From Herminiimonas sp. (lineage in GTDB: Bacteria > Pseudomonadota > Gammaproteobacteria > Burkholderiales > Burkholderiaceae_D): 64,000 nucleotides of DNA. Where the stretch lies: the NCBI GenBank assembly GCA_028292665.1, contig JAQGLW010000081.1:1-64000 (forward strand). Reading direction: 5' to 3'. Of this stretch, positions 1 to 64,000 are shown in pieces; within the stretch, counting starts at the first letter, position 1; each line of letters begins with the position of its first letter. The position numbers were made by a program, and so were the translations under genes. The notes under the pieces were generated by a model. That model saw only the letters and a list, made by a program, of their open reading frames with translations, made no database searches and was not told the DNA's origin.

Positions 1-1111
1 CGTCGTCTGCGGTCCGATATCGAACTTCTTCAGGTTCCGTATTTACAACTTCAGACTCTCCACCTAATCGGGTCGGAGTTGAATTGATAGTATCGGCGGC
101 ATTCGAATTGATTGAAGCCTGTGTGGAAATTCTCCATTGTGAAGACCGCCTCGTAGTCGTCGTGTTCGATTGAACAGTCCACCTATGTGGTGAGGGCGGA
201 TTGGCGGAAGTTCCGGTGATATCGGCAGCATTGCTTACCGGGCTAGCTGGAACCGGTTCAGCCGGAATCCTCATGGTTAACCGAGCTAGCGTGCTGCTCC
301 TCGATTGAAAGCTCCAATCAAGATGCGGCGGAGGTAGTGGGGGAGCGCTCTCTCTATCGCCATGATTATGACCATATTCCTGTTGAATACTTGGATACGG
401 TGCAGGTGTGTTCCCAGGGGACGCAGGAGGATTCCAAGGCCTTAGCAAGTGCGAATCGGGGCCTAGGTTGGTGGTGCTGCCGAACGTGTGCTGTTGAGTA
501 TCCCAAGGTGGCGAAGGAAAGGCCGTATGGGCGTTGTTGACCACACGGTTATAAAATGCCCCCGATTGGGTATCCCAAGGTCCCCAAGGTGATGCCGGAT
601 GGGCGTTGATCATAGGGGGGTAAAAAGATGCGCCCGGCTGGGGGAGCCAGGACGTTGGAGGGAGAGGCTGATTGACATTGGCCATAGGCGCGCTCGTTTG
701 ACGAGACGGTGAATACGGTGGAGGCCGGTCTGGCGGGGTTCCAACGTTATTAGCATCCCAAGACATCCACGGGAATGCCGGATTGGCGTTGGCCGCAAGG
801 AAATTAGCCTGATGCTGGGGCATCTCAAAGGCAACCGGTGGATGAACGCTCTGCTGCGCCCAATGAGCAATCACCGGCGGAGTATTTGTCGAGCGGCGTC
901 CCATATTAAATTTAAATTTAGCTTTAATGAAACCGAGATTGGTGTATCCATCCGTTGCCGGATGCTGCCCGCGCATCAGCGGCGCGCCATACCCGCTGCC
1001 GGACGCACTAGGTAGTGCATGGGTGACCGAACCGGCGGATGGACGAGCATCTTTCGGTTTGGGAAGCAAGTCCCTAAAAAACTGGTTGGGACGGTGTCCT
1101 TTGATTTCCAT
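1..1111 (-). CDS. Proline-rich protein of unknown function, N-terminal part (runs off the window)
   Basis: Reading the minus strand from the ATG at 1111 gives 370 codons without a stop up to the window edge, so the C-terminus is missing. An in-frame stop lies just upstream (1130-1132). A weak purine-rich stretch about 10 bases upstream could serve as ribosome site. I recognise no family. The protein starts MEIKGHRPNQFF, has no hydrophobic signal peptide or membrane segment, and is rich in Pro, Ser, Asn and Thr from residue 75 on. It carries a PPPY motif (130-133), a PPLPPP run (257-262) and three copies of a W-D-containing repeat. Codon use differs from the dcw genes (many CTA, AGG, AGA, TTA, CGA), which suggests acquired or poorly expressed DNA. 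A host-directed or secreted protein is possible, but that is speculation. The lack of stops over 1.1 kb and the in-frame repeats argue it is real. Confidence 0.6.
   Translation of the reverse strand, partial: MEIKGHRPNQFFRDLLPKPKDARPSAGSVTHALPSASGSGYGAPLMRGQHPATDGYTNLGFIKAKFKFNMGRRSTNTPPVIAHWAQQSVHPPVAFEMPQHQANFLAANANPAFPWMSWDANNVGTPPDRPPPYSPSRQTSAPMANVNQPLPPTSWLPQPGASFYPPMINAHPASPWGPWDTQSGAFYNRVVNNAHTAFPSPPWDTQQHTFGSTTNLGPDSHLLRPWNPPASPGNTPAPYPSIQQEYGHNHGDRESAPPLPPPHLDWSFQSRSSTLARLTMRIPAEPVPASPVSNAADITGTSANPPSPHRWTVQSNTTTTRRSSQWRISTQASINSNAADTINSTPTRLGGESEVVNTEPEEVRYRTADD
494..790 (-). repeat. Three degenerate protein-level repeats, N-A-[HN]-x-A-x-P-x-x-x-W-D
   Basis: In the partial protein the motif occurs at residues 108-119 (NANPAFPWMSWD), 169-180 (NAHPASPWGPWD) and 193-204 (NAHTAFPSPPWD). 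These correspond to bases 749-790, 566-607 and 494-535. The last two copies are followed by TQ. The conservation is in this one frame, which supports the minus-strand reading over other frames. Confidence 0.6.
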
Positions 1112-1403
1112 TTTGCCGTGCTTTCTTTTCTATATTTTGAAATGTCCAAAGCCTTGAAATGAACGATCGGTCCGTTGTGCCGCAGAGTTTCATTTTGGGC
1201 AAGCCGGCCGTACGTCCAACGATTTTGGACAACGGTTATGGAGCGTGAGTGGATTTGCCGGACGGGAAGTTCCGTTTTTGCAGCCTGACCCGAAACATCC
1301 GGGACGGGCGAAGACCGGGCAAATGAAAAATCGGGAAGATTGAGGCCGGCTTTTGGAAACTCACAACAGCAATACGGGTCTTTTTAATTTGCGCCCATTC
1401 CAG

Positions 1404-1419
1404 TAAACACATGTGTTTA
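1404..1419. promoter_or_regulatory. 16-bp perfect palindrome, candidate operator
   Basis: TAAACACATGTGTTTA is its own reverse complement. It lies in the AT-rich spacer between the divergent proline-rich ORF and mraZ. The regulator is unknown. Confidence 0.35.
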
Positions 1420-1553
1420 TCTAAGGTCGAACTTTCACTATCAACGATAAGTGCTTAATTAATTTGGGAATTTTCTTAATATGAAGTTTCAAGTAAATGC
1501 GCTAAGTCCTTGACTTTATTGGAAAAATTGCTTTATGGCCCTCCTAATATTCC

Positions 1554-1582
1554 TTGACCGCAAATAGCACATCCTCTAAAGT
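1554..1582 (+). promoter_or_regulatory. Candidate sigma70 promoter of the dcw cluster
   Basis: A -35 element TTGACC (1554-1559) is followed after exactly 17 bases by TAAAGT (1577-1582), which matches four of six -10 positions. The -10 overlaps the first MraZ box, as expected for autorepression. Another TTGACT at 1510-1515 lacks a good -10 at proper spacing. Confidence 0.5.
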
Positions 1583-1615
1583 GGGCGACAGTGTGAAAAA
1601 GTGTTTTTTTGTGGG
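1581..1615 (+). promoter_or_regulatory. MraZ operator: four GTG boxes with 10-bp period
   Basis: GTGGGC (1581), GTGTGA (1591), GTGTTT (1601) and GTGGGA (1611) begin exactly 10 bases apart. MraZ is known to bind direct TGGGN repeats spaced by 5 bases upstream of its own operon. Boxes 1 and 4 match that consensus well and boxes 2 and 3 are degenerate. The array lies downstream of and overlapping the candidate -10, so MraZ binding would block initiation. Confidence 0.65.
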
Positions 1616-1692
1616 AGGCAATAGCAGTTATTGCCGGACAAAAACAGCTTGCCGCTATTACTACCAAAAGAGAAAAGCAAAGGGTCACCAGG

Positions 1693-2121
1693 GTGTTTCA
1701 AGGCGCGTCCGCATTAAATCTCGATGCCAAAGGCAGGATGTCCATTCCGGCCAAGCATCGTGACGCACTGTCCGTTCAGTGCGAAGGCCGCGTCACGCTC
1801 ACCAAGCATCCGCATGGTTGCCTGCTGTTTTTCCCGCGCCCGGTATGGGAAAGCCATCGCGAGCAGATTGCCGCATGGCCGATGTCGGCGCGTGCCTGGC
1901 AGCGTATTTTTCTGGGCAATGCGTCGGATGTCGACATGGATTCCGCGGGCCGCATTTTGATTGCGCCTGAGCTGCGCAGCGCGGTCGGCCTGTCGCGCGA
2001 TGTGATGTTGCTCGGCATGGGAAGTCATTTTGAAATCTGGGATGCGGCCAAGCTGGCGGACAGCGAGTCGCAAGCAATTGCGATCGGCATGCCGGATGTG
2101 TTGAATAATTTTTCTTTCTAG
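1693..2121 (+). CDS. mraZ: Transcriptional regulator MraZ
   Basis: This is a DNA-binding autorepressor of the dcw operon that forms a ring of paired AbrB-like folds. The frame is open further upstream, but the family start is [16 protein letters not shown], so I chose the GTG at 1693 with AAAGGG a few bases upstream. That gives 142 residues, the usual length. Two SpoVT/AbrB-type repeats are visible: [14 protein letters not shown] near residue 9 and a second with [10 protein letters not shown] near residue 80. It ends PDVLNNFSF as in other betaproteobacteria. It is first of the 15-gene cluster and has matching GTG boxes immediately upstream. Confidence 0.95.
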
Positions 2122-2127
2122 CCCGTG

Positions 2128-3093
2128 ATGAATGTGCAAGCGGTGCCAGAGTTGCAGCACCGTACGGTGCTGCTGGATGAAGCGGTGAATGCGCTGGCGA
2201 TTGAAGGCGGGCGCGCCGATGGAATTTATGTCGACGGTACGTTTGGACGCGGCGGCCATAGCCGGAAAATCCTGGAGCGCCTGGGTGCGCGCGGACGTCT
2301 GATCGCTTTCGACAAGGATCCGCAGGCGATCGCGGCTGCGCGAACCATCGCGGATCGGCGTTTCGATATCGTGCACGACAGTTTTGCGACGATCGATGAA
2401 GCGCTCGCGGCGCGCGGCGTTTCGCAGGTGGATGGGGTATTGCTGGATTTGGGAATTTCGTCGCCGCAAGTCGATGATGCGGCGCGTGGTTTCAGCTTTC
2501 GCTCGGATGGACCGCTCGATATGCGCATGGATACCACGCGCGGCATGTCGGCGGCGCAGTGGCTGGCTACGGAAACCGAACAGAATATCGAGAAAGTGAT
2601 ACGGAATTATGGGGAAGAACGGTTTGCTTTTCAGATTGCAAAGGCGATTGCAGCTGGCCGGACAGTCGCGCCAATTTCAGGCACACGACAGCTTGCCGAG
2701 ATCGTGGCACGCGCCGTCAAAACCCGCGAGAAAGGCAAAGACCCGGCCACTCGTACCTTTCAGGCTATCCGGATTTTCATCAATCAAGAGCTTGAAGAAC
2801 TCGAAGTAGGATTAAACGGCGCGTTCAGACGTCTGGCCCCGCATGGGAGAATGGTTGTGATCAGCTTTCATTCGCTGGAAGATCGCATCGTCAAGCAGTT
2901 CATGGCCTCCAAAGCCAATGTGCCGCAGCCTCATCGTCGTCTGCCGATTCGTGCTGTGGATCTACCTCAGCCGGAAATGAAACTGCTGTCCAGAGTAAAG
3001 CCGCCGGCAGCCGAAATATCGGCCAATCCCCGCGCCCGGTCCGCCGTCATGCGGGTTGCCGAGCGTCTGATGGTTATGGGAATGACGCAATGA
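2128..3093 (+). CDS. rsmH: 16S rRNA (cytosine(1402)-N(4))-methyltransferase RsmH
   Basis: This enzyme methylates N4 of C1402 in the 16S rRNA P site using S-adenosylmethionine (formerly MraW). The Rossmann SAM-binding motif [10 protein letters not shown] is at residues 37-46, and the family motif [14 protein letters not shown] lies in the C-terminal third. It has about 321 residues, normal for the family. A GTG directly precedes the ATG at 2128 in frame (2125), so the exact start is uncertain by one codon. It follows mraZ after six bases, and its stop overlaps the ftsL start (ATGA), indicating translational coupling. Confidence 0.96.
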
Positions 3094-3362
3094 GCGGCCG
3101 TCTTAACATTCTGCTCACCGTATTGCTGGTGCTTAGCGCCTTGTCGCTGGTGAATGCGCAATATCAATCGCGCCGGCTGTTCATCGAACTGGAGCGGGCG
3201 CAAGCGCTGGCCCGGCAGCTCGATATCGAGTGGGCGCAGCTGCAGCTGGATCAGTCGACGCTGGGCAAGCATGCGCGCATCGAAGCCAATGCCCGGCGCG
3301 ATCTGAACATGGTCGCGTTGACGCCGGCGCGTACCCAATATCTGTCGGCGGGGGCGAAATGA
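3090..3362 (+). CDS. ftsL: Cell division protein FtsL
   Basis: FtsL is a small bitopic divisome protein that works with FtsB and FtsQ to activate FtsW-FtsI. It has 90 residues: a very short cytoplasmic N-terminus, one membrane helix at about residues 4-22 ([18 protein letters not shown]), then a periplasmic coiled-coil stretch ([20 protein letters not shown]). Identification rests on this architecture and on its conserved place between rsmH and ftsI, since the family diverges strongly in sequence. It overlaps rsmH by four bases and ftsI by four bases. Confidence 0.92.
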
Positions 3363-5119
3363 CGCGCAGCACGCCGCGTACCGCTGCCGCAAAAGGCGTT
3401 CCATTCTCTACCAGTCCGGTATTGGCAGTGCAGCTGCCCGCATGGCGTTCGCGCATAGTGCTGTTCGTGCTGTTTGCCGCTTTTCTGACGCTGGCAGGAC
3501 GCGCATTATGGTTGCAGGGCATCTCTACCGACTTCCTGCAAAAACAGGGCGAGTCCCGTTATGCGCGTACCCTGGAGCTGCCGGCGACGCGCGGCAAAAT
3601 CACCGATCGCAACGGGCAGGTGCTTGCATCATCGGTGCCGGTCAAGGCGGTTTGGGCGATTCCCGACGATGTGCTGGAGGCGCCGAAGGAAAAGCTGCGT
3701 GACCTGGCCGGATTGCTCGACATGAGCGAGCGCGATCTGCGGAAGAAGCTCGATTCCGACCGTAACTTTGTTTACCTGAAACGACAGGTGGAGCAGGAAA
3801 CGGTCGATAAAATTCTCAAATTGCGGATAGCCGGAATCGAAACCCGCAAGGAATACAAGCGCTTCTATCCCGAAGGCGAGGTGATGGCTCATGTGGTCGG
3901 CTTCACCAACGTCGAAGATGCCGGGCAGGACGGAATGGAATTGGCAGCGCAGAAAACCCTGGCCGGCAAGACCGGCAGCCGCCGCGTGATCAAGGACCGT
4001 CTGGGACGCATCGTCGAAGACATTGAATCGATTCGCGAGCCGCATGACGGCAAGGACCTGGTGTTATCGATCGACAGCAAGATCCAGTACATCGCATTTT
4101 CGCAATTGAAGGACGCGGTCGACAAGTACAAGGCAAAAGCGGGCGGTATCGTGGTCGTGGATGTCAAGACCGGTGAAGTTCTCGCACTCGCCAATCTGCC
4201 GACTTATAACCCGAACAATCGTTCCGTATTGACGGGCGCGCAGTTGCGCAATCGGGTATTGACCGACACGTTCGAGCCGGGCTCGACGCTGAAGCCTTTT
4301 ACCGTCGCGCTGGCGCTCGATACAAATCGCGTCACGCCGTCCACGACCTTCCAGACGTCGCCCGGGAAGATAACGATCGGCACCGCAACGATAGGCGATT
4401 CGCATGCGCACGGGCTGTTGACCGTCGCGCAAATCATCCAGAAATCATCGAATATCGGCACTGCGAAAATCGCGCTGCAAATGCCGGCGCAGGAAATGTG
4501 GGAAATGTTCACAACGGCCGGTTTCGGCCAGCAACCCAAATTCGGTTTTCCGGGAGCGGTCGCCGGTCGCGTCCGTCCGTATAAATCATGGCGGCCGATC
4601 GAACAGGCGACCATGAGCTATGGGCACGGCATTTCGGTATCGCTGATCCAGCTGGCGCATGCTTATACGATTTTTGCCCGGAATGGCGACTTGATCCCAT
4701 TGTCGTTTGAAAAAACAAGCGAGCCGCCGGTGGGCCATCGCGTCATTACCGAAAAGACGGCACGCGAGTTGCGCGCGATGCTGGAAACGGTAACGGGTCC
4801 CGAGGGAACCGCTCCCAAGGCGCAGGTACCCGGCTATCGAGTGGGCGGCAAAACCGGCACCGCCTATAAAATCGTCGGCGGCAAATATGTAAAAAAATAC
4901 GTTGCATCTTTCGTCGGCTTCGCGCCGGCCTCCGATCCGCGCATCATTATCGCAGTCATGGTCGATGAGCCGACCACCGCCCAGCATTTCGGCGGCGACG
5001 TCGCGGCTCCGGTATTTTCGGCGGTCGCGGCCAGCGCATTGCGCGCGATGAACGTTGCACCGGATTCGACAGTCACCAATATCATCATCCCGACCGGCAG
5101 CGCCGAGGAGACTTTGTGA
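3359..5119 (+). CDS. ftsI: Peptidoglycan D,D-transpeptidase FtsI (PBP3)
   Basis: FtsI is the septum-specific class B penicillin-binding protein that cross-links peptidoglycan together with FtsW. The start at 3359 overlaps the ftsL stop (ATGA) and gives 586 residues. The frame runs further upstream inside ftsL, but those codons are not family sequence. A single membrane anchor lies at about residues 31-50, followed by a PBP dimerisation domain beginning near RGKITDRNG. The transpeptidase domain has all three catalytic motifs: STLK with the nucleophile Ser309, SSN at 363-365 and KTG at 498-500. It lies between ftsL and murE in the cluster. Confidence 0.97.
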   Translation: MTRSTPRTAAAKGVPFSTSPVLAVQLPAWRSRIVLFVLFAAFLTLAGRALWLQGISTDFLQKQGESRYARTLELPATRGKITDRNGQVLASSVPVKAVWAIPDDVLEAPKEKLRDLAGLLDMSERDLRKKLDSDRNFVYLKRQVEQETVDKILKLRIAGIETRKEYKRFYPEGEVMAHVVGFTNVEDAGQDGMELAAQKTLAGKTGSRRVIKDRLGRIVEDIESIREPHDGKDLVLSIDSKIQYIAFSQLKDAVDKYKAKAGGIVVVDVKTGEVLALANLPTYNPNNRSVLTGAQLRNRVLTDTFEPGSTLKPFTVALALDTNRVTPSTTFQTSPGKITIGTATIGDSHAHGLLTVAQIIQKSSNIGTAKIALQMPAQEMWEMFTTAGFGQQPKFGFPGAVAGRVRPYKSWRPIEQATMSYGHGISVSLIQLAHAYTIFARNGDLIPLSFEKTSEPPVGHRVITEKTARELRAMLETVTGPEGTAPKAQVPGYRVGGKTGTAYKIVGGKYVKKYVASFVGFAPASDPRIIIAVMVDEPTTAQHFGGDVAAPVFSAVAASALRAMNVAPDSTVTNIIIPTGSAEETL

Positions 5120-6657
5120 TGCTGGCGATGATATCCCGAGTGACTGAAATTCTCACATGGCTGCATGCGGTAGCGCCGGCTGCGCAACTGTCGTCGGATT
5201 CACGCAGCATCGCGCAAGGCGATGTCTTTTTTGCCTATCCGGGCGATGAAGCCGACGGCCGCGACTATATTGCAAACGCGGTCGAGCGGGGCGCGCAGGC
5301 AATCGTCTACGATGATGCGGACGGATTCAGCTGGGATGCCGCACTCGACATGCCGCATCAGGCTGTCGCCGATTTGAAAAAGACTGCCGGACAAATTGCC
5401 AGTGCTTATTACGCCAGACCGGATGCGGACATGTTCACGGTCGCCGTTACCGGCACCAACGGCAAGACTTCATGCAGCCAATGGCTGGGGAGCGCGTTGT
5501 CGCGGCTGGACGAACCGACTGCCGTCATCGGCACGCTCGGCGTCGGCCTGTTCAAAAGCGGCGAATCCGGCGAATTCGATGCGACCGGCTATACAACCCC
5601 CGACGCCGTTCTGCTGCAGCGCAGGCTCGCGGAAATGCGCGCCGCGGGCGCCCGCGCCCTGGCGATCGAGGCATCTTCGATCGGACTTGACCAGGGCCGT
5701 TTGAACGGCATGCATTTCGATGTTGCGCTGTTCACCAATTTCACCCGCGATCATCTCGATTATCACGGCGATATGGCGGCGTATGAGGCAGCCAAGACCA
5801 TGCTGTTCGACTGGCCGGGATTGCGGCACGCTGTTGTGAATCTCGACGATGAAATGGGCCTGCGTCTTATACAGCGTCTGAGGAACAAGGCTTCATCCGC
5901 TGCGCTCATCGGCTACACGGTGGCGGATAAGGCAGTCCCGGGCGTGGACACTCTGCGAGCCCGGGATATCCGCATCGGCCATGCCGGCACGGTATTTCAC
6001 CTCGATTCTCCGTTCGGAACGGCGCAGGTAAAAACGCAATTGGTAGGCCAGTTCAATGTCAGCAACGTACTGGGCATTATCGGCGTGCTGCTGGCCAAGG
6101 GCATATCATGGCGCGCCGTCATCGACGCGATTGAATCGTTGACGGCAGTACCCGGACGCATGCAGCAACTCGGCGGCCAGGAAGCGCCGCTGGTCGTGAT
6201 CGATTACGCCCATACCCCGGATGCACTGGAAAAAACGTTGGCCACGCTGCGCCAGGTCGCCCGGCAACGCAGCGGCCGCTTGTGGTGTGTCTTCGGCTGC
6301 GGCGGCGATCGCGATCCGGGCAAGCGCGCGCAAATGGGCGCAGTGTCCACGGTATCCGATCATGTCATTGTCACCAGCGACAATCCCCGCAGTGAAAACG
6401 CAGCGGCCATTATCGAACAGATTATTGAAGGCATGAATGTCAAAAGCGCGATGGCTGCCGCACCGCAAGTGATTGAAGACCGTGCAGCAGCCATCCTGTG
6501 GGCGATCAAGCATGCCGCCCGACACGATGTGGTTTTACTCGCCGGCAAAGGCCATGAAGCCTACCAGGAAATCAAAGGCAAGAAACTGCCTTTTCTAGAT
6601 GCGGACCATGCGGCTCTTGCACTGGCTGCGCGAGTGACGATGAAGGGAATGAACTGA
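5119..6657 (+). CDS. murE: UDP-MurNAc-L-Ala-D-Glu:meso-diaminopimelate ligase MurE
   Basis: MurE adds the third residue of the peptidoglycan stem peptide in the cytoplasm, using ATP. The ATP loop TGTNGKTSC is near residue 115. The DNPR motif (421-424), which selects meso-diaminopimelate, is intact, so the organism has DAP-type peptidoglycan. A GAGGAG ribosome site lies eight bases before the ATG at 5119. A GTG at 5116 in the same frame is an alternative. It overlaps the ftsI stop by one base and has 512 residues, typical of the family. Confidence 0.97.
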   Translation: MLAMISRVTEILTWLHAVAPAAQLSSDSRSIAQGDVFFAYPGDEADGRDYIANAVERGAQAIVYDDADGFSWDAALDMPHQAVADLKKTAGQIASAYYARPDADMFTVAVTGTNGKTSCSQWLGSALSRLDEPTAVIGTLGVGLFKSGESGEFDATGYTTPDAVLLQRRLAEMRAAGARALAIEASSIGLDQGRLNGMHFDVALFTNFTRDHLDYHGDMAAYEAAKTMLFDWPGLRHAVVNLDDEMGLRLIQRLRNKASSAALIGYTVADKAVPGVDTLRARDIRIGHAGTVFHLDSPFGTAQVKTQLVGQFNVSNVLGIIGVLLAKGISWRAVIDAIESLTAVPGRMQQLGGQEAPLVVIDYAHTPDALEKTLATLRQVARQRSGRLWCVFGCGGDRDPGKRAQMGAVSTVSDHVIVTSDNPRSENAAAIIEQIIEGMNVKSAMAAAPQVIEDRAAAILWAIKHAARHDVVLLAGKGHEAYQEIKGKKLPFLDADHAALALAARVTMKGMN

Positions 6658-8033
6658 TGAAGTCATCGTTGACTCATTTGCAACCGGCGATCTCCGGCGC
6701 CGTCATGACAGCCAAAGCTGTTTTCAACGGCGTCTCGACCAACAGCCGGAACGTAGCTGCAGGCAATCTGTTTGTCGCATTGCGCGGCGAGCGTTTCGAT
6801 GCGCATGCATTCCTGGCGGATGTCGCGGCAAAAGGCGTGGCGGCGGTCGTTGTCGAGCGGTTGCCGGAAGGGCTGAACATTCCTGCGCTGATCGTGCCGG
6901 ATACGCGCATTGCACTCGGGGAGATGGCAGCCTACTGGCGCCGTCAATTTCCGCTGCCGCTGATCGGCGTAACCGGCAGTAACGGCAAGACAACGGTAAA
7001 GGAAATGATCGCGTCGATCCTGGCGGCCGAGTTCGGCCACGAGAATTATCTTGCCACCCGGGGTAATTTCAACAACGACATCGGCGTGCCGCTCACGATA
7101 TTGCGCATGAGAAAAACGCATCGGGCGGCTGCGATCGAATTGGGGATGAACCATCCGGGCGAGATCGCACAATTGTCCGCCATCGCGCAACCGACGGTCG
7201 GTCTGGTCAATAATGCGCAGCGCGAACATCAGGAATTCATGGCAAGCGTCGAGGCGGTCGCGCAGGAAAACGGCGCCGTGATCAACAGCCTGCCGGCAAA
7301 CGGCATAGCGGTTTTCCCGGCGGACGATACATTCACGCCGCTTTGGCGCAGCTATGCAAAAAGCGAAGGGCAGCGCAAGACGCTGACTTTCGGTTTGTCT
7401 GCCGATGCGAACGTGACTTGCAGCTACCAGCCCAATGAGTTCGGCAGCGATTTATTGGTCAAGGTCGGCCACAAGGAATTCCCGGTGCGCCTGGCGGCTG
7501 CGGGAGTGCACAATGTACGCAACGCGCTGGCGGCAATCGCATGCAGCCTGGCGATCGGAATTCATCGTACCGCGATCGTGCGCGGCCTGGAATCGTTTGC
7601 GCCGGTAAGCGGCCGGCTGCAGCGCAGGGCTGCCCGCAACGGCGCACTCATCATAGACGACACCTACAATGCAAATCCCGATTCGGTGCGTGCCGCGATC
7701 GACGTGCTGGCGCAAGCCGCCGCGCCGCGGGTGCTCGTGCTGGGCGATATGGGCGAGGTAGGCAATGAAGGCCGCCAGTTCCATGTGGAAATCGGCGCCT
7801 ATGCACGCGGTCGCGGCATTGAACATTTGTTCACCTTGGGCGAGTTGGCGCGCAGTGCCAGCAACGCGTTCGGCGCGCGCGCCAAACATCATGACGACAT
7901 CGAAGCCGTCAACCGGGCTGTCGATGCAATTCTTACCCCGCAAACAACAGTGTTGGTGAAAGGGTCGCGTTTCATGCAAATGGAACGCACGGTTCAGCAT
8001 CTTGTCGGCGAACAAATACAGGAGTCCCACTAA
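6657..8033 (+). CDS. murF: UDP-MurNAc-tripeptide:D-alanyl-D-alanine ligase MurF
   Basis: MurF finishes the soluble pentapeptide precursor by adding D-Ala-D-Ala in an ATP-dependent reaction. It has 458 residues. The P-loop [14 protein letters not shown] lies near residue 103, and the Mur ligase central and C-terminal domains follow, with [10 protein letters not shown] near residue 336. Its ATG shares one base with the murE stop. The D-Ala-D-Ala it uses would come from DdlB encoded further down the same cluster. Confidence 0.97.
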
Positions 8034-8034
8034 C

Positions 8035-9204
8035 ATGCTGCTTTGGCTGGCACAATATTTTCAGCAGGACCTGGGACCGTTGCGGGTCTTCAACTTCATC
8101 ACGTTCCGCGCCGTGTTCGCGACTCTGACCGCGCTGGCAATCGGACTGATCGCCGGACCGGCGGTAATCCGCATGCTGACGCGGCTGAAGGTCGGGCAGG
8201 CAGTGCGCACCGACGGACCGCAAACGCATCTGATCAAGTCGGGTACGCCCACCATGGGCGGTGTGCTGATACTGATTTCGATCGGCGTGTCGACATTGCT
8301 GTGGAGCGATTGGAGCAACCGCTTCATCTGGCCTGTGCTGGTGGTGACGCTGGGTTTCGGCGCGATCGGCTGGGTCGACGATTACCGCAAGGTGGTCTAC
8401 AAGGATCCGAAAGGCATGCCGTCCAGGGAAAAGTATTTCTGGCAGTCGCTGATCGGCATCGTCGCAGCGCTGTATCTTGCGTTCTCGGTATCGGCCCCGA
8501 CCAGCACCAAGGTCTGGCAATTGTTCTTCGAATGGGTCCAGTCCGGTTTAAGCATGGATTTGCCACCGAAGGCGGATTTGATCGTGCCGTTCTTCAAGAC
8601 CATCAGCTATCCGCTCGGGGTCTGGGGTTTCATCGCGATGACCTATTTCGTCATCGTCGGCACCAGTAATGCGGTCAATCTGACCGATGGCCTGGATGGA
8701 TTGGCGATCATGCCGACCGTCATGGTGGGTACGGCGCTGGGACTTTTCGCCTATCTGACCGGCAGCGCAACGTACGCGAGATATCTGTTCATTCCGCATA
8801 TCCCCGGCGCCGGCGAGTTGATCATTTTCTGCGGTGCGATGGCCGGCGCCGGACTGGCCTTCCTCTGGTTCAATGCGCATCCGGCGCAGGTATTCATGGG
8901 CGACGTCGGCGCGCTGGCTCTGGGCGGGGCGCTCGGCACCATCGCCGTTATCGTGCGCCAGGAAATCGTTCTGTTCATCATGGGCGGCGTCTTCGTCGTC
9001 GAAACCTTGTCGGTGATGATCCAGGTTGCCTATTTCAAATTCACGAAAATGCGTTACGGCACAGGCCGGCGCGTGTTGCTGATGGCGCCGCTGCATCATC
9101 ACTATGAACAGAAGGGCTGGAAAGAAACACAAGTCGTGGTGCGGTTCTGGATCATCACGATGATGCTGGTGCTGTTTGGATTGTCAACCTTGAAACTACG
9201 CTGA
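8035..9204 (+). CDS. mraY: Phospho-MurNAc-pentapeptide transferase MraY
   Basis: This integral membrane enzyme transfers phospho-MurNAc-pentapeptide to undecaprenyl phosphate, giving lipid I. The frame is open 33 bases upstream, but the family start MLLWLAQYF places the ATG at 8035, behind an AGGAG site. It has 389 residues with about ten hydrophobic segments. The magnesium-binding aspartates are visible in [19 protein letters not shown] and [12 protein letters not shown], and the histidine motif [11 protein letters not shown] sits near the C-terminus. It is followed directly by murD, whose start overlaps the stop. Confidence 0.97.
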
Positions 9205-10703
9205 TGAATTACGAAGGCAAACACGTTCTTGTCCTGGGGCTCGGTGAATCCGGCCTCGCGATGGCACAGTGGCTGGCGCGCTGCGGCGCGGCCCTGCGCG
9301 TCGCGGACACGCGTGAAGCGCCTGAGCGTCTGGCCGATTTGCGGGATGCGGTGCAGGATGTGGAATTCGTCGGCGGACCGTTTGCAGCCGGCCTGATGGA
9401 TGGAATCGATTTCATCGCAGTCAGCCCGGGCCTGGCGCCCGGACGTGAACTGGCATCGATCATTCCGGTTGCCGAAGAAAAAAATATCCCGCTGTGGGGC
9501 GAAATCGAATTGTTCGCCCAGGCGCTCGCTGCGTTGCGCACGGAACGTGATTATGCGCCGAAGATAATCGCGATCACCGGCACCAATGGCAAAACGACCG
9601 TCACCAGCCTGGCCGGATTGCTATGCAAGCGCGCCGGATTGACCGTTCAGGTCGCCGGCAACATCAGTCCCGCCGCACTCGATGTGTTGCGCGCCGCGAT
9701 TGACCGGGACGATTTGCCGCAAGCGTGGGTGCTGGAGTTGTCGAGCTTTCAGTTGCATACGACTTATAGTTTGAATGCGGATGTGGCGACGGTGCTCAAC
9801 ATCACCCAGGATCATCTCGACTGGCACGGCGACATGGATGCCTATGCTGTCGACAAGGCCAGGATTTTCGGCGCCGATACCGTCCGGGTGCTCAATCGGG
9901 ACGATGCCAGGGTGATCCGGATGGAATCGCCGCTGGCGCCCATGATCAGCTTCGGTGCGGGTGAGCCGGAACATGCCGACTGCTTTGGCCTGGTGAATGA
10001 AAACGGCATGCAATGGCTGTCGGTGGCGGTGCCGGCTGAAGAAGGCGAAAAAAAGCGGCGCAAAAAAGACAGCGTCGAAGAACTGCCGATCTCGATCAAT
10101 CGCCTGATGCCAGCCGACGCATTGAAAATCCGCGGACAGCATAACGCCGTCAATGCGATTGCGGCACTGGCGCTGTGCCGCGCGATCGGTCTGCCGCTTG
10201 CGCGATTGCTGCACGGTTTGCGTGAATATCACGGTGAGCCGCACCGCGTCGAACTGGTCGCGACAATCGGCGGCGTTGAATATTACGACGACAGCAAAGG
10301 CACCAATGTCGGCGCCACGGCCGCCGCATTGAATGGTCTGGGATCAGGCCAGGGCAGCGGTTCCGGCCGTCTGGTATTGATCGCAGGCGGTGAAGGCAAG
10401 GGGCAGGATTTCAGTCCTTTGGCGGAACCGGCGGCAAGATTCGCGCGCGCCGTGTTATTGATCGGTAAAGATGCCGCGGCCATTCGCGCCGCACTTCAGC
10501 GGACCGACGTTGAATTGATCGATTGCGCGACGCTGGAGCAGGCGGTGCAACATGCTTCCGGGTTGGCTCAATCCGGCGATGCGGTATTGCTGTCGCCTGC
10601 GTGCGCCAGTTTCGACATGTTCAGGAATTACGAGCATCGCGCCCAGGTGTTTGTCGATGCAGTGCGGGAAATTGCAATGTCGCGCGGCGAGGTGATCGCA
10701 TGA
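9204..10703 (+). CDS. murD: UDP-MurNAc-L-alanine:D-glutamate ligase MurD
   Basis: MurD adds D-glutamate, the second residue of the stem peptide. It has 499 residues, longer than the E. coli enzyme. The extra length is mostly in a charged insert near residue 280 ([13 protein letters not shown]), placed before the RGQHNAVNA motif. The P-loop [12 protein letters not shown] is near residue 125. The insert looks like a surface loop and does not interrupt catalytic motifs. The start ATG shares one base with the mraY stop, and the gene overlaps ftsW by four bases. Confidence 0.96.
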
Positions 10704-11908
10704 AATTTGCGCTGCCATCCCTGTTCTCGTCATCGGTCCAAAAGCCGGTCAGCAGTCTGTCGCAACGGTCGAAAATGATGGAATACGATCAGCCGCTGGT
10801 GTGGGTGACGCTGCTGCTGATGCTGTTCGGGATGGTCATGGTGTATTCGGCATCGATTTCGCTGCCCGATTCGCCCAAGTACGCCAATTACAGCAATTCG
10901 CATTTCCTGATGCGTCAGGCGATGTTCATCGGGGTGTCGCTATTGGTCGGTCTGCTGGCATTTCGAGTGCGAATCGAGACCTGGCAAAATCTGGCGCCCT
11001 ACCTGTTCGTCGGCACACTTTTTCTGCTGGTGTTTGTTCTTGTTCCCGGACTCGGCAAAGGCGTCAACGGCGCGAAGCGCTGGCTGTCGTTCAAGGTATT
11101 CAATCTGCAGCCGTCCGAATTGATGAAGCTGTTCATCGTTTTATATGCAGCCGACTATACGGTCCGCAAGCAGCAATTCATGCACCAGTTGACCAAAGGT
11201 TTCATGCCGATGACCGTCGCGGTCGGCGTGGTCGGTTTGCTGCTGTTGCTTGAACCCGACCTAGGTGCATTCGGCGTAATCGTCTGCATCGCGATGGGCA
11301 TCCTGTTTTTGGGCGGCATCAACGGCGTATGGTTCGGCGGGATCGGCGCAACGCTGATCGGTATCTTCAGCCTGGTGATCGTGTTGTCGCCATGGAGGCG
11401 CGAACGCATTTTCGCCTACATGAATCCGTGGGTCGAAGAGAATGCGCTGGGCAAGGCGTACCAGCTGTCGCACTCATTGATTGCGTTCGGACGCGGCGAA
11501 TTGTTCGGCGTCGGATTGGGCGGCAGCGTGGAAAAGCTGCATTACCTGCCGGAAGCGCATACCGACTTTCTGCTCGCCGTGATCGGAGAGGAACTCGGTT
11601 TCGCCGGCGTGCTGGTCGTCGTGATGCTGTTCTACTGGCTCATCAAGCGCGCATTCGAAATCGGCCGTCAGGCAATTGCAATCGATCTGACTTTTGCCGG
11701 ACTGACCGCAAAAGGCATCGGTATCTGGATCGGCGTGCAGGCTTTCATCAACATGGGCGTGAATCTCGGCCTGTTGCCGACCAAGGGATTGACGCTGCCA
11801 TTGATGAGCTATGGCGGGTCGGGCGTGCTGATCAATTGCGTCGGGCTGGCGATTTTGCTGCGGATCGATTACGAGAATAGAGTTCTGATGCGTGGAGGCC
11901 GGATATGA
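10700..11908 (+). CDS. ftsW: Septal peptidoglycan glycosyltransferase FtsW (SEDS family)
   Basis: FtsW polymerises lipid II at the septum as partner of FtsI. The start at 10700 follows a GAGGTG ribosome site and overlaps the murD stop. Upstream in-frame codons belong to murD. It has 402 residues with about ten membrane helices. SEDS landmarks include NGAKRWL, the LQPSELMKL segment, the large periplasmic loop with [22 protein letters not shown], and the C-terminal [11 protein letters not shown] short cytoplasmic N-terminal tail precedes the first helix. Confidence 0.97.
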
Positions 11909-12990
11909 AACGGCTTCTTGTCATGGCGGCCGGCACCGGCGGCCATATTTTCCCCGGTCTGGCGATCGCCGAAACAATGAAAGCGCGCGGCTGGCAAGTA
12001 TCGTGGCTCGGCACCGCGCACGGCATGGAGCGCGATATCGTGCCGAAGCACGGTGTCGAGATGGATACCATCAATTTCACCGGATTGCGCGGCAAAGGAT
12101 TGCGCCACACATTGAGCGGCGCATTCAAGCTGACGTCGAGTTTCGCTGCCTGCCTGCGCATCCTGGCCCGTCGCAATCCGGACGTCGTTCTCGGCATGGG
12201 CGGTTACGTGACCGTGCCGGGCGGCCTGATGGCGAAACTGCGTGGCGTTCCTCTGGTGCTGATCAACGCGGATGCCGCGTTGCTGCTGTCGAACAAGACT
12301 TTGATGCCGCTTGCCCGGCGCGTGCTGTTCGGTTTTCCTGCGGATTTCGGGCGTGCCGCAGGCAAGGCAATGGTGACCGGGAATCCGGTGCGCAAGGAAA
12401 TCATGGCGCTGCCGTTGCCGGCGCAGCGGTACGCTGTGCGTACAGGGCCGCTTCATCTATTGATCATCGGCGGCAGCCTGGGCGCGAAGGTGCTGAACGA
12501 CTGTCTGCCTGCCGCGCTTTCCCTGATGCCGCCGGAGATGCGGCCGATCGTCGTGCATCAATCAGGCAAGCAGCATATCGATGCGTTGCGCGCCGCTTAC
12601 GAGAAGGCGCAAGTGCAGGCGGAGGTAGTCGATTTCATCGACGATATGCCGCACCGATATGCGCAAGCCGATCTCGTGATATGCCGCGCCGGCGCGATTA
12701 CGGTGTCGGAGCTGACGGCAGCGGGCATCGCTAGCGTGCTGGTGCCGCTGGTCGCATCAACCACGACGCATCAACGCGACAATGCGCGCTGGATGGCGGC
12801 GCAGAACGCGGCGATTCATCTGCCGCAAAACGAATTGACTGCCGGACATTTGGCAACGCTGTTGCAGGGAATGACACGAGAGTCATGCCGGAAGATGGCG
12901 CAAGCAGCTTATGAAAACGGACGGCGCGATGCGAACGAAGCGATCGCGAATGTACTGGAAAAACTGGCAGGATCGAGTGACATAGCATGA
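11905..12990 (+). CDS. murG: Lipid II synthase MurG (UDP-GlcNAc transferase)
   Basis: MurG is a membrane-associated glycosyltransferase that adds GlcNAc to lipid I to make lipid II. It has 361 residues of the GT-B fold. The first glycine-rich loop GTGGHIFPG is near residue 10, the second G-loop GGSLGAK near residue 190, and the donor-site motif [11 protein letters not shown] near residue 257. A GGAGG ribosome site precedes the ATG. It overlaps ftsW by four bases and murC by four bases. Confidence 0.97.
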
Positions 12991-14402
12991 AGCATAAAGT
13001 AAAAAATATCCATTTCGTAGGCATCGGTGGAAGCGGCATGAGCGGCATCGCCGAAGTGCTGCTCAATCTCGGCTACATCGTTTCCGGGTCTGATCTCGGC
13101 AGCAATGCGGCAACGAAGCGATTGATCAAGCTGGGTGCGAAAGTTGCCCGGGGCCATGCGGTGGAAAACATCGACGGCGCCGACGCGATCGTCACGTCTA
13201 CCGCCGTCAAGCAGGATAATCCCGAAGTCATCGCCGCACGCGCCAGGCACATCCCGATCGTGCCGCGCGCGATGATGCTGGCCGAACTGATGCGTCTGAA
13301 GCAAGGCATCGCCATCGCCGGCACGCATGGGAAGACCACTACTACCAGCCTGGTCGCGAGCGTACTGGCGCAGGGCGGACTCGATCCGACCTTCGTCATC
13401 GGCGGCCGTCTCAACAGCGCCGGCGCCAATGCGAAGCTTGGCGCCGGCGACTTTATCGTGGCCGAGGCGGATGAATCGGATGCTTCCTTCCTGAACCTGT
13501 CGCCGGTGATTGAAGTGATCACCAATATCGATGCCGATCATATGGAAACATACGATCACAGCTTCGCAAAACTCAAACAGGCTTTCGTCGAATTCACGCA
13601 GCGGCTGCCGTTTTACGGCGTGGCAGTGCTGTGCCTCGATGATCCGCATGTGCGTGAAATCATGCCGTTCATTTCGAAGCCGATCACCACCTACGGATTT
13701 CACGACGAAGCGCAGGTGCGCGCAGTCGACGCGAAAGCGGTCGGCGGCCGGATGGAATTCACTGTGATGCAGGACGGTTATGCGCCGATGGCGGTCTGCC
13801 TGAATCAACCCGGCATGCATAACGTGCAAAACGCATGCGCCGCGATTGCGATTGCGCGCGAACTCGGCGTGGCCGACAGTGCGACGCAAGAAGCGCTCAG
13901 CGAATTCAACGGCGTCGGCCGGCGGTTTACACGTTACGGCGAGATCAATTTTCCGGAGAGCGAAGGCAAGGCGGGCGGCTCCTTTGCACTGGTCGACGAC
14001 TACGGCCACCATCCGGTCGAAACTGCGGCAACGCTGGCAGCGGCCCGCGGCGCGTATCCGGGCCGGCGTCTGGTGCTGGCATTCCAGCCGCATCGCTTTA
14101 CGCGCACGCGCGATCTGTTCGAGGATTTTGTCAAGGTGCTGTCGACCGCCGATGCGCTGGTGCTGGCGGAAGTGTACGCCGCCGGCGAGCAGCCGATCGT
14201 GGCCGCGGACGGCCGTTCGCTCGCGCATGCGTTGCGGGTCGTGGGCAAGGTCGAGCCGGTATTCGTGGAAGATATCGGCGAGATGACCGCCACGATCATG
14301 AATATGGTGAAGGACGGAGATGTCGTCATTACGATGGGCGCCGGTTCGATCAGCGGCGTGCCGGCACAGTTGGTGCAATTGTCAGTGCAGGATCAATCAT
14401 GA
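12987..14402 (+). CDS. murC: UDP-N-acetylmuramate:L-alanine ligase MurC
   Basis: MurC commits UDP-MurNAc to the peptide pathway by adding L-alanine. It has 471 residues. The N-terminal UDP-binding motif [12 protein letters not shown] and the ATP loop [10 protein letters not shown] (near residue 112) are both intact, followed by the DADHMETY segment and VDDYGHHP. It is coupled by overlap to murG upstream and ddlB downstream. Confidence 0.97.
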
Positions 14403-15385
14403 ACGCAAAGAACATGGCGAATGAATTCGGTAAAGTGGGTGTTTTGTTCGGCGGCCGCTCGGCGGAACGCGAGGTGTCGTTGATGTCGGGCAGCGGAGTA
14501 TTGAAGGCGTTGCAAGGCAAGGGCATCGATGCGCATGCGTTCGACCCGGCCGAGCGCAGCCTGGCGGAATTGGCAGAGCAGAAATTCGACCGCGTGTTCA
14601 TCGCGCTGCATGGCCGTTACGGCGAGGACGGCACGTTGCAGGGAGCGCTGGAGCAGCTGGGCATTCCCTACACCGGCTCGGGCGTGATGGCTTCATCGAT
14701 TGCGATGGACAAGATCATGACCAAGCGTATCTGGCTCAGCCACAGTCTGCCCACGCCGCGATTTGCGGTGCTCGACGCGAAGACGACGAGCAGCGAGGAA
14801 CTGCGCCGCGTGCCGGATGAACTGGGATTCCCGCTGATGCTGAAGGCGCCGCATGAAGGGTCCACTATCGGCATCAGCAAGGTGACGGGTCACTCCGATA
14901 TGCGCGCGGGCTTTGATAATTGCTCCAAATACGACGATGTCGTGCTGGCCGAGGAATTCATCGCCGGGCGCGAACTGACGGTGCCGGTGCTTGGCAGCGG
15001 CCGCGGTTCCCGCGCGTTGCCTGTCGTCGAAATCCGCGCACCCCAGGGCAACTACGATTATGAACACAAATATTTCAGCGACGACACGCAATATTTGTGT
15101 CCCGCTCCTCTGGACGAAAGCCTGACCGGGCGGATTCAGTCGCTGGCCGTGCAAGCCTACAACGCACTTGGATGTGCGGGCTGGGCGCGCGTCGATTTCA
15201 TGCTGCGCGCCACCGACAACGAACCGTTCCTGCTGGAGATCAACACTTCGCCGGGAATGACCGGACATTCGCTGGTGCCGATGTCGGCCAAGGCGGCAGG
15301 TGTCGGTTATGAAGATTTATGCGTGGAGATTTTAAAGTCGGCGGCATTGGATTTGATGCCGTCGAAAGACTGGACGCCGAACTGA
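14399..15385 (+). CDS. ddlB: D-alanine:D-alanine ligase DdlB
   Basis: DdlB is an ATP-grasp enzyme that makes the D-Ala-D-Ala used by MurF. The ATG at 14399 overlaps the murC stop and gives 328 residues. Codons further upstream in frame lie inside murC and are not used. N-terminal [24 protein letters not shown]-grasp [11 protein letters not shown] and the metal-binding C-terminal [18 protein letters not shown] are all present. A second in-frame ATG five codons in is a less likely start. Confidence 0.96.
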
Positions 15386-15398
15386 CGGGATAGCGATC

Positions 15399-16163
15399 AT
15401 GTGGCAAGACATCAAAATGCTGAATGCGACTGCCAATGCCTTGCTTGGCCTGCTCGCACTCGCATTGCTCGTGGCGGGCCTGTGGTGGCTTGCCCAACGG
15501 CCGATGTTTACGTTGAAGGTGATCCGGATCGAAGGTACCGAGGAAATGCCGTTGCGTCACGTCAGTCCGTCGACGGTAAGAATCACCGCGCTGCCGCGCA
15601 TCAAGGGAAATTTTTTTACGACCAACCTGGACGCGGTCCGCATCGCGTTTGAATCGGTGCCCTGGGTGCGCAAGGCGAATGTGCGGCGCGAATGGCCCAA
15701 CAAGCTGATCGTCACGCTGGAGGAACACGAGCCGCTCGGTACCTGGGGTGAAGACGGGCGCCTGGTGTCGGTCAAGGGAGACGTGTTTACCGCGAACCTG
15801 GCCGAGGCGGAAGAGGATGGCGAGTTGCCGGAATTCGCCGGACCCGATGGCAGTGAAAAGGAAGTGGTCGCACGGTTTCAGGATTTGCACGAATGGTTTG
15901 CGCCGGCCAATCTTGCGCCCGATTCGGTGCAGTTGTCGAGCCGGTACGCATGGACGGTCAAACTGAATAACGGAATGACGGTGGAGCTGGGCCGGGAGCA
16001 AAGCAGGGAAACCCTGAAAGCGCGGGTGGAGCGGCTGGTAGGGATTTATCCTCAGCTGGTCGCGCGGTTGCAGGATCGGATTGAGAGCGTGGATATGCGT
16101 TATCCGAATGGCTTGGCCCTGAAGGCAAGCGGGCTGGCATTCGGATCGGGAGTTAAAAAATAG
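15399..16163 (+). CDS. ftsQ: Cell division protein FtsQ
   Basis: FtsQ is a bitopic inner-membrane scaffold that recruits FtsL-FtsB and regulates septal synthesis. It has 254 residues: a short N-terminus, a membrane helix at about residues 13-30 (ANALLGLLALALLVAGLWWLA), a POTRA domain (about 37-105, with VIRIEGTEEMPLRHV) and the beta domain. The motif VPWVRKANVRREWPNKL is typical. It begins 13 bases after ddlB. Confidence 0.95.
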   Translation: MWQDIKMLNATANALLGLLALALLVAGLWWLAQRPMFTLKVIRIEGTEEMPLRHVSPSTVRITALPRIKGNFFTTNLDAVRIAFESVPWVRKANVRREWPNKLIVTLEEHEPLGTWGEDGRLVSVKGDVFTANLAEAEEDGELPEFAGPDGSEKEVVARFQDLHEWFAPANLAPDSVQLSSRYAWTVKLNNGMTVELGREQSRETLKARVERLVGIYPQLVARLQDRIESVDMRYPNGLALKASGLAFGSGVKK

Positions 16164-16176
16164 CAAGCGGAACAAC

Positions 16177-17409
16177 ATGACAAAAGACGCGAAAAATTTA
16201 ATCGTCGGTCTGGACATCGGCACCTCGAAAGTGGTGGCGGTGGTGGCCGAGGTCATGCCGAATGGACGGCATGAAGTGATCGGCCTCGGTCAGCACGAAT
16301 CCAAGGGGTTGAAAAAGGGCGTGGTCGTCAATATCGAGGCAACCGTCGAATCGATCCAGCGCGCGCTGGAAGAAGCTGAATTGATGGCGGACTGCAAAAT
16401 CAGGAACGTCTATACCGGCATTGCCGGCAGTCATATCCGCAGTTTCAATTCGAGCGGCATGGTTGCGATCAAGGACAAGGAAGTGACGGCAACCGATGTC
16501 GCACGCGTGATCGAGACCGCCAAGGCGGTCAACATCCCGACCGATCAGCAGTTGCTGCATACGGTGCCGCAGGAATTCATCGTCGATAACCAGGAAGACG
16601 TGCGCGAACCGATCGGAATGAGCGGCATTCGTCTCGAAGTCAAGGTACACATCGTCACCGGCGCCGTATCGGCGGTGCAAAACATCGTCAAATGCGTCCG
16701 CCGTTGCGGACTGGAAGTATCCGATCTGATTCTGCAGCCGATGGCGTCGGCCGATGCGGTGCTGACGCCGGATGAGAAGGAATTGGGCGTGGTGCTGATC
16801 GATATCGGAGGCGGCACTACCGACGTTGCGATTTTTACCGAAGGTGCGATTCGCCATACCGCGGTGATTCCGATTGCCGGCGACCAGATCACCAACGATA
16901 TCGCGATGGCATTGCGCACGCCGACGTCGGAAGCGGAGGAAATCAAATTGCGCTACGGCGTTTCCAAACAGGTGCTGGCCGATCCCGGCGAAACGCTTGA
17001 GGTGCCCGGTCTGGGTGACCGCGGTCCGCGCTCGCTGTCGCGCCAGGCATTGGCGGCGGTGATCGAGCCGCGCGTGGAAGAGTTGTTTGCGCTGGTGCAC
17101 CAGGTGGTGCGCGAGTCCGGCTACGAGGAAGTGCTGTCTTCCGGCATCGTGTTGACCGGAGGGACCTCGATGATGCCCGGCATGGTCGAGCTGGCGGAAG
17201 ACATTTTCCTGAAACCGGCACGCCTTGGCACGCCCGAATACAGCGGCCAACTGGCGGACGTCGTGCGCAGTCCGCGCTATGCGACGGTTCTCGGCTTGCT
17301 GCTGGAAGCAAAAAAACAGTATTTGCGCGGTCATATCGTCACGCGGCAGGAAGGGTCCGTCAAGGCGGTATGGCAGCGGATGAAGGAATGGTTCCTGGGT
17401 AATTTTTAA
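16177..17409 (+). CDS. ftsA: Cell division protein FtsA (actin-like membrane tether)
   Basis: FtsA anchors FtsZ filaments to the inner membrane and signals to the divisome. It has 410 residues with an actin/Hsp70 ATPase fold. The phosphate-1 loop VGLDIGTSKV is near residue 9, the phosphate-2 motif IDIGGGTTDVA near residue 208 and the adenosine motif VLTGGTSMMPG near residue 325. It ends in WQRMKEWFLGNF, the amphipathic C-terminal helix that inserts in the membrane. It follows ftsQ after 13 bases. Confidence 0.97.
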   Translation: MTKDAKNLIVGLDIGTSKVVAVVAEVMPNGRHEVIGLGQHESKGLKKGVVVNIEATVESIQRALEEAELMADCKIRNVYTGIAGSHIRSFNSSGMVAIKDKEVTATDVARVIETAKAVNIPTDQQLLHTVPQEFIVDNQEDVREPIGMSGIRLEVKVHIVTGAVSAVQNIVKCVRRCGLEVSDLILQPMASADAVLTPDEKELGVVLIDIGGGTTDVAIFTEGAIRHTAVIPIAGDQITNDIAMALRTPTSEAEEIKLRYGVSKQVLADPGETLEVPGLGDRGPRSLSRQALAAVIEPRVEELFALVHQVVRESGYEEVLSSGIVLTGGTSMMPGMVELAEDIFLKPARLGTPEYSGQLADVVRSPRYATVLGLLLEAKKQYLRGHIVTRQEGSVKAVWQRMKEWFLGNF

Positions 17410-17574
17410 CGCATTGCGAATTTCAGGTATTGCGGGACAAGGTAAAGGAAACGAGACCCTGTTCCCGGCACGTTTGGAAATATTTTTATTGAATCAACCC
17501 GCAGTTGGCAGTTGCTAGTCGTCCCGTCGCGGGATGCCTATCGACTGAAAACTGCACTTTAAAGAGGAGTCACC

Positions 17575-18759
17575 ATGGAAATCGATATGCTCGATAACGC
17601 ATCAACGGGCACCGTGATCAAGGTTGTCGGCGTCGGCGGCGCCGGCGGCAATGCGGTGCAGCACATGATCAACAAAGGTGTTTGCGGTGTTGAGTTCATC
17701 GCTGCCAATACCGATGCGCAAGCGCTGAAGCAGTCCAAGGCGCATAACATCATTCAGATCGGTGAAACCGGTCTGGGTGCGGGCATGAAGCCGGCTGTCG
17801 GGCGTCAACTGGCGGAAGAATCGCGCTCACGCATCGAAGATGCATTGCGCGGCGCGCACATGGTGTTCATCGCCGCCGGCATGGGCGGCGGCACCGGCAC
17901 CGGCGCAGCGCCGATCGTTGCGGAAATTGCCAAGCAGCTGGGCGCGCTGACCGTTGCAGTAGTCTCCAAGCCGTTCTCGTATGAGGGTCAGAAGTGCATG
18001 GACATCGCCGACGAAGGGCTGGAAGCATTGTCGCAGCACGTCGATTCGCTGATCATCATCCTGAATGAAAAGCTTGAGGAAATTTACGAAGACGACAGCA
18101 TGATCGAGTGGCTGCAGCATGCCGACGATGTGCTCAACAATGCGGTTGCCGGCATTGCCGAGATCATCAATGTGCCGGGTCACATCAACGTCGACTTCAA
18201 CGACGTTAAAACCATCATGGGCGAGCAGGGCAAGGCGATGATGGGTACCGCTACCGCATCCGGCGTTGATCGTGCGCGCATCGCCGCAGAGCAGGCAGTC
18301 GCATCGCCGCTGCTCGACGGTATCGACCTGTCCGGCGCGCGCGGCGTGCTGGTCAACGTCACTGCCAGCCGTAATCTGAAAGGCAAGGAAATCAAGGAAG
18401 TCATGGCGACTGTGCGCGCTTTCGCTGCACCGGACGCATCGATCGCCCAGGGTATAGCGTATGACGACGAGATGGGCGACGACATCCGCGTTACCGTGGT
18501 TGCCACCGGTCTGGGTCGCGCACGCAAGACGGTGCAATTGGTGCAAAGCCCGGTATTGCGCACCGGTACGCACAATGAGCCGATGATTGCGCATGCAGGC
18601 ATGACGTCAGGCAGCGGGCATGCTGCTCCTTCATTTGAAGGCCTGAAAGCGCCTGCAGTGTGGCGGCGCGAATCGGCTTCCGAGACGGTGCGCGCGCTGG
18701 AAAAGAACGGGATGGAAACGTATGACATTCCGGCATTCTTGCGCAAGCAGGCAGATTAA
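17575..18759 (+). CDS. ftsZ: Cell division GTPase FtsZ
   Basis: FtsZ is the tubulin homologue that forms the Z ring. It has 394 residues. The tubulin signature GGGTGTG lies at residues 104-110, the T7 synergy loop NVDFNDVKTIM is near residue 205, and the conserved C-terminal peptide YDIPAFLRKQAD that binds FtsA and ZapD-type partners ends the protein. A variable linker precedes that tail. The start follows an AAAGAGGAG site. The 165-bp gap after ftsA contains a small TCCCG/CGGGA hairpin and room for an extra promoter, but no convincing -35/-10 pair was seen. Confidence 0.98.
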   Translation: MEIDMLDNASTGTVIKVVGVGGAGGNAVQHMINKGVCGVEFIAANTDAQALKQSKAHNIIQIGETGLGAGMKPAVGRQLAEESRSRIEDALRGAHMVFIAAGMGGGTGTGAAPIVAEIAKQLGALTVAVVSKPFSYEGQKCMDIADEGLEALSQHVDSLIIILNEKLEEIYEDDSMIEWLQHADDVLNNAVAGIAEIINVPGHINVDFNDVKTIMGEQGKAMMGTATASGVDRARIAAEQAVASPLLDGIDLSGARGVLVNVTASRNLKGKEIKEVMATVRAFAAPDASIAQGIAYDDEMGDDIRVTVVATGLGRARKTVQLVQSPVLRTGTHNEPMIAHAGMTSGSGHAAPSFEGLKAPAVWRRESASETVRALEKNGMETYDIPAFLRKQAD

Positions 18760-18803
18760 GAGCCAGCCGTTCTGCATGTCGCCGGTCAAGCGCCGTTGAC
18801 CCT

Positions 18804-18832
18804 CGTTCCTTCTTCTGCCGGGAGAAGGAACG
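18804..18832 (+). repeat. 12-bp stem hairpin downstream of ftsZ
   Basis: CGTTCCTTCTTC (18804-18815) pairs with GGAGAAGGAACG (18821-18832) over a five-base loop with one G-T wobble. No T-run follows, so it is not a classic intrinsic terminator. It may stabilise the ftsZ mRNA end or be an extragenic palindrome. Confidence 0.5.
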
Positions 18833-18972
18833 GGACTCGAAGCACTGCTTTGGCAAAGTGCCGGAACCGGCGGCGTCAGGTCGCGTATTGTCATCGCGGT
18901 TTGTTCCGGGACGAGAGCCGCTTCCATTGTCGTCTGCACAAAATTTCAGAACGAGGCATACTGCGGTTTGCA

Positions 18973-18996
18973 CGTCGCGCCAGGCGCGGCGTTTTT
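18973..18996 (+). terminator. Intrinsic terminator ending the dcw cluster
   Basis: CGTCGCG (18973-18979) pairs with CGCGGCG (18985-18991, one wobble), followed by TTTTT. It sits between ftsZ and the peroxiredoxin gene. Confidence 0.6.
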
Positions 18997-19035
18997 ATTC
19001 GACAATACCGCTAAACAATATAGAAGGATTTCCTC

Positions 19036-19542
19036 ATGACCATCAAAATTGGCGATCGCCTGCCGGAAGGCACCCTGTCTGAATTTGTCGAAACCGCCAC
19101 CGAAGGTTGCGCGCTCGGTCCCAATACATTCAATGTCGGCGACCTGGCCAAAGGCAAGAAAATTGCGATCTTCGGTTTACCGGGCGCTTTCACGCCTACC
19201 TGCTCCGCAAAGCACGTGCCGGGTTATGTCGAGCATGCGGCTCAGCTCAAAGCCAAAGGCGTCGATGAAGTCTGGTGCATCTCGGTCAACGACGCATTCG
19301 TGATGGGTGCATGGGGCCGTGATCAGAAAGCGACCGGCACCGTACGCATGATGGCCGACGGCAATGCCGCTTACAGCAAGGCGCTGGGCCTGGATGCGGA
19401 TTTCAGCAAGAACGGCATGGGCACGCGTTCGCGACGTTATTCAATGTTGGTCGAAGACGGAGTCGTGAAGCAATTGAACCTCGAAGCAGCCGGCAAATTC
19501 GAAGTATCAAATGCGGAAACCTTGTTGTCGCAGCTGGGATAA
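19036..19542 (+). CDS. Peroxiredoxin (Prx5-type thiol peroxidase)
   Basis: This cytoplasmic thiol peroxidase reduces hydrogen peroxide and alkyl hydroperoxides at a cysteine. It has 168 residues with the Prx5 signature PGAFTPTCSAKHVPGY, in which Cys56 is the peroxidatic residue. The second cysteine of the bacterial Prx5-glutaredoxin fusions is not supplied by a fused domain here. An AAGGA ribosome site precedes the ATG. It stands alone between two terminators, after ftsZ and before lpxC. The family call is firm, but the physiological reductant cannot be read from sequence. Confidence 0.93.
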   Translation: MTIKIGDRLPEGTLSEFVETATEGCALGPNTFNVGDLAKGKKIAIFGLPGAFTPTCSAKHVPGYVEHAAQLKAKGVDEVWCISVNDAFVMGAWGRDQKATGTVRMMADGNAAYSKALGLDADFSKNGMGTRSRRYSMLVEDGVVKQLNLEAAGKFEVSNAETLLSQLG

Positions 19543-19564
19543 GCCGGCTGTTATTCTGAAAAAA

Positions 19565-19590
19565 AACGGTGCTTGATGCACCGTTTTTTT
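19565..19590 (+). terminator. Intrinsic terminator of the peroxiredoxin gene
   Basis: AACGGTGC and GCACCGTT form a perfect stem around TTGAT, flanked by A-rich sequence upstream and a seven-base T-run downstream. The A-run also makes it plausible in the reverse direction. Confidence 0.9.
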
Positions 19591-19665
19591 ATTGCTTTTC
19601 TCAGATGTGCAACGTCGTTTTTGCCCAACAATCGGCAGCTGTCGGTAACTGACTCATAGGTAAGT

Positions 19666-19674
19666 TGCTATAAT
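19666..19674 (+). promoter_or_regulatory. Extended -10 promoter immediately before lpxC
   Basis: TGCTATAAT (19666-19674) is a perfect extended -10 element. The lpxC ATG follows at 19681, six bases further on. Initiation at the normal distance would fall on or next to the A of the start codon. No clear -35 is seen at 16-18 bases. Confidence 0.55.
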
Positions 19675-19680
19675 TCCACA

Positions 19681-20616
19681 ATGCTCAAACAACGCACCAT
19701 CAAACAGCTGGTCAAGACCATTGGCGTCGGACTTCATTCAGGCACCAAGGTGGAACTCACATTGCGTCCGGCTGTTGCGGATACGGGGATTGTGTTCCGC
19801 CGCGTCGATCTGGATCCGATTGTGGATTTGCCGGCATCGGCCACTGGTGTCGGCGATACGCGCATGGCTTCGACTCTGGAAAAGAACGGAGCAAAGGTAT
19901 CGACCGTCGAGCACCTGATGTCGGCATGCGCGGGTTTGGGAATCGATAACCTGTATGTCGATGTCACTGCGGAAGAAATTCCTATCATGGACGGCTCCGC
20001 GTCCTCATTCGTTTTCCTGCTGCAGCAGGCCGGTTTGCAAGAGCAGGATGCGCCAAAAAAATTCATCCGCATCAAGAAGCCGGTGGAAATCCGCGAAGGT
20101 CAGGGTGTGCAGGAAAAATGGGCCCGGCTTGATCCTTTCAACGGTTTCAAACTCAAGTTTTTTATTGAGTTCAACCATCCGGCGGTCGATAGCACAGGCC
20201 AGACGGCGGAGGTCGACTTCGGCGCTGAATCGTATGTCAAGGAAGTCTCGCGCGCGCGCACATTCGGTTTCATGCAAGACGTGGAAACCTTGCGCGGCAT
20301 GGGATTGGCACGCGGCGGTTCGCTGGAAAACGCGATCGTGATGGATGAATACCGCATTTTGAATTCAGACGGACTGCGCTACGAAAACGAATTCGTCCGG
20401 CATAAAATTCTGGACGCCATCGGCGACCTGTACCTGATCGGGCATCCGCTTCTGGCCAGTTATACCGCACACAAGTCGGGCCATACGCTGAATAATCAGT
20501 TGCTGCGTGCTTTACTGGCACAGCCGGACGCGTATGAGATTGTCAGCTTCGATACACTCGAATCCGCTCCGCGCGCCTATCTACGGCAAGTCGGCCAGGA
20601 GTGGGTGCTTAATTAA
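19681..20616 (+). CDS. lpxC: UDP-3-O-acyl-N-acetylglucosamine deacetylase LpxC
   Basis: LpxC is the zinc hydrolase that performs the committed step of lipid A synthesis. It has 311 residues. The start [21 protein letters not shown] matches the family N-terminus exactly, so the ATG at 19681 is secure although there is no Shine-Dalgarno sequence in the few bases between the -10 element and the ATG. The zinc ligand region [10 protein letters not shown] is near residue 78, and the second site is [17 protein letters not shown] near residue 241. A catalytic glutamate and acyl-binding loops are also visible. It follows the dcw cluster and a peroxiredoxin gene. Confidence 0.97.
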
Positions 20617-20832
20617 ATCGATCGCTTCTGCGCTTCTCATCATCCTTCAAGTGCAATCCGCCGGTTATGCATTCATCGCATTTTCCGGTAAAAATCAACA
20701 TAAGTGCGCATGGGCAAAGCTTGATTTTCAGCATGGAAAACAAGCGCCCTGATAACTGCCGAGTGTAATGACCGAATCAGGTTTTATCGTCACAGCTTGA
20801 TGTCGATCAGCCGAATGATATTTTAGCGACGC

Positions 20833-21348
20833 TTATTTCGTGTCACGATGACGGCTTGTGAAAATGCGGATTGCCGCTTTTAAAGCGGCGTTGCGTGGCG
20901 ATTCTTCCAATGTATCGCCGAGCGCTTCGAGTGCAGACAGCGCTTGCGCAGGTAATTTCAATTGCCTGGACGGAATTGATTTTTCGACATGCTGGCCAAC
21001 TTGCACTTTAAGGCGGATTGAGCTAACCTGCCAACCTCGTTTCAGTAAAGCAACTTGCAGGTTCGGTAATTTTTGTTTCAGTTTTGCAGCGAGAGCAGCA
21101 TTCGGTATCGAGAATACCAAATGATCCGATTCGAACTGCAGCACAGCACATGCATTGAACATATCAGGGAGAATCGCCGCGCAATCCTTCTGGAGTGCGG
21201 TCATGCGCGCGACGGTCGGCAAGAGAGAAGCCATTTTGTCGCTCGCGCGCAGGAAATCCGCAGCGCCTTGCGCAGTACGTATTGAAGTGTGTGCCGCTGG
21301 TGCACTTCGCTGGTAGGGGAACGATGAAGATGGTCGCATTATCTTCAA
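20833..21348 (-). CDS. DUF721/DciA-like protein
   Basis: This 171-residue protein has a DUF721-type domain in about residues 40-125 (LPTVARMTALQKDCAAILPD to LKVQVGQ). DciA proteins of this family load the DnaB helicase in bacteria that lack DnaC. This member is divergent, so helicase loading is an inference from the family. The extra N-terminal ~25 residues are polar, and a second ATG three codons in is an equally possible start. It is transcribed toward lpxC, divergent from the M23 peptidase gene. Confidence 0.8.
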   Translation of the reverse strand: MKIMRPSSSFPYQRSAPAAHTSIRTAQGAADFLRASDKMASLLPTVARMTALQKDCAAILPDMFNACAVLQFESDHLVFSIPNAALAAKLKQKLPNLQVALLKRGWQVSSIRLKVQVGQHVEKSIPSRQLKLPAQALSALEALGDTLEESPRNAALKAAIRIFTSRHRDTK

Positions 21349-21393
21349 ACCTTATCACATCTCATTCGTAATGGATGAGTCGGAGGAGTCAAC

Positions 21394-22353
21394 ATGCAAA
21401 TTATTCTGCTGCACCCCCGGTTTCAGGCCAAGTCTCTGACGTTAACCTCCAGACACGCTGTGATGATGGCGATACTTTTCCTTGCCGCCGTGATCAGCAG
21501 CACAGCAATGCTGTACTACTTGACCATGCGCCATGGGGGAGATATCAAATGGCCGTTCATGCGCGATATGGTCGCATCCACTACCCAGGACGATGCGATC
21601 AAAAAAGATAAATACGTCAAAGAGAATCTCGCTGCGATGGCGATGAAATTAGGCGAAATGCAGGCGCAACTCATGCGGCTCGATGCACTGGGCGAGCGCG
21701 TTCAGGGCTTGGCCGGCGTCAAGCCGGAAGAATTTAATTTCAAGGAAATGCCGGGCCGTGGCGGTGCGGCGCCGTCCAGCTTCGGCATTCACGGTTCGCG
21801 TGATTTGGGCATGACCGAGTTTCAGCAGGCCCTGGATGCAATGGCAAGGGATGTCGAACATCGTGCCGACTACATGAACGTGGTGGAAACAACGCTCATG
21901 CGCGATAAGATCAAGTTCAAGCTGTTGCCCACAATCCAGCCGGTCAATGTAAGTTATAACGCTTCCGGTTTCGGTTGGCGGATTGACCCGTTTACCGGCC
22001 GCAGCGCGTTTCACGAAGGCATTGATTTCCCTGCGCCCACAGGTACAGCGATTGTCGCCGCTGCAGGGGGCGTGGTCATTACGGCGGAATATCATCATCA
22101 ATTCGGCAACATGCTCGAGATCGACCACGGCAACGATATCATTACCCGGTATGCGCATACATCCAGGTTATTGGCGAAGGTGGGCGATATCGTCAAGCGT
22201 GGCCAACATGTCGCCGATATCGGGACAACCGGGCGTTCGACCGGCCCACATTTGCATTTTGAGGTGCTGGTCAAAGGCATTCAGCAGGATCCGCACAAGT
22301 TTCTTGCGGCAGGAGCCGCGCAGGCGAAAATCGCCGCCAAAGCGGCAAAATAA
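21394..22353 (+). CDS. M23 family metallopeptidase (LytM-type, membrane anchored)
   Basis: This 319-residue protein has a short cytoplasmic N-terminus, one membrane helix at about residues 25-45 (AVMMAILFLAAVISSTAMLYYL), a coiled-coil linker (about 65-110) and a C-terminal peptidase M23 domain. The zinc ligands are visible as HEGIDFPAP near residue 208 and HLHFEV near residue 285. It is a probable periplasmic peptidoglycan endopeptidase or amidase activator. Location directly upstream of secA is common in betaproteobacteria. A GGAGG-type site lies before the ATG. Confidence 0.93.
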   Translation: MQIILLHPRFQAKSLTLTSRHAVMMAILFLAAVISSTAMLYYLTMRHGGDIKWPFMRDMVASTTQDDAIKKDKYVKENLAAMAMKLGEMQAQLMRLDALGERVQGLAGVKPEEFNFKEMPGRGGAAPSSFGIHGSRDLGMTEFQQALDAMARDVEHRADYMNVVETTLMRDKIKFKLLPTIQPVNVSYNASGFGWRIDPFTGRSAFHEGIDFPAPTGTAIVAAAGGVVITAEYHHQFGNMLEIDHGNDIITRYAHTSRLLAKVGDIVKRGQHVADIGTTGRSTGPHLHFEVLVKGIQQDPHKFLAAGAAQAKIAAKAAK

Positions 22354-22516
22354 CAGGATTCTCGACCGGCGCTGATTGCGCAGGGATTGTTTCCCGGCTG
22401 ATAACCCCAAACTATCAGAGGCAGCATGATAAAATTCCCGATTTAGCCAAAAGCCGATTGATGCGGTCCATGTGACGCATGCAATCATTTTTACGGCGTT
22501 TTTTTAGAACTCAAGC

Positions 22517-25282
22517 ATGTCATTACTGACTCAGATTTTCGGTAGCCGCAATCAGCGGCTGCTCAAGCAATATCAAAAGACCGTCCGCGATATCAATGCT
22601 CTTGAGCCGGCGATGGAAAAACTATCCGACACCGAGTTGAAGGCAAAAACACCGGAGTTCAAGGAGCGCATCGCAAAAGGCGAGAAGCTCGACGATATTC
22701 TGCCGGAAGCGTTTGCGGTGTGTCGTGAGGCCAGCAAACGTGTGCTGAAAATGCGCCATTTCGACGTACAGCTGGTGGGCGGCATGGTCCTGCATGACGG
22801 CAAAATTGCCGAAATGGGCACCGGCGAAGGGAAAACCCTGATGGCGACCCTGCCTACGTACCTGAACGCATTGGCGAGCAAAGGTGTGCACATCGTTACG
22901 GTCAATGATTATCTGGCGCAGCGCGATGCCGACTGGATGGGCAAGCTTTACGGTTGGCTCGGCCTGACGACCGGCGTCAATCTGTCGCAGATGGAGCACG
23001 ATGCCAAGCAGGTTGCCTACGCTGCCGACATCACGTACGGCACGAACAACGAATTCGGTTTCGATTATTTGCGCGACAACATGGTCTATGAAGCAGCGGA
23101 TCGAGTGCAGCGCGGCCTCAGTTTTGCAATCGTCGATGAAGTCGATTCGATCCTGATCGACGAAGCGAGAACGCCTCTGATCATTTCCGGCCAGGCTGAA
23201 AATCATACCGATCTTTACCAAAAGATCAATGAAGTCCCGCCATTGCTGACGCAACAGATCGGCGAAGAAACCCCGGACGGCAAAGGACAGATCGAAGTGC
23301 CGGGCGATTACACCAAGGATGAAAAAGCGCATCAGGTGCTGTTGACCGAAGCGGGCCATGAGAAGGCCGAGCAGATACTGACTCGCATGGGCCTGCTGCC
23401 TGAAGGCGCGTCGCTGTACGACGCGGCCAACATCACGCTGATTCACCACTTGTACGCCGCGTTGCGCGCGCATACGCTGTACCACAAGGATCAGCATTAC
23501 GTAGTGCTGAACAATGAAATCATCATCGTCGACGAGTTCACCGGACGCATGATGACGGGCCGCCGCTGGTCGGATGGATTGCACCAGGCGGTCGAGGCCA
23601 AGGAAGGGGTGCAGATCCAGAACGAGAACCAGACGCTCGCGTCGATCACATTCCAGAATTATTTCCGCATGTACGGCAAGCTTGCCGGCATGACCGGCAC
23701 CGCCGATACCGAAGCCTACGAATTTCAGGAAATTTACGGTTTGGAAACCGTGGTGATCCCTCCCAACAGGCCGAGCCAGCGCAAGGACCGGCAAGACCAG
23801 GTCTACAAGACGGCGCAGGAAAAATACAACGCAATGCTGATCGACATTCAGGATTGTTATGAGCGCGGCCAGCCGGTATTGGTCGGCACTACTTCGATTG
23901 AAAATTCCGAACTGCTGTCCGGCATCCTGACCAAAGCGAAGCTTCAGCATAACGTGCTGAACGCGAAACAGCATGCGCGTGAAGCAGAAATCGTTGCGCA
24001 GGCCGGACGTCCCAAGATGATTACCATCGCAACCAACATGGCGGGGCGCGGTACCGATATCGTATTGGGCGGCAACGTCGAAAAACAGGTTCAGTTGATC
24101 GAAGCCGATGCCAATCTGGCTGAAACGGAGAAGCAGCTCAAGGCGCAAAAGCTGCGCGACGAGTGGCAATCTCTGCATGATCATGTGGTTGGCGCCGGCG
24201 GACTGCACATCGTCGGTACCGAACGGCATGAGTCGCGCCGCGTCGACAACCAGTTGCGTGGCCGTTCCGGACGCCAGGGCGACCCGGGATCGTCGCGTTT
24301 TTACCTGTCGCTGGACGATGCGTTGCTGCGCATTTTTGCCGGCGACCGTGTGCGTGCGATCATGGACCGCCTGAAGATGCCGGAAGGCGAGCCGATTGAA
24401 GCCGGTATCGTGTCGCGTTCAATTGAATCGGCACAGCGTAAAGTGGAAGCGCGCAACTTCGACATCCGCAAACAGCTGCTCGAATACGATGACGTCGCCA
24501 ACGATCAGCGCAAGGTCATTTACCAGCAGCGCAATGAACTGCTGGAGGCGCACGATGTGTCCGAGTTGATCGCATCGCTGCGTCAAGGCGTATTTACCGA
24601 CCTCTTCCGCACTTACATCCCTGAAGAATCGGTTGAAGAACAATGGGATATCAAATCGCTGGAAGCTGCCTTGGTCAACGATTGGCAACTCGAAGTGCCG
24701 CTCTTCGGAATGCTGGAGGCCGAGCCAAACCTCACCGACGATGAGCTTCTGGAGCGTGTGCTGAAAGCAGCCGATGACGCCTATCTGGGAAAAACAAGCC
24801 TGATCGGCAAGGAAGGCTTCGCCGGTTTCGAGCGCAGCGTCATGCTGCAAAGCGTCGATACCCATTGGCGCGAACATCTCGCGGCGCTCGATCATCTGCG
24901 CCAGGGTATTCATTTGCGCGGTTATGCGCAAAAAAATCCCAAGCAGGAATACAAGCGCGAAGCGTTTGAATTGTTCGGACAGATGCTCGACATGATCAAG
25001 AATGAAGTGGTCAAAATCGTCATGACGGTACGGGTCCAGTCGCGCGAAGAAATCGACGCCGCGGAAGAGGAATTGGCGCATTCGCATGTTGAAAATGTCC
25101 ATTACCAGCATGCCGATTTCAATGCCGATATGGCGCCGGAAGAGCTGCTGGCGCCGACTGCGAATGCCGAAGAATCAAAATTGCAGCCGATGGTAAACGC
25201 AGTTCCCAAAGTCGGGCGGAACGATCCCTGCCCATGCGGGAGCGGAAAGAAATACAAGCAGTGCCATGGCAAACTGGCATAG
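22517..25282 (+). CDS. secA: Protein translocase ATPase SecA
   Basis: SecA is the motor of the SecYEG pathway that drives preproteins across the inner membrane. It has 921 residues. Walker A GTGEGKT is at 101-107 and Walker [15 protein letters not shown] near residue 210. The helicase motif [14 protein letters not shown] and the long helical scaffold and wing domains follow. The C-terminal SEC-C zinc motif [17 protein letters not shown], which binds SecB, is complete. No SecM-like regulator sits upstream. That place is taken by the M23 peptidase. Confidence 0.98.
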
Positions 25283-25312
25283 CCGTCATTAGACATGTAG
25301 AAACATTGCGGC

Positions 25313-25342
25313 GACAAGGGCGGGGTAACCTGCCCTTTGTCT
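25313..25342 (+). terminator. Candidate terminator of secA
   Basis: GACAAGGGC pairs with GCCCTTTGTC (one bulged T) around a GC-rich loop and is followed by a short T-rich stretch. The T-run is interrupted, so strength is uncertain. Confidence 0.5.
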
Positions 25343-25515
25343 TTGCTGGTTACTCATGGATGAACAAGCGGCATTTATCGTATTATCGCGTTGGGCCGGT
25401 AGCAATGACGACTGGCGGAAGCCGGGCAGATGATCGCAAGGTTCTTTCCCTTCCGAAGCGGTAATTTCACCGATGCGATTACAATTACAATTTCGTTCAA
25501 GATAAAAGAATTCCA

Positions 25516-26754
25516 ATGGCTGTCAACCTTCCTCTCCCAATCGCATCGAACCTGAAACCGGTTGCCGGTATTGAGCTTGGCCATGCCGAAGCGGGTGTGC
25601 GCAAAGCGAACCGCAAGGACTTGCTGGTGATGAAACTGGCGCCGACCGCGACAGTCGCCGGCGTCTTTACGACAAACCGCTTTTGCGCAGCACCCGTGCA
25701 AGTATGCAAGGCGCATCTGGAAGGCTTGCGCATTTCCGACTCGCCGGTTCGTGCGCTGGTGATCAACACCGGCAATGCAAACGCCGGAACCGGCGAAGCC
25801 GGATTGGCGGACGCCAATGCAACCTGTGCCGCGCTGGCAGAGTTGCTCGGCTGCGAAGCGGCGCAGATATTGCCATTCTCGACCGGCGTGATTCTCGAGC
25901 CGCTGCCGGTCGCCCGCATCGTGGCCGGTCTGCCGCAAGCGATCGCCAATCTTGACGTCGACAATTGGCACAACGCCGCCGAAGCGATCATGACCACCGA
26001 TACGCAGCCGAAGGCCGCGTCGCGCACCATCAAGATCAACGGCAAGCCCGTCACGCTGACCGGCATCAGCAAAGGCGCCGGGATGATCAAGCCGAACATG
26101 GCCACCATGCTGGGTTTTCTGGCTACCGACGCGAAGGTGGCGCAGCCGGTGCTCGACAGTCTGGTAAAGAAGGCGGCCGACCGATCATTCAATTGCATCA
26201 CGATCGATGGCGATACGTCGACCAATGACTCATTCATGCTGATTGCGACAGGAACGGCGGACGTGGAAATATCCGATGCCGACTCGCCGGAATATGCATT
26301 CCTGGAGGAGGCCGTCATCGGCCTGTCGCAGCAGCTGGCGCAGATGATCGTGCGCGACGGCGAAGGTGCGACCAAATTCATCACGATTACAGTGGAAGAA
26401 GGAGCCAGCGTCGAAGAATGCCGCAAGATCGCTTATTCGATCGGCCATTCTCCGTTGGTCAAGACTGCTTTTTTTGCATCCGATCCGAATCTCGGCCGGA
26501 TTCTGGCGGCCATCGGTTATGCGGGCGTCAACGATCTAGACGTGACGAAACTCAATCTGTATCTCGATGATGTGTGGGTTGCCAAAAATGGCGGGCGTAA
26601 TCCCGATTACAACGAACAGGACGGGCAGCGCGTGATGAAGCAGAGCGAAATCACGGTCCGTGTGAAGCTGGCGCGCGGTATTCAAACGGCTACGATCTGG
26701 ACCTGCGATTTATCGCATGAATATGTGACGATCAATGCGGATTACCGCTCGTGA
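25516..26754 (+). CDS. argJ: Bifunctional ornithine acetyltransferase / N-acetylglutamate synthase ArgJ
   Basis: ArgJ recycles the acetyl group from N-acetylornithine to glutamate in arginine synthesis and may also use acetyl-CoA. It has 412 residues. The self-cleavage site [14 protein letters not shown] is intact with the catalytic nucleophile Thr197, so the precursor should split into alpha and beta chains. The N-terminus [15 protein letters not shown] and the C-terminus [10 protein letters not shown] match the family. It is followed after 43 bases by a DUF815 ATPase. Confidence 0.96.
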
Positions 26755-26797
26755 TAAATATCTGTGTACTCACACAGTGCAATGACTCTTTTTTGAT

Positions 26798-27673
26798 ATG
26801 ACCCAACTCGACCAGTTCCTCATTCGCGCCGAAGCATTGCTGGCGCGCCTCGAATCCATCCTGCCGCAATCCAACGCGGTACCCGACTGGAATGCGGCAA
26901 CCGCTTTTCGCTGGCGCAAATCCGGTGGAAAGGATAGCCGCGGCTACCTGCAGCCGGTCGCGCACATGTCGGCAATCGGGTTATCGGACCTGCACAACAT
27001 CGAGCCGCAAAAGCTGCAAATCGAACAGAATACCAAACAGTTCGTGCAAGGCAAGCCAGCCAACAATGTACTGCTCACCGGCGCTCGGGGCACCGGCAAG
27101 TCGTCATTGATCAAGGCATGCCTGAATCAATATGCGCATCAGGGTTTGCGGCTGATCGAAGTCGACAAGGACGATCTGACCGACTTGCCGGATATCGTCG
27201 ACATGGTTGCGCAACGGCCGGAGCGCTTCATCATTTTCTGCGATGACCTGTCGTTCGAGGAAGGCGAAGGAGGCTACAAGGCGCTGAAGGTCGCACTCGA
27301 TGGCAGTGTTGCCGCGCAGTCGGATAATGTGCTGATTTACGCGACTTCCAATCGCCGCCACCTGATGCCGGAACGCATGTCCGACAACGCGACTTATACC
27401 CATACCGACGACGGCGACCTGCATCCCGGCGAAACAGTCGAGGAAAAGATTTCATTGTCCGAGCGTTTCGGTTTATGGGTGACCTTTTATCCATTCAGGC
27501 AGGACGATTATCTCGATATCGTCGCACATTGGCTGGGGCATTTTGGCTGTAATACACAGCAAATTGCAGCGGCGCACGCTGATGCGCTACGCTGGGCATT
27601 GCAGCGCGGCTCGCGCTCCGGGCGCGTGGCGTGGCAATTCGCGAAAGATCATGCCGGCAAGATGAAAATCTGA
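26798..27673 (+). CDS. DUF815 family AAA-like ATPase
   Basis: This 291-residue P-loop ATPase of unknown specific function belongs to the DUF815 family. Walker A GARGTGKSS is near residue 94 and Walker B FIIFCDDLSFEEG near residue 145. An arginine-rich sensor region (YATSNRRHLMPERMSDN) follows, and the C-terminus has ALQRGSRSGRVAWQFAKDH. The ~75-residue N-terminal part is helical and precedes the ATPase core. It sits between argJ and mutT, a conserved betaproteobacterial arrangement that does not reveal its job. Confidence 0.88.
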   Translation: MTQLDQFLIRAEALLARLESILPQSNAVPDWNAATAFRWRKSGGKDSRGYLQPVAHMSAIGLSDLHNIEPQKLQIEQNTKQFVQGKPANNVLLTGARGTGKSSLIKACLNQYAHQGLRLIEVDKDDLTDLPDIVDMVAQRPERFIIFCDDLSFEEGEGGYKALKVALDGSVAAQSDNVLIYATSNRRHLMPERMSDNATYTHTDDGDLHPGETVEEKISLSERFGLWVTFYPFRQDDYLDIVAHWLGHFGCNTQQIAAAHADALRWALQRGSRSGRVAWQFAKDHAGKMKI

Positions 27674-27712
27674 ACCGGCATTAAACATACCTTACAGTTA
27701 AACTCGGGCCGC

Positions 27713-28123
27713 ATGCCGCAATCCATCCCTTTGCCTATCGATGTCGCCGTCGGTATCTTGATGAAGCCTAACGGCGATGTGCTGCTGGCGCAACGTCCGG
27801 AGGGCAAGCCGTACGCCGGCTATTGGGAGTTCCCCGGCGGTAAAGTGGAATCAGACGAATCCATTCTTGATGCGCTCAAGCGCGAGTTTGTCGAGGAACT
27901 CGGTGTGCAGGTACTGTCTGCAGAGCCTTGGTGCGGCGTCGAGCATGTTTATCCGCATGCTCATGTGAGGCTGCATTTTTATATCAGCCGGGACTGGCGT
28001 GGCGAGCCGCAAAGCCTCGAAGGGCAGTCGTTTGCATGGCAAGGCAGCGTCGGCGTCGAGCCGCTGTTGCCGGCGACAATCCCATTGATTGAATGGCTGG
28101 ATAAACTGCGCGATCTGGCGTGA
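27713..28123 (+). CDS. mutT: Nudix hydrolase, MutT-type 8-oxo-dGTP diphosphatase
   Basis: This 136-residue enzyme carries a complete Nudix box GGKVESDESILDALKREFVEELGV (residues about 43-66). MutT proteins remove 8-oxo-dGTP from the nucleotide pool and so prevent A-T to C-G transversions. The length, the N-terminal VAVGILMKPNGDVLLAQRPEGKPYAGYWEFPGG and the chromosomal position next to yacG/zapD/coaE fit MutT. It converges with yacG. Confidence 0.9.
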   Translation: MPQSIPLPIDVAVGILMKPNGDVLLAQRPEGKPYAGYWEFPGGKVESDESILDALKREFVEELGVQVLSAEPWCGVEHVYPHAHVRLHFYISRDWRGEPQSLEGQSFAWQGSVGVEPLLPATIPLIEWLDKLRDLA

Positions 28124-28252
28124 CGATGAAATAGCCTGCTCGATAAATTGACGGTTTGCAGGTTCAATATGACGCCGCAATTGCCCGGCTCCTTGCACGA
28201 TGCGGCTGTCCGAACGGAGTTTCAATCCAGACGGGATATTTATAGCCGGCTT

Positions 28253-28444
28253 TTATTGCCTGGGAGGAGCGCTGTCGTCATCGATATCCTCGGGCGGATT
28301 GACGGAAGGAATGGCATATTTCTCTTCCGCCCAGGCGCCGAGGTCGATTTGTTTGCAACGCAGAGAGCAAAAAGGTCGGTGCTTATTGTGTTCCGACCAT
28401 TCCACTTTTTTGCCGCAGGTAGGGCAATCGACGAGTGCTGCCAT
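28253..28444 (-). CDS. yacG: DNA gyrase inhibitor YacG
   Basis: This 63-residue zinc protein binds GyrB and inhibits gyrase in E. coli. The zinc ligands are CPTCGK near residue 7 and [19 protein letters not shown] near residue 26, a C-X2-C...C-X3-C site. The acidic C-terminal tail ([12 protein letters not shown]) is typical. It is the last gene of the pilB-pilC-pilD-coaE-zapD-yacG run, 17 bases after zapD. Confidence 0.93.
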
Positions 28445-28461
28445 GATTTCTTGATGATAGT

Positions 28462-29217
28462 TTAAAAATTACAGAGTGTCAGCTCGAATGGTACATCGTT
28501 CTCAAACGATCTGGGTTTCATGTCGCCGTCCTGTGAAGTAAAGCGTACCCACAGCATGTACTTGTTCGCCGAGATTTCCGGAATGGCGCCGAGCGCTTCA
28601 TCGATATTCAATCTCAGCATCTGATAAACCTTGCCTTGCAACATTTGCTGGTAGCTGCCGGCTTGCGCAATAATTTTGGCCGGGCGTCCGGATTCACGCA
28701 ACAGCCGCAACACCATGCCGATTGCATCGAACAAAGGTTCGAGCGGCGCAAACCAGCTTGAAACATCGGCGGCCCGCTGTTCTGCCGGACGCTGTTGCCA
28801 TGCATAATAAGACGGCAAGTCGAATTCGCAGGCGCCGCCCGGGATAATGGTGCGGCCGCGGATGCTCATCAGCCATTCGTTATCGCGCACATGCTGGCCG
28901 GTTTTGCCTTGAGAGGCAATCAATGCCGCGCTGATCCGGTCCACTTCGGCCAATATGGCATCGAGTCGTTCAGCCTGTACGTTGGGATTCGATTTGAAGC
29001 CAAGAAGTGTTTGTTTTTGCCGCTCCAGCTCTTGCAGCAGATCGGACTTGAGGTCGGCGCGGCCTGCAACTTCAAGCATTTCGAAAATAGTGGAAAGCGC
29101 AACATGGTGCTGCAGCGGATGCGCCTGCTGCACGAAGAAGGCGAATTTTTCGTAAAGGTCTTCCAGCCGCAACAACGTGCGAATACGCTCGTTGAAAGGG
29201 TATTCGTATACGATCAA
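28462..29217 (-). CDS. zapD: Cell division protein ZapD
   Basis: ZapD (YacF) binds the FtsZ C-terminus and bundles its filaments. It has 251 residues starting [23 protein letters not shown], the family signature. The start codon is TTG at 29217, behind an AAGGGA site. No ATG fits the conserved N-terminus. The protein is mostly helical in its first half (bundle domain) with a beta-rich second half ending FELTLCNF. It lies between coaE and yacG as in other proteobacteria. Confidence 0.94.
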
Positions 29218-29282
29218 AGTGGCATCCCTTTAAGGTTGTGCTGGGAAAATATGTACGTGATTTTGAACGAAGCTGCAATAAA

Positions 29283-29933
29283 TTACAAATCCTGCGGATG
29301 TTTTATTCCATTTGTTTGCGCCAACGAGCTGTATAAGGCATGCAGCCGGTCAATTTGCGGCTCCAGTGCCGCTTTGCCGTCATCGTTGACGATCACATCG
29401 TCAGCCGCGTCCAGGCGCGCCTGCCGCGACACCTGCGTCGCCATGATGGCACGCACCTGCGCTTCGGTGAGGCCATTACGATTGATGACACGCAGAAGTT
29501 GCAGTTGTTCCGGACAATCCACAACCAGCACGCGTGAAACCCGTTGCTTCCATGTGCCTGACTCAACCAGAAGCGGGACTACGAAGATGCGGTAGGTCCC
29601 TTGCACTTGTGCTGCGGCCCATTCGGTTTCGCGCCGGATCAACGGGTGCAGAATCGATTCCAGCTGTTTTTTTGCGGCTGGATCGGCAAACACATGCATG
29701 CGCATTTTAGACCGGTCCATTGCCCCGTCGGGGGTAAGGAACGTTTCACCGAATGCCATCCGGATTGCCGCAATCGCTCTTCCTCCGGGTGCTGTCAACT
29801 GATGCGCGATCCGGTCGGTGTCGATTACAGCGGCTCCCCTTGCCGCAAACATGTCGCCCACCAAGGTTTTGCCGCTGCCTATGCCGCCGGTTAATCCTAC
29901 CGAGAACGTGCCGGCAGCAGAGGTGTTACCCAT
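29283..29933 (-). CDS. coaE: Dephospho-CoA kinase CoaE
   Basis: CoaE catalyses the last step of coenzyme A synthesis, phosphorylating the ribose 3'-hydroxyl of dephospho-CoA. The start at 29933 (MGNTSAAGTFSVGLTGGIGSGKT) gives 216 residues and begins seven bases after pilD ends. The frame is open upstream into pilD but without homology. The P-loop GGIGSGKT is near residue 16, with the lid and CoA-binding segments DTDRIAHQLTAPGG and HPLIRRE. It is co-transcribed with pilD. Confidence 0.95.
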   Translation of the reverse strand: MGNTSAAGTFSVGLTGGIGSGKTLVGDMFAARGAAVIDTDRIAHQLTAPGGRAIAAIRMAFGETFLTPDGAMDRSKMRMHVFADPAAKKQLESILHPLIRRETEWAAAQVQGTYRIFVVPLLVESGTWKQRVSRVLVVDCPEQLQLLRVINRNGLTEAQVRAIMATQVSRQARLDAADDVIVNDDGKAALEPQIDRLHALYSSLAQTNGIKHPQDL

Positions 29934-29940
29934 ACAAGTA

Positions 29941-30807
29941 TCAGTGAGGAAAGCCGAGATAGGCTTGAACAATAGGTTTACCATAAAGCAAGGCGATCAA
30001 CCCCGCAGCAGCCAAATATGGCCCGAAAGGAATCGGATTGTCGCGTCCGTGTTTGGTAAAAACAATCAGCGCGATGCCGACTACCGCGCCCACCAGCGAA
30101 GACAGCAGCACAATTACTGGCAGCATGGTCCAGCCGAGCCATGCGCCCAGTGCGGCAAGCAATTTAAAATCACCGTAGCCCATGCCTTCCTTGCCGGTTG
30201 CAAGCTTGAACAGCCAATAAATTGCCCACAGTGAAAGATAGCCGCCAGCAGCGCCGATGACAGCGTCTCTTAGCGGAACAAACGTACCGTTCAGATTTAC
30301 CAGAAGCCCGCACCATAACAATGGGAAAGTCAGATCATCAGGCAATAGTTGAGTATCGGCATCGATGAATGTCATCGCGATCAGCAAGTAAGCGAATGCC
30401 AGCGCTGCCAGCCCGGCCAGCCCGCTGCCAAAGCGCCAAACAAGAAAAGCAGACAATGTGCCAGTAATGAATTCTACAACCGGATAGCGTGGCGAAATAG
30501 GCGCTTTGCATTTGCTGCATTTACCGCCCAGGAACAGATAGCTGACGATGGGAATGTTTTCCAGTGCAGTAATCTGATGGCCGCAATGCGGGCACGCGGA
30601 TCGCGGCACAGTCAAATTGTAGCGATCGGTATGCGCCAACGGTTTGCCGCTTTCATGCGCAACGTAATTGTCCGATTCGCGCTGCATCATTTTTGGCAGG
30701 CGATGGATGACGACATTCAGAAAACTGCCGATCAATAAACCGAATAATCCGGCGACAGCGGCGGGAAGAATATTTCCGGGCGCCGCAAACAAGAATGATT
30801 CGAGCAT
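29941..30807 (-). CDS. pilD: Prepilin peptidase / N-methyltransferase PilD
   Basis: This polytopic inner-membrane aspartyl protease cleaves leader peptides of type IV prepilins and pseudopilins and methylates the new N-terminus. It has 288 residues. The N-terminal cytoplasmic domain has the CPHCGH and CSKCK zinc motifs. The catalytic aspartates are in FIDADTQLLPDDLTFP and GYGDFKLLAALGAW (GxGD). About seven hydrophobic segments follow. Its ATG overlaps the pilC stop by one base. Confidence 0.96.
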   Translation of the reverse strand: MLESFLFAAPGNILPAAVAGLFGLLIGSFLNVVIHRLPKMMQRESDNYVAHESGKPLAHTDRYNLTVPRSACPHCGHQITALENIPIVSYLFLGGKCSKCKAPISPRYPVVEFITGTLSAFLVWRFGSGLAGLAALAFAYLLIAMTFIDADTQLLPDDLTFPLLWCGLLVNLNGTFVPLRDAVIGAAGGYLSLWAIYWLFKLATGKEGMGYGDFKLLAALGAWLGWTMLPVIVLLSSLVGAVVGIALIVFTKHGRDNPIPFGPYLAAAGLIALLYGKPIVQAYLGFPH

Positions 30808-32027
30808 CAGACGACGGATCCCAGTTTGAAAATAGGCAGATACATTGCGATCACCAGGCCGCCGATCAATACTCCCAGGATCACCATGATCAGCGGTTCC
30901 ATCAGACTGGACAGGGACTCCACTGCCTCGTCGACTTCCTCTTCATAAAAGTCAGCAACTTTACCGAGCATTTGATCGAGTGCGCCCGATTCTTCACCGA
31001 TCGACACCATCTGGGTCACCATGTTTGGAAACACGCCGGCATTTTGCATCGCTGCGGTAAGGCTGGTCCCTGTGCTGACTTCGTTCTGAATTCTTTTGGT
31101 CGCGTCCAGATAGACTGCATTGCCGGAAGCGCCGCCGACGGAATCGAGCGATTCGACCAAAGGCACGCCGGCGGCGAACATGGTGGCCAGCGTTCGCGTC
31201 CAGCGGGCAATGGTTGCCTTTCGTATCACCTCGCCGAAAATCGGCACTTTCAGCAGAAGCGTATCCATCGAACGCTGCATCTTGATCGATCGTTTCCATG
31301 ACTGGAAGAAAAAATACAAGGCGGAAAACAGCCCGCCGAAAATAATGTACCAATAGCGAACGAAAAAGTCCGAAAGCGCCATCACGAACAAGGTCGGCGC
31401 CGGCAGATCGGCGCCAAAACTTTCGAATACGCTTTTGAACGCAGGCACCACCCAAATCATGATCACCGCAGTCACGATAAATGCAACGGCCAGGATGGAA
31501 ACCGGATAAAACAGTGCGGATTTGATTTTGCCCTTGATCGCCATGGTTTTTTCCTTGTAAATCGCCAGGCGCGTCAGCAGATCTTCCAGGATACCGGCTT
31601 GTTCGCCGGCGCCCACCAGATTGCAGAACAACGGATCGAAATACAGAGGAAATTTGCGGAATGCCTGATTCAGGCTGGTGCCGGTTTCGACATCTGCGCG
31701 GATATCCTGTATCAGTTTCGATACTGAAGGGTTTGCATTTCCTTTGGAGACGATATCGAAAGACTGCAATAAGGGGACGCCGGCTTTCATCATCGTGGCC
31801 AATTGGCGGGTGAAGAGCGTGATATCTTTTTCGGTAACTTTTTTACCGCTGCGCAAGGACTTCTTTTTAACCTTGGTGACCAAGATGCCCTGCCTGCGCA
31901 GAGTGACATTGACAGTGGCTACGCCATTTGCACGCAGTTCTCCGCGGATAATTTTGCCGGTCTTGTCCTTGCCCTCCCAAGTAAACATCGATTCCGTTAC
32001 TTGGCGTGCGTTTCCTGCAGTTGCCAT
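30807..32027 (-). CDS. pilC: Type IV pilus inner-membrane platform protein PilC
   Basis: PilC is the membrane platform that couples the PilB and PilT motors to pilus growth. It has 406 residues with two GspF domains (about residues 72-195 and 275-397) and three membrane helices. Typical motifs are FTRQLATMMKAGVPLLQSFD and its second copy WTRTLATMFAAGVPLVESLD. The C-terminus GLVIAMYLPIFKLGSVV is typical. It is located 15 bases after pilB. Confidence 0.96.
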   Translation of the reverse strand: MATAGNARQVTESMFTWEGKDKTGKIIRGELRANGVATVNVTLRRQGILVTKVKKKSLRSGKKVTEKDITLFTRQLATMMKAGVPLLQSFDIVSKGNANPSVSKLIQDIRADVETGTSLNQAFRKFPLYFDPLFCNLVGAGEQAGILEDLLTRLAIYKEKTMAIKGKIKSALFYPVSILAVAFIVTAVIMIWVVPAFKSVFESFGADLPAPTLFVMALSDFFVRYWYIIFGGLFSALYFFFQSWKRSIKMQRSMDTLLLKVPIFGEVIRKATIARWTRTLATMFAAGVPLVESLDSVGGASGNAVYLDATKRIQNEVSTGTSLTAAMQNAGVFPNMVTQMVSIGEESGALDQMLGKVADFYEEEVDEAVESLSSLMEPLIMVILGVLIGGLVIAMYLPIFKLGSVV

Positions 32028-32042
32028 ACCCTGCCTCCCTCT

Positions 32043-33776
<1,734 letters not shown>

Positions 33777-33822
33777 AATATTAGCCAAAAGTTACATTAT
33801 CAACATCCGAATCACATTAGAT

Positions 33823-33838
33823 GATGCCTATAGGCATC
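33823..33838. promoter_or_regulatory. 16-bp perfect palindrome upstream of pilB
   Basis: GATGCCTATAGGCATC is self-complementary and lies about 47 bases before the pilB ATG, in the 117-bp gap after the HlyC/CorC-like gene. No T-run follows in either direction, so an operator is more likely than a terminator. Confidence 0.35.
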
Positions 33839-33893
33839 TGATTTGTAAAGGCATTGCAGCTCTTCATGATGTCTTTTGGCCTAACGTTGGAAT

Positions 33894-35201
33894 TCACGTT
33901 ACATTTTTGGCAAGAGCAGATTCTGTTGTCTGCGGATGAATCAACTTGACCACTTTAATCGCCTGATTTTGCACCTGAACGATTTCAATGATGCAGTTTG
34001 CAATCTTGAGACTGACATTCGCCTCAGGAATATCCTGCAGCCATTCAAGCAGCAGGCCGTTCAGGGTTTTCGGTCCATCCAGCGGAAAATGCAAACCGAG
34101 ACGCTTGTTGATATCGCGTAAGGTAGTAATGCCTTCGAGCAGGCATTCACCTTTATCGTCCCATCCAAACATATCGGCCCGTGCCGCGCCCGGCATCGAG
34201 GTGGTGAATTCGCCGACCATTTCTTCAATAATGTCATCGAGCGTAACGAGTCCCTGCACTTCGCCGTACTCATCGACGATGATGCCGAGCCGCTCATGAT
34301 TTTCTTGAAAATATTGCAATTGTGTGAATACGTCGGTGTCTTCCGGGATGAAGTAAGGAGGCGTCAGCAATTCCCGGAAATGTTCGACGGTCAATTCCTC
34401 TTCCTGATTGAGCAGCGCGACCGCTTTGCGTACATGCAGGATGCCCGCAATCTGGTTGATTTCCCCTTCATGAACCAGCAGCTTGTTGTGGTAACAGGTG
34501 GTGAGCTGCTGCTTGATTTCTTCGACCGGCACCGACAAATTGAGCGCTTCAATCTGCGCACGCGGGGTCATCACATCCTCAACCGATATTTTTTCGAGAT
34601 CGAAGAGATTGAGCAAAATGCTTTTATGCTTTTTCGGGATGAAATTTCCGCCTTCCAGCACCATCGAACGTAATTCTTCAGGCGACAGCCGATGATCGCG
34701 AGCAGAGCTGCCGGCCTCGATCCGCAACACTTTGAGCAATCCTGATACAAACAGATTGACGAACCAGATCACCGGTTTGGCCAGCGTCATCAATGGCTTC
34801 AGAATCAGGCTGGTGGGCAAGGCAATGCGTTCAGGATAGGTCGCGCCAATCACCTTGGGCGAAATTTCGGCAAATACGATCAGCAGGAAAGCGACTGCCG
34901 CTGTGGCGACGGTAATGACGCGCTCATGATTGCCGAACGTCGAAATCGCAATGGCCGTGACCAGTGCAGTAGCAAGCGCGTTAATCAGCGTGTTTGCAAT
35001 CAGGACCAGTGACAATACTTTGTCGGTGCGATCCAGCAGCCAAAGGGTGGTAGCTGCGCGGCGGCTGCCGCGTTTGGCCAAATGACGCAGCCGATGACGA
35101 TTGGCAGCCATCAATGCCGTCTCGGTCATCGCAAAAAATGCGGACAATAATATAAGTAATGTGAGTGCAAGGAGTTGCACCCATAAAGGCACGGCATCCA
35201 C
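33894..35201 (-). CDS. HlyC/CorC family protein (DUF21-CBS-CorC_HlyC)
   Basis: This 435-residue inner-membrane protein has an N-terminal DUF21 domain with three to four membrane helices (about residues 5-150), a pair of CBS domains (about 200-330, with MTPRAQIEALN and IDLVDEYGEVQGLVTLDDI-like segments) and a C-terminal CorC_HlyC domain (about 345-425). Family members (CorB/CorC, CNNM homologues) act in magnesium or cobalt transport. The substrate is not visible. The start is GTG at 35201 without a clear ribosome site. It lies upstream of pilB on the same strand and just past tRNA-Pro. Confidence 0.9.
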   Translation of the reverse strand: MDAVPLWVQLLALTLLILLSAFFAMTETALMAANRHRLRHLAKRGSRRAATTLWLLDRTDKVLSLVLIANTLINALATALVTAIAISTFGNHERVITVATAAVAFLLIVFAEISPKVIGATYPERIALPTSLILKPLMTLAKPVIWFVNLFVSGLLKVLRIEAGSSARDHRLSPEELRSMVLEGGNFIPKKHKSILLNLFDLEKISVEDVMTPRAQIEALNLSVPVEEIKQQLTTCYHNKLLVHEGEINQIAGILHVRKAVALLNQEEELTVEHFRELLTPPYFIPEDTDVFTQLQYFQENHERLGIIVDEYGEVQGLVTLDDIIEEMVGEFTTSMPGAARADMFGWDDKGECLLEGITTLRDINKRLGLHFPLDGPKTLNGLLLEWLQDIPEANVSLKIANCIIEIVQVQNQAIKVVKLIHPQTTESALAKNVT

Positions 35202-35237
35202 AGGGTCACCGTAAGGAAGTTTGCATAGGCAAAAAAT

Positions 35238-35314
35238 TGGTCGGGGTGAGAGGATTCGAACCTCCGGCCTCTACGTCCCGAACGTAGCGCTCTACCAGGC
35301 TAAGCTACACCCCG
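35238..35314 (-). tRNA. tRNA-Pro (anticodon CGG)
   Basis: On the minus strand the 77-base molecule folds as a full cloverleaf. The acceptor stem is CGGGGTG/CACCCCG, the anticodon stem CTACG/CGTAG encloses loop TTCGGGA with anticodon CGG, and the T arm has GGTTCGAATCC. The discriminator A and the CCA end are encoded (35238-35240). It is flanked by the HlyC/CorC-like gene and ispB. Confidence 0.95.
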
Positions 35315-35350
35315 ATTGCGGTGCAGTCCACTCAATGACGGAATCATCAT

Positions 35351-36340
35351 TTAGTGATTTCGGTCCACCGCGAAAGCGCATAATTGTAACAAAGAATCCT
35401 TGAACTGGCTATGCGCCAAGGCCGATATTGACTCAGCGGCGCGTTGCGCGGCTTGTTCAGCTGCGCGCTTGGTATAGTCGAGTGCGCCGGAATTGGTAAT
35501 CGCTGCCAGAATCGAGTTGAAATGCTTTTCGTCGCCATTTTCAATACAGGCACGCACCAGTTCGCGCTGCTCCGGCGTGCCGTATTGCATTAGATGAATC
35601 AACGGCAACGTTGGTTTTCCTTCCCGTAAATCATCGCCCACATTTTTGCCGATATCGATGGCATTGCCTGAATAATCCAGCACGTCGTCGATCAGCTGAA
35701 ACGCAGTGCCGAGCGAACGTCCATATTCCGCGGCGGCTTCAATATCGGCATCGGAAGCGCCTGCCATCAATGCGCCGAGTTGGGCAGCGGCCTCGAACAG
35801 CTTTGCAGTCTTCGAGCGGATCACCTGCAAATACTGCGCTTCGGTCACATCCGGGTCATGCATGTTCAGTAATTGCAACACTTCGCCTTCTGCGATCACG
35901 TTGGTCGCATCCGCCAGTATCTGCATAATGCGCATGTTGCCGACCGATACCATCATTTGAAATGCGCGCGAATACAGAAAGTCACCGACCAGCACCGACG
36001 CGGCATTGCCGAACAGCGCATTGGCGGTCTGCCGGCCCCGACGTAGCGACGATTCGTCCACTACGTCGTCGTGCAACAGCGTTGCAGTGTGAATAAATTC
36101 AATGACGCAGGCCAGTTCGTGATGGGCAGTGCCTTGATAGTTATAAGCGTTAGCGAAAAGCAACACCAATGCCGGCCGAATGCGCTTTCCGCCTGCGCTG
36201 ATGATGTATTCCGCAATCTGATTAACCAAAGTCACATCCGAATGCAATTTCCGGCGAATTACCTGGTTGACCGCTTCCATGTCGGCGGCAATCGGTTCGT
36301 TGAGGGTGCGTGACCTGGCGGGATGGGGAATGGCAGACAA
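35351..36340 (-). CDS. ispB: Octaprenyl diphosphate synthase (polyprenyl synthetase) IspB
   Basis: This trans-prenyltransferase makes the C40 side chain of ubiquinone. It has 329 residues. The two aspartate-rich motifs are DDVVDESSLRRGRQ near residue 93 and DDVLDYSGNAIDIGKNVGDD near residue 218. The start is TTG at 36340. It lies divergent from rplU, a very common proteobacterial arrangement. Chain length is inferred from the family and context, not from residues. Confidence 0.93.
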   Translation of the reverse strand: MSAIPHPARSRTLNEPIAADMEAVNQVIRRKLHSDVTLVNQIAEYIISAGGKRIRPALVLLFANAYNYQGTAHHELACVIEFIHTATLLHDDVVDESSLRRGRQTANALFGNAASVLVGDFLYSRAFQMMVSVGNMRIMQILADATNVIAEGEVLQLLNMHDPDVTEAQYLQVIRSKTAKLFEAAAQLGALMAGASDADIEAAAEYGRSLGTAFQLIDDVLDYSGNAIDIGKNVGDDLREGKPTLPLIHLMQYGTPEQRELVRACIENGDEKHFNSILAAITNSGALDYTKRAAEQAAQRAAESISALAHSQFKDSLLQLCAFAVDRNH

Positions 36341-36474
36341 GGTAAAACCTGTTAAAGAATCATCAAGTGATGGAATTATACGATGATCGGCTTGTTAAAG
36401 CCGTGATTACAGTCATGTTGTGAAGAGCCCGTCTGACATCCTCAGGCTATCGCTTCGCATGCCCTTCAGAAGTT

Positions 36475-36503
36475 TTGACCGGGATGCTAAGTCCATGTAT
36501 AAT
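36475..36503 (+). promoter_or_regulatory. Sigma70 promoter of rplU-rpmA
   Basis: TTGACC (36475-36480), 17 bases, then a perfect TATAAT (36498-36503). This is the best promoter match in the window, 84 bases before the rplU start. It fits a strongly expressed ribosomal protein operon. Confidence 0.88.
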
Positions 36504-36586
36504 TTGAGGTTTTCCCGATTCTGTCCAGAAATTTCATGGGCGTTAGGAAAAAGAAAAAATTCCTTAATTATTCGATGAGGTTTCAC

Positions 36587-36898
36587 ATGTACGCGGTCAT
36601 AAAAACCGGCGGCAAACAATATAAAGTTGCTGCTGGCGAAAAACTCAAAATAGAACAGATACCGGCAGACATTGGTTCCGAAATCACTTTAGATCAAGTG
36701 CTCGCAGTGGGCGCTGGTGACACCATCAAATTTGGTGTGCCGCTGGTCGAAGGTGCTACGGTCCTGGCTACGGTTTTGGCGCATGGTCGCCACGATAAGG
36801 TAAAGATTTTCAAGATGCGCCGCCGTAAGCACTATCAGAAGCACCAAGGCCATCGCCAAAATTATACCGAATTGCAAATCGTCTCGATCAACGGCTAA
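36587..36898 (+). CDS. rplU: 50S ribosomal protein L21
   Basis: L21 is a large-subunit ribosomal protein that contacts 23S rRNA. It has 103 residues starting [20 protein letters not shown]. The start at 36587 follows a GATGAGG site, and the open frame upstream is leader. The C-terminal signature [23 protein letters not shown] is intact. First gene of the rplU-rpmA pair. Confidence 0.98.
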
Positions 36899-36935
36899 GC
36901 CTTGATCGAGCTAACCAGATATACAGGAGTCTGAA

Positions 36936-37193
36936 ATGGCACATAAAAAGGGCGGCGGCACTACGCGCAACGGTCGCGATTCCGAGTCGAAACGACTGGG
37001 CGTCAAAGTATACGGCGGCCAGGAAATCAATGCCGGCGGCATCATCATTCGTCAACGCGGCACCAAAGTGCACCCGGGCGAAAACGTCGGCATGGGCAAA
37101 GACCATACCTTGTTTGCGCTGATCAACGGCAAAGTGAAATTTGCCGTCAAAGGCGAAGCACAGCGTCAGTTTGTAACAGTAGTTCCTGCTTAA
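36936..37193 (+). CDS. rpmA: 50S ribosomal protein L27
   Basis: L27 reaches the peptidyl transferase centre with its N-terminal tail. It has 85 residues starting [16 protein letters not shown], with the mature-type N-terminus, not the Firmicutes form that needs cleavage. The [20 protein letters not shown] motif is intact. It follows rplU by 37 bases behind a CAGGAG site. Confidence 0.98.
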
Positions 37194-37219
37194 GCAAATT
37201 CTTTAAGTACGCAAGGTAA

Positions 37220-38395
<1,176 letters not shown>

Positions 38396-38422
38396 TCACG
38401 GTATTCAAAATTGATTGTCGTT

Positions 38423-38475
38423 CGGCCTCTTTACTCCCAAAGAGAGAGAGGCCGGAATCCGGAGTCTTCTCCGGA
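38423..38475 (+). repeat. Two consecutive hairpins between obgE and proB
   Basis: CGGCCTCT (38423-38430) pairs with AGAGGCCG (38447-38454). Directly after it TCCGGA (38458-38463) pairs with a second TCCGGA (38470-38475). No T-run follows. The function is unknown: read-through control or mRNA processing are both possible. Confidence 0.45.
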
Positions 38476-38558
38476 AAACGGCACTGGTTCCCGGCTGGCG
38501 TCGGGATAGCGGAAATTCCGTGAAGCCATCGGCTAACTCAGCGCGGTCAGATAAGAAC

Positions 38559-39677
38559 ATGAACTCTGTCATTCAAAAAGCAAAACGTCTGATCATAAAG
38601 GTCGGTTCATCGCTCGTCACCGACGATGGCAAGGGGCTCGACAATACCGCCATCGTAAAATGGGCTGCGCAAATTGCACAGCTGCGTTCACTCGGAAAAG
38701 AAGTGGTGCTGGTGAGTTCCGGTGCAATTGCCGAAGGCATGCAGCGTCTCGGATTCGACAAGCGTCCGACCGGCATTCATGAATTGCAGGCCTGTGCAGC
38801 AGTCGGACAAATGGGGCTGGCGCAAATTTATGAAACCAGCTTTCGGGCGCATAATTTGCGTACTGCGCAAGTATTGCTGACGCACGCCGACCTGGCCGAT
38901 CGCGAGCGTTATCTGAATGCGCGTTCGACGCTTTTTACGCTGCTGCGTTTAGGAGTGGTGCCGATCATCAATGAGAATGACACGGTGGTCACCGATGAGA
39001 TCAAATTCGGCGATAACGACACGCTCGGTGCGCTGGTGGCGAACTTGATAGAAGGCGATGTGCTGATCATACTGACGGACCAAAAAGGTTTGTTCACTGC
39101 GGATCCGCGCAAAGATCCGGGAGCGCAATTCGTGCATGAAGCCAAAGCCGACGATCCGGCGCTGGAAGCGATGGCGGGCGGCGCCGGCACCGGTATCGGC
39201 CGCGGCGGCATGCTGACCAAAATCCTGGCGGCCAAGCGCGCCGCGACTTCCGGTGCGCATACCATCATTGCCTGGGGCCGGGAAGACAATGTGCTGATCC
39301 GTTTGACTGCGGGAGAGGCGATCGGCACGCAATTGACTGCGCAGACTGCGCCACTGACGGCGCGCAAGCAATGGATGGCGGATCATTTGCAAACGGCGGG
39401 CAAGGTAATCCTCGATGCGGGTGCGGTTCAGAAGCTTACGACTGAAGGAAAATCATTGTTGCCGATCGGCGTGATCGAAATCGGCGGCGAATTCGGCCGC
39501 GGCGACGTGATTACCTGTACCGACGAATTCGGCCGAGCAATCGCGCGCGGGATGACCAACTATTCAAGTTCCGAAGCGCGGCGCATCATGCGGCATCCGT
39601 CAGCGGAAATTCTGGCGATCCTGGGGTTTGTGGAGGAACCGGAACTGATTCACAGAGACAATATGGTATTGCTCTGA
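38559..39677 (+). CDS. proB: Glutamate 5-kinase ProB
   Basis: ProB phosphorylates glutamate in the first step of proline synthesis. The start at 38559 ([21 protein letters not shown]) gives 372 residues. Upstream in-frame codons are not family sequence. The amino-acid kinase domain (about 10-265) has KVGSSLV and [18 protein letters not shown] domain occupies about 285-360, as in full-length bacterial ProB. The usual partner proA is not adjacent. Confidence 0.96.
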
Positions 39678-39788
39678 TTCCTGTACCTCGAAAGCGCTGG
39701 CAGTATCCGAACGTAAACGCCGGACTTCCGGAATGCCGGGCATTAATTTAAGTTGTCTGCAGGTTTTAATTCGCCAAATTAAATATCG

Positions 39789-39802
39789 GGCAATTAATTG
39801 CC
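39789..39802. repeat. 14-bp palindrome over the stop of the CNP1-like gene
   Basis: GGCAATTAATTGCC is self-complementary and covers the stop codon at 39794-39796. No T-run adjoins it. It may be chance. Confidence 0.25.
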
Positions 39803-40381
39803 TGCCGCCGGCGACAATGAACGCTGCATTCGTATTCTGTCCAGCATTGTTGCCGCAGTACCCGCGACAGTAAGACCCTGGCAAAAATAATCCAGGGCTA
39901 ATGTGGCCTGCTGGCGATTGGCGGCGTTGCGGACAATCGGCTCCCACTTGTCGCGGCGCGAACGCGACCAACTGCCGTCCGGGTGTCCGAAAGCGTAAAG
40001 TTTCTTTTCAAATGACTGGCAGCGAATGCCTTCGTAACTGATATTTTTGGCGCCTGTGGCGCTGGTGGCCACCAGCGTATAGCGGATCACGCCGTCTGTG
40101 CCGACCGTGAGCGACTTGGCGTCGATGACGAAAGACTGCGTGGCTGTCGCACTGACGTAAAAAGGCAGCAAATTTTCAGCGACGGGTGCCGCAGGCAATT
40201 GCACGGCGATTTCCTGCCAGGGCTTGTCCTCATCGTCAAAGTCCTCCTCAAACCGGGATTGGGCATGGACGATTGCCGCAGCGCTTAGAAAAATGGCAAA
40301 AGCGGCCGCCATGCCGTGCTTGATCATGCCGGCATGTCTGAAACCAGCGAAGGCGGATGCAAAAGGATGTCTTGAAAACAT
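39794..40381 (-). CDS. CNP1-like family protein, putative secreted
   Basis: This is a conserved betaproteobacterial protein related to the neisserial CNP1 protein. Its function is unknown. A Sec signal peptide is visible (MIKHGMAAAFAIFLSAAAIVHAQ) followed by the acidic segment RFEEDFDDEDKPWQEIAVQLP. The mature part (about 150 residues) has DAKSLTVGTDGVIRYTLVATS and two cysteines (RCQSF and DYFCQGL) that could form a disulfide. The start at 40381 is four bases after rppH. The ATG at 40327, exactly at the signal peptide, is equally plausible. Probably periplasmic. Confidence 0.8.
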   Translation of the reverse strand: MFSRHPFASAFAGFRHAGMIKHGMAAAFAIFLSAAAIVHAQSRFEEDFDDEDKPWQEIAVQLPAAPVAENLLPFYVSATATQSFVIDAKSLTVGTDGVIRYTLVATSATGAKNISYEGIRCQSFEKKLYAFGHPDGSWSRSRRDKWEPIVRNAANRQQATLALDYFCQGLTVAGTAATMLDRIRMQRSLSPAAGN

Positions 40382-40385
40382 AGGC

Positions 40386-40976
40386 TCATTCATTGTTTGG
40401 TTGAATCTCTTTGGCATCCGGTTCATCCAGTCCTGTCTTGGCCGAATGTGCCTGTGCCTGGCGCAGGTAGCGGGCAATATGGCGCTGGGCGCCGGCTTGT
40501 ATCGGACGCGTCAGAAAGCGCGACAATTCCTGCAGCGCCCGCTGATAGACATCGCGTTTGAACTCGATCACAACATCCAGCGGCACCCAGTAATCGTGCC
40601 AGCGCCATGCGTCGAACTCCGGATGGTCGGTGACGCGCAGATTAACGTCGCAATCGCGTCCGGTCATGCGCAGCAGGAACCATATCTGCTTCTGGCCCCG
40701 GTAATGACCGCGGATCTCGCGCTTGATGAAATGATCGGGAACCTCGTAGCGCAGCCAGTCGCGCGTGCGTCCGATGATCTTGACGTGTTCCGCCTTCAGG
40801 CCGACTTCTTCTTCGAGTTCACGGAACATCGCCTGCTCCGGAGTTTCTCCGAATTTGATCCCGCCTTGGGGAAACTGCCACGAATGTTCGCGCACCCGCT
40901 TTCCCCACCACACCTCGTTATTGGTGTTCAGGAGGATGATGCCGACGTTCGGGCGAAAGCCTTCACGGTCCAGCAT
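40386..40976 (-). CDS. rppH: RNA pyrophosphohydrolase RppH
   Basis: RppH removes pyrophosphate from the 5' end of triphosphorylated mRNA and so starts decay. The start [17 protein letters not shown] at 40976 gives 196 residues. The frame is open 105 bases upstream without family similarity. The Nudix box [23 protein letters not shown] is intact near residue 38, preceded by the RppH signature SWQFPQGG. The C-terminal extension beyond residue 160 is typical of Burkholderiales. It is divergent from proS. Confidence 0.95.
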
Positions 40977-41174
40977 GTTGCACCTCAAAACTTTCTGCGG
41001 CCAGGTGCGCCTCAACATAAACTCAACACGCAAAGTGTTATGCCCTGGACATGTCCTCACCACGACGCGAGCAGGGGGCATTAATCAATTGTGCAAAGAG
41101 TGGGCGCATCAGCCAGCTAATCCTTTAAAATTGAGTTGATTATAACCCTCTCTTTTTAAAAAGAATTCATAGTT

Positions 41175-42908
41175 ATGCGCGCATCCCGATTTTTTATTTC
41201 TACACTAAAAGAAGCCCCGTCCGATGCAGAAATCATCAGCCATAAATTGATGCTGCGTGCCGGGATGATAAAACGCCTGGGTTCCGGAATTTATACCTAT
41301 ATGCCGATGGGTTTGCGCGTGATCCGCAAAGTGGAAGCGATCGTGCGCGAAGAGATGAACCGGGGCGGGGCTGTCGAGTTGCTAATGCCCGTCGTTCAAC
41401 CTGCCGAACTGTGGCAGGAAACCGGGCGCTGGGACAAAATGGGCCCGGAACTGATGCGAGTGAAAGATCGCCACGGCCGCGATTATGCGATTCAGCCGAC
41501 TTCGGAAGAGGTCATTACCGATATGGTTCGGACGGAAATCAAGTCATACCGCCAGCTGCCGATCAACTTTTATCATATCCAGACCAAATTCCGCGATGAA
41601 CGCCGTCCGCGTTTCGGCCTGATGCGCGGTCGCGAATTCACGATGAAGGATGCCTATTCGTTCGACCGGGACGTGGAAGGCATGCAGCGGTCATATGAGG
41701 TTATGTATGACGCTTATGTGCGGATTTTCGATCGGTTCGGCCTGCAGTTCCGTGCGGTCGCCGCCGACAATGGCGCTATCGGCGGATCGGGCTCGCACGA
41801 ATTCCATGTGATTGCCGATACCGGCGAAGATGCGCTCGTCTATTGCCCGACATCCGGCTATGCGGCCAATATGGAAGCGGCCGAGGCGGTCGCCTTGACG
41901 GCAATGCGCGGCGCGGCTGCGCAAGCGTTGAACAAGACGCCGACCCCGGGCAAATCGAAGTGCGAGGATGTCGCGGCTTTGCTTGGCTTGCCTCTGTCGC
42001 AGACCGTCAAGTCGATTGTGCTCACAGTCGAAAAAGAAGAGAAAGGCCTGATCAATAAGGAAGTCTGGCTGCTGCTGCTGCGCGGCGACCATGAACTGAA
42101 TGAAGTGAAGGTGAACAAAGTGCCGGGACTGGGCAATTATCGATTTGCAACGGAAGCCGAAATTGTCGAATGGTTTGGCACGCCGCCCGGCTATCTCGGC
42201 CCGATAGGCACCCGCAAGCCGGTAAAGGTGGTTGCAGATCGCACGGTCGCCAACATGAGCGATTTCGTCTGCGGCGCCAACGAGGCGGACTATCACTATA
42301 CCGGCGCCAACTGGGAGCGCGACATCCCGGAGCCGATCGTTGCCGATATCCGCAATGTGGTTTCAGGCGATCCGTCTCCGGATGGCCAAGGCACGCTCGC
42401 AATCCAGCGCGGCATTGAAGTCGGCCATGTGTTCCAGCTCGGCACGCGCTATTCGCAAGACATGAAAGCGACCTATCTTGATGAAAACGGCAAGCCGCAA
42501 CTGATGCAGATGGGCTGCTATGGCATTGGCATCACGCGCATTCTGGGCGCGGCAATCGAACAGAACTTCGACGACAAGGGAATTATCTGGCCGGTGGCGA
42601 TTGCACCCTTTGAAGTCGTGTTATGCCCGATGGGATATGACCGCAGCGAAGCGGTCAAGGCAGAAACCGACAAGCTGTATGCCGCGCTGCAGGCGGCCGG
42701 CGTGGATGCGGTGGTGGATGACCGCGGCGAGCGTCCGGGCGTCATGTTTGCCGATTGGGAGTTGATCGGCGTGCCTCATCGCATCGTGATCGGCGATCGC
42801 GGATTAAAAGACGGCACGCTTGAATACCAGGGACGCCGCGATGCCGCTGCGACTGCGGTGCCGCTTGCGCAGATGGTCGATTTCGTTAAGGGCAAATTGA
42901 AAGCGTGA
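41175..42908 (+). CDS. proS: Prolyl-tRNA synthetase ProS
   Basis: This class II aminoacyl-tRNA synthetase charges tRNA-Pro, one of which is also encoded in this window. It has 577 residues of the bacterial long form, with the INS editing domain (about residues 225-405) inserted between motifs 2 and 3. Motif 2 [25 protein letters not shown] and motif 3 [17 protein letters not shown] are intact. The anticodon-binding domain closes the protein. Confidence 0.97.
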
Positions 42909-42944
42909 GCGCATTGCATACACCGGACATGATTGTTCCGATAG

Positions 42945-42971
42945 CCGCTCACAAGAATTGTGGAAGCGGCA
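42945..42971 (+). repeat. Hairpin after proS
   Basis: GCCGCT-CACAA pairs with TTGTG-GA-AGCGGC, with a three-base loop and a two-base bulge, 37 bases after the proS stop. It lacks a T-run, so it is at best a weak or Rho-assisted end. Confidence 0.4.
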
Positions 42972-43047
42972 CAGTCGCCGGCGATAAATCCAATGGGGCG
43001 GTTAAAAAAACAGGCCGCCTGATAATCGGCTGCGGGATCGTCCGGAC

Positions 43048-43656
43048 ATGAGCCGTGCATTCCTGTTCAGGCTTGCCATCATCACAGCACTATGCTGCAG
43101 CGCCGATGCCATCGCAGGCAATCAAAAGGAAGAGGCGCTGGCCGATTCCGTGCGGATTGCGCTGTCCAATGCCATCACGGATGCGCGTCCGCCAAAGGCC
43201 AAATTCGATGATATCAATGAGCGCATCAAGTATCTATACTGGCTCGGCGAAATGTCCGAGCGCCTGAAGCGCAAGCTGCCCGACGTGCAGGTGCGGCTTG
43301 AATTTCTGGAAACCGTCTGGTATGAAGCGAAGCGGGCGGGGCTCGATCCGGCGATGGTGCTCGGGTTGGTCCAGGTTGAATCGGCTTTTCGCAAATATGC
43401 GATGTCGAATGTCGGCGCGCGCGGTTATATGCAGGTCATGCCGTTCTGGACGCGTGTGATAGGCGACCGCGATTCCAAGAAGCTGTTTCATATGCAGACC
43501 AATCTGCGTTACGGCTGTTCGATCCTGCGCATGTATATCGATATGGAGCAAGGCAATCTGTATCTGGCCCTCGGGCGCTACAACGGCAGCCGCGGGCGGC
43601 CTGACTATCCGAACGCGGTGCTGGCGGCATGGAAGCGATGGGAATACAAACGCTGA
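43048..43656 (+). CDS. Lytic transglycosylase domain protein
   Basis: This is a probable periplasmic peptidoglycan lytic transglycosylase of the SLT type. It has 202 residues with a signal peptide (about 1-24, FLFRLAIITALCCSADAIAG). The catalytic region GLVQVESAFRKYAMSNVGARGYMQVMPFW (Glu in VQVESAF) is near residue 110, followed by the NLRYGCSILRMYID and ALGRYNGS motifs. It follows proS after 139 bases and ends at a strong bidirectional terminator shared with the convergent SWIB gene. Confidence 0.9.
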   Translation: MSRAFLFRLAIITALCCSADAIAGNQKEEALADSVRIALSNAITDARPPKAKFDDINERIKYLYWLGEMSERLKRKLPDVQVRLEFLETVWYEAKRAGLDPAMVLGLVQVESAFRKYAMSNVGARGYMQVMPFWTRVIGDRDSKKLFHMQTNLRYGCSILRMYIDMEQGNLYLALGRYNGSRGRPDYPNAVLAAWKRWEYKR

Positions 43657-43744
43657 TGAAACATGATGCGCCGTCGTTGCGCTCTTTGGCGGACCGTATG
43701 AATATCCAGCCTGGCAAGCTGATTTGCGCCGGCATCGGCACCAA

Positions 43745-43774
43745 CAAAAACGCCCGCGGTTGCGGGCGTTTTTG
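43745..43774. terminator. Bidirectional intrinsic terminator
   Basis: CAAAAACGCCCGC and GCGGGCGTTTTTG form a perfect 13-bp stem around GGTT. The A-run and T-run let it work for the lytic transglycosylase gene (plus) and the SWIB gene (minus), which converge here. Confidence 0.92.
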
Positions 43775-43794
43775 TTTGGCACGTGGTAAGAAAA

Positions 43795-44271
43795 TTATTT
43801 CAAGTGGCCGGAGATGAGTTTGGTCATCTCGAACATCGACACTTGCTTCTTGCCGCCAAACACAGCTTTCAGCTTTTCATCTGCATTGATGTTGCGTTTG
43901 TTCGCTTCGTCTTGCAGCTTGTTCTTCTTGATGTAGTCCCAGACCTTTTTGGTGACTTCGGTACGCGGCAGCGGATTCGATCCCACAACAGCGCCCAGTA
44001 CGGCGGACGGTGTCATTGGTTTCATGAATGCTGCATTTGGCTTGCGTGCGGTCTTGGGCTTTGCTGCTTTTTTGGCTGCCGGTTTTGCTGCAGCTTTTTT
44101 GGCCGGAGCGGCTTTTTTAGCTACTGGTTTTGCTGCGGCTTTTTTGGCTGCTGGTTTTGCCGCAGCTTTTTTGGCAGCTGGTTTTGCTGCAGCTTTCTTT
44201 GCTGCTGGTTTTTTAGCAGCGGACTTCTTGGCGGCCGGTTTAGTGGCCGCGGGTTTTTTGGCAGTTGCCAT
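43795..44271 (-). CDS. Histone H1-like protein with C-terminal SWIB/MDM2 domain
   Basis: The protein has 158 residues in two parts. Residues 1-80 are nearly all Lys, Ala and Pro in KKAAAKPAA-type repeats, resembling bacterial and eukaryotic histone H1 tails, so they probably bind DNA. Residues about 82-156 are a SWIB domain (FMKPMTPSAVLGAVVG to MFEMTKLISGHLK), a fold first known from SWI/SNF chromatin remodellers and also found in chlamydiae and some proteobacteria. The ATG at 44271 follows a GGAGG site. A TTG two codons upstream is unlikely. A role in nucleoid organisation is inferred. It converges with the lytic transglycosylase gene. Confidence 0.88.
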   Translation of the reverse strand: MATAKKPAATKPAAKKSAAKKPAAKKAAAKPAAKKAAAKPAAKKAAAKPVAKKAAPAKKAAAKPAAKKAAKPKTARKPNAAFMKPMTPSAVLGAVVGSNPLPRTEVTKKVWDYIKKNKLQDEANKRNINADEKLKAVFGGKKQVSMFEMTKLISGHLK

Positions 44272-44707
44272 CTTCAAACCTCCTTCACTATAGTGTTGGG
44301 AAATTGCGCCATGTCACGCACCGCTAATAGTGGTGGGGTTTTAATAGCTATGCAAGTGTTTTTTGCAAGTTTTTTGCATGAATCGTCTAATCCGCGCCAC
44401 GCAGTCTTCATAGGGAGAAAGCAAAGAGCCCGAATGCCGGGCCGGAGAGAGGTTCGATTCGTGTGCAACCGGACTCGTTCCGATCTCGTTCCGATGCCTG
44501 GTTTTTTGACTGCAGGAGTTTTTGAAGAGAGCGTCGGTTGCACCAAGTTGGTCCGGCAGTCTCCCTGCCGTCTGTTTCGGAACGAATCAGGAGATGCCTG
44601 GGTCCGAAATCCGGTCTGTTTCTTTACCCGGATAGCTCTGTTATGCAGCTCTATGGCAATGGCCTGTTACAAACTTTCAGGAGTAAAGAGTCGCCGGGCC
44701 GAGTGCA
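44272..44707. other. Intergenic region upstream of the SWIB gene and downstream of ffh
   Basis: No convincing gene was found; short open frames here lack family features. It holds a 10-bp palindrome CACTATAGTG (44286-44295) just before the SWIB ribosome site. A candidate minus-strand promoter reads TTGCAA (44363-44368), 16 bases, TATTAA (44341-44346), within directly repeated TTGCAAAAAAC-like sequence. The remaining ~300 bases toward ffh show no recognisable element. Confidence 0.4.
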
Positions 44708-46075
44708 TCAGCGCATGCCGGGCATCATGCCTTTCATGCCGCGCATCATCTTCATCATGCCGCCGCCTTTAAGCTTCTTCATCATCGATTGCATTTGCTC
44801 GAATTGCGCCAGCATGCGATTGACTTCCTGCACCTGGACGCCGGCGCCGGCAGCGATGCGGCGCTTGCGCGATGCCTTGATCAGCTCGGGTTTGGTGCGT
44901 TCCTGCGGCGTCATCGAGTTGATGATGCCTTCCATCCGGCGTACCTGCTTGTCGGCCTGATCCATATTGGCGCCGCTGGCGGCTTGCTGGAATTGCGCTG
45001 GCAGCTTGTCGACCAGATTGGATAGGCCGCCCATTTTTTTCATTTGGCCGAGTTGCGCCTTGAAGTCGTTCAGGTCAAACTTGCCTCCGACTTTTATCTT
45101 GTGCGCGAGATCCTGTGCGGCAGCGACGTCGACGCCTTTCCTGGCTTCTTCCACCAGGGCAAGTATGTCGCCCATGCCGAGGATGCGGCTTGCCATCCGG
45201 TTCGGATCGAACGCTTCCAGGCCGTCGAGCTTTTCCGCCACGCCGGCGAACTTGATCGGCTTGCCGGTAATGTGACGTACCGATAGCGCCGCACCGCCGC
45301 GCGCATCGCCATCGAGCTTGGTCAGCACGATGCCGGTCAGCGGCAGTGCGTCGTTGAACGCCTTGGCGGTATTGATCGCATCCTGACCCAGCATCGCGTC
45401 TACCACGAACAGCGTCTCGATCGGCTTGACGGCTGCATGCAGTGCGCTGATTTCCTGCATCATCGCTTCATCGATGCCCAGGCGGCCGGCGGTATCGATG
45501 ATCAGTACGTCGTGATAATGCCTTTTCGCATGATCGACTGCCGCCAGCGCAATGGCAACCGGCTTGTCGGTCGATTGCGATGGGAAAAAATCGGCGCCGA
45601 CCTGGGCGGTCACGGTTTGCAACTGGCTGATCGCAGCCGGACGGTAGACGTCGACGGAAACGGTCAGCACCTTTTTCTTTTTCTCTTCACGCAGATATTT
45701 GGCGAGTTTGCCGACCGTCGTGGTCTTGCCGGCGCCTTGCAGGCCGGCCATCAGGATAATCGCCGGCGGCTGGGTCGCAAAGCTCAGTTGCGATGCTTCC
45801 GGGCCCAAATCCGCTCCCATGATGGCGGCCAATTCCTTCTGAACCACGCCGACCAGCGCCTGGCCGGGAGTGAGAGAGCCGATGACTTCTTCGCCGAGCG
45901 CTTTTTCCTTGACGCGGCTGATGAATTCTCGGACGGCGGGCAACGCAACGTCGGCCTCGAGCAATGCCAGACGCACCTCTCGCAGCATATCGGCAGTGTT
46001 GGATTCGGTCAGGCGCGCTTCGCCGCGCATGGTTTTTACAACTTTGGCAAGGCGCTGAGTCAGATTGTCGAGCAT
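44708..46075 (-). CDS. ffh: Signal recognition particle protein Ffh
   Basis: Ffh is the GTPase of the signal recognition particle that binds 4.5S RNA and signal sequences of nascent membrane proteins. The start MLDNLTQRLAKVVKTMRGEARL at 46075 gives 455 residues. The upstream open frame lacks homology. The N domain leads into the G domain with G1 GLQGAGKTTTVGKLA near residue 108 and DTAGRLGIDEAMM. The methionine-rich M domain ends in MMKKLKGGGMMKMMRGMKGMMPGM. The gene is divergent from the ccsA-like gene. Confidence 0.97.
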   Translation of the reverse strand: MLDNLTQRLAKVVKTMRGEARLTESNTADMLREVRLALLEADVALPAVREFISRVKEKALGEEVIGSLTPGQALVGVVQKELAAIMGADLGPEASQLSFATQPPAIILMAGLQGAGKTTTVGKLAKYLREEKKKKVLTVSVDVYRPAAISQLQTVTAQVGADFFPSQSTDKPVAIALAAVDHAKRHYHDVLIIDTAGRLGIDEAMMQEISALHAAVKPIETLFVVDAMLGQDAINTAKAFNDALPLTGIVLTKLDGDARGGAALSVRHITGKPIKFAGVAEKLDGLEAFDPNRMASRILGMGDILALVEEARKGVDVAAAQDLAHKIKVGGKFDLNDFKAQLGQMKKMGGLSNLVDKLPAQFQQAASGANMDQADKQVRRMEGIINSMTPQERTKPELIKASRKRRIAAGAGVQVQEVNRMLAQFEQMQSMMKKLKGGGMMKMMRGMKGMMPGMR

Positions 46076-46443
46076 GGATGGCGATGTAGGTAATTGAAAG
46101 GGAAGCAAAAAGTCGCTGCAAAAAAATGCATCGAAAACAGTCTGCATTTTAACCGATGCGGCATCGGATTAAATGCAACTGAAGCGGCGGAAATCCATAA
46201 CGTTGCGGTCAGGAATTTCCGATTGCCGGCTGCGAGGTGATATTCCGCTACGTTTTAGCTTGTCATGCATCGCTTCCGTTATTCAGCGATGATAATGTTG
46301 CAACTGCCGCGGATCATCGCGGCGTTCCAAAAAGCGTTATGCGACAAGCGCAGTAAATATCGTCCGGCGGTTCGCCTCCTTGCAGTCTTTATTGGATGCA
46401 TTAACGCACTGGATAGTGACGTTACATGGTGTAAACTTAAACG
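46076..46443. other. Divergent intergenic region ffh / ccsA-like gene
   Basis: No gene was found here. Its main feature is a 35-bp dyad at 46143-46177. It should carry both divergent promoters, but none is clear enough to mark. Confidence 0.45.
46143..46177. promoter_or_regulatory. 35-bp dyad, 16-bp arms with 3-base loop
   Basis: TGCATTTTAACCGATG (46143-46158) and CATCGGATTAAATGCA (46162-46177) are complementary at 14 of 16 positions. The dyad lies 68 bases upstream of the ffh start. It could be an operator or an RNA hairpin on either strand. Confidence 0.4.
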
Positions 46444-47253
46444 ATGCAAACTTATTTTTTCTTTTTGGCGGCGCTGATCTATGCAGGCTGTGCTTTTTTG
46501 CCTTCAAGCCGGCGTATTCCCATTTCAGTGGGCACCGCAATCGGCTGGCTGCTGCACGGCAGTGCGCTATGGGCCGATATGATTGCGCCGGGTTCGGTGC
46601 GCCTCGGGTTTGCAATCATGTTATCCGCGACGCTCTGGGTGTCGGTCGGAGCCTACTGGCTGGAAAACCGTAATTTTGCATTGGATGGACTGCGCGTACT
46701 GGTATTGCCTTGCGCGGCAGTCGCTGTCATCCTGCCGGCGCTGTTTCCCGGTAATGTAGTGCCGCTGGAAGGCAAGTCGCCATTGTTTTCATGGCATATC
46801 GCCATTGCGATGCTGGCATACAGCACGCTGACCATCGCCGCGTTTCATGCAGTGCTGATGGTATTGCAGGAATCCAGGCTGCATACCCGTCCGAACGCGC
46901 CCAGGCATGGCTGGTTCGCCGCCGCCATTGACCGGCTGCCGGCATTGCTGACGATGGAAAAATTGTTGTTCAGATTGATCGGGTTTGGTTTTGCGCTGTT
47001 GACTCTGACCGTGTTATCCGGCGTGGTGTTTTCCGAACAGCTGTTTGGCAAAGCATTCAAATGGGACCATAAAACCATTTTCACGATGCTATCGTGGGCG
47101 TTGTTCGGTCTGCTGCTGGCAGGCCGCAAATGGCGCGGCTGGCGCGGCAAGACTGCGCTTAGTTTCACGCTGACCGGCTTTGCGACATTGCTGCTGGCAT
47201 ATGTCGGAAGCCGCTTCGTGCTGGAAGTGGTTTTGCATCGGGGACTGGGATGA
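46444..47253 (+). CDS. Cytochrome c assembly-like membrane protein (CcsA/YpjD family)
   Basis: This 269-residue protein has about eight hydrophobic segments and belongs to the CcsA/CcmC-related cytochrome c assembly family (inner membrane YpjD type). Conserved histidines sit in LLHGSALWAD, FSWHIAIAMLAYSTL and KWDHKTIFTMLSW. Members with full haem-handling function usually have the WWD motif, which I do not see, so haem export is uncertain. YpjD-type proteins are commonly encoded next to ffh, as here. It overlaps the next gene by four bases. Confidence 0.85.
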   Translation: MQTYFFFLAALIYAGCAFLPSSRRIPISVGTAIGWLLHGSALWADMIAPGSVRLGFAIMLSATLWVSVGAYWLENRNFALDGLRVLVLPCAAVAVILPALFPGNVVPLEGKSPLFSWHIAIAMLAYSTLTIAAFHAVLMVLQESRLHTRPNAPRHGWFAAAIDRLPALLTMEKLLFRLIGFGFALLTLTVLSGVVFSEQLFGKAFKWDHKTIFTMLSWALFGLLLAGRKWRGWRGKTALSFTLTGFATLLLAYVGSRFVLEVVLHRGLG

Positions 47254-47507
47254 AGTTTGCGCTATGGGGAATTATCGGTTTTGTCGTGGTGATGTGGCTG
47301 TTGCGCACCAAAAAGGCCGTCCCGCAACCGGACGGCAACGGCCGCAGGCATGGTGCCGGTACGTCCGGGGATGATGCGGAAGCGATGATCCGATGCACTC
47401 AATGCGGTATGCATATTCCTGAATCGGAAGCCATCATTATCAGCCGGCCGGACGCCGTGTTTTGCAGCGAAGAGCATCGTATCCGGCACCACCGCCGGGC
47501 CAGCTGA
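47250..47507 (+). CDS. PP0621 family small membrane protein
   Basis: This 85-residue protein has one N-terminal membrane helix (about 3-19, FALWGIIGFVVVMWLL), a polar linker and a C-terminal segment with CTQCGMHIPESEAIIISRPDAVFCSEEHR. The CxxC and the third cysteine with nearby histidines look like a small metal site. Its function is unknown. It overlaps both neighbours by one to four bases, so it is coupled to pilS. Confidence 0.85.
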   Translation: MKFALWGIIGFVVVMWLLRTKKAVPQPDGNGRRHGAGTSGDDAEAMIRCTQCGMHIPESEAIIISRPDAVFCSEEHRIRHHRRAS

Positions 47508-49210
47508 TGAGCACGGCTGCGCAAACACTGCCTGCCGGACCCCAGGAAACCTTTTGGCGCACGCTGCAGACTTTCAGCGTTACTCGTGTCGTCATTGCCA
47601 TGGTGTTGCTGGTCTATCTGAGCATCAATGCCAAAAAGGGTTTCTGGATACTGGAGGGGTTTCTTTATAAGGAAACCTGCGGCATTTATCTGGTGCTGGC
47701 TGTTTTATTCACGCTTCTGGCCGGATATTGCAAGCGACGCTTTTTGCTGCAGACTGCATCGCAAATTGCGACCGACATCACCGTCATCTCGATGTTATAT
47801 GTGGCGGCGGGCGGCGCGAAAAGCGGTCTGGCCATTTTGTATCTGTTCCCGCTGGCCGGCGGAGCCATCCTTGCGCCGCTGCTTCTGGCGTTATTTTTTG
47901 TTTCCATCGTGACACTGGTGCTGCTGCTGGAAAGCGGCTATCAACTTCTGAAGCTGGCGGACGACGCCTCCACCTCGCAAGTCGGGCTGTATGGCGCCGC
48001 ATTCTTCGCGGCAGTGTATGTGATCAACCGTTTGGCTGCCCGGCTCATCAAGCAGGAAAAACTCGCGCTGCAACGCGGGCAGGATCTGCAAGTTCAAGAG
48101 GCAATCAACCGGCTCGTGATTGCCGATACGGGCGATGGCATTCTGGTGGTCGGCCGTGACAGCACGGTTTTTACCGCCAATCCTGCAGCCGAACGCATGT
48201 TGGGATTAGCCATCGCGGATGACCAATCGTGCTGCAAGCTGACGGAAATTCCTTCATTGATGCCGATTGCCGACGCGTTTTTCGCTTGGGCCGGCCAGCC
48301 TTCCAATCGTGTTTCGACCGATGCGGATGCGCCGGCTTTTGTCGTCATCAAGCCGGGAGATGAGCTCGCATTGCAAGGCACGACAACCGTCTGGGGCGGG
48401 CGGCGTGAATTGGCTGCGCACTTGAAACTGCGTTTTGCGACTGTCAGCACAACGGGCTTGACAACGGATCGGACGGTGATCTTTCTGCAGGACGTGAGCG
48501 AGATAGAGAATCAGGCACAGCAGTTGAAGCTGGCATCGATGGGACGACTGACCGCCAGTATTGCGCATGAGGTGCGCAATCCTCTTTCGGCGATTTCATA
48601 TGCCGCCGCCTTGATGGGAGAGGAAACCTCGAATCCCGCTCAGGCCCGGCTGGTGACTATTGTCGGCGATAATGTAACGCGCCTGAATCGGATGATCGAG
48701 GATATTCTCAAGCTGTCGCGCAGAGCACAGTTGCATGGCGAACCGGTTCCATTATCGCCGCTATTGGCCGGAATTCTGGAAGAGTTTCAGGAAACGCACG
48801 GATTGAAAAAGGGGATGCTCCATCTCAGCAGGATGGAACAATACCGGGTACGGTTCGATCCGTTGCATTTGCGTGAAGTGATCGTCAATCTGCTGTCGAA
48901 TGCGTTACGCTACGCCAGCGGCCGCGATGGCAGCATACGCCTGCATCTTGTGCAGGATGCCGCCAACCGCCTGGAACTGCATGTGCAGGATGACGGGCCT
49001 ATGATCACACAGGAAGTCCGAGCCCATCTGTTCGAGCCGTTTTACACAACATCCAGCAAAGGCACCGGTTTGGGACTCTACGTGGCGCGTGAATTATGTT
49101 TGAATAACGGCGCAATGCTTGATTACGAGTATCGGGTGGATCCCGACCGCGGATTTGACGAGGCGAACGGCAGATTCGTGATCACGTTTGCAATACCAGA
49201 TTCCAATTGA
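47507..49210 (+). CDS. pilS: Sensor histidine kinase PilS
   Basis: PilS is a membrane sensor that controls PilR and thereby type IV pilin transcription. The start at 47507 overlaps the previous stop and gives 567 residues. About six membrane helices lie in residues 25-190. A PAS domain (about 205-310) precedes HisKA with the phosphorylated His in ASIAHEVRNPLSAI (near residue 355). The HATPase domain follows with NLLSNALRYA, DDGPMI and GTGLGLYVARELC. It is encoded with pilR 30 bases downstream, and the pilB-pilC-pilD genes lie elsewhere in the window. Confidence 0.94.
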   Translation: MSTAAQTLPAGPQETFWRTLQTFSVTRVVIAMVLLVYLSINAKKGFWILEGFLYKETCGIYLVLAVLFTLLAGYCKRRFLLQTASQIATDITVISMLYVAAGGAKSGLAILYLFPLAGGAILAPLLLALFFVSIVTLVLLLESGYQLLKLADDASTSQVGLYGAAFFAAVYVINRLAARLIKQEKLALQRGQDLQVQEAINRLVIADTGDGILVVGRDSTVFTANPAAERMLGLAIADDQSCCKLTEIPSLMPIADAFFAWAGQPSNRVSTDADAPAFVVIKPGDELALQGTTTVWGGRRELAAHLKLRFATVSTTGLTTDRTVIFLQDVSEIENQAQQLKLASMGRLTASIAHEVRNPLSAISYAAALMGEETSNPAQARLVTIVGDNVTRLNRMIEDILKLSRRAQLHGEPVPLSPLLAGILEEFQETHGLKKGMLHLSRMEQYRVRFDPLHLREVIVNLLSNALRYASGRDGSIRLHLVQDAANRLELHVQDDGPMITQEVRAHLFEPFYTTSSKGTGLGLYVARELCLNNGAMLDYEYRVDPDRGFDEANGRFVITFAIPDSN

Positions 49211-49240
49211 TTTATTTGAATACAACAAGAAAATCCTTCT

Positions 49241-50701
49241 ATGACCTCACCCTGCATCCTGGTCGTCGATGATGAAGCGGATTTGCGCGAATTGCTGGAA
49301 ATCACATTCATCAAAATGGGGCTTGATATCGATAGCGCCGATTGCCTGACGGCAGCGCGAGCCTGCCTCGCCCAAAAAGAATACGCGCTGGTGCTGACTG
49401 ATATGCGGCTGCCGGATGGGTTAGGCATCGATCTGGTGCGAGAGGTTTCGGCCACCTGCAAAAATACCCCGATCGCCGTCATTACCGCTTTCGGCAGCGC
49501 GGATAATGCGGTGGCAGCGCTGAAGGCAGGCGCTTTCGATTATTTATCCAAGCCGGTCGGACTGGATCAATTGCGTCTGATGGTGCAATCCGCCTTGCGA
49601 TTGACCCAGGCGGGGCGAACGTTGGAGCAGGGCGGTCAACCGGCTGCATCGGCAACCTTGCGCCTGCTGGGGCAATCCGGCGCGATGCAGGACGTGCGAG
49701 CCCAGATCGTGCGTCTGGCGCGCAGCATGGCGCCTGTGGCGATTACCGGCGAATCGGGCAGCGGCAAGGAACTTGCCGCGCGCGATATCCATGCGCAAAG
49801 CGCGCGCGCGGACAAACCGTTCATTGCCGTCAATTGCGGCGCCATTCCGGAAACATTGATGGAGGCGGAATTCTTCGGTTATCGCAAAGGCGCCTTCACC
49901 GGCGCTGTCGATGACCGCGACGGCTTTTTTCAGGCTGCCAACGGCGGCACCTTGATGCTTGACGAAGTGGCTGACTTGCCGCTGGCGATGCAGGTGAAAT
50001 TGCTGCGCGCCATCCAGGAGCGGCGGGTACGCAAGATAGGTGCGACGGCCGAGGAGCCGGTCGATGTGCGGCTTATCAGCGCAACGCACCAGAATCTGGC
50101 CCATTGTGTCGAAACAGGGAAATTCCGGCAGGATTTGTACTACCGCCTGAATGTGATTGAATTGAGCCTGCCGCCGTTGCGTGATCGAAGGGATGATATC
50201 GGCCTGCTGGCCGATGCGATTCTGAAAAGGCTTGCGGCACCGGGGCAAGCCGCAGTGCTCGCGCCCCAGGCGCTCGGCGCGTTGCAGTCGTATCCTTTTC
50301 CGGGCAATGTGCGCGAGCTTGAAAACGTTCTTGAGCGAGCGTTGGCGTTTGCCAATGAAGGCATTATCGAGGTGGCCGATCTCGCCTTGAAATCGGGTGG
50401 GACGCAGATTTTTGAATCGATCCAGCCGCCGCAAGTGCAATCACCGCCTCCTGCGGATGCCATGCAAATCCCGCCGTCCGCGGTCGTTGCGGCGGCCGGC
50501 CCGGCGGTGCCGCAACTCGGCCATGCCGACGACTTGCCCAAATCCCTGCCCGATCATCTGGACAATGTCGAGCGCGAGATCATTCGGCGGGCATTGGCCA
50601 AAACCCACTTTAACCGTACTCAGGCGGCGGAATTACTCGGAATCAGTTTCCGCCAATTGCGTTATCGAATGCAAAGATTGGCGATCCATGAGCCGGAATA
50701 A
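49241..50701 (+). CDS. pilR: Sigma-54-dependent response regulator PilR
   Basis: This NtrC-family activator is phosphorylated by PilS and drives sigma-54 promoters such as that of pilA. It has 486 residues in three domains. The receiver domain (1-120) has VVDDEADLRE and the phospho-acceptor in LVLTDMRLPDG. The AAA+ domain (about 145-370) has Walker A GESGSGKE and the sigma-54 contact motif GAFTGA. A proline/alanine-rich linker then leads to a Fis-type helix-turn-helix (NRTQAAELLGISFRQLRYRMQRL). It overlaps ampD by 14 bases. Confidence 0.95.
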   Translation: MTSPCILVVDDEADLRELLEITFIKMGLDIDSADCLTAARACLAQKEYALVLTDMRLPDGLGIDLVREVSATCKNTPIAVITAFGSADNAVAALKAGAFDYLSKPVGLDQLRLMVQSALRLTQAGRTLEQGGQPAASATLRLLGQSGAMQDVRAQIVRLARSMAPVAITGESGSGKELAARDIHAQSARADKPFIAVNCGAIPETLMEAEFFGYRKGAFTGAVDDRDGFFQAANGGTLMLDEVADLPLAMQVKLLRAIQERRVRKIGATAEEPVDVRLISATHQNLAHCVETGKFRQDLYYRLNVIELSLPPLRDRRDDIGLLADAILKRLAAPGQAAVLAPQALGALQSYPFPGNVRELENVLERALAFANEGIIEVADLALKSGGTQIFESIQPPQVQSPPPADAMQIPPSAVVAAAGPAVPQLGHADDLPKSLPDHLDNVEREIIRRALAKTHFNRTQAAELLGISFRQLRYRMQRLAIHEPE

Positions 50702-51320
50702 GGCGGCGCAATCGGCATTCAAAATCGGCGCCGACGGCTGGTGCAGCAACGTGCTGCGGGCGGCGTCGCCGAATTGCGATACGCGTCCGGGCGATGCAAA
50801 AATTGATTTGCTGGTGATCCACAACATCAGCCTGCCGCCTGGCCAGTTCGGCGGTCCGTTCATTGCCGACCTGTTCGCCAATCGTCTCGATTTCGATGCG
50901 CATCCTTATTTCGATCAACTGCGCGCATTACGGGTTTCCGCCCATTTTCTAATCAGGCGCGACGGCGTGGTAATGCAGTTTGTTTCGGCCGGCGAGCGGG
51001 CCTGGCATGCCGGCTTGTCGTCGTTTGGAGGGCGCGAACGTTGCAACGATTTTTCGATCGGAATCGAACTCGAAGGCACTGATTTTGAATCTTTTTCCCT
51101 TGTTCAATATGAGATGCTTGCCGCGCTGACTCATGCCCTGCAAGCGGCTTATCCGTTGATCGATGTGGCGGGACACGAGCACATCGCGCCCGGCCGCAAG
51201 ACCGATCCGGGACCGTTTTTCGATTGGGTCCTGTACCAGGCGTATTATCGAAAATTATTGGGCTCGCATGGTCTGCAAGCAGTTGCTCAACATGTATTGC
51301 GCTTCCCCGGTTTGGGATGA
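50688..51320 (+). CDS. ampD: 1,6-anhydro-N-acetylmuramyl-L-alanine amidase AmpD
   Basis: AmpD cleaves the peptide from anhydromuropeptides in the cytoplasm during peptidoglycan recycling. It also affects beta-lactamase induction where AmpR is present. The start at 50688 (MSRNKAAQSAFKIGADGW) overlaps pilR and gives 210 residues. The Amidase_2 zinc ligands are in LVIHNISLP and ERAWHAGLSSFGG, with GHEHIAPGRKTDPGPFFDW near the C-terminus. No ampG or ampR is nearby. Confidence 0.93.
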   Translation: MSRNKAAQSAFKIGADGWCSNVLRAASPNCDTRPGDAKIDLLVIHNISLPPGQFGGPFIADLFANRLDFDAHPYFDQLRALRVSAHFLIRRDGVVMQFVSAGERAWHAGLSSFGGRERCNDFSIGIELEGTDFESFSLVQYEMLAALTHALQAAYPLIDVAGHEHIAPGRKTDPGPFFDWVLYQAYYRKLLGSHGLQAVAQHVLRFPGLG

Positions 51321-51701
51321 AAGTCAATCGCATTGCAAAATTAAATTATGTTTCAAGGCTGAAAAAAGATATTGCATCCTCGTTTGGGAGGTACTAGAAT
51401 TAGTGCACAACACGACATTTGTCACTAGATATAGTGTTTATAGTGTTTCATGTAATTTCCTTTTTTGGACTGTTCACGTGGTTCCTCAACGCAAATACGG
51501 CAGTTTTTAATGTTGGCTGGGGCCTGTGGGCAGACCCCTCTTTAAACGAAGAATCAGATCATGTCTGATGTGCAGTCGACGTAAAACACGTTAATGCATA
51601 TGCAGATGCAGCAGTATTCCGCGAGCCCTGGCTGGATCGGGCGTTCTAACATAAACATAAGCAGCAGTGAAACTGTTGGTAATACAGTCTTTGGAGGCTA
51701 A
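51321..51701 (+). other. Long leader / regulatory region of nrdA
   Basis: This 381-bp stretch has no gene. It contains the two NrdR boxes, then about 265 bases before the nrdA start. In that leader ATCAGA (51553-51558) pairs with TCTGAT (51564-51569) around TCATG, and a GGGG/CCCC pair lies slightly upstream. A GGAGG site (51693-51697) serves the GTG at 51702. Confidence 0.6.
51391..51437 (+). promoter_or_regulatory. Pair of NrdR boxes upstream of nrdA
   Basis: Box 1 (51391-51406) reads GTACTAGAATTAGTGC and box 2 (51422-51437) reads TCACTAGATATAGTGT. Both fit the known palindromic NrdR consensus acaCwAtATaTwGtgt, and their centres are exactly 31 bp apart, three helical turns. NrdR is the ATP/dATP-sensing repressor of ribonucleotide reductase operons. 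nrdR itself is not in this window. Confidence 0.88.
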
Positions 51702-54614
51702 GTGCACCCTACTCAAGAAATTTCCGCAAAATCGTCCGCCGACTTCGGTGTCATATCTCCTCTCGCAAATACGACTTCCTCTTCGACGAACTTGTCGGTC
51801 ACTCTGGGCGACTATAAGATCATCCGCCGTAATGGCGCAGTCGTCGGATTCGAGCCATCGAAAATCTCGATTGCGGTAACCAAGGCTTTTTTGGCGGTCA
51901 ATGGCGGTCAGGGGGCTGCCTCCGCGCGGGTGCGCGAGCTGGTTGAGCAACTGACCGCCAATGTGGTGACGGCGCTGGTGCGGCGCCAGCCGGCTGGCGG
52001 CACATTCCATATTGAAGACATACAGGACCAGGTCGAATTGGCCCTGATGCGCTCCGGCGAGCACGACGTGGCGCGTGCCTATGTGCTGTATCGCGCCAAG
52101 CGGATGGAAGAACGCACGCAGCAACAGGCGGCCAAGCCGGTTGCCGCGACGTCGCAACTGCATGTCATTGAAGGCGGACAGCGCCGTCCGCTGGATATGG
52201 GGCAGGTGCGCGCTCTTATTACTGCCGCTTGCATCGGTCTTGAGAAACATGTCGACGCCGACGCGATCCTGGCTGAAACCGTCAAGAATCTGTACGACGG
52301 CGTGCCGGTCGAAGAATTGCACAAGTCCGCCATTCTGGCCGCCCGCGCGCTAATGGAAAAAGATCCGGCCTACAGCCAGGTCACCGCGCGCTTGCTGATG
52401 CACACGATCCGCAAAGAAGTGTTCGGCCAGGAAGTCGCGCAAAACGATGCAGCGGCGCACTATATTGAATACTTCCCGAAATTCATCAAAAAAGGCATTG
52501 ATGCCGAGTTGCTCGATGCGAAACTGGCGCAGTTCGATCTGAAAAAATTGGGCGAGGCGCTGGTTCCGGAACGTGATCTCCAGTTCGGCTACCTCGGCCT
52601 GCAAACTCTCTATGATCGTTATTTTCTGCATATCCGCGACATCCGCATCGAAATGCCGCAAGCGTTTTTCATGCGTGTCGCGATGGGACTGGCATTGAAT
52701 GAAATCAACCGGGAAGCGCGTGCGATCGAGTTTTACAACCTGATGTCGACTTTCGATTTCATGAGTTCGACGCCGACCCTGTTCAATTCAGGTACTTTGC
52801 GTTCACAGCTGTCCTCCTGCTATCTGACAACGGTGGCGGACGATCTCGACGGCATTTATGAAGCGATCAAGGAAAACGCACTGCTGGCAAAATATGCCGG
52901 CGGCCTGGGCAACGACTGGACACCGGTGCGTTCGCTGGGCGCCCATATCAAGGGCACCAACGGCAAATCGCAAGGTGTGGTGCCGTTCCTCAAAGTAGTC
53001 AACGATACCGCCGTCGCCGTCAATCAGGGCGGCAAGCGCAAAGGCGCGGTCTGTGCATATCTCGAAACCTGGCATATGGATATCGAGGAATTTCTGGACC
53101 TGCGCAAGAACACCGGTGACGACCGTCGCCGCACGCATGACATGAATACCGCGAACTGGATTCCCGACATGTTCATGAAGCGGGTGATGGAAAAGGGGGA
53201 ATGGACGCTGTTTTCACCAAGCGACGTGCCCGATCTGCACGACAAATTCGGCCGCGCTTTCGAGGAGGCCTATACCGGTTACGAAGCGAAAGCCGCGCGC
53301 GGCGAACTGCGTTTGTTCAAGAAAGTGCAGGCGCTGGATTTGTGGCGGAAGATGCTGTCCATGCTGTTCGAAACCGGCCATCCATGGATTACCTTCAAGG
53401 ATCCGTGCAATATCCGTTCGCCGCAGCAACATGTCGGTGTCGTCCACAGCTCGAACCTGTGCACCGAGATCACGCTCAATACCAACGATTCGGAAATCGC
53501 CGTTTGCAACCTCGGTTCGGTCAACCTGCCATCTCACATGAAAGACGGCAAGCTGGACCACGACAAGCTGCAAAAGACGATCCGCACCGCAATGCGGATG
53601 CTGGACAACGTGATCGACATCAATTATTACGCAGTCAAAAAGGCGCGCGACTCCAACCTGCGCCATCGTCCGGTCGGCCTCGGCATCATGGGTTTCCAGG
53701 ACTGCCTGCACATGATGCGTGTACCGTATGCGTCGAAGGACGCGGTCGAGTTCGCCGATCGCTCGATGGAATCCGTGTGCTATTACGCCTACCTGGCGTC
53801 GACTGAACTGGCGGAAGAACGCGGCCGTTACAGCTCCTATCGCGGTTCATTGTGGGACCGCGGCATCCTGCCGCAGGACTCTCTCAAATTGCTGGCCGAA
53901 GAGCGCGGCGGCTATCTCGAAGTCGATGCATCCGAAGCCATGGATTGGGCCGCATTGCGCAGTCGCATCAAGGAACACGGTATGCGCAATTCCAACTGCG
54001 TGGCGATCGCACCGACCGCGACGATTTCCAATATCATCGGTGTTGCTGCGTGTATCGAGCCGACTTACCAGAACCTGTATGTGAAATCGAACCTGTCGGG
54101 CGAATTTACCGAGATCAACGAATATCTGGTACGCGACCTGAAGGCGCGCGGTCTGTGGGACGAAGTCATGATCTCCGATCTGAAGTATTTCGACGGCAGC
54201 CTGGCCAAGATCGACCGCATTCCGCAAGATTTGCGAGACATCTATGCGACCGCGTTTGAAGTCGAGCCGTCATGGCTGGTCGAAGCCGCATCGCGCCGCC
54301 AGAAGTGGATCGATCAGGCGCAATCGCTCAATATATATATGGCAGGCGCGTCCGGCAAGAAACTGGACGAGACCTACAAGCTGGCGTGGCTGCGCGGCCT
54401 GAAGACGACGTATTACCTGCGTACCATCGGCGCGACGCACACCGAAAAATCGACATCGAAGACCGGCGCGCTGAATGCGGTGTCGGCCGATGGCGGACTT
54501 GGTGGCGGTATGTCGGCGGGCGGTTATGCCGCCGCAGCCGATGATGTCGCCGGTCCGGCCTGCATGCTGCGTCCGGGGGATCCTGGATTCGAAGAGTGCG
54601 AAGCTTGTCAGTAA
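51702..54614 (+). CDS. nrdA: Class I ribonucleoside-diphosphate reductase, alpha subunit NrdA
   Basis: NrdA is the catalytic subunit that reduces ribonucleoside diphosphates for DNA synthesis. It has 970 residues from a GTG start with GGAGG five bases upstream. Two ATP-cone domains are visible: about residues 37-130 (YKIIRRNGAVVGFEPSKI) and 148-245 (LHVIEGGQRRPLDMGQV). This resembles the two-cone type known from Pseudomonas. The barrel contains SSNLCTEITLNT and AVCNLGSVNL, and the C-terminal redox pair is CEAC. Allosteric control by ATP/dATP through the first cone is known for such enzymes. Confidence 0.96.
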   Translation: MHPTQEISAKSSADFGVISPLANTTSSSTNLSVTLGDYKIIRRNGAVVGFEPSKISIAVTKAFLAVNGGQGAASARVRELVEQLTANVVTALVRRQPAGGTFHIEDIQDQVELALMRSGEHDVARAYVLYRAKRMEERTQQQAAKPVAATSQLHVIEGGQRRPLDMGQVRALITAACIGLEKHVDADAILAETVKNLYDGVPVEELHKSAILAARALMEKDPAYSQVTARLLMHTIRKEVFGQEVAQNDAAAHYIEYFPKFIKKGIDAELLDAKLAQFDLKKLGEALVPERDLQFGYLGLQTLYDRYFLHIRDIRIEMPQAFFMRVAMGLALNEINREARAIEFYNLMSTFDFMSSTPTLFNSGTLRSQLSSCYLTTVADDLDGIYEAIKENALLAKYAGGLGNDWTPVRSLGAHIKGTNGKSQGVVPFLKVVNDTAVAVNQGGKRKGAVCAYLETWHMDIEEFLDLRKNTGDDRRRTHDMNTANWIPDMFMKRVMEKGEWTLFSPSDVPDLHDKFGRAFEEAYTGYEAKAARGELRLFKKVQALDLWRKMLSMLFETGHPWITFKDPCNIRSPQQHVGVVHSSNLCTEITLNTNDSEIAVCNLGSVNLPSHMKDGKLDHDKLQKTIRTAMRMLDNVIDINYYAVKKARDSNLRHRPVGLGIMGFQDCLHMMRVPYASKDAVEFADRSMESVCYYAYLASTELAEERGRYSSYRGSLWDRGILPQDSLKLLAEERGGYLEVDASEAMDWAALRSRIKEHGMRNSNCVAIAPTATISNIIGVAACIEPTYQNLYVKSNLSGEFTEINEYLVRDLKARGLWDEVMISDLKYFDGSLAKIDRIPQDLRDIYATAFEVEPSWLVEAASRRQKWIDQAQSLNIYMAGASGKKLDETYKLAWLRGLKTTYYLRTIGATHTEKSTSKTGALNAVSADGGLGGGMSAGGYAAAADDVAGPACMLRPGDPGFEECEACQ

Positions 54615-54639
54615 TCGTTAAAGCCGGGTAGCGCAAGGA

Positions 54640-54720
54640 GCTGCCGTACAACTGAATGAGTGGCTGATCCATGCCGGGGTTTTACGGTTAAGCAAACTCG
54701 ATGACAAAAAGTACGGCAGC
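54640..54720 (+). repeat. 10-bp perfect inverted repeat in the nrdA-nrdB gap
   Basis: GCTGCCGTAC (54640-54649) and GTACGGCAGC (54711-54720) are exact reverse complements 61 bases apart. They would close a large stem-loop in the nrdAB mRNA. No T-run follows. Confidence 0.45.
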
Positions 54721-54780
54721 AATTGAACTATCTGGTGTAAATAGCAGACAAATTAAAAAAGACACAAAAAGGAATAAGCA

Positions 54781-55971
54781 ATGCTTTCTTGGGATGATGA
54801 AGTAACCTCGGCTCCGGCTCCACGTACGCCGCAACCGTCCGCGCAACCGCAACTGCAGCCGGCATTCCCGTCAGTCCGTCCGCAGTTGCAGGATGTTGCC
54901 TTGCACCCCGCGCTGGTCGCGAAGCCTGCCGACACTTCAGCCGGCAATGAGGCGCGCCGTGTGAATGCCGCCGACAAACGGATCATCAACGGACAGACCG
55001 ACGTCAACCAGTTGGTGCCGTTCAAATATAAATGGGCATGGGATAAATATCTGGCCGGCTGCGCCAACCATTGGATGCCGCAGGAAATCAACATGCAACG
55101 CGACATCGAACTATGGAAAAACCCGAATGGCCTGACTGAAGACGAACGTCGTCTGGTCAAGCGTAATCTCGGCTTTTTCGTGACCGCCGATTCGCTGGCA
55201 GCCAACAATATCGTGCTTGGCACCTATCGCCACATTACCGCGCCGGAGTGCCGCCAGTACCTGTTGCGCCAAGCGTTTGAAGAAGCGATCCACACCCATG
55301 CCTATCAATATATTGTCGAATCGCTCGGGTTGGACGAGGGTGAAATCTTCAATGCCTATCATGAGGTCGGGTCGATTCGCGACAAGGATGAGTTCCTGAT
55401 TCCGTTCATCGATACGTTGACCGATCCGGGATTCACCACTGGCACGACCGAAAGTGATCAGAAGCTCCTCAAGTCGCTGATCGTTTTCGCCTGCCTGATG
55501 GAAGGATTGTTTTTCTATGTCGGATTCGCGCAGATCCTGGCGCTCGGCCGGCAGAACAAGATGATGGGCGCCGCAGAGCAGTATCAATACATCCTGCGCG
55601 ATGAGTCGATGCACTGCAACTTCGGCATCGATTTGATCAACACGATCAAGATGGAAAACCCGCATTTGTGGACGCCGGAATTCCGCGAAGAGATTAAAGC
55701 GTTGTTTTTCCGTGCAGTAGAGTTGGAATATCGCTACGCAGAGGATACAATGCCGCGTGGCGTGCTCGGATTGAATGCGCCAATGTTTAAAGGCTACCTG
55801 CGATTCATTGCTAACCGCCGCGCGCAACAGATCGGTCTTGATCCGATGTTCGCACAGGAAGAAAACCCTTTCCCGTGGATGAGCGAAATGATCGACCTGA
55901 AAAAAGAGCGCAACTTTTTTGAGACCCGCGTCATTGAGTATCAAACCGGTGGTGCTCTTAATTGGGAATAA
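54781..55971 (+). CDS. nrdB: Class I ribonucleoside-diphosphate reductase, beta subunit NrdB
   Basis: NrdB is the diiron subunit that generates the radical for NrdA. It has 396 residues with an N-terminal proline/glutamine-rich extension of about 60 residues. Iron ligands are visible in [11 protein letters not shown] (Asp), EEAIHTHAY (Glu168, His171), the following [10 protein letters not shown] helix, and [10 protein letters not shown]. The residue at the radical position is Tyr175, so this is a tyrosyl-radical enzyme and not the phenylalanine-bearing class Ic type. A GGAAT-rich leader precedes the ATG. It lies 166 bases after nrdA. Confidence 0.96.
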
Positions 55972-56130
55972 ATGAGCGGGAGCAAACAGAATCATCTTTC
56001 CGCAAAAGTGGGCTTGGTAGCACGAGAAAGACGCAGTCGATACAAACAGGAACGACAAAGACTGCAAAAACAGAAAGGCACTAACCAAATTTAATGGACA
56101 GTAGAAGACCTAATAGATCTTACCTGTTTG

Positions 56131-56169
56131 AGCCGCTACACCTGATTCTGTCGGGTAAGGCGGCTTTTT
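56131..56169 (+). terminator. Intrinsic terminator of nrdAB
   Basis: AGCCGC (56131-56136) pairs with GCGGCT (56160-56165). Inside it ACCTGA pairs with TCGGGT (one wobble), and TTTTT follows. Confidence 0.85.
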
Positions 56170-56208
56170 CTTCGAAAAATGGTTTAACTTTTTTCAAACA
56201 GTATTCCG

Positions 56209-56234
56209 ACGCCGGTGTTGCTGCCGGCGTTTTT
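56209..56234 (+). terminator. Second intrinsic terminator
   Basis: ACGCCGG (56209-56215) pairs with CCGGCGT (56224-56230), followed by TTTT. It lies 40 bases after the first terminator in the same direction. Confidence 0.8.
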
Positions 56235-56449
56235 CTGGCTGGCGCCGCAGCTTTGCTGCAAATAAGGCGTAGCCAATGATGGCTGAAGTGCTGCATAAAC
56301 GAGGAGATGCAGCAGTTCAGCTGGTGCCGAATTCATTAGCGCAAACAGAAGCATGCTTGCGCCGATGAATAATCCGCCTGACGCATCGCGATGAGTCAGG
56401 AGGGTTTCCATCTTGTAGCTTGATTTTCCATCACGTGAAGGAGAAACAA

Positions 56450-56911
56450 ATGGCAACAGCAGCAAAGAAACCCGCAGCCAAGAAACCAGCTGCGAAGAAA
56501 GCCGCAGCTCCTAAAAAAGCAGCCGCCAAGAAACCGGTAGCAAAGAAAGCCGCTCCTAAAAAAGCAGCAGCAAAGAAAGCCGCTCCTAAAAAAGCAGCAG
56601 CAAATAAAGCCGCCCCTAAAAAGGCAGTAGCAAAAAAAGCCGCTCCTAAAAAAGCAGCAGCAAAAAAAGCCGCTCCTAAAAAGGCAGCAGCAAAAAAAGC
56701 CGCTCCTAAAAAAGCAGCAGCAAAGAAAGCCGCCCCTAAAAAGGCAGCAGCAAAAAAAGCCGCTCCTAAAAAAGCAGCAGCAAAAAAAGCCGCCCCTAAA
56801 AAGGCAGCAGCCAAGAAGCCTGCAGTGAAACCTGCTGCAGCTGCACCGGCTGTAAAGACGGTGTTAAATCCGGCAGCGGCCTGGCCGTTTCCGACAGGCA
56901 GCCGTCCGTAA
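56450..56911 (+). CDS. Histone H1-like lysine/alanine/proline repeat protein
   Basis: This is a 153-residue, extremely basic protein built almost wholly of the decapeptide [10 protein letters not shown]. Such AlgP/HC1-like or H1-like proteins bind DNA nonspecifically and affect nucleoid structure or transcription. The ATG at 56450 follows GAAGGAG. Regular repeats run from about residue 25 to 122, and the C-terminal ~25 residues ([21 protein letters not shown]) are different and may be a separate functional tail. It lacks the SWIB domain of the other H1-like gene at 43795. It is monocistronic between terminators. Confidence 0.9.
56531..56815 (+). repeat. 30-bp tandem repeat with 60-bp higher-order unit
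   Basis: Each 30-bp unit encodes [10 protein letters not shown]. Units alternate between a CTCCTAAAAAAGCAGCAG form and a CCCCTAAAAAGGCAGCAG-like form, so the array repeats best with a 60-bp period. Only a few synonymous or single substitutions distinguish the copies. Confidence 0.85.
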
Positions 56912-56955
56912 TATCCAGGCTCGCCTGGAAGCCTGATTAAGTTTCAGGCACAATG

Positions 56956-56994
56956 CCCGCTGTATGGCTTCGTGTCATGCAGCGGGTTTTTTTT
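56956..56994 (+). terminator. Intrinsic terminator of the H1-like gene
   Basis: CCCGCTG (56956-56962) pairs with CAGCGGG (56980-56986), with further pairs inside, and is followed by eight T. The yggT-like start is 15 bases beyond the T-run. Confidence 0.88.
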
Positions 56995-57008
56995 GGGGAG
57001 AATACGCT

Positions 57009-57551
57009 GTGCTGTATAGCATCTTTACGCTGATCGTCGATACCGTTGCCAGTGTGCTGGCAGGTATCATGTTGTTGCGGTTCTGGATGCAGGCGATCCG
57101 AGTCCGGCCGCCTTCCTCCATTGCGCAATTCATGTTTCAACTAACCGACTGGCTGGTGAAGCCATTACGGCGGCTGTTGCCGGGAGTAGGTGGTTACGAC
57201 TGGGCAAGCCTGTTCGGCGCCTTCCTGATTGCCTTGTTATCGATGGTGGTCGATCTCTGGATTATCTCTTCGTTCTCGCTTCAGACGGTCCTGTTGTTAT
57301 CGGCGGTGCGTCTTTTGCAATGGATACTGTACGGTTTTATGGGACTGCTTCTGATCGAAGTGGTTTTCAGCTGGGTCAATCCGCACGCACCGCTGGCACC
57401 GTTCGTACAGGCGCTGAATTATCCGTTGATGCGGCCGTTGCGCCGAATCATTCCACTGATCGGAAATATCGATTTGTCGCCGCTTGTTGCGTTCTTGTTG
57501 CTGCGCATTGCGCTTTATCTGGTAAGCGCGTTGATTCTTCCGCTTGCATGA
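57009..57551 (+). CDS. YggT family membrane protein
   Basis: This 180-residue protein contains two YggT repeats, each with paired membrane helices (about residues 5-25 and 60-90, then 100-125 and 150-178). The motif LRFWMQAIRVRPPSSIAQFMFQLTDWLVKPLRRLLPGVGG recurs as SWVNPHAPLAPFVQALNYPLMRPLRRIIPLIGN. The start is GTG at 57009 behind GGGGAG. The biochemical role is unsettled; links to osmotic stress and membrane organisation are reported for the family. It overlaps the DUF167 gene by four bases. Confidence 0.9.
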   Translation: MLYSIFTLIVDTVASVLAGIMLLRFWMQAIRVRPPSSIAQFMFQLTDWLVKPLRRLLPGVGGYDWASLFGAFLIALLSMVVDLWIISSFSLQTVLLLSAVRLLQWILYGFMGLLLIEVVFSWVNPHAPLAPFVQALNYPLMRPLRRIIPLIGNIDLSPLVAFLLLRIALYLVSALILPLA

Positions 57552-57859
57552 GCCGGGATTGGTGCTGCCAGATCGCGAATGGTATTCGCGTGGCGGTACT
57601 GATCATGCCGAATGCCAAGAAAAGTGAAATCAGCGGATTGTTCGACGATAGCCTGAAGATCAGATTGCAGGCGCAACCGATCGAAGGGAAAGCAAATGAT
57701 GCATTAATCCGCTACATTGCCGGCCTGCTCGATATCCCGAAAAGCGCGATTGCCATCGCGCATGGCGCCACTGGAAAACGCAAGATACTCGAAATCAGCG
57801 CACGCGGTTTGACAGTTGATGCCGTTAAACAGGCATTGCTGCCGCCAACAGATAACTAG
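57548..57859 (+). CDS. DUF167 family protein (YggU-like)
   Basis: This small 103-residue protein starts MSRDWCCQIANGIRVAVLIMPNAKKSEI. The family core motif RLQAQPIEGKANDALIRYIAGLL is clear, followed by the basic GATGKRKILEI. Function is unknown across the family. It is translationally coupled to the YggT gene (ATGA overlap), a conserved pair in proteobacteria. Confidence 0.9.
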   Translation: MSRDWCCQIANGIRVAVLIMPNAKKSEISGLFDDSLKIRLQAQPIEGKANDALIRYIAGLLDIPKSAIAIAHGATGKRKILEISARGLTVDAVKQALLPPTDN

Positions 57860-57929
57860 AACTGCCGCGGCACACTGCAAATCCCGAGCTTGCTTCAATA
57901 AGAGTTAGATCAGCGGAGGGCAAGGCTGG

Positions 57930-58376
57930 CTAATGCGTGACTCTGATAGTACTGTTATTGGTGATTACCCTCACCCGGTCGCCGACCCTAAAAGTCTCGC
58001 CGGGTTCGATAGCATAAACATGCTCATCCCCGTTATCGGCACGCACAGTCAACCTGGTCACCGTTTTACCGCCTGATTTTCCAATCTGTTGTCCCGCGAT
58101 GCCGCCGACAGCGGCGCCTCCCACCGCTGTAATGGTGCGCCCATAGCCGCCACCGACGTTGCTCCCGGCGATGCCGCCCAGCACGGCGCCGACGACTGAA
58201 CCGATGGCGGAATTCTGACCGCCACTGACGGTGACATCGCGCACGTCGGTCACATAAGCGGTCTGAACCAAGGTGCTGCCTTGCGTCGAGGACACAGGCT
58301 GTGGTTGAGGTTGCGATGCGCAGCCTGCCATCGTTGCAGTCACGATTGCAGAAGCTGTCAGCAGGAAAATGCGCAT
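57930..58376 (-). CDS. Glycine zipper 2TM lipoprotein (SlyB-like)
   Basis: This 148-residue protein has a lipoprotein signal peptide ending in the lipobox MAGC (Cys19). The middle (about 60-100) is a glycine-zipper membrane segment GSVVGAVLGGIAGSNVGGGYGRTITAVGGAAVGGIAGQQIG, followed by a small soluble domain ending RVRVITNNSTIRVTH. The family includes outer-membrane lipoproteins SlyB and PcP, which respond to envelope stress. A GGAGA site precedes the ATG. Confidence 0.88.
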   Translation of the reverse strand: MRIFLLTASAIVTATMAGCASQPQPQPVSSTQGSTLVQTAYVTDVRDVTVSGGQNSAIGSVVGAVLGGIAGSNVGGGYGRTITAVGGAAVGGIAGQQIGKSGGKTVTRLTVRADNGDEHVYAIEPGETFRVGDRVRVITNNSTIRVTH

Positions 58377-58420
58377 ATTGTCTCCGTGCTTCTCACCTTC
58401 AGAGGATGCGGGCGAAATTT

Positions 58421-59353
58421 TTAAAAACGATAACCGAATTCCTTCTGAAAACGCTCTTCAATTTCTGCAATGGACGGCGCATGATTCTGACCGCCCTGAT
58501 GCGCAATTTTGATTGCACCCATCAAACTGGCGAGGCGTCCGGTGGTAGCCCAGTCCATCCCATTGGTTAATCCGAAGAGCATGCCGGCACGAAAAGCGTC
58601 GCCGCAGCCGGTAGGATCGATCACATGATCCACGTTAACGCATGGGATGTCGATACGCTGGCCGTCGGTAAAAATTTCCGCACCCTGTTCACCGCGAGTA
58701 ACTACCAAGGCAGACACATGTTCTGCGATCTTGTCCAGGCTTAAGCCGGTACGCTCCGTCAACAGTTCCGCTTCATAATCATTGACTGCAACATAAGTAG
58801 CGAGTTCAATGAAGTGTTCCAGCTCTGCGCCGTTGAACATAGGCAAACCCTGACCCGGGTCAAAAATGAATGGTACGTTCAGCTCGGCACAATCCTTCGC
58901 ATGCTGCAGCATGCCATCGCGGCCATCGGGCGCAACAATGGCCAGTTTGACCGTGCCGGCGTCTGCAATCCTGTTTTGATGCGACAGCGTCATGGCGCCC
59001 GGGTGAAATGCCGTGATCTGGTTGTTGTCGGCATCGGTGGTGATGAATGCTTGTGCGGTATAGGCCGCCTCAATCGTCCGGATGCAGCGCCTGGAAACGG
59101 CAAGGCGCTCAAGGCGGTCAAGATAGGGCGCACCGTCCTGACCGATGGTGGCCATGATCAGCGGATCGCCATTCAATAATTTCAGGTTGTAGGCGATGTT
59201 GCCGGCGCAGCCGCCAAACTCGCGCCGCAGGTTCGGCACCAGGAAGGCAACGTTTACCTTATGCAATTGGTCGGCCAGCAGCGCTTCCGAAAAGCGTCCG
59301 TCGAAAGACATGATGGTGTCGAAAGCAAGAGAACCGCAAATCAAGGATGTCAT
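58421..59353 (-). CDS. PfkB family carbohydrate/nucleoside kinase
   Basis: This 310-residue sugar or nucleoside kinase of the ribokinase fold starts TSLICGSLAFDTIMSFDGRFSE. The substrate-side GG motif is REFGGCAGNIAYNLKLLNG near residue 44. The catalytic anion-hole motif is DPTGCGDAFRAG near residue 245, with Asp as base. Some orthologues are annotated as adenosine kinase, but the substrate cannot be fixed here. It lies 44 bases upstream of the lipoprotein gene on the same strand. Confidence 0.9.
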   Translation of the reverse strand: MTSLICGSLAFDTIMSFDGRFSEALLADQLHKVNVAFLVPNLRREFGGCAGNIAYNLKLLNGDPLIMATIGQDGAPYLDRLERLAVSRRCIRTIEAAYTAQAFITTDADNNQITAFHPGAMTLSHQNRIADAGTVKLAIVAPDGRDGMLQHAKDCAELNVPFIFDPGQGLPMFNGAELEHFIELATYVAVNDYEAELLTERTGLSLDKIAEHVSALVVTRGEQGAEIFTDGQRIDIPCVNVDHVIDPTGCGDAFRAGMLFGLTNGMDWATTGRLASLMGAIKIAHQGGQNHAPSIAEIEERFQKEFGYRF

Positions 59354-59491
59354 AAGTGAAGATGAAAGAAAGTGAAAAAATGGTGATTGGCACGTAAATC
59401 AAAAGCCGACTGCAGAGATTAAATCGGTGCAGGCGGGATGTGGCAGCTCTACCGGACTGCAAATATGCAACCGTGCGCTGCCACGTCTGCT

Positions 59492-60673
59492 CTAAGGGTA
59501 AAACAGATAAACCCGGTAACCGGATGCTTTTAATTGCGACAATTCAAAAAATAATTTTATCGGTTGTTCCGAGTTTGCTGCAAAGCCTTTTTTCAAGTCC
59601 GGCGCCGCAAGCAGATAATCGCGCGCTGTGAATACGCGTCGTACAATCGCTTTTTCATTCGCGTCGTTAAGCGTTAATTCGATGTTCGGCCATGCCTGGA
59701 TAATCTCGCTGCGATTGCGCAACAGGGTAGTCAGCACAAAGGTATTCTGGTTCGCGGTCAGCGCCTGCAATTCGCTTGATTCGATCGATACAGCGTCAAT
59801 TTGCGCCGGCAACTCCAAGCGGCAGCCGATCAGATTGCAGACATGGGCGAGGGTTGGCGCCGTTTGCGGCAGCCGAACGGCAATCTGATTCCGGAATATA
59901 TAGGCACCCTGCGCAATTAATCCGAATAGCAACACGAATGATCCTGCGCCCAGCATTATCCGTAGTGCGCGGCCAAACCGCTGTTGCCGTCGTGCGCGTT
60001 TGACAAAATCCGGTTCAGCAGATTCTCCGGTATCCGATTCACTTCGTTCTTTTTGTCGCGAGGGTTTTTTTGCGCCGCGCCAGGGTTTGCGCTGCAAGTC
60101 GTCGATTGCCCGGCTTAACTCGTCTGGCGCATCGGCATTTTCTTCGGTAAACGAAATTTTGTCCGGATCGTCCACTCCGGATTGGGTCAGGTGTCCCGAA
60201 TCCTGTTTCGCGGTATCGTCTTTTTCGATTTCATCAAATGCGTTGAAATCCATCAGCGTCATGCGCTGCAATGGATCGTTATCGGTATCGTCCCCGGCAG
60301 CCACATGATGGCTCGGCATGTAACCGGCCGGTGGCTGTGCCGGCATATCCGTAAAGCCAGCCGGTTCACCTGTTTCCGCAGAATCCACCCCTGCCTTATC
60401 CTGTGTAGCCGGCGCAGCCTGCGGCGACTCAATTGCCGGTTGGCCGGGTGCGGTTACGGCGCTTGGAGGATTGATCGTTGTCGGAACCTGTATGGTGGAA
60501 GAAGGTTCGGGAGCGGCAGATTGCGGCAGTTCGGCGGGGCGCAGCAAATGTTCGACGCCATTGAAAATTTCCTTGCAGGCGCCGCACCTTACCAGCCCGG
60601 CGCGTAGTTTCAGCTGATCATGCGCGACGCGGAATGTCGTATGGCAATGCGGGCATTGGGTCGCTAGCGCCAT
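59492..60673 (-). CDS. DUF3426 / zinc-ribbon membrane protein
   Basis: This 393-residue protein has an N-terminal MJ0042-type zinc ribbon (CPHCHTTF to CGACKEIF, residues 8-37), a long disordered acidic and proline-rich middle (about 45-225), a single membrane helix (about 238-258, IMLGAGSFVLLFGLIAQGAYIF) and a C-terminal DUF3426 domain (about 275-390). The topology suggests a cytoplasmic zinc ribbon and a periplasmic DUF3426 domain. Its function is unknown. It follows prmA by two bases, conserved in betaproteobacteria. Confidence 0.88.
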   Translation of the reverse strand: MALATQCPHCHTTFRVAHDQLKLRAGLVRCGACKEIFNGVEHLLRPAELPQSAAPEPSSTIQVPTTINPPSAVTAPGQPAIESPQAAPATQDKAGVDSAETGEPAGFTDMPAQPPAGYMPSHHVAAGDDTDNDPLQRMTLMDFNAFDEIEKDDTAKQDSGHLTQSGVDDPDKISFTEENADAPDELSRAIDDLQRKPWRGAKKPSRQKERSESDTGESAEPDFVKRARRQQRFGRALRIMLGAGSFVLLFGLIAQGAYIFRNQIAVRLPQTAPTLAHVCNLIGCRLELPAQIDAVSIESSELQALTANQNTFVLTTLLRNRSEIIQAWPNIELTLNDANEKAIVRRVFTARDYLLAAPDLKKGFAANSEQPIKLFFELSQLKASGYRVYLFYP

Positions 60674-60675
60674 TG

Positions 60676-61626
60676 CTATTGATTGGTGTCGACGGCTGGA
60701 TCAGCCGGGACTCCGGGCAATCGTCCTGCAAGCGCGACCCAGCCATCGCGCTCAGCCCATACCGTCAATCCGATGAACGGCGCATAAGCCGCCGCGACTT
60801 CATCGGCTTGCCGGTCCAACACGCCTGACAACACCAATGCACCAGCCGGCGCAATGCGGTTTGCCAGCATCGGCGCCATCAGCTTCAATGGACTGGACAG
60901 AATGTTTGCAACCACAATATCGAATTTCCGGCTCTGTGCAGAATTGGCGAATTGTTCCGGTAAATGATAATCGATTTCGCAATGGTTGCGTTCACTGTTG
61001 TAACGGGCCGATTCGATCGCTTGCGGATCGATATCTACACCTGTCACTTCGGCGGCGCCCAGCTTCTTGGCAACCATCGCCAGGATGCCCGAACCACAGC
61101 CGTAATCGAGTACCGATAATCCTTGCGGTGCGTGCGCTTCCAGCCATTCCATGCATAGCCGCGTAGTCGGATGGCTGCCGGTGCCGAAGGCAAGGCCGGG
61201 ATCCAGTTCCAGCACCAGGCCGTTTGGGTCGGGCGCATCATGCCAGCTTGGCACGACCCAAATATTTTTGCCGATATGAATCGGCTCGAACTGCGATTGC
61301 GTCAGGCGTACCCAGTCTTGCTCGGCGACCGGCCGTAACGTGTAGGTTATTGCACCCGGCCCGCTATCCAGACCAACGGCCTTTGCCGCAACTGCGACGA
61401 TGGCCGCATGGTCGGCATTCTCCGATGCCAGTGCGACTACCCTGCTATGTTCCCATGCGGCCTGTTCCGGTTCCATGCCCGGTTCGCCGAATAACGGTTG
61501 TTCGGCATCGGTGCCCTGGTCCGCGTCTTCCACCGATACCGAAAGCGCGCCGGCATCCATCAGCGCGTCGGACAGGGCTTCTGCGTGTTGGCGTACGACT
61601 TCGATGACGATTTCAGTCCAGCTCAT
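60676..61626 (-). CDS. prmA: Ribosomal protein L11 methyltransferase PrmA
   Basis: PrmA trimethylates several amino groups of ribosomal protein L11 using SAM. It has 316 residues. The N-terminal L11-recognition domain (about 1-60) leads to the methyltransferase domain with [13 protein letters not shown] near residue 170 and the catalytic NILSSPL motif (family NxxxxPL) near residue 240. The motif [15 protein letters not shown] is typical. It lies between accC (nine-base gap) and the DUF3426 gene. Confidence 0.96.
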
Positions 61627-61635
61627 GACCGCACT

Positions 61636-63018
61636 TTATTTTTTTGCTGATTTTGCCGGTTCTTTCGGCAGGTCCGGCTTATCGGCCAGCTTTTGTTCGA
61701 GGTAATGGATGTTGGTGCCGCCTTCAATAAAGCGGGCATCGATCATCAATTCGCGGTGCAGCGGAATATTGGTCAAAATGCCTTCGACCACCATCTCGGA
61801 CAAAGCAATCTGCATGCGCTTGATTGCCTGTTCACGCGTGGCGCCGTAAGCAATCACCTTGCCTATCATCGAATCGTAGTGAGGAGGCACATAATAACCG
61901 GCGTACGCATGCGAGTCGACACGGATGCCCGGTCCGCCCGGCGCATGCCACGACAGGATTTTGCCGGGGGACGGCGTGAATTTAAACGGGTCTTCCGCAT
62001 TGATCCGGCACTCGATCGCATGGCCTTTCAACTCAACGTCGCGCTGGCGAAAGCGCAGCTTCTCGCCGGCCGCGATGCGAATCTGCTCTTGCACGAGATC
62101 AATGCCGGTAATCATTTCCGTCACCGGATGTTCAACCTGAATCCGGGTATTCATTTCGATGAAATAGAACTCGCCGTTTTCGTACAGGAATTCAAACGTG
62201 CCTGCGCCCCGATAGCCCATTTTACGGCACGCCTCGGCGCACCGGTCGCCGATTTTTTCGATGATCTTGCGGGGAATGCCGACTGCGGGCGCTTCCTCGA
62301 TCACTTTTTGATGGCGGCGTTGCATCGAGCAATCGCGTTCGCCCAGCCAGACGGCGTTTCTGAATTCGTCGGCCAGGATCTGGATTTCCACATGGCGCGG
62401 ATTCTCCAGATATTTTTCCATATAGACTTCCGGATTGCCGAACGCTGAGCCGGCTTCCGTCTTCGTCATCGTGACTGCATTCAATAAAGCGGCCTCGGTA
62501 TGGACCACACGCATGCCGCGTCCGCCGCCGCCGCCGGCTGCCTTGATGATGACCGGATAGCCGATTTTGCGCGCGACGCGGATAATTTCCTTCGGGTCGT
62601 CCGGCAATGCGCCTTCCGAACCCGGAACGCAGGGCACGCCAGCCTTGATCATTGCCTGTTTGGCCGACACCTTGTCGCCCATCAGACGAATCGAATCGGA
62701 ACGCGGGCCGATAAAGACAAAACCGGATTTTTCGACGCGCTCGGCGAAATCGGCATTCTCTGACAAAAAGCCATAACCGGGATGAATCGCCTCGGCATCG
62801 GTGACTTCCGCCGCACTGATAATCGCCGGCATACTAAGGTAGCTGAGGGCTGACGGAGCCGGGCCGATGCAAACCGATTCGTCGGCCAGCTTTACATACT
62901 TGGCCTCGCGGTCGGCTTCGGAATGGACTACCACGGTTTTGATGCCCATCTCGCGGCAGGCACGCTGGATACGAAGCGCGATTTCGCCACGGTTGGCAAT
63001 GAGAATTTTTTCAAACAT
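61636..63018 (-). CDS. accC: Acetyl-CoA carboxylase biotin carboxylase subunit AccC
   Basis: AccC carboxylates the biotin of AccB with ATP and bicarbonate, the first half-reaction of malonyl-CoA synthesis. It has 460 residues starting [17 protein letters not shown]. The ATP-grasp glycine loop [14 protein letters not shown] is near residue 160. The catalytic motifs [16 protein letters not shown] and MNTRIQVEH are intact. The C-terminal ~15 residues beyond the usual end are lysine/proline rich. It is co-oriented with accB 88 bases upstream. Confidence 0.97.
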
Positions 63019-63106
63019 AGTTGGGAAGTGTGAGGCGTTATGAGGATTCAGCGTTGAAAGAAACAGCGGCGCCTGCTTTGGACAGCGAACGCCGAACGCG
63101 CAACAC

Positions 63107-63553
63107 TTAGCCGATTACAAAGAGCGGCTGGCCGAATTCAACCGGCTGGCCGTTTTCAACCAGGATTTGTTTAATCACACCCGACGCATCCGCATCGATT
63201 TCGTTCAACAACTTCATTGCTTCAATAATGCAAAGTGTGTCGTTTTCTTTTACGGTGGAGCCGACTTCAACAAATGGAGGAGAGCCCGGTGCCGATGAGC
63301 GGTAAAAAGTGCCGACCATCGGCGATTTGACGATATGGCCTTGCGGTTCGACAGCGGTCGGAACCACTGATAGCGGTGTAGCCGTCGGAGCAGAAACAGG
63401 CGCTGCCTGCGGCTGCATCATGACGACTTGATTTTGAGGGGCTGCAGAGGATTTGACAATCCGAACTTTGCTTTCTCCCTCGGTCACTTCCAGTTCGGCG
63501 ATATCTGATTCAGCGACCAAGTCAATCAGCGTCTTGAGTTTTCGTAAATCCAT
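63107..63553 (-). CDS. accB: Biotin carboxyl carrier protein AccB
   Basis: AccB carries biotin between AccC and the carboxyltransferase. It has 148 residues: an N-terminal helical part (about 1-35, [23 protein letters not shown]), a Pro/Ala/Gln-rich linker (45-75) and the biotinyl domain with the modified lysine in [17 protein letters not shown] precedes the ATG. It lies downstream of aroQ, and aroQ-accB-accC is a common order. Confidence 0.97.
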
Positions 63554-63631
63554 AGAAATCCCTCGGAATTATTTGAATGTTGGGGTAGAAATCGCCACAA
63601 TTATAAGGCTTTTGTGGAAAGATAATGGGAA

Positions 63632-64000
63632 TTAAAGCTTTTTGAGAGCAAAATCAATCGCTGCACGATAACCTTCGACACCAAGTCCGCAAATGATGCC
63701 GACTGCGATCGCAGACAGGTAAGAAACGTGTCGAAAAGCTTCCCGCTGATGAATATTTGAAATGTGCACTTCGATAAACGGAATGCCGACACCCGCCAAG
63801 GCATCGCGCAATGCGACGCTGGTGTGGGTAAGCCCGCCCGGATTGATTACGATTGCGTCGACGCCGGCAATCCTGGCTGCTTGAATCCGGTCTATCAATG
63901 CACCTTCATGATTGCTTTGGAAGCTGTTCAGGCTTGCGCCGGCAGCTTTCGCCTGCGCTGCCGCAGCATTTTCGATATCAGCCAGCGTGTTCGAACCATA
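63632..64000 (-). CDS. aroQ: Type II 3-dehydroquinate dehydratase AroQ, C-terminal part (cut by the window end)
   Basis: AroQ dehydrates 3-dehydroquinate in the shikimate pathway. The frame is open to the window edge, giving 122 residues from [14 protein letters not shown] on. The full protein is about 145-150, so roughly 25 N-terminal residues lie outside. Family motifs are [30 protein letters not shown], the [19 protein letters not shown] catalytic histidine region and the C-terminal [13 protein letters not shown]. An internal TTG could be misread as a start, but the conserved residues before it show the gene extends further. Confidence 0.95.

What the first reader, a model, noticed from the sequence alone, without database searches (positions are those of the whole stretch)
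1..1111. Unannotated proline-rich open frame at the window edge with non-core codon use
370 consecutive codons on the minus strand have no stop, and simple start-to-stop gene calling misses them because the 3' end is outside. The product has no signal peptide or membrane helix. It is Pro/Ser/Asn rich, has a PPPY motif and PPLPPP run of the kind bound by WW and SH3 domains, and uses codons (CTA, AGG, AGA, TTA) that are rare in the adjacent dcw genes. A host-directed or surface-exposed protein is possible, but no family is recognised.
Basis: partly seen in the sequence, partly recalled or inferred. Interest (0 to 1): 0.65.

Follow-up and report, generated by a model that had tools for sequence, protein, structure and literature searches.

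The report
Truncated orphan proline-rich bacterial gene
At the very end of an assembled piece of a Herminiimonas-like bacterium's genome lies the first 370 codons of a real but unrecognisable gene for a floppy, proline-rich repeat protein, which looks recently acquired; nothing found so far shows that it acts on a host.

Summary
Window 1111..2 (minus) is a stop-free frame of 370 codons, and base 1 is the start of contig C79, so the 3' end is missing from the assembly. It is not chance: 0 of 1000 simulated sequences match it, and it has strong 3-base periodicity and in-frame 24-residue repeats. Codon use is atypical: its adaptation index (0.50) and GC3 (0.50) are lower than in all 37 other window genes.

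No relative was found in Pfam, NCBIfam, PHROGs, PDB, plasmids, phages, viral contigs, a scan of 84,980 species genomes, or HMMER searches of about 840 Burkholderiales genomes. The predicted protein is disordered (mean pLDDT 42).

Synteny with a Herminiimonas MAG places the gene between a DUF3096 gene (end of contig C43) and the conserved mraZ leader, which begins sharply at window 1404/1405. That gap is about 290 bp in the relative. This is therefore a lineage-specific insertion.

The host-directed reading is not shown. The proline motifs are only weakly enriched over composition, and the assembly holds no type III injectisome (only FlhA, no SctC). Two CesT-type chaperone genes elsewhere in the genome keep the idea open. 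Best call: an ordinary orphan gene, possibly the disordered N-terminal half of a secreted protein.

The parts
2..1111 (-). Open reading frame, ATG at 1111, 370 codons, no stop before the contig end: 5' part of an orphan gene for a Pro/Ser/Asn-rich protein
464..607 (-). Two adjacent 24-residue (72-nt) repeat units, NAHPASPWGPWDTQSGAFYNRVVN and NAHTAFPSPPWDTQQHTFGSTTNL (residues 169-216)
   Evidence: DNA repeat family D2, 71% over 72 nt in the same frame; protein alignment score 59 against shuffle mean 18.7, P about 0.0003
755..790 (-). Third, degenerate copy of the start of the 24-residue unit (NANPAFPWMSWD, residues 108-119)
   Evidence: DNA repeat family D1, 78% over 37 nt
92..316 (-). Possible second repeat pair (W266-D297 and W311-D340, ..W[ST][FV]QS..SNAAD)
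   Evidence: weaker: alignment score 41 against shuffle mean 22, P 0.003, chosen after inspection
713..724 (-). PPPY motif (residues 130-133)
   Evidence: sequence; P = 0.027 against shuffled composition
326..343 (-). PPLPPP run (residues 257-262)
   Evidence: sequence; P = 0.028 against shuffled composition
1112..1404 (.). 5' leader of the ORF, not conserved in any relative examined; start of lineage-specific DNA
   Evidence: blastn against about 90 Oxalobacteraceae mraZ loci
1405..1690 (+). Conserved mraZ leader/promoter region; sharp left edge of the core chromosome
   Evidence: alignments from Oxalobacteraceae loci start at 1404/1405 in most loci

Best explanation
The frame is the 5' part of a genuine, lineage-restricted (orphan) gene acquired as part of an insertion between a DUF3096 gene and the mraZ promoter of an Oxalobacteraceae bacterium related to Herminiimonas. 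Shown: it is an open, coding-like, repeat-bearing frame with non-native codon use, no detectable relatives, a lineage-specific position, and a missing 3' end. Inferred: the 370 residues form an intrinsically disordered Pro/Trp-repeat region that works as an extended linker or multivalent binding arm, ahead of a C-terminal part that lies in the assembly gap. The most likely use is as an exported or effector-type protein, or its N-terminal delivery and binding region. I give about 0.35 to the export/effector step alone and about 0.85 to 'real orphan gene in a lineage-specific insertion'.
For: No stops in 370 codons where other frames average about 16. Period-3 signal 9.4. In-frame 72-nt repeats. 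CAI 0.50 against a minimum of 0.56 and median 0.69 in 37 window genes, and GC3 0.50 against a minimum of 0.56. No relatives in any collection. Core conservation begins at 1404/1405. Contig C43, reversed, matches the DUF3096-rnpB side of the same junction in L044, where the gap between the two conserved blocks is only about 290 bp. Disorder: mean pLDDT 42. Weak support for export: two CesT-type chaperone genes in the genome, one next to a racemase with a Ser/Pro-rich N-terminal extension and similarly low codon adaptation of 0.52.
Against: No secretion signal could be tested. No type III injectisome is in the assembly: the best SctC match is far below the cut-off and the secretins are PilQ, GspD, MshL and three below every NCBIfam secretin cut-off; the only FHIPEP protein is FlhA. 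No chaperone gene lies next to this ORF in the DNA available. A single-sequence AlphaFold model cannot prove disorder. The C43-C79 adjacency is inferred from one close relative and not read directly.
Confidence: 0.55

Rival explanations
1. Decaying remnant: the frame is a 5' fragment of a formerly larger foreign gene (phage, island or effector) that is no longer functional and ends in a frameshift or stop just beyond the contig edge.
For: The 3' end is unseen; the insertion is lineage-specific; it has no relatives, so conservation cannot be shown; substitutions between the two repeat copies fall evenly over codon positions (9, 11, 9; 3 synonymous against 13 non-synonymous codon changes), so there is no sign of purifying selection within the repeats.
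Against: 370 codons remain free of stops, with an ATG 6 codons after the in-frame upstream stop; a drifting frame of this composition would lose openness quickly.
Confidence: 0.2
2. Type III-like effector of this bacterium: the frame is the N-terminal secretion/chaperone-binding and proline-rich part of a protein delivered into eukaryotic cells, with the catalytic C-terminus in the gap.
For: No signal peptide-like segment; disordered Pro/Ser-rich N-terminus; low codon adaptation like the racemase beside a CesT chaperone on contig C15; two CesT genes; PPPY and PxxP motifs mildly enriched.
Against: No injectisome in a 99%-complete assembly; no chaperone next to this ORF; motifs barely exceed composition; no effector family matched.
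Confidence: 0.2
3. Chance open stretch or assembly/binning artefact (contaminant end of a chimeric contig).
For: Composition differs from the rest of the contig; the ORF is at a contig end; GC-rich DNA has long chance frames.
Against: Simulated chance frames never reach this length; period-3 signal and in-frame repeats. The synteny break is placed in the intergenic DNA just left of the mraZ leader, not inside a gene, which fits insertion; a chimeric join cannot be excluded.
Confidence: 0.05

Closest known systems
Lineage-specific orphan genes (ORFans) in bacterial insertions
   Same: No detectable relatives, atypical codon use, restricted to one genome among those sampled, placed in a variable intergenic site beside conserved genes
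   Different: Repeat-bearing and at least 370 codons long; 3' end unknown
Ehrlichia tandem-repeat proteins (TRP32/TRP120), secreted tandem-repeat effectors that engage NEDD4L (PMC5768648)
   Same: Repeats in a secreted-type protein; PY-type motif as a possible handle for WW-domain proteins
   Different: No sequence similarity was detected by any search; TRPs are type I-secreted by an obligate intracellular pathogen, and TRP32 itself lacks a canonical PPxY; here no host, secretion route or binding is known
Proline-rich repeat effectors of the EspF / EspF(U) type (recalled, not tested)
   Same: Outline only: short non-repetitive N-terminus followed by Pro-rich repeats
   Different: Repeat length (24 aa with Trp against about 47 aa), no SH3 consensus enrichment, no sequence match to any PDB chain, no injectisome found

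Membership tests
Type III secreted effectors | Injectisome in the same genome (SctC, SctV) | tested here: not met
   SctC model below cut-off in all secretins, which are PilQ, GspD, MshL and three unassigned ones; one FHIPEP only, FlhA 896 bits over its cut-off; a gap in the assembly cannot be excluded
Type III secreted effectors | Cognate CesT-type chaperone next to the gene | tested here: inconclusive
   Two CesT genes exist on contigs C15 and C167, none in the DNA beside this ORF; the gap side is unseen
Type III secreted effectors | N-terminal secretion signal | not testable with these tools
   Would need a secretion reporter assay
Known effector, adhesin or phage protein families | Match to a curated profile | tested here: not met
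   No Pfam, NCBIfam or PHROGs match up to E=10
WW/SH3-binding proline-rich proteins | Binding motifs beyond compositional expectation | tested here: inconclusive
   PPPY P=0.027, PxxP P=0.018, PPxY P=0.16, SH3 class I P=0.47, class II P=0.12
Lineage-restricted orphan gene | No homologues in relatives and lineage-specific position | tested here: met
   best hits elsewhere (E down to 1.7e-4) are short and low-complexity, several with stops inside or overlapping longer unrelated frames

The most novel reading that the evidence does not exclude
A previously undescribed family of disordered Pro/Trp-repeat secreted proteins in Herminiimonas-like Oxalobacteraceae, exported by a route that uses CesT-type chaperones without a recognisable injectisome (for example the flagellar export apparatus).
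Probability: 0.05. Interest if true: 0.65.

Novelty: new member of a known kind. Interest (0 to 1): 0.25.

Why it matters
As it stands it is one more orphan gene in a variable site beside the division/wall (dcw) cluster. It would matter if the missing C-terminus carried an effector or toxin domain in an environmental Oxalobacteraceae bacterium. The scattered CesT-type chaperone genes without an injectisome in the same genome are the more testable oddity.

Tried and rejected
Relatives by protein: own genome, 60 relatives, the genus (only 1 genome held), 393 family genomes and 399 order genomes gave only itself plus weak short matches. Those examined were spurious: several have stops inside, or lie over longer unrelated frames. 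A pattern scan of 84,980 genomes and of viral contigs gave none, and plasmids and phages gave none. The fold search with the low-confidence model gave no match below E=2.6 and was not used.

Continuation of the ORF: contig C43 was identified as the probable left neighbour, but it starts at the DUF3096 stop codon and does not hold the rest. No overlap between C43:1 and C79:1 was found. 100 of about 398 contig ends were read for an open frame of similar codon use or proline content. None was convincing. The racemase frame at C15:1 is open at its 5' side and has similar codon use, but it sits on a 75-kb contig, which does not fit the C43-C79 adjacency.

A CAI for the C167 chaperone was computed on a wrong frame and is disregarded.

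Full report
Observation. The minus-strand frame at window 1111..2 is as described: ATG, 370 codons, no stop. The window begins at base 1 of contig C79 of an incomplete assembly (199 contigs, 4.33 Mb, 98.96% complete), so the gene is cut by the contig. It is not chance: the five other frames hold 11-22 stops, and Markov simulations of the same composition never reached this length. The period-3 signal is 9.4 against at most 3.9 in shuffles. A 72-nt repeat lies in frame, encoding two 24-residue units NAHPASPWGPWDTQ.../NAHTAFPSPPWDTQ... (P about 0.0003), with a degenerate third copy. Codon use is less native than in any other window gene: CAI 0.50 against a minimum of 0.56 and median 0.69 in 37 window genes; GC3 0.50 against a minimum of 0.56 and mean of 0.66; Leu CTG 1 of 16.

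Where it sits. MraZ in the window is 90-96% identical to Herminiimonas, Herbaspirillum autotrophicum and Paucimonas MraZ, so the organism is an Oxalobacteraceae member. Against about 90 Oxalobacteraceae mraZ loci, DNA conservation starts abruptly at window 1404/1405, about 290 bp before mraZ; everything left of it, including the ORF, is private. In the closest locus (L044, Herminiimonas sp. MAG, MraZ 96%), the region left of mraZ holds a DUF3096 gene and, further left, a stretch matching the C43 RNase P RNA gene. The window's own contig C43, reversed, carries the same block (DUF3096 Pfam match; RNase P) and ends at the DUF3096 stop codon. In L044 the two conserved blocks are about 290 bp apart. 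The window organism therefore most likely has an insertion of at least 1.1-1.4 kb plus an unassembled gap between DUF3096 and mraZ, and the ORF runs into that gap. The missing 3' part was not found in 100 sampled contig ends.

What it is. No family, structure, phage, plasmid, viral or genome relative was found. AlphaFold2 without an alignment gives mean pLDDT 42 with no domain, and the fold search gives nothing. The sequence has no hydrophobic stretch. It is best described as an orphan, intrinsically disordered, Pro/Trp-repeat N-terminal region of a foreign gene.

Is it host-directed? The motifs that prompted this reading exist, but given 15% proline they are only weakly enriched, and the SH3 consensus classes are not. 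The genome holds no injectisome: SctC is below its cut-off in every secretin, several of which are PilQ, GspD or MshL, and the single FHIPEP protein is FlhA. On the other side, two CesT-family chaperone genes are present. One is next to an Asp/Glu racemase with a Ser/Pro-rich N-terminal extension and similarly low codon adaptation, so effector-type genes in this genome are not excluded. Precedent for bacterial tandem-repeat proteins that engage NEDD4-family ligases exists (PMC5768648), but there is no sequence link.

Verdict. A real but ordinary orphan gene fragment in a lineage-specific insertion. Its function cannot be settled without its 3' end.

Noticed in passing
G000 contig C15:1-1925 (L203) and contig C167:138-611 (L206): Two CesT-type (type III chaperone family) genes in a genome without a detectable injectisome, both near contig ends; one follows an Asp/Glu racemase with a Ser/Pro-rich N-terminal extension and poorly adapted codons.
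   Followed up: partly
window 1405-1690: Unusually conserved non-coding leader of mraZ across Oxalobacteraceae, starting at a palindrome AAACACATGTGTTT and containing GTGGG-type repeats like MraZ boxes; the left edge of conservation is sharp.
   Followed up: partly
L203:2331-3737 (contig C15): PGA_cap/MslH-like protein (lasso peptide C-terminal Trp epimerase model, 240 bits, below its cut-off of 700) next to the CesT gene.
   Followed up: no
L030, L044, L046, L048, L054 upstream of mraZ: The gene neighbourhood left of mraZ differs between the Oxalobacteraceae loci examined (an 800-aa frame, DUF3096/RNase P, genes that look phage Mu-like, what looks like an ABC transporter; the last two by eye only), as if it were a frequent junction or insertion site.
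   Followed up: partly
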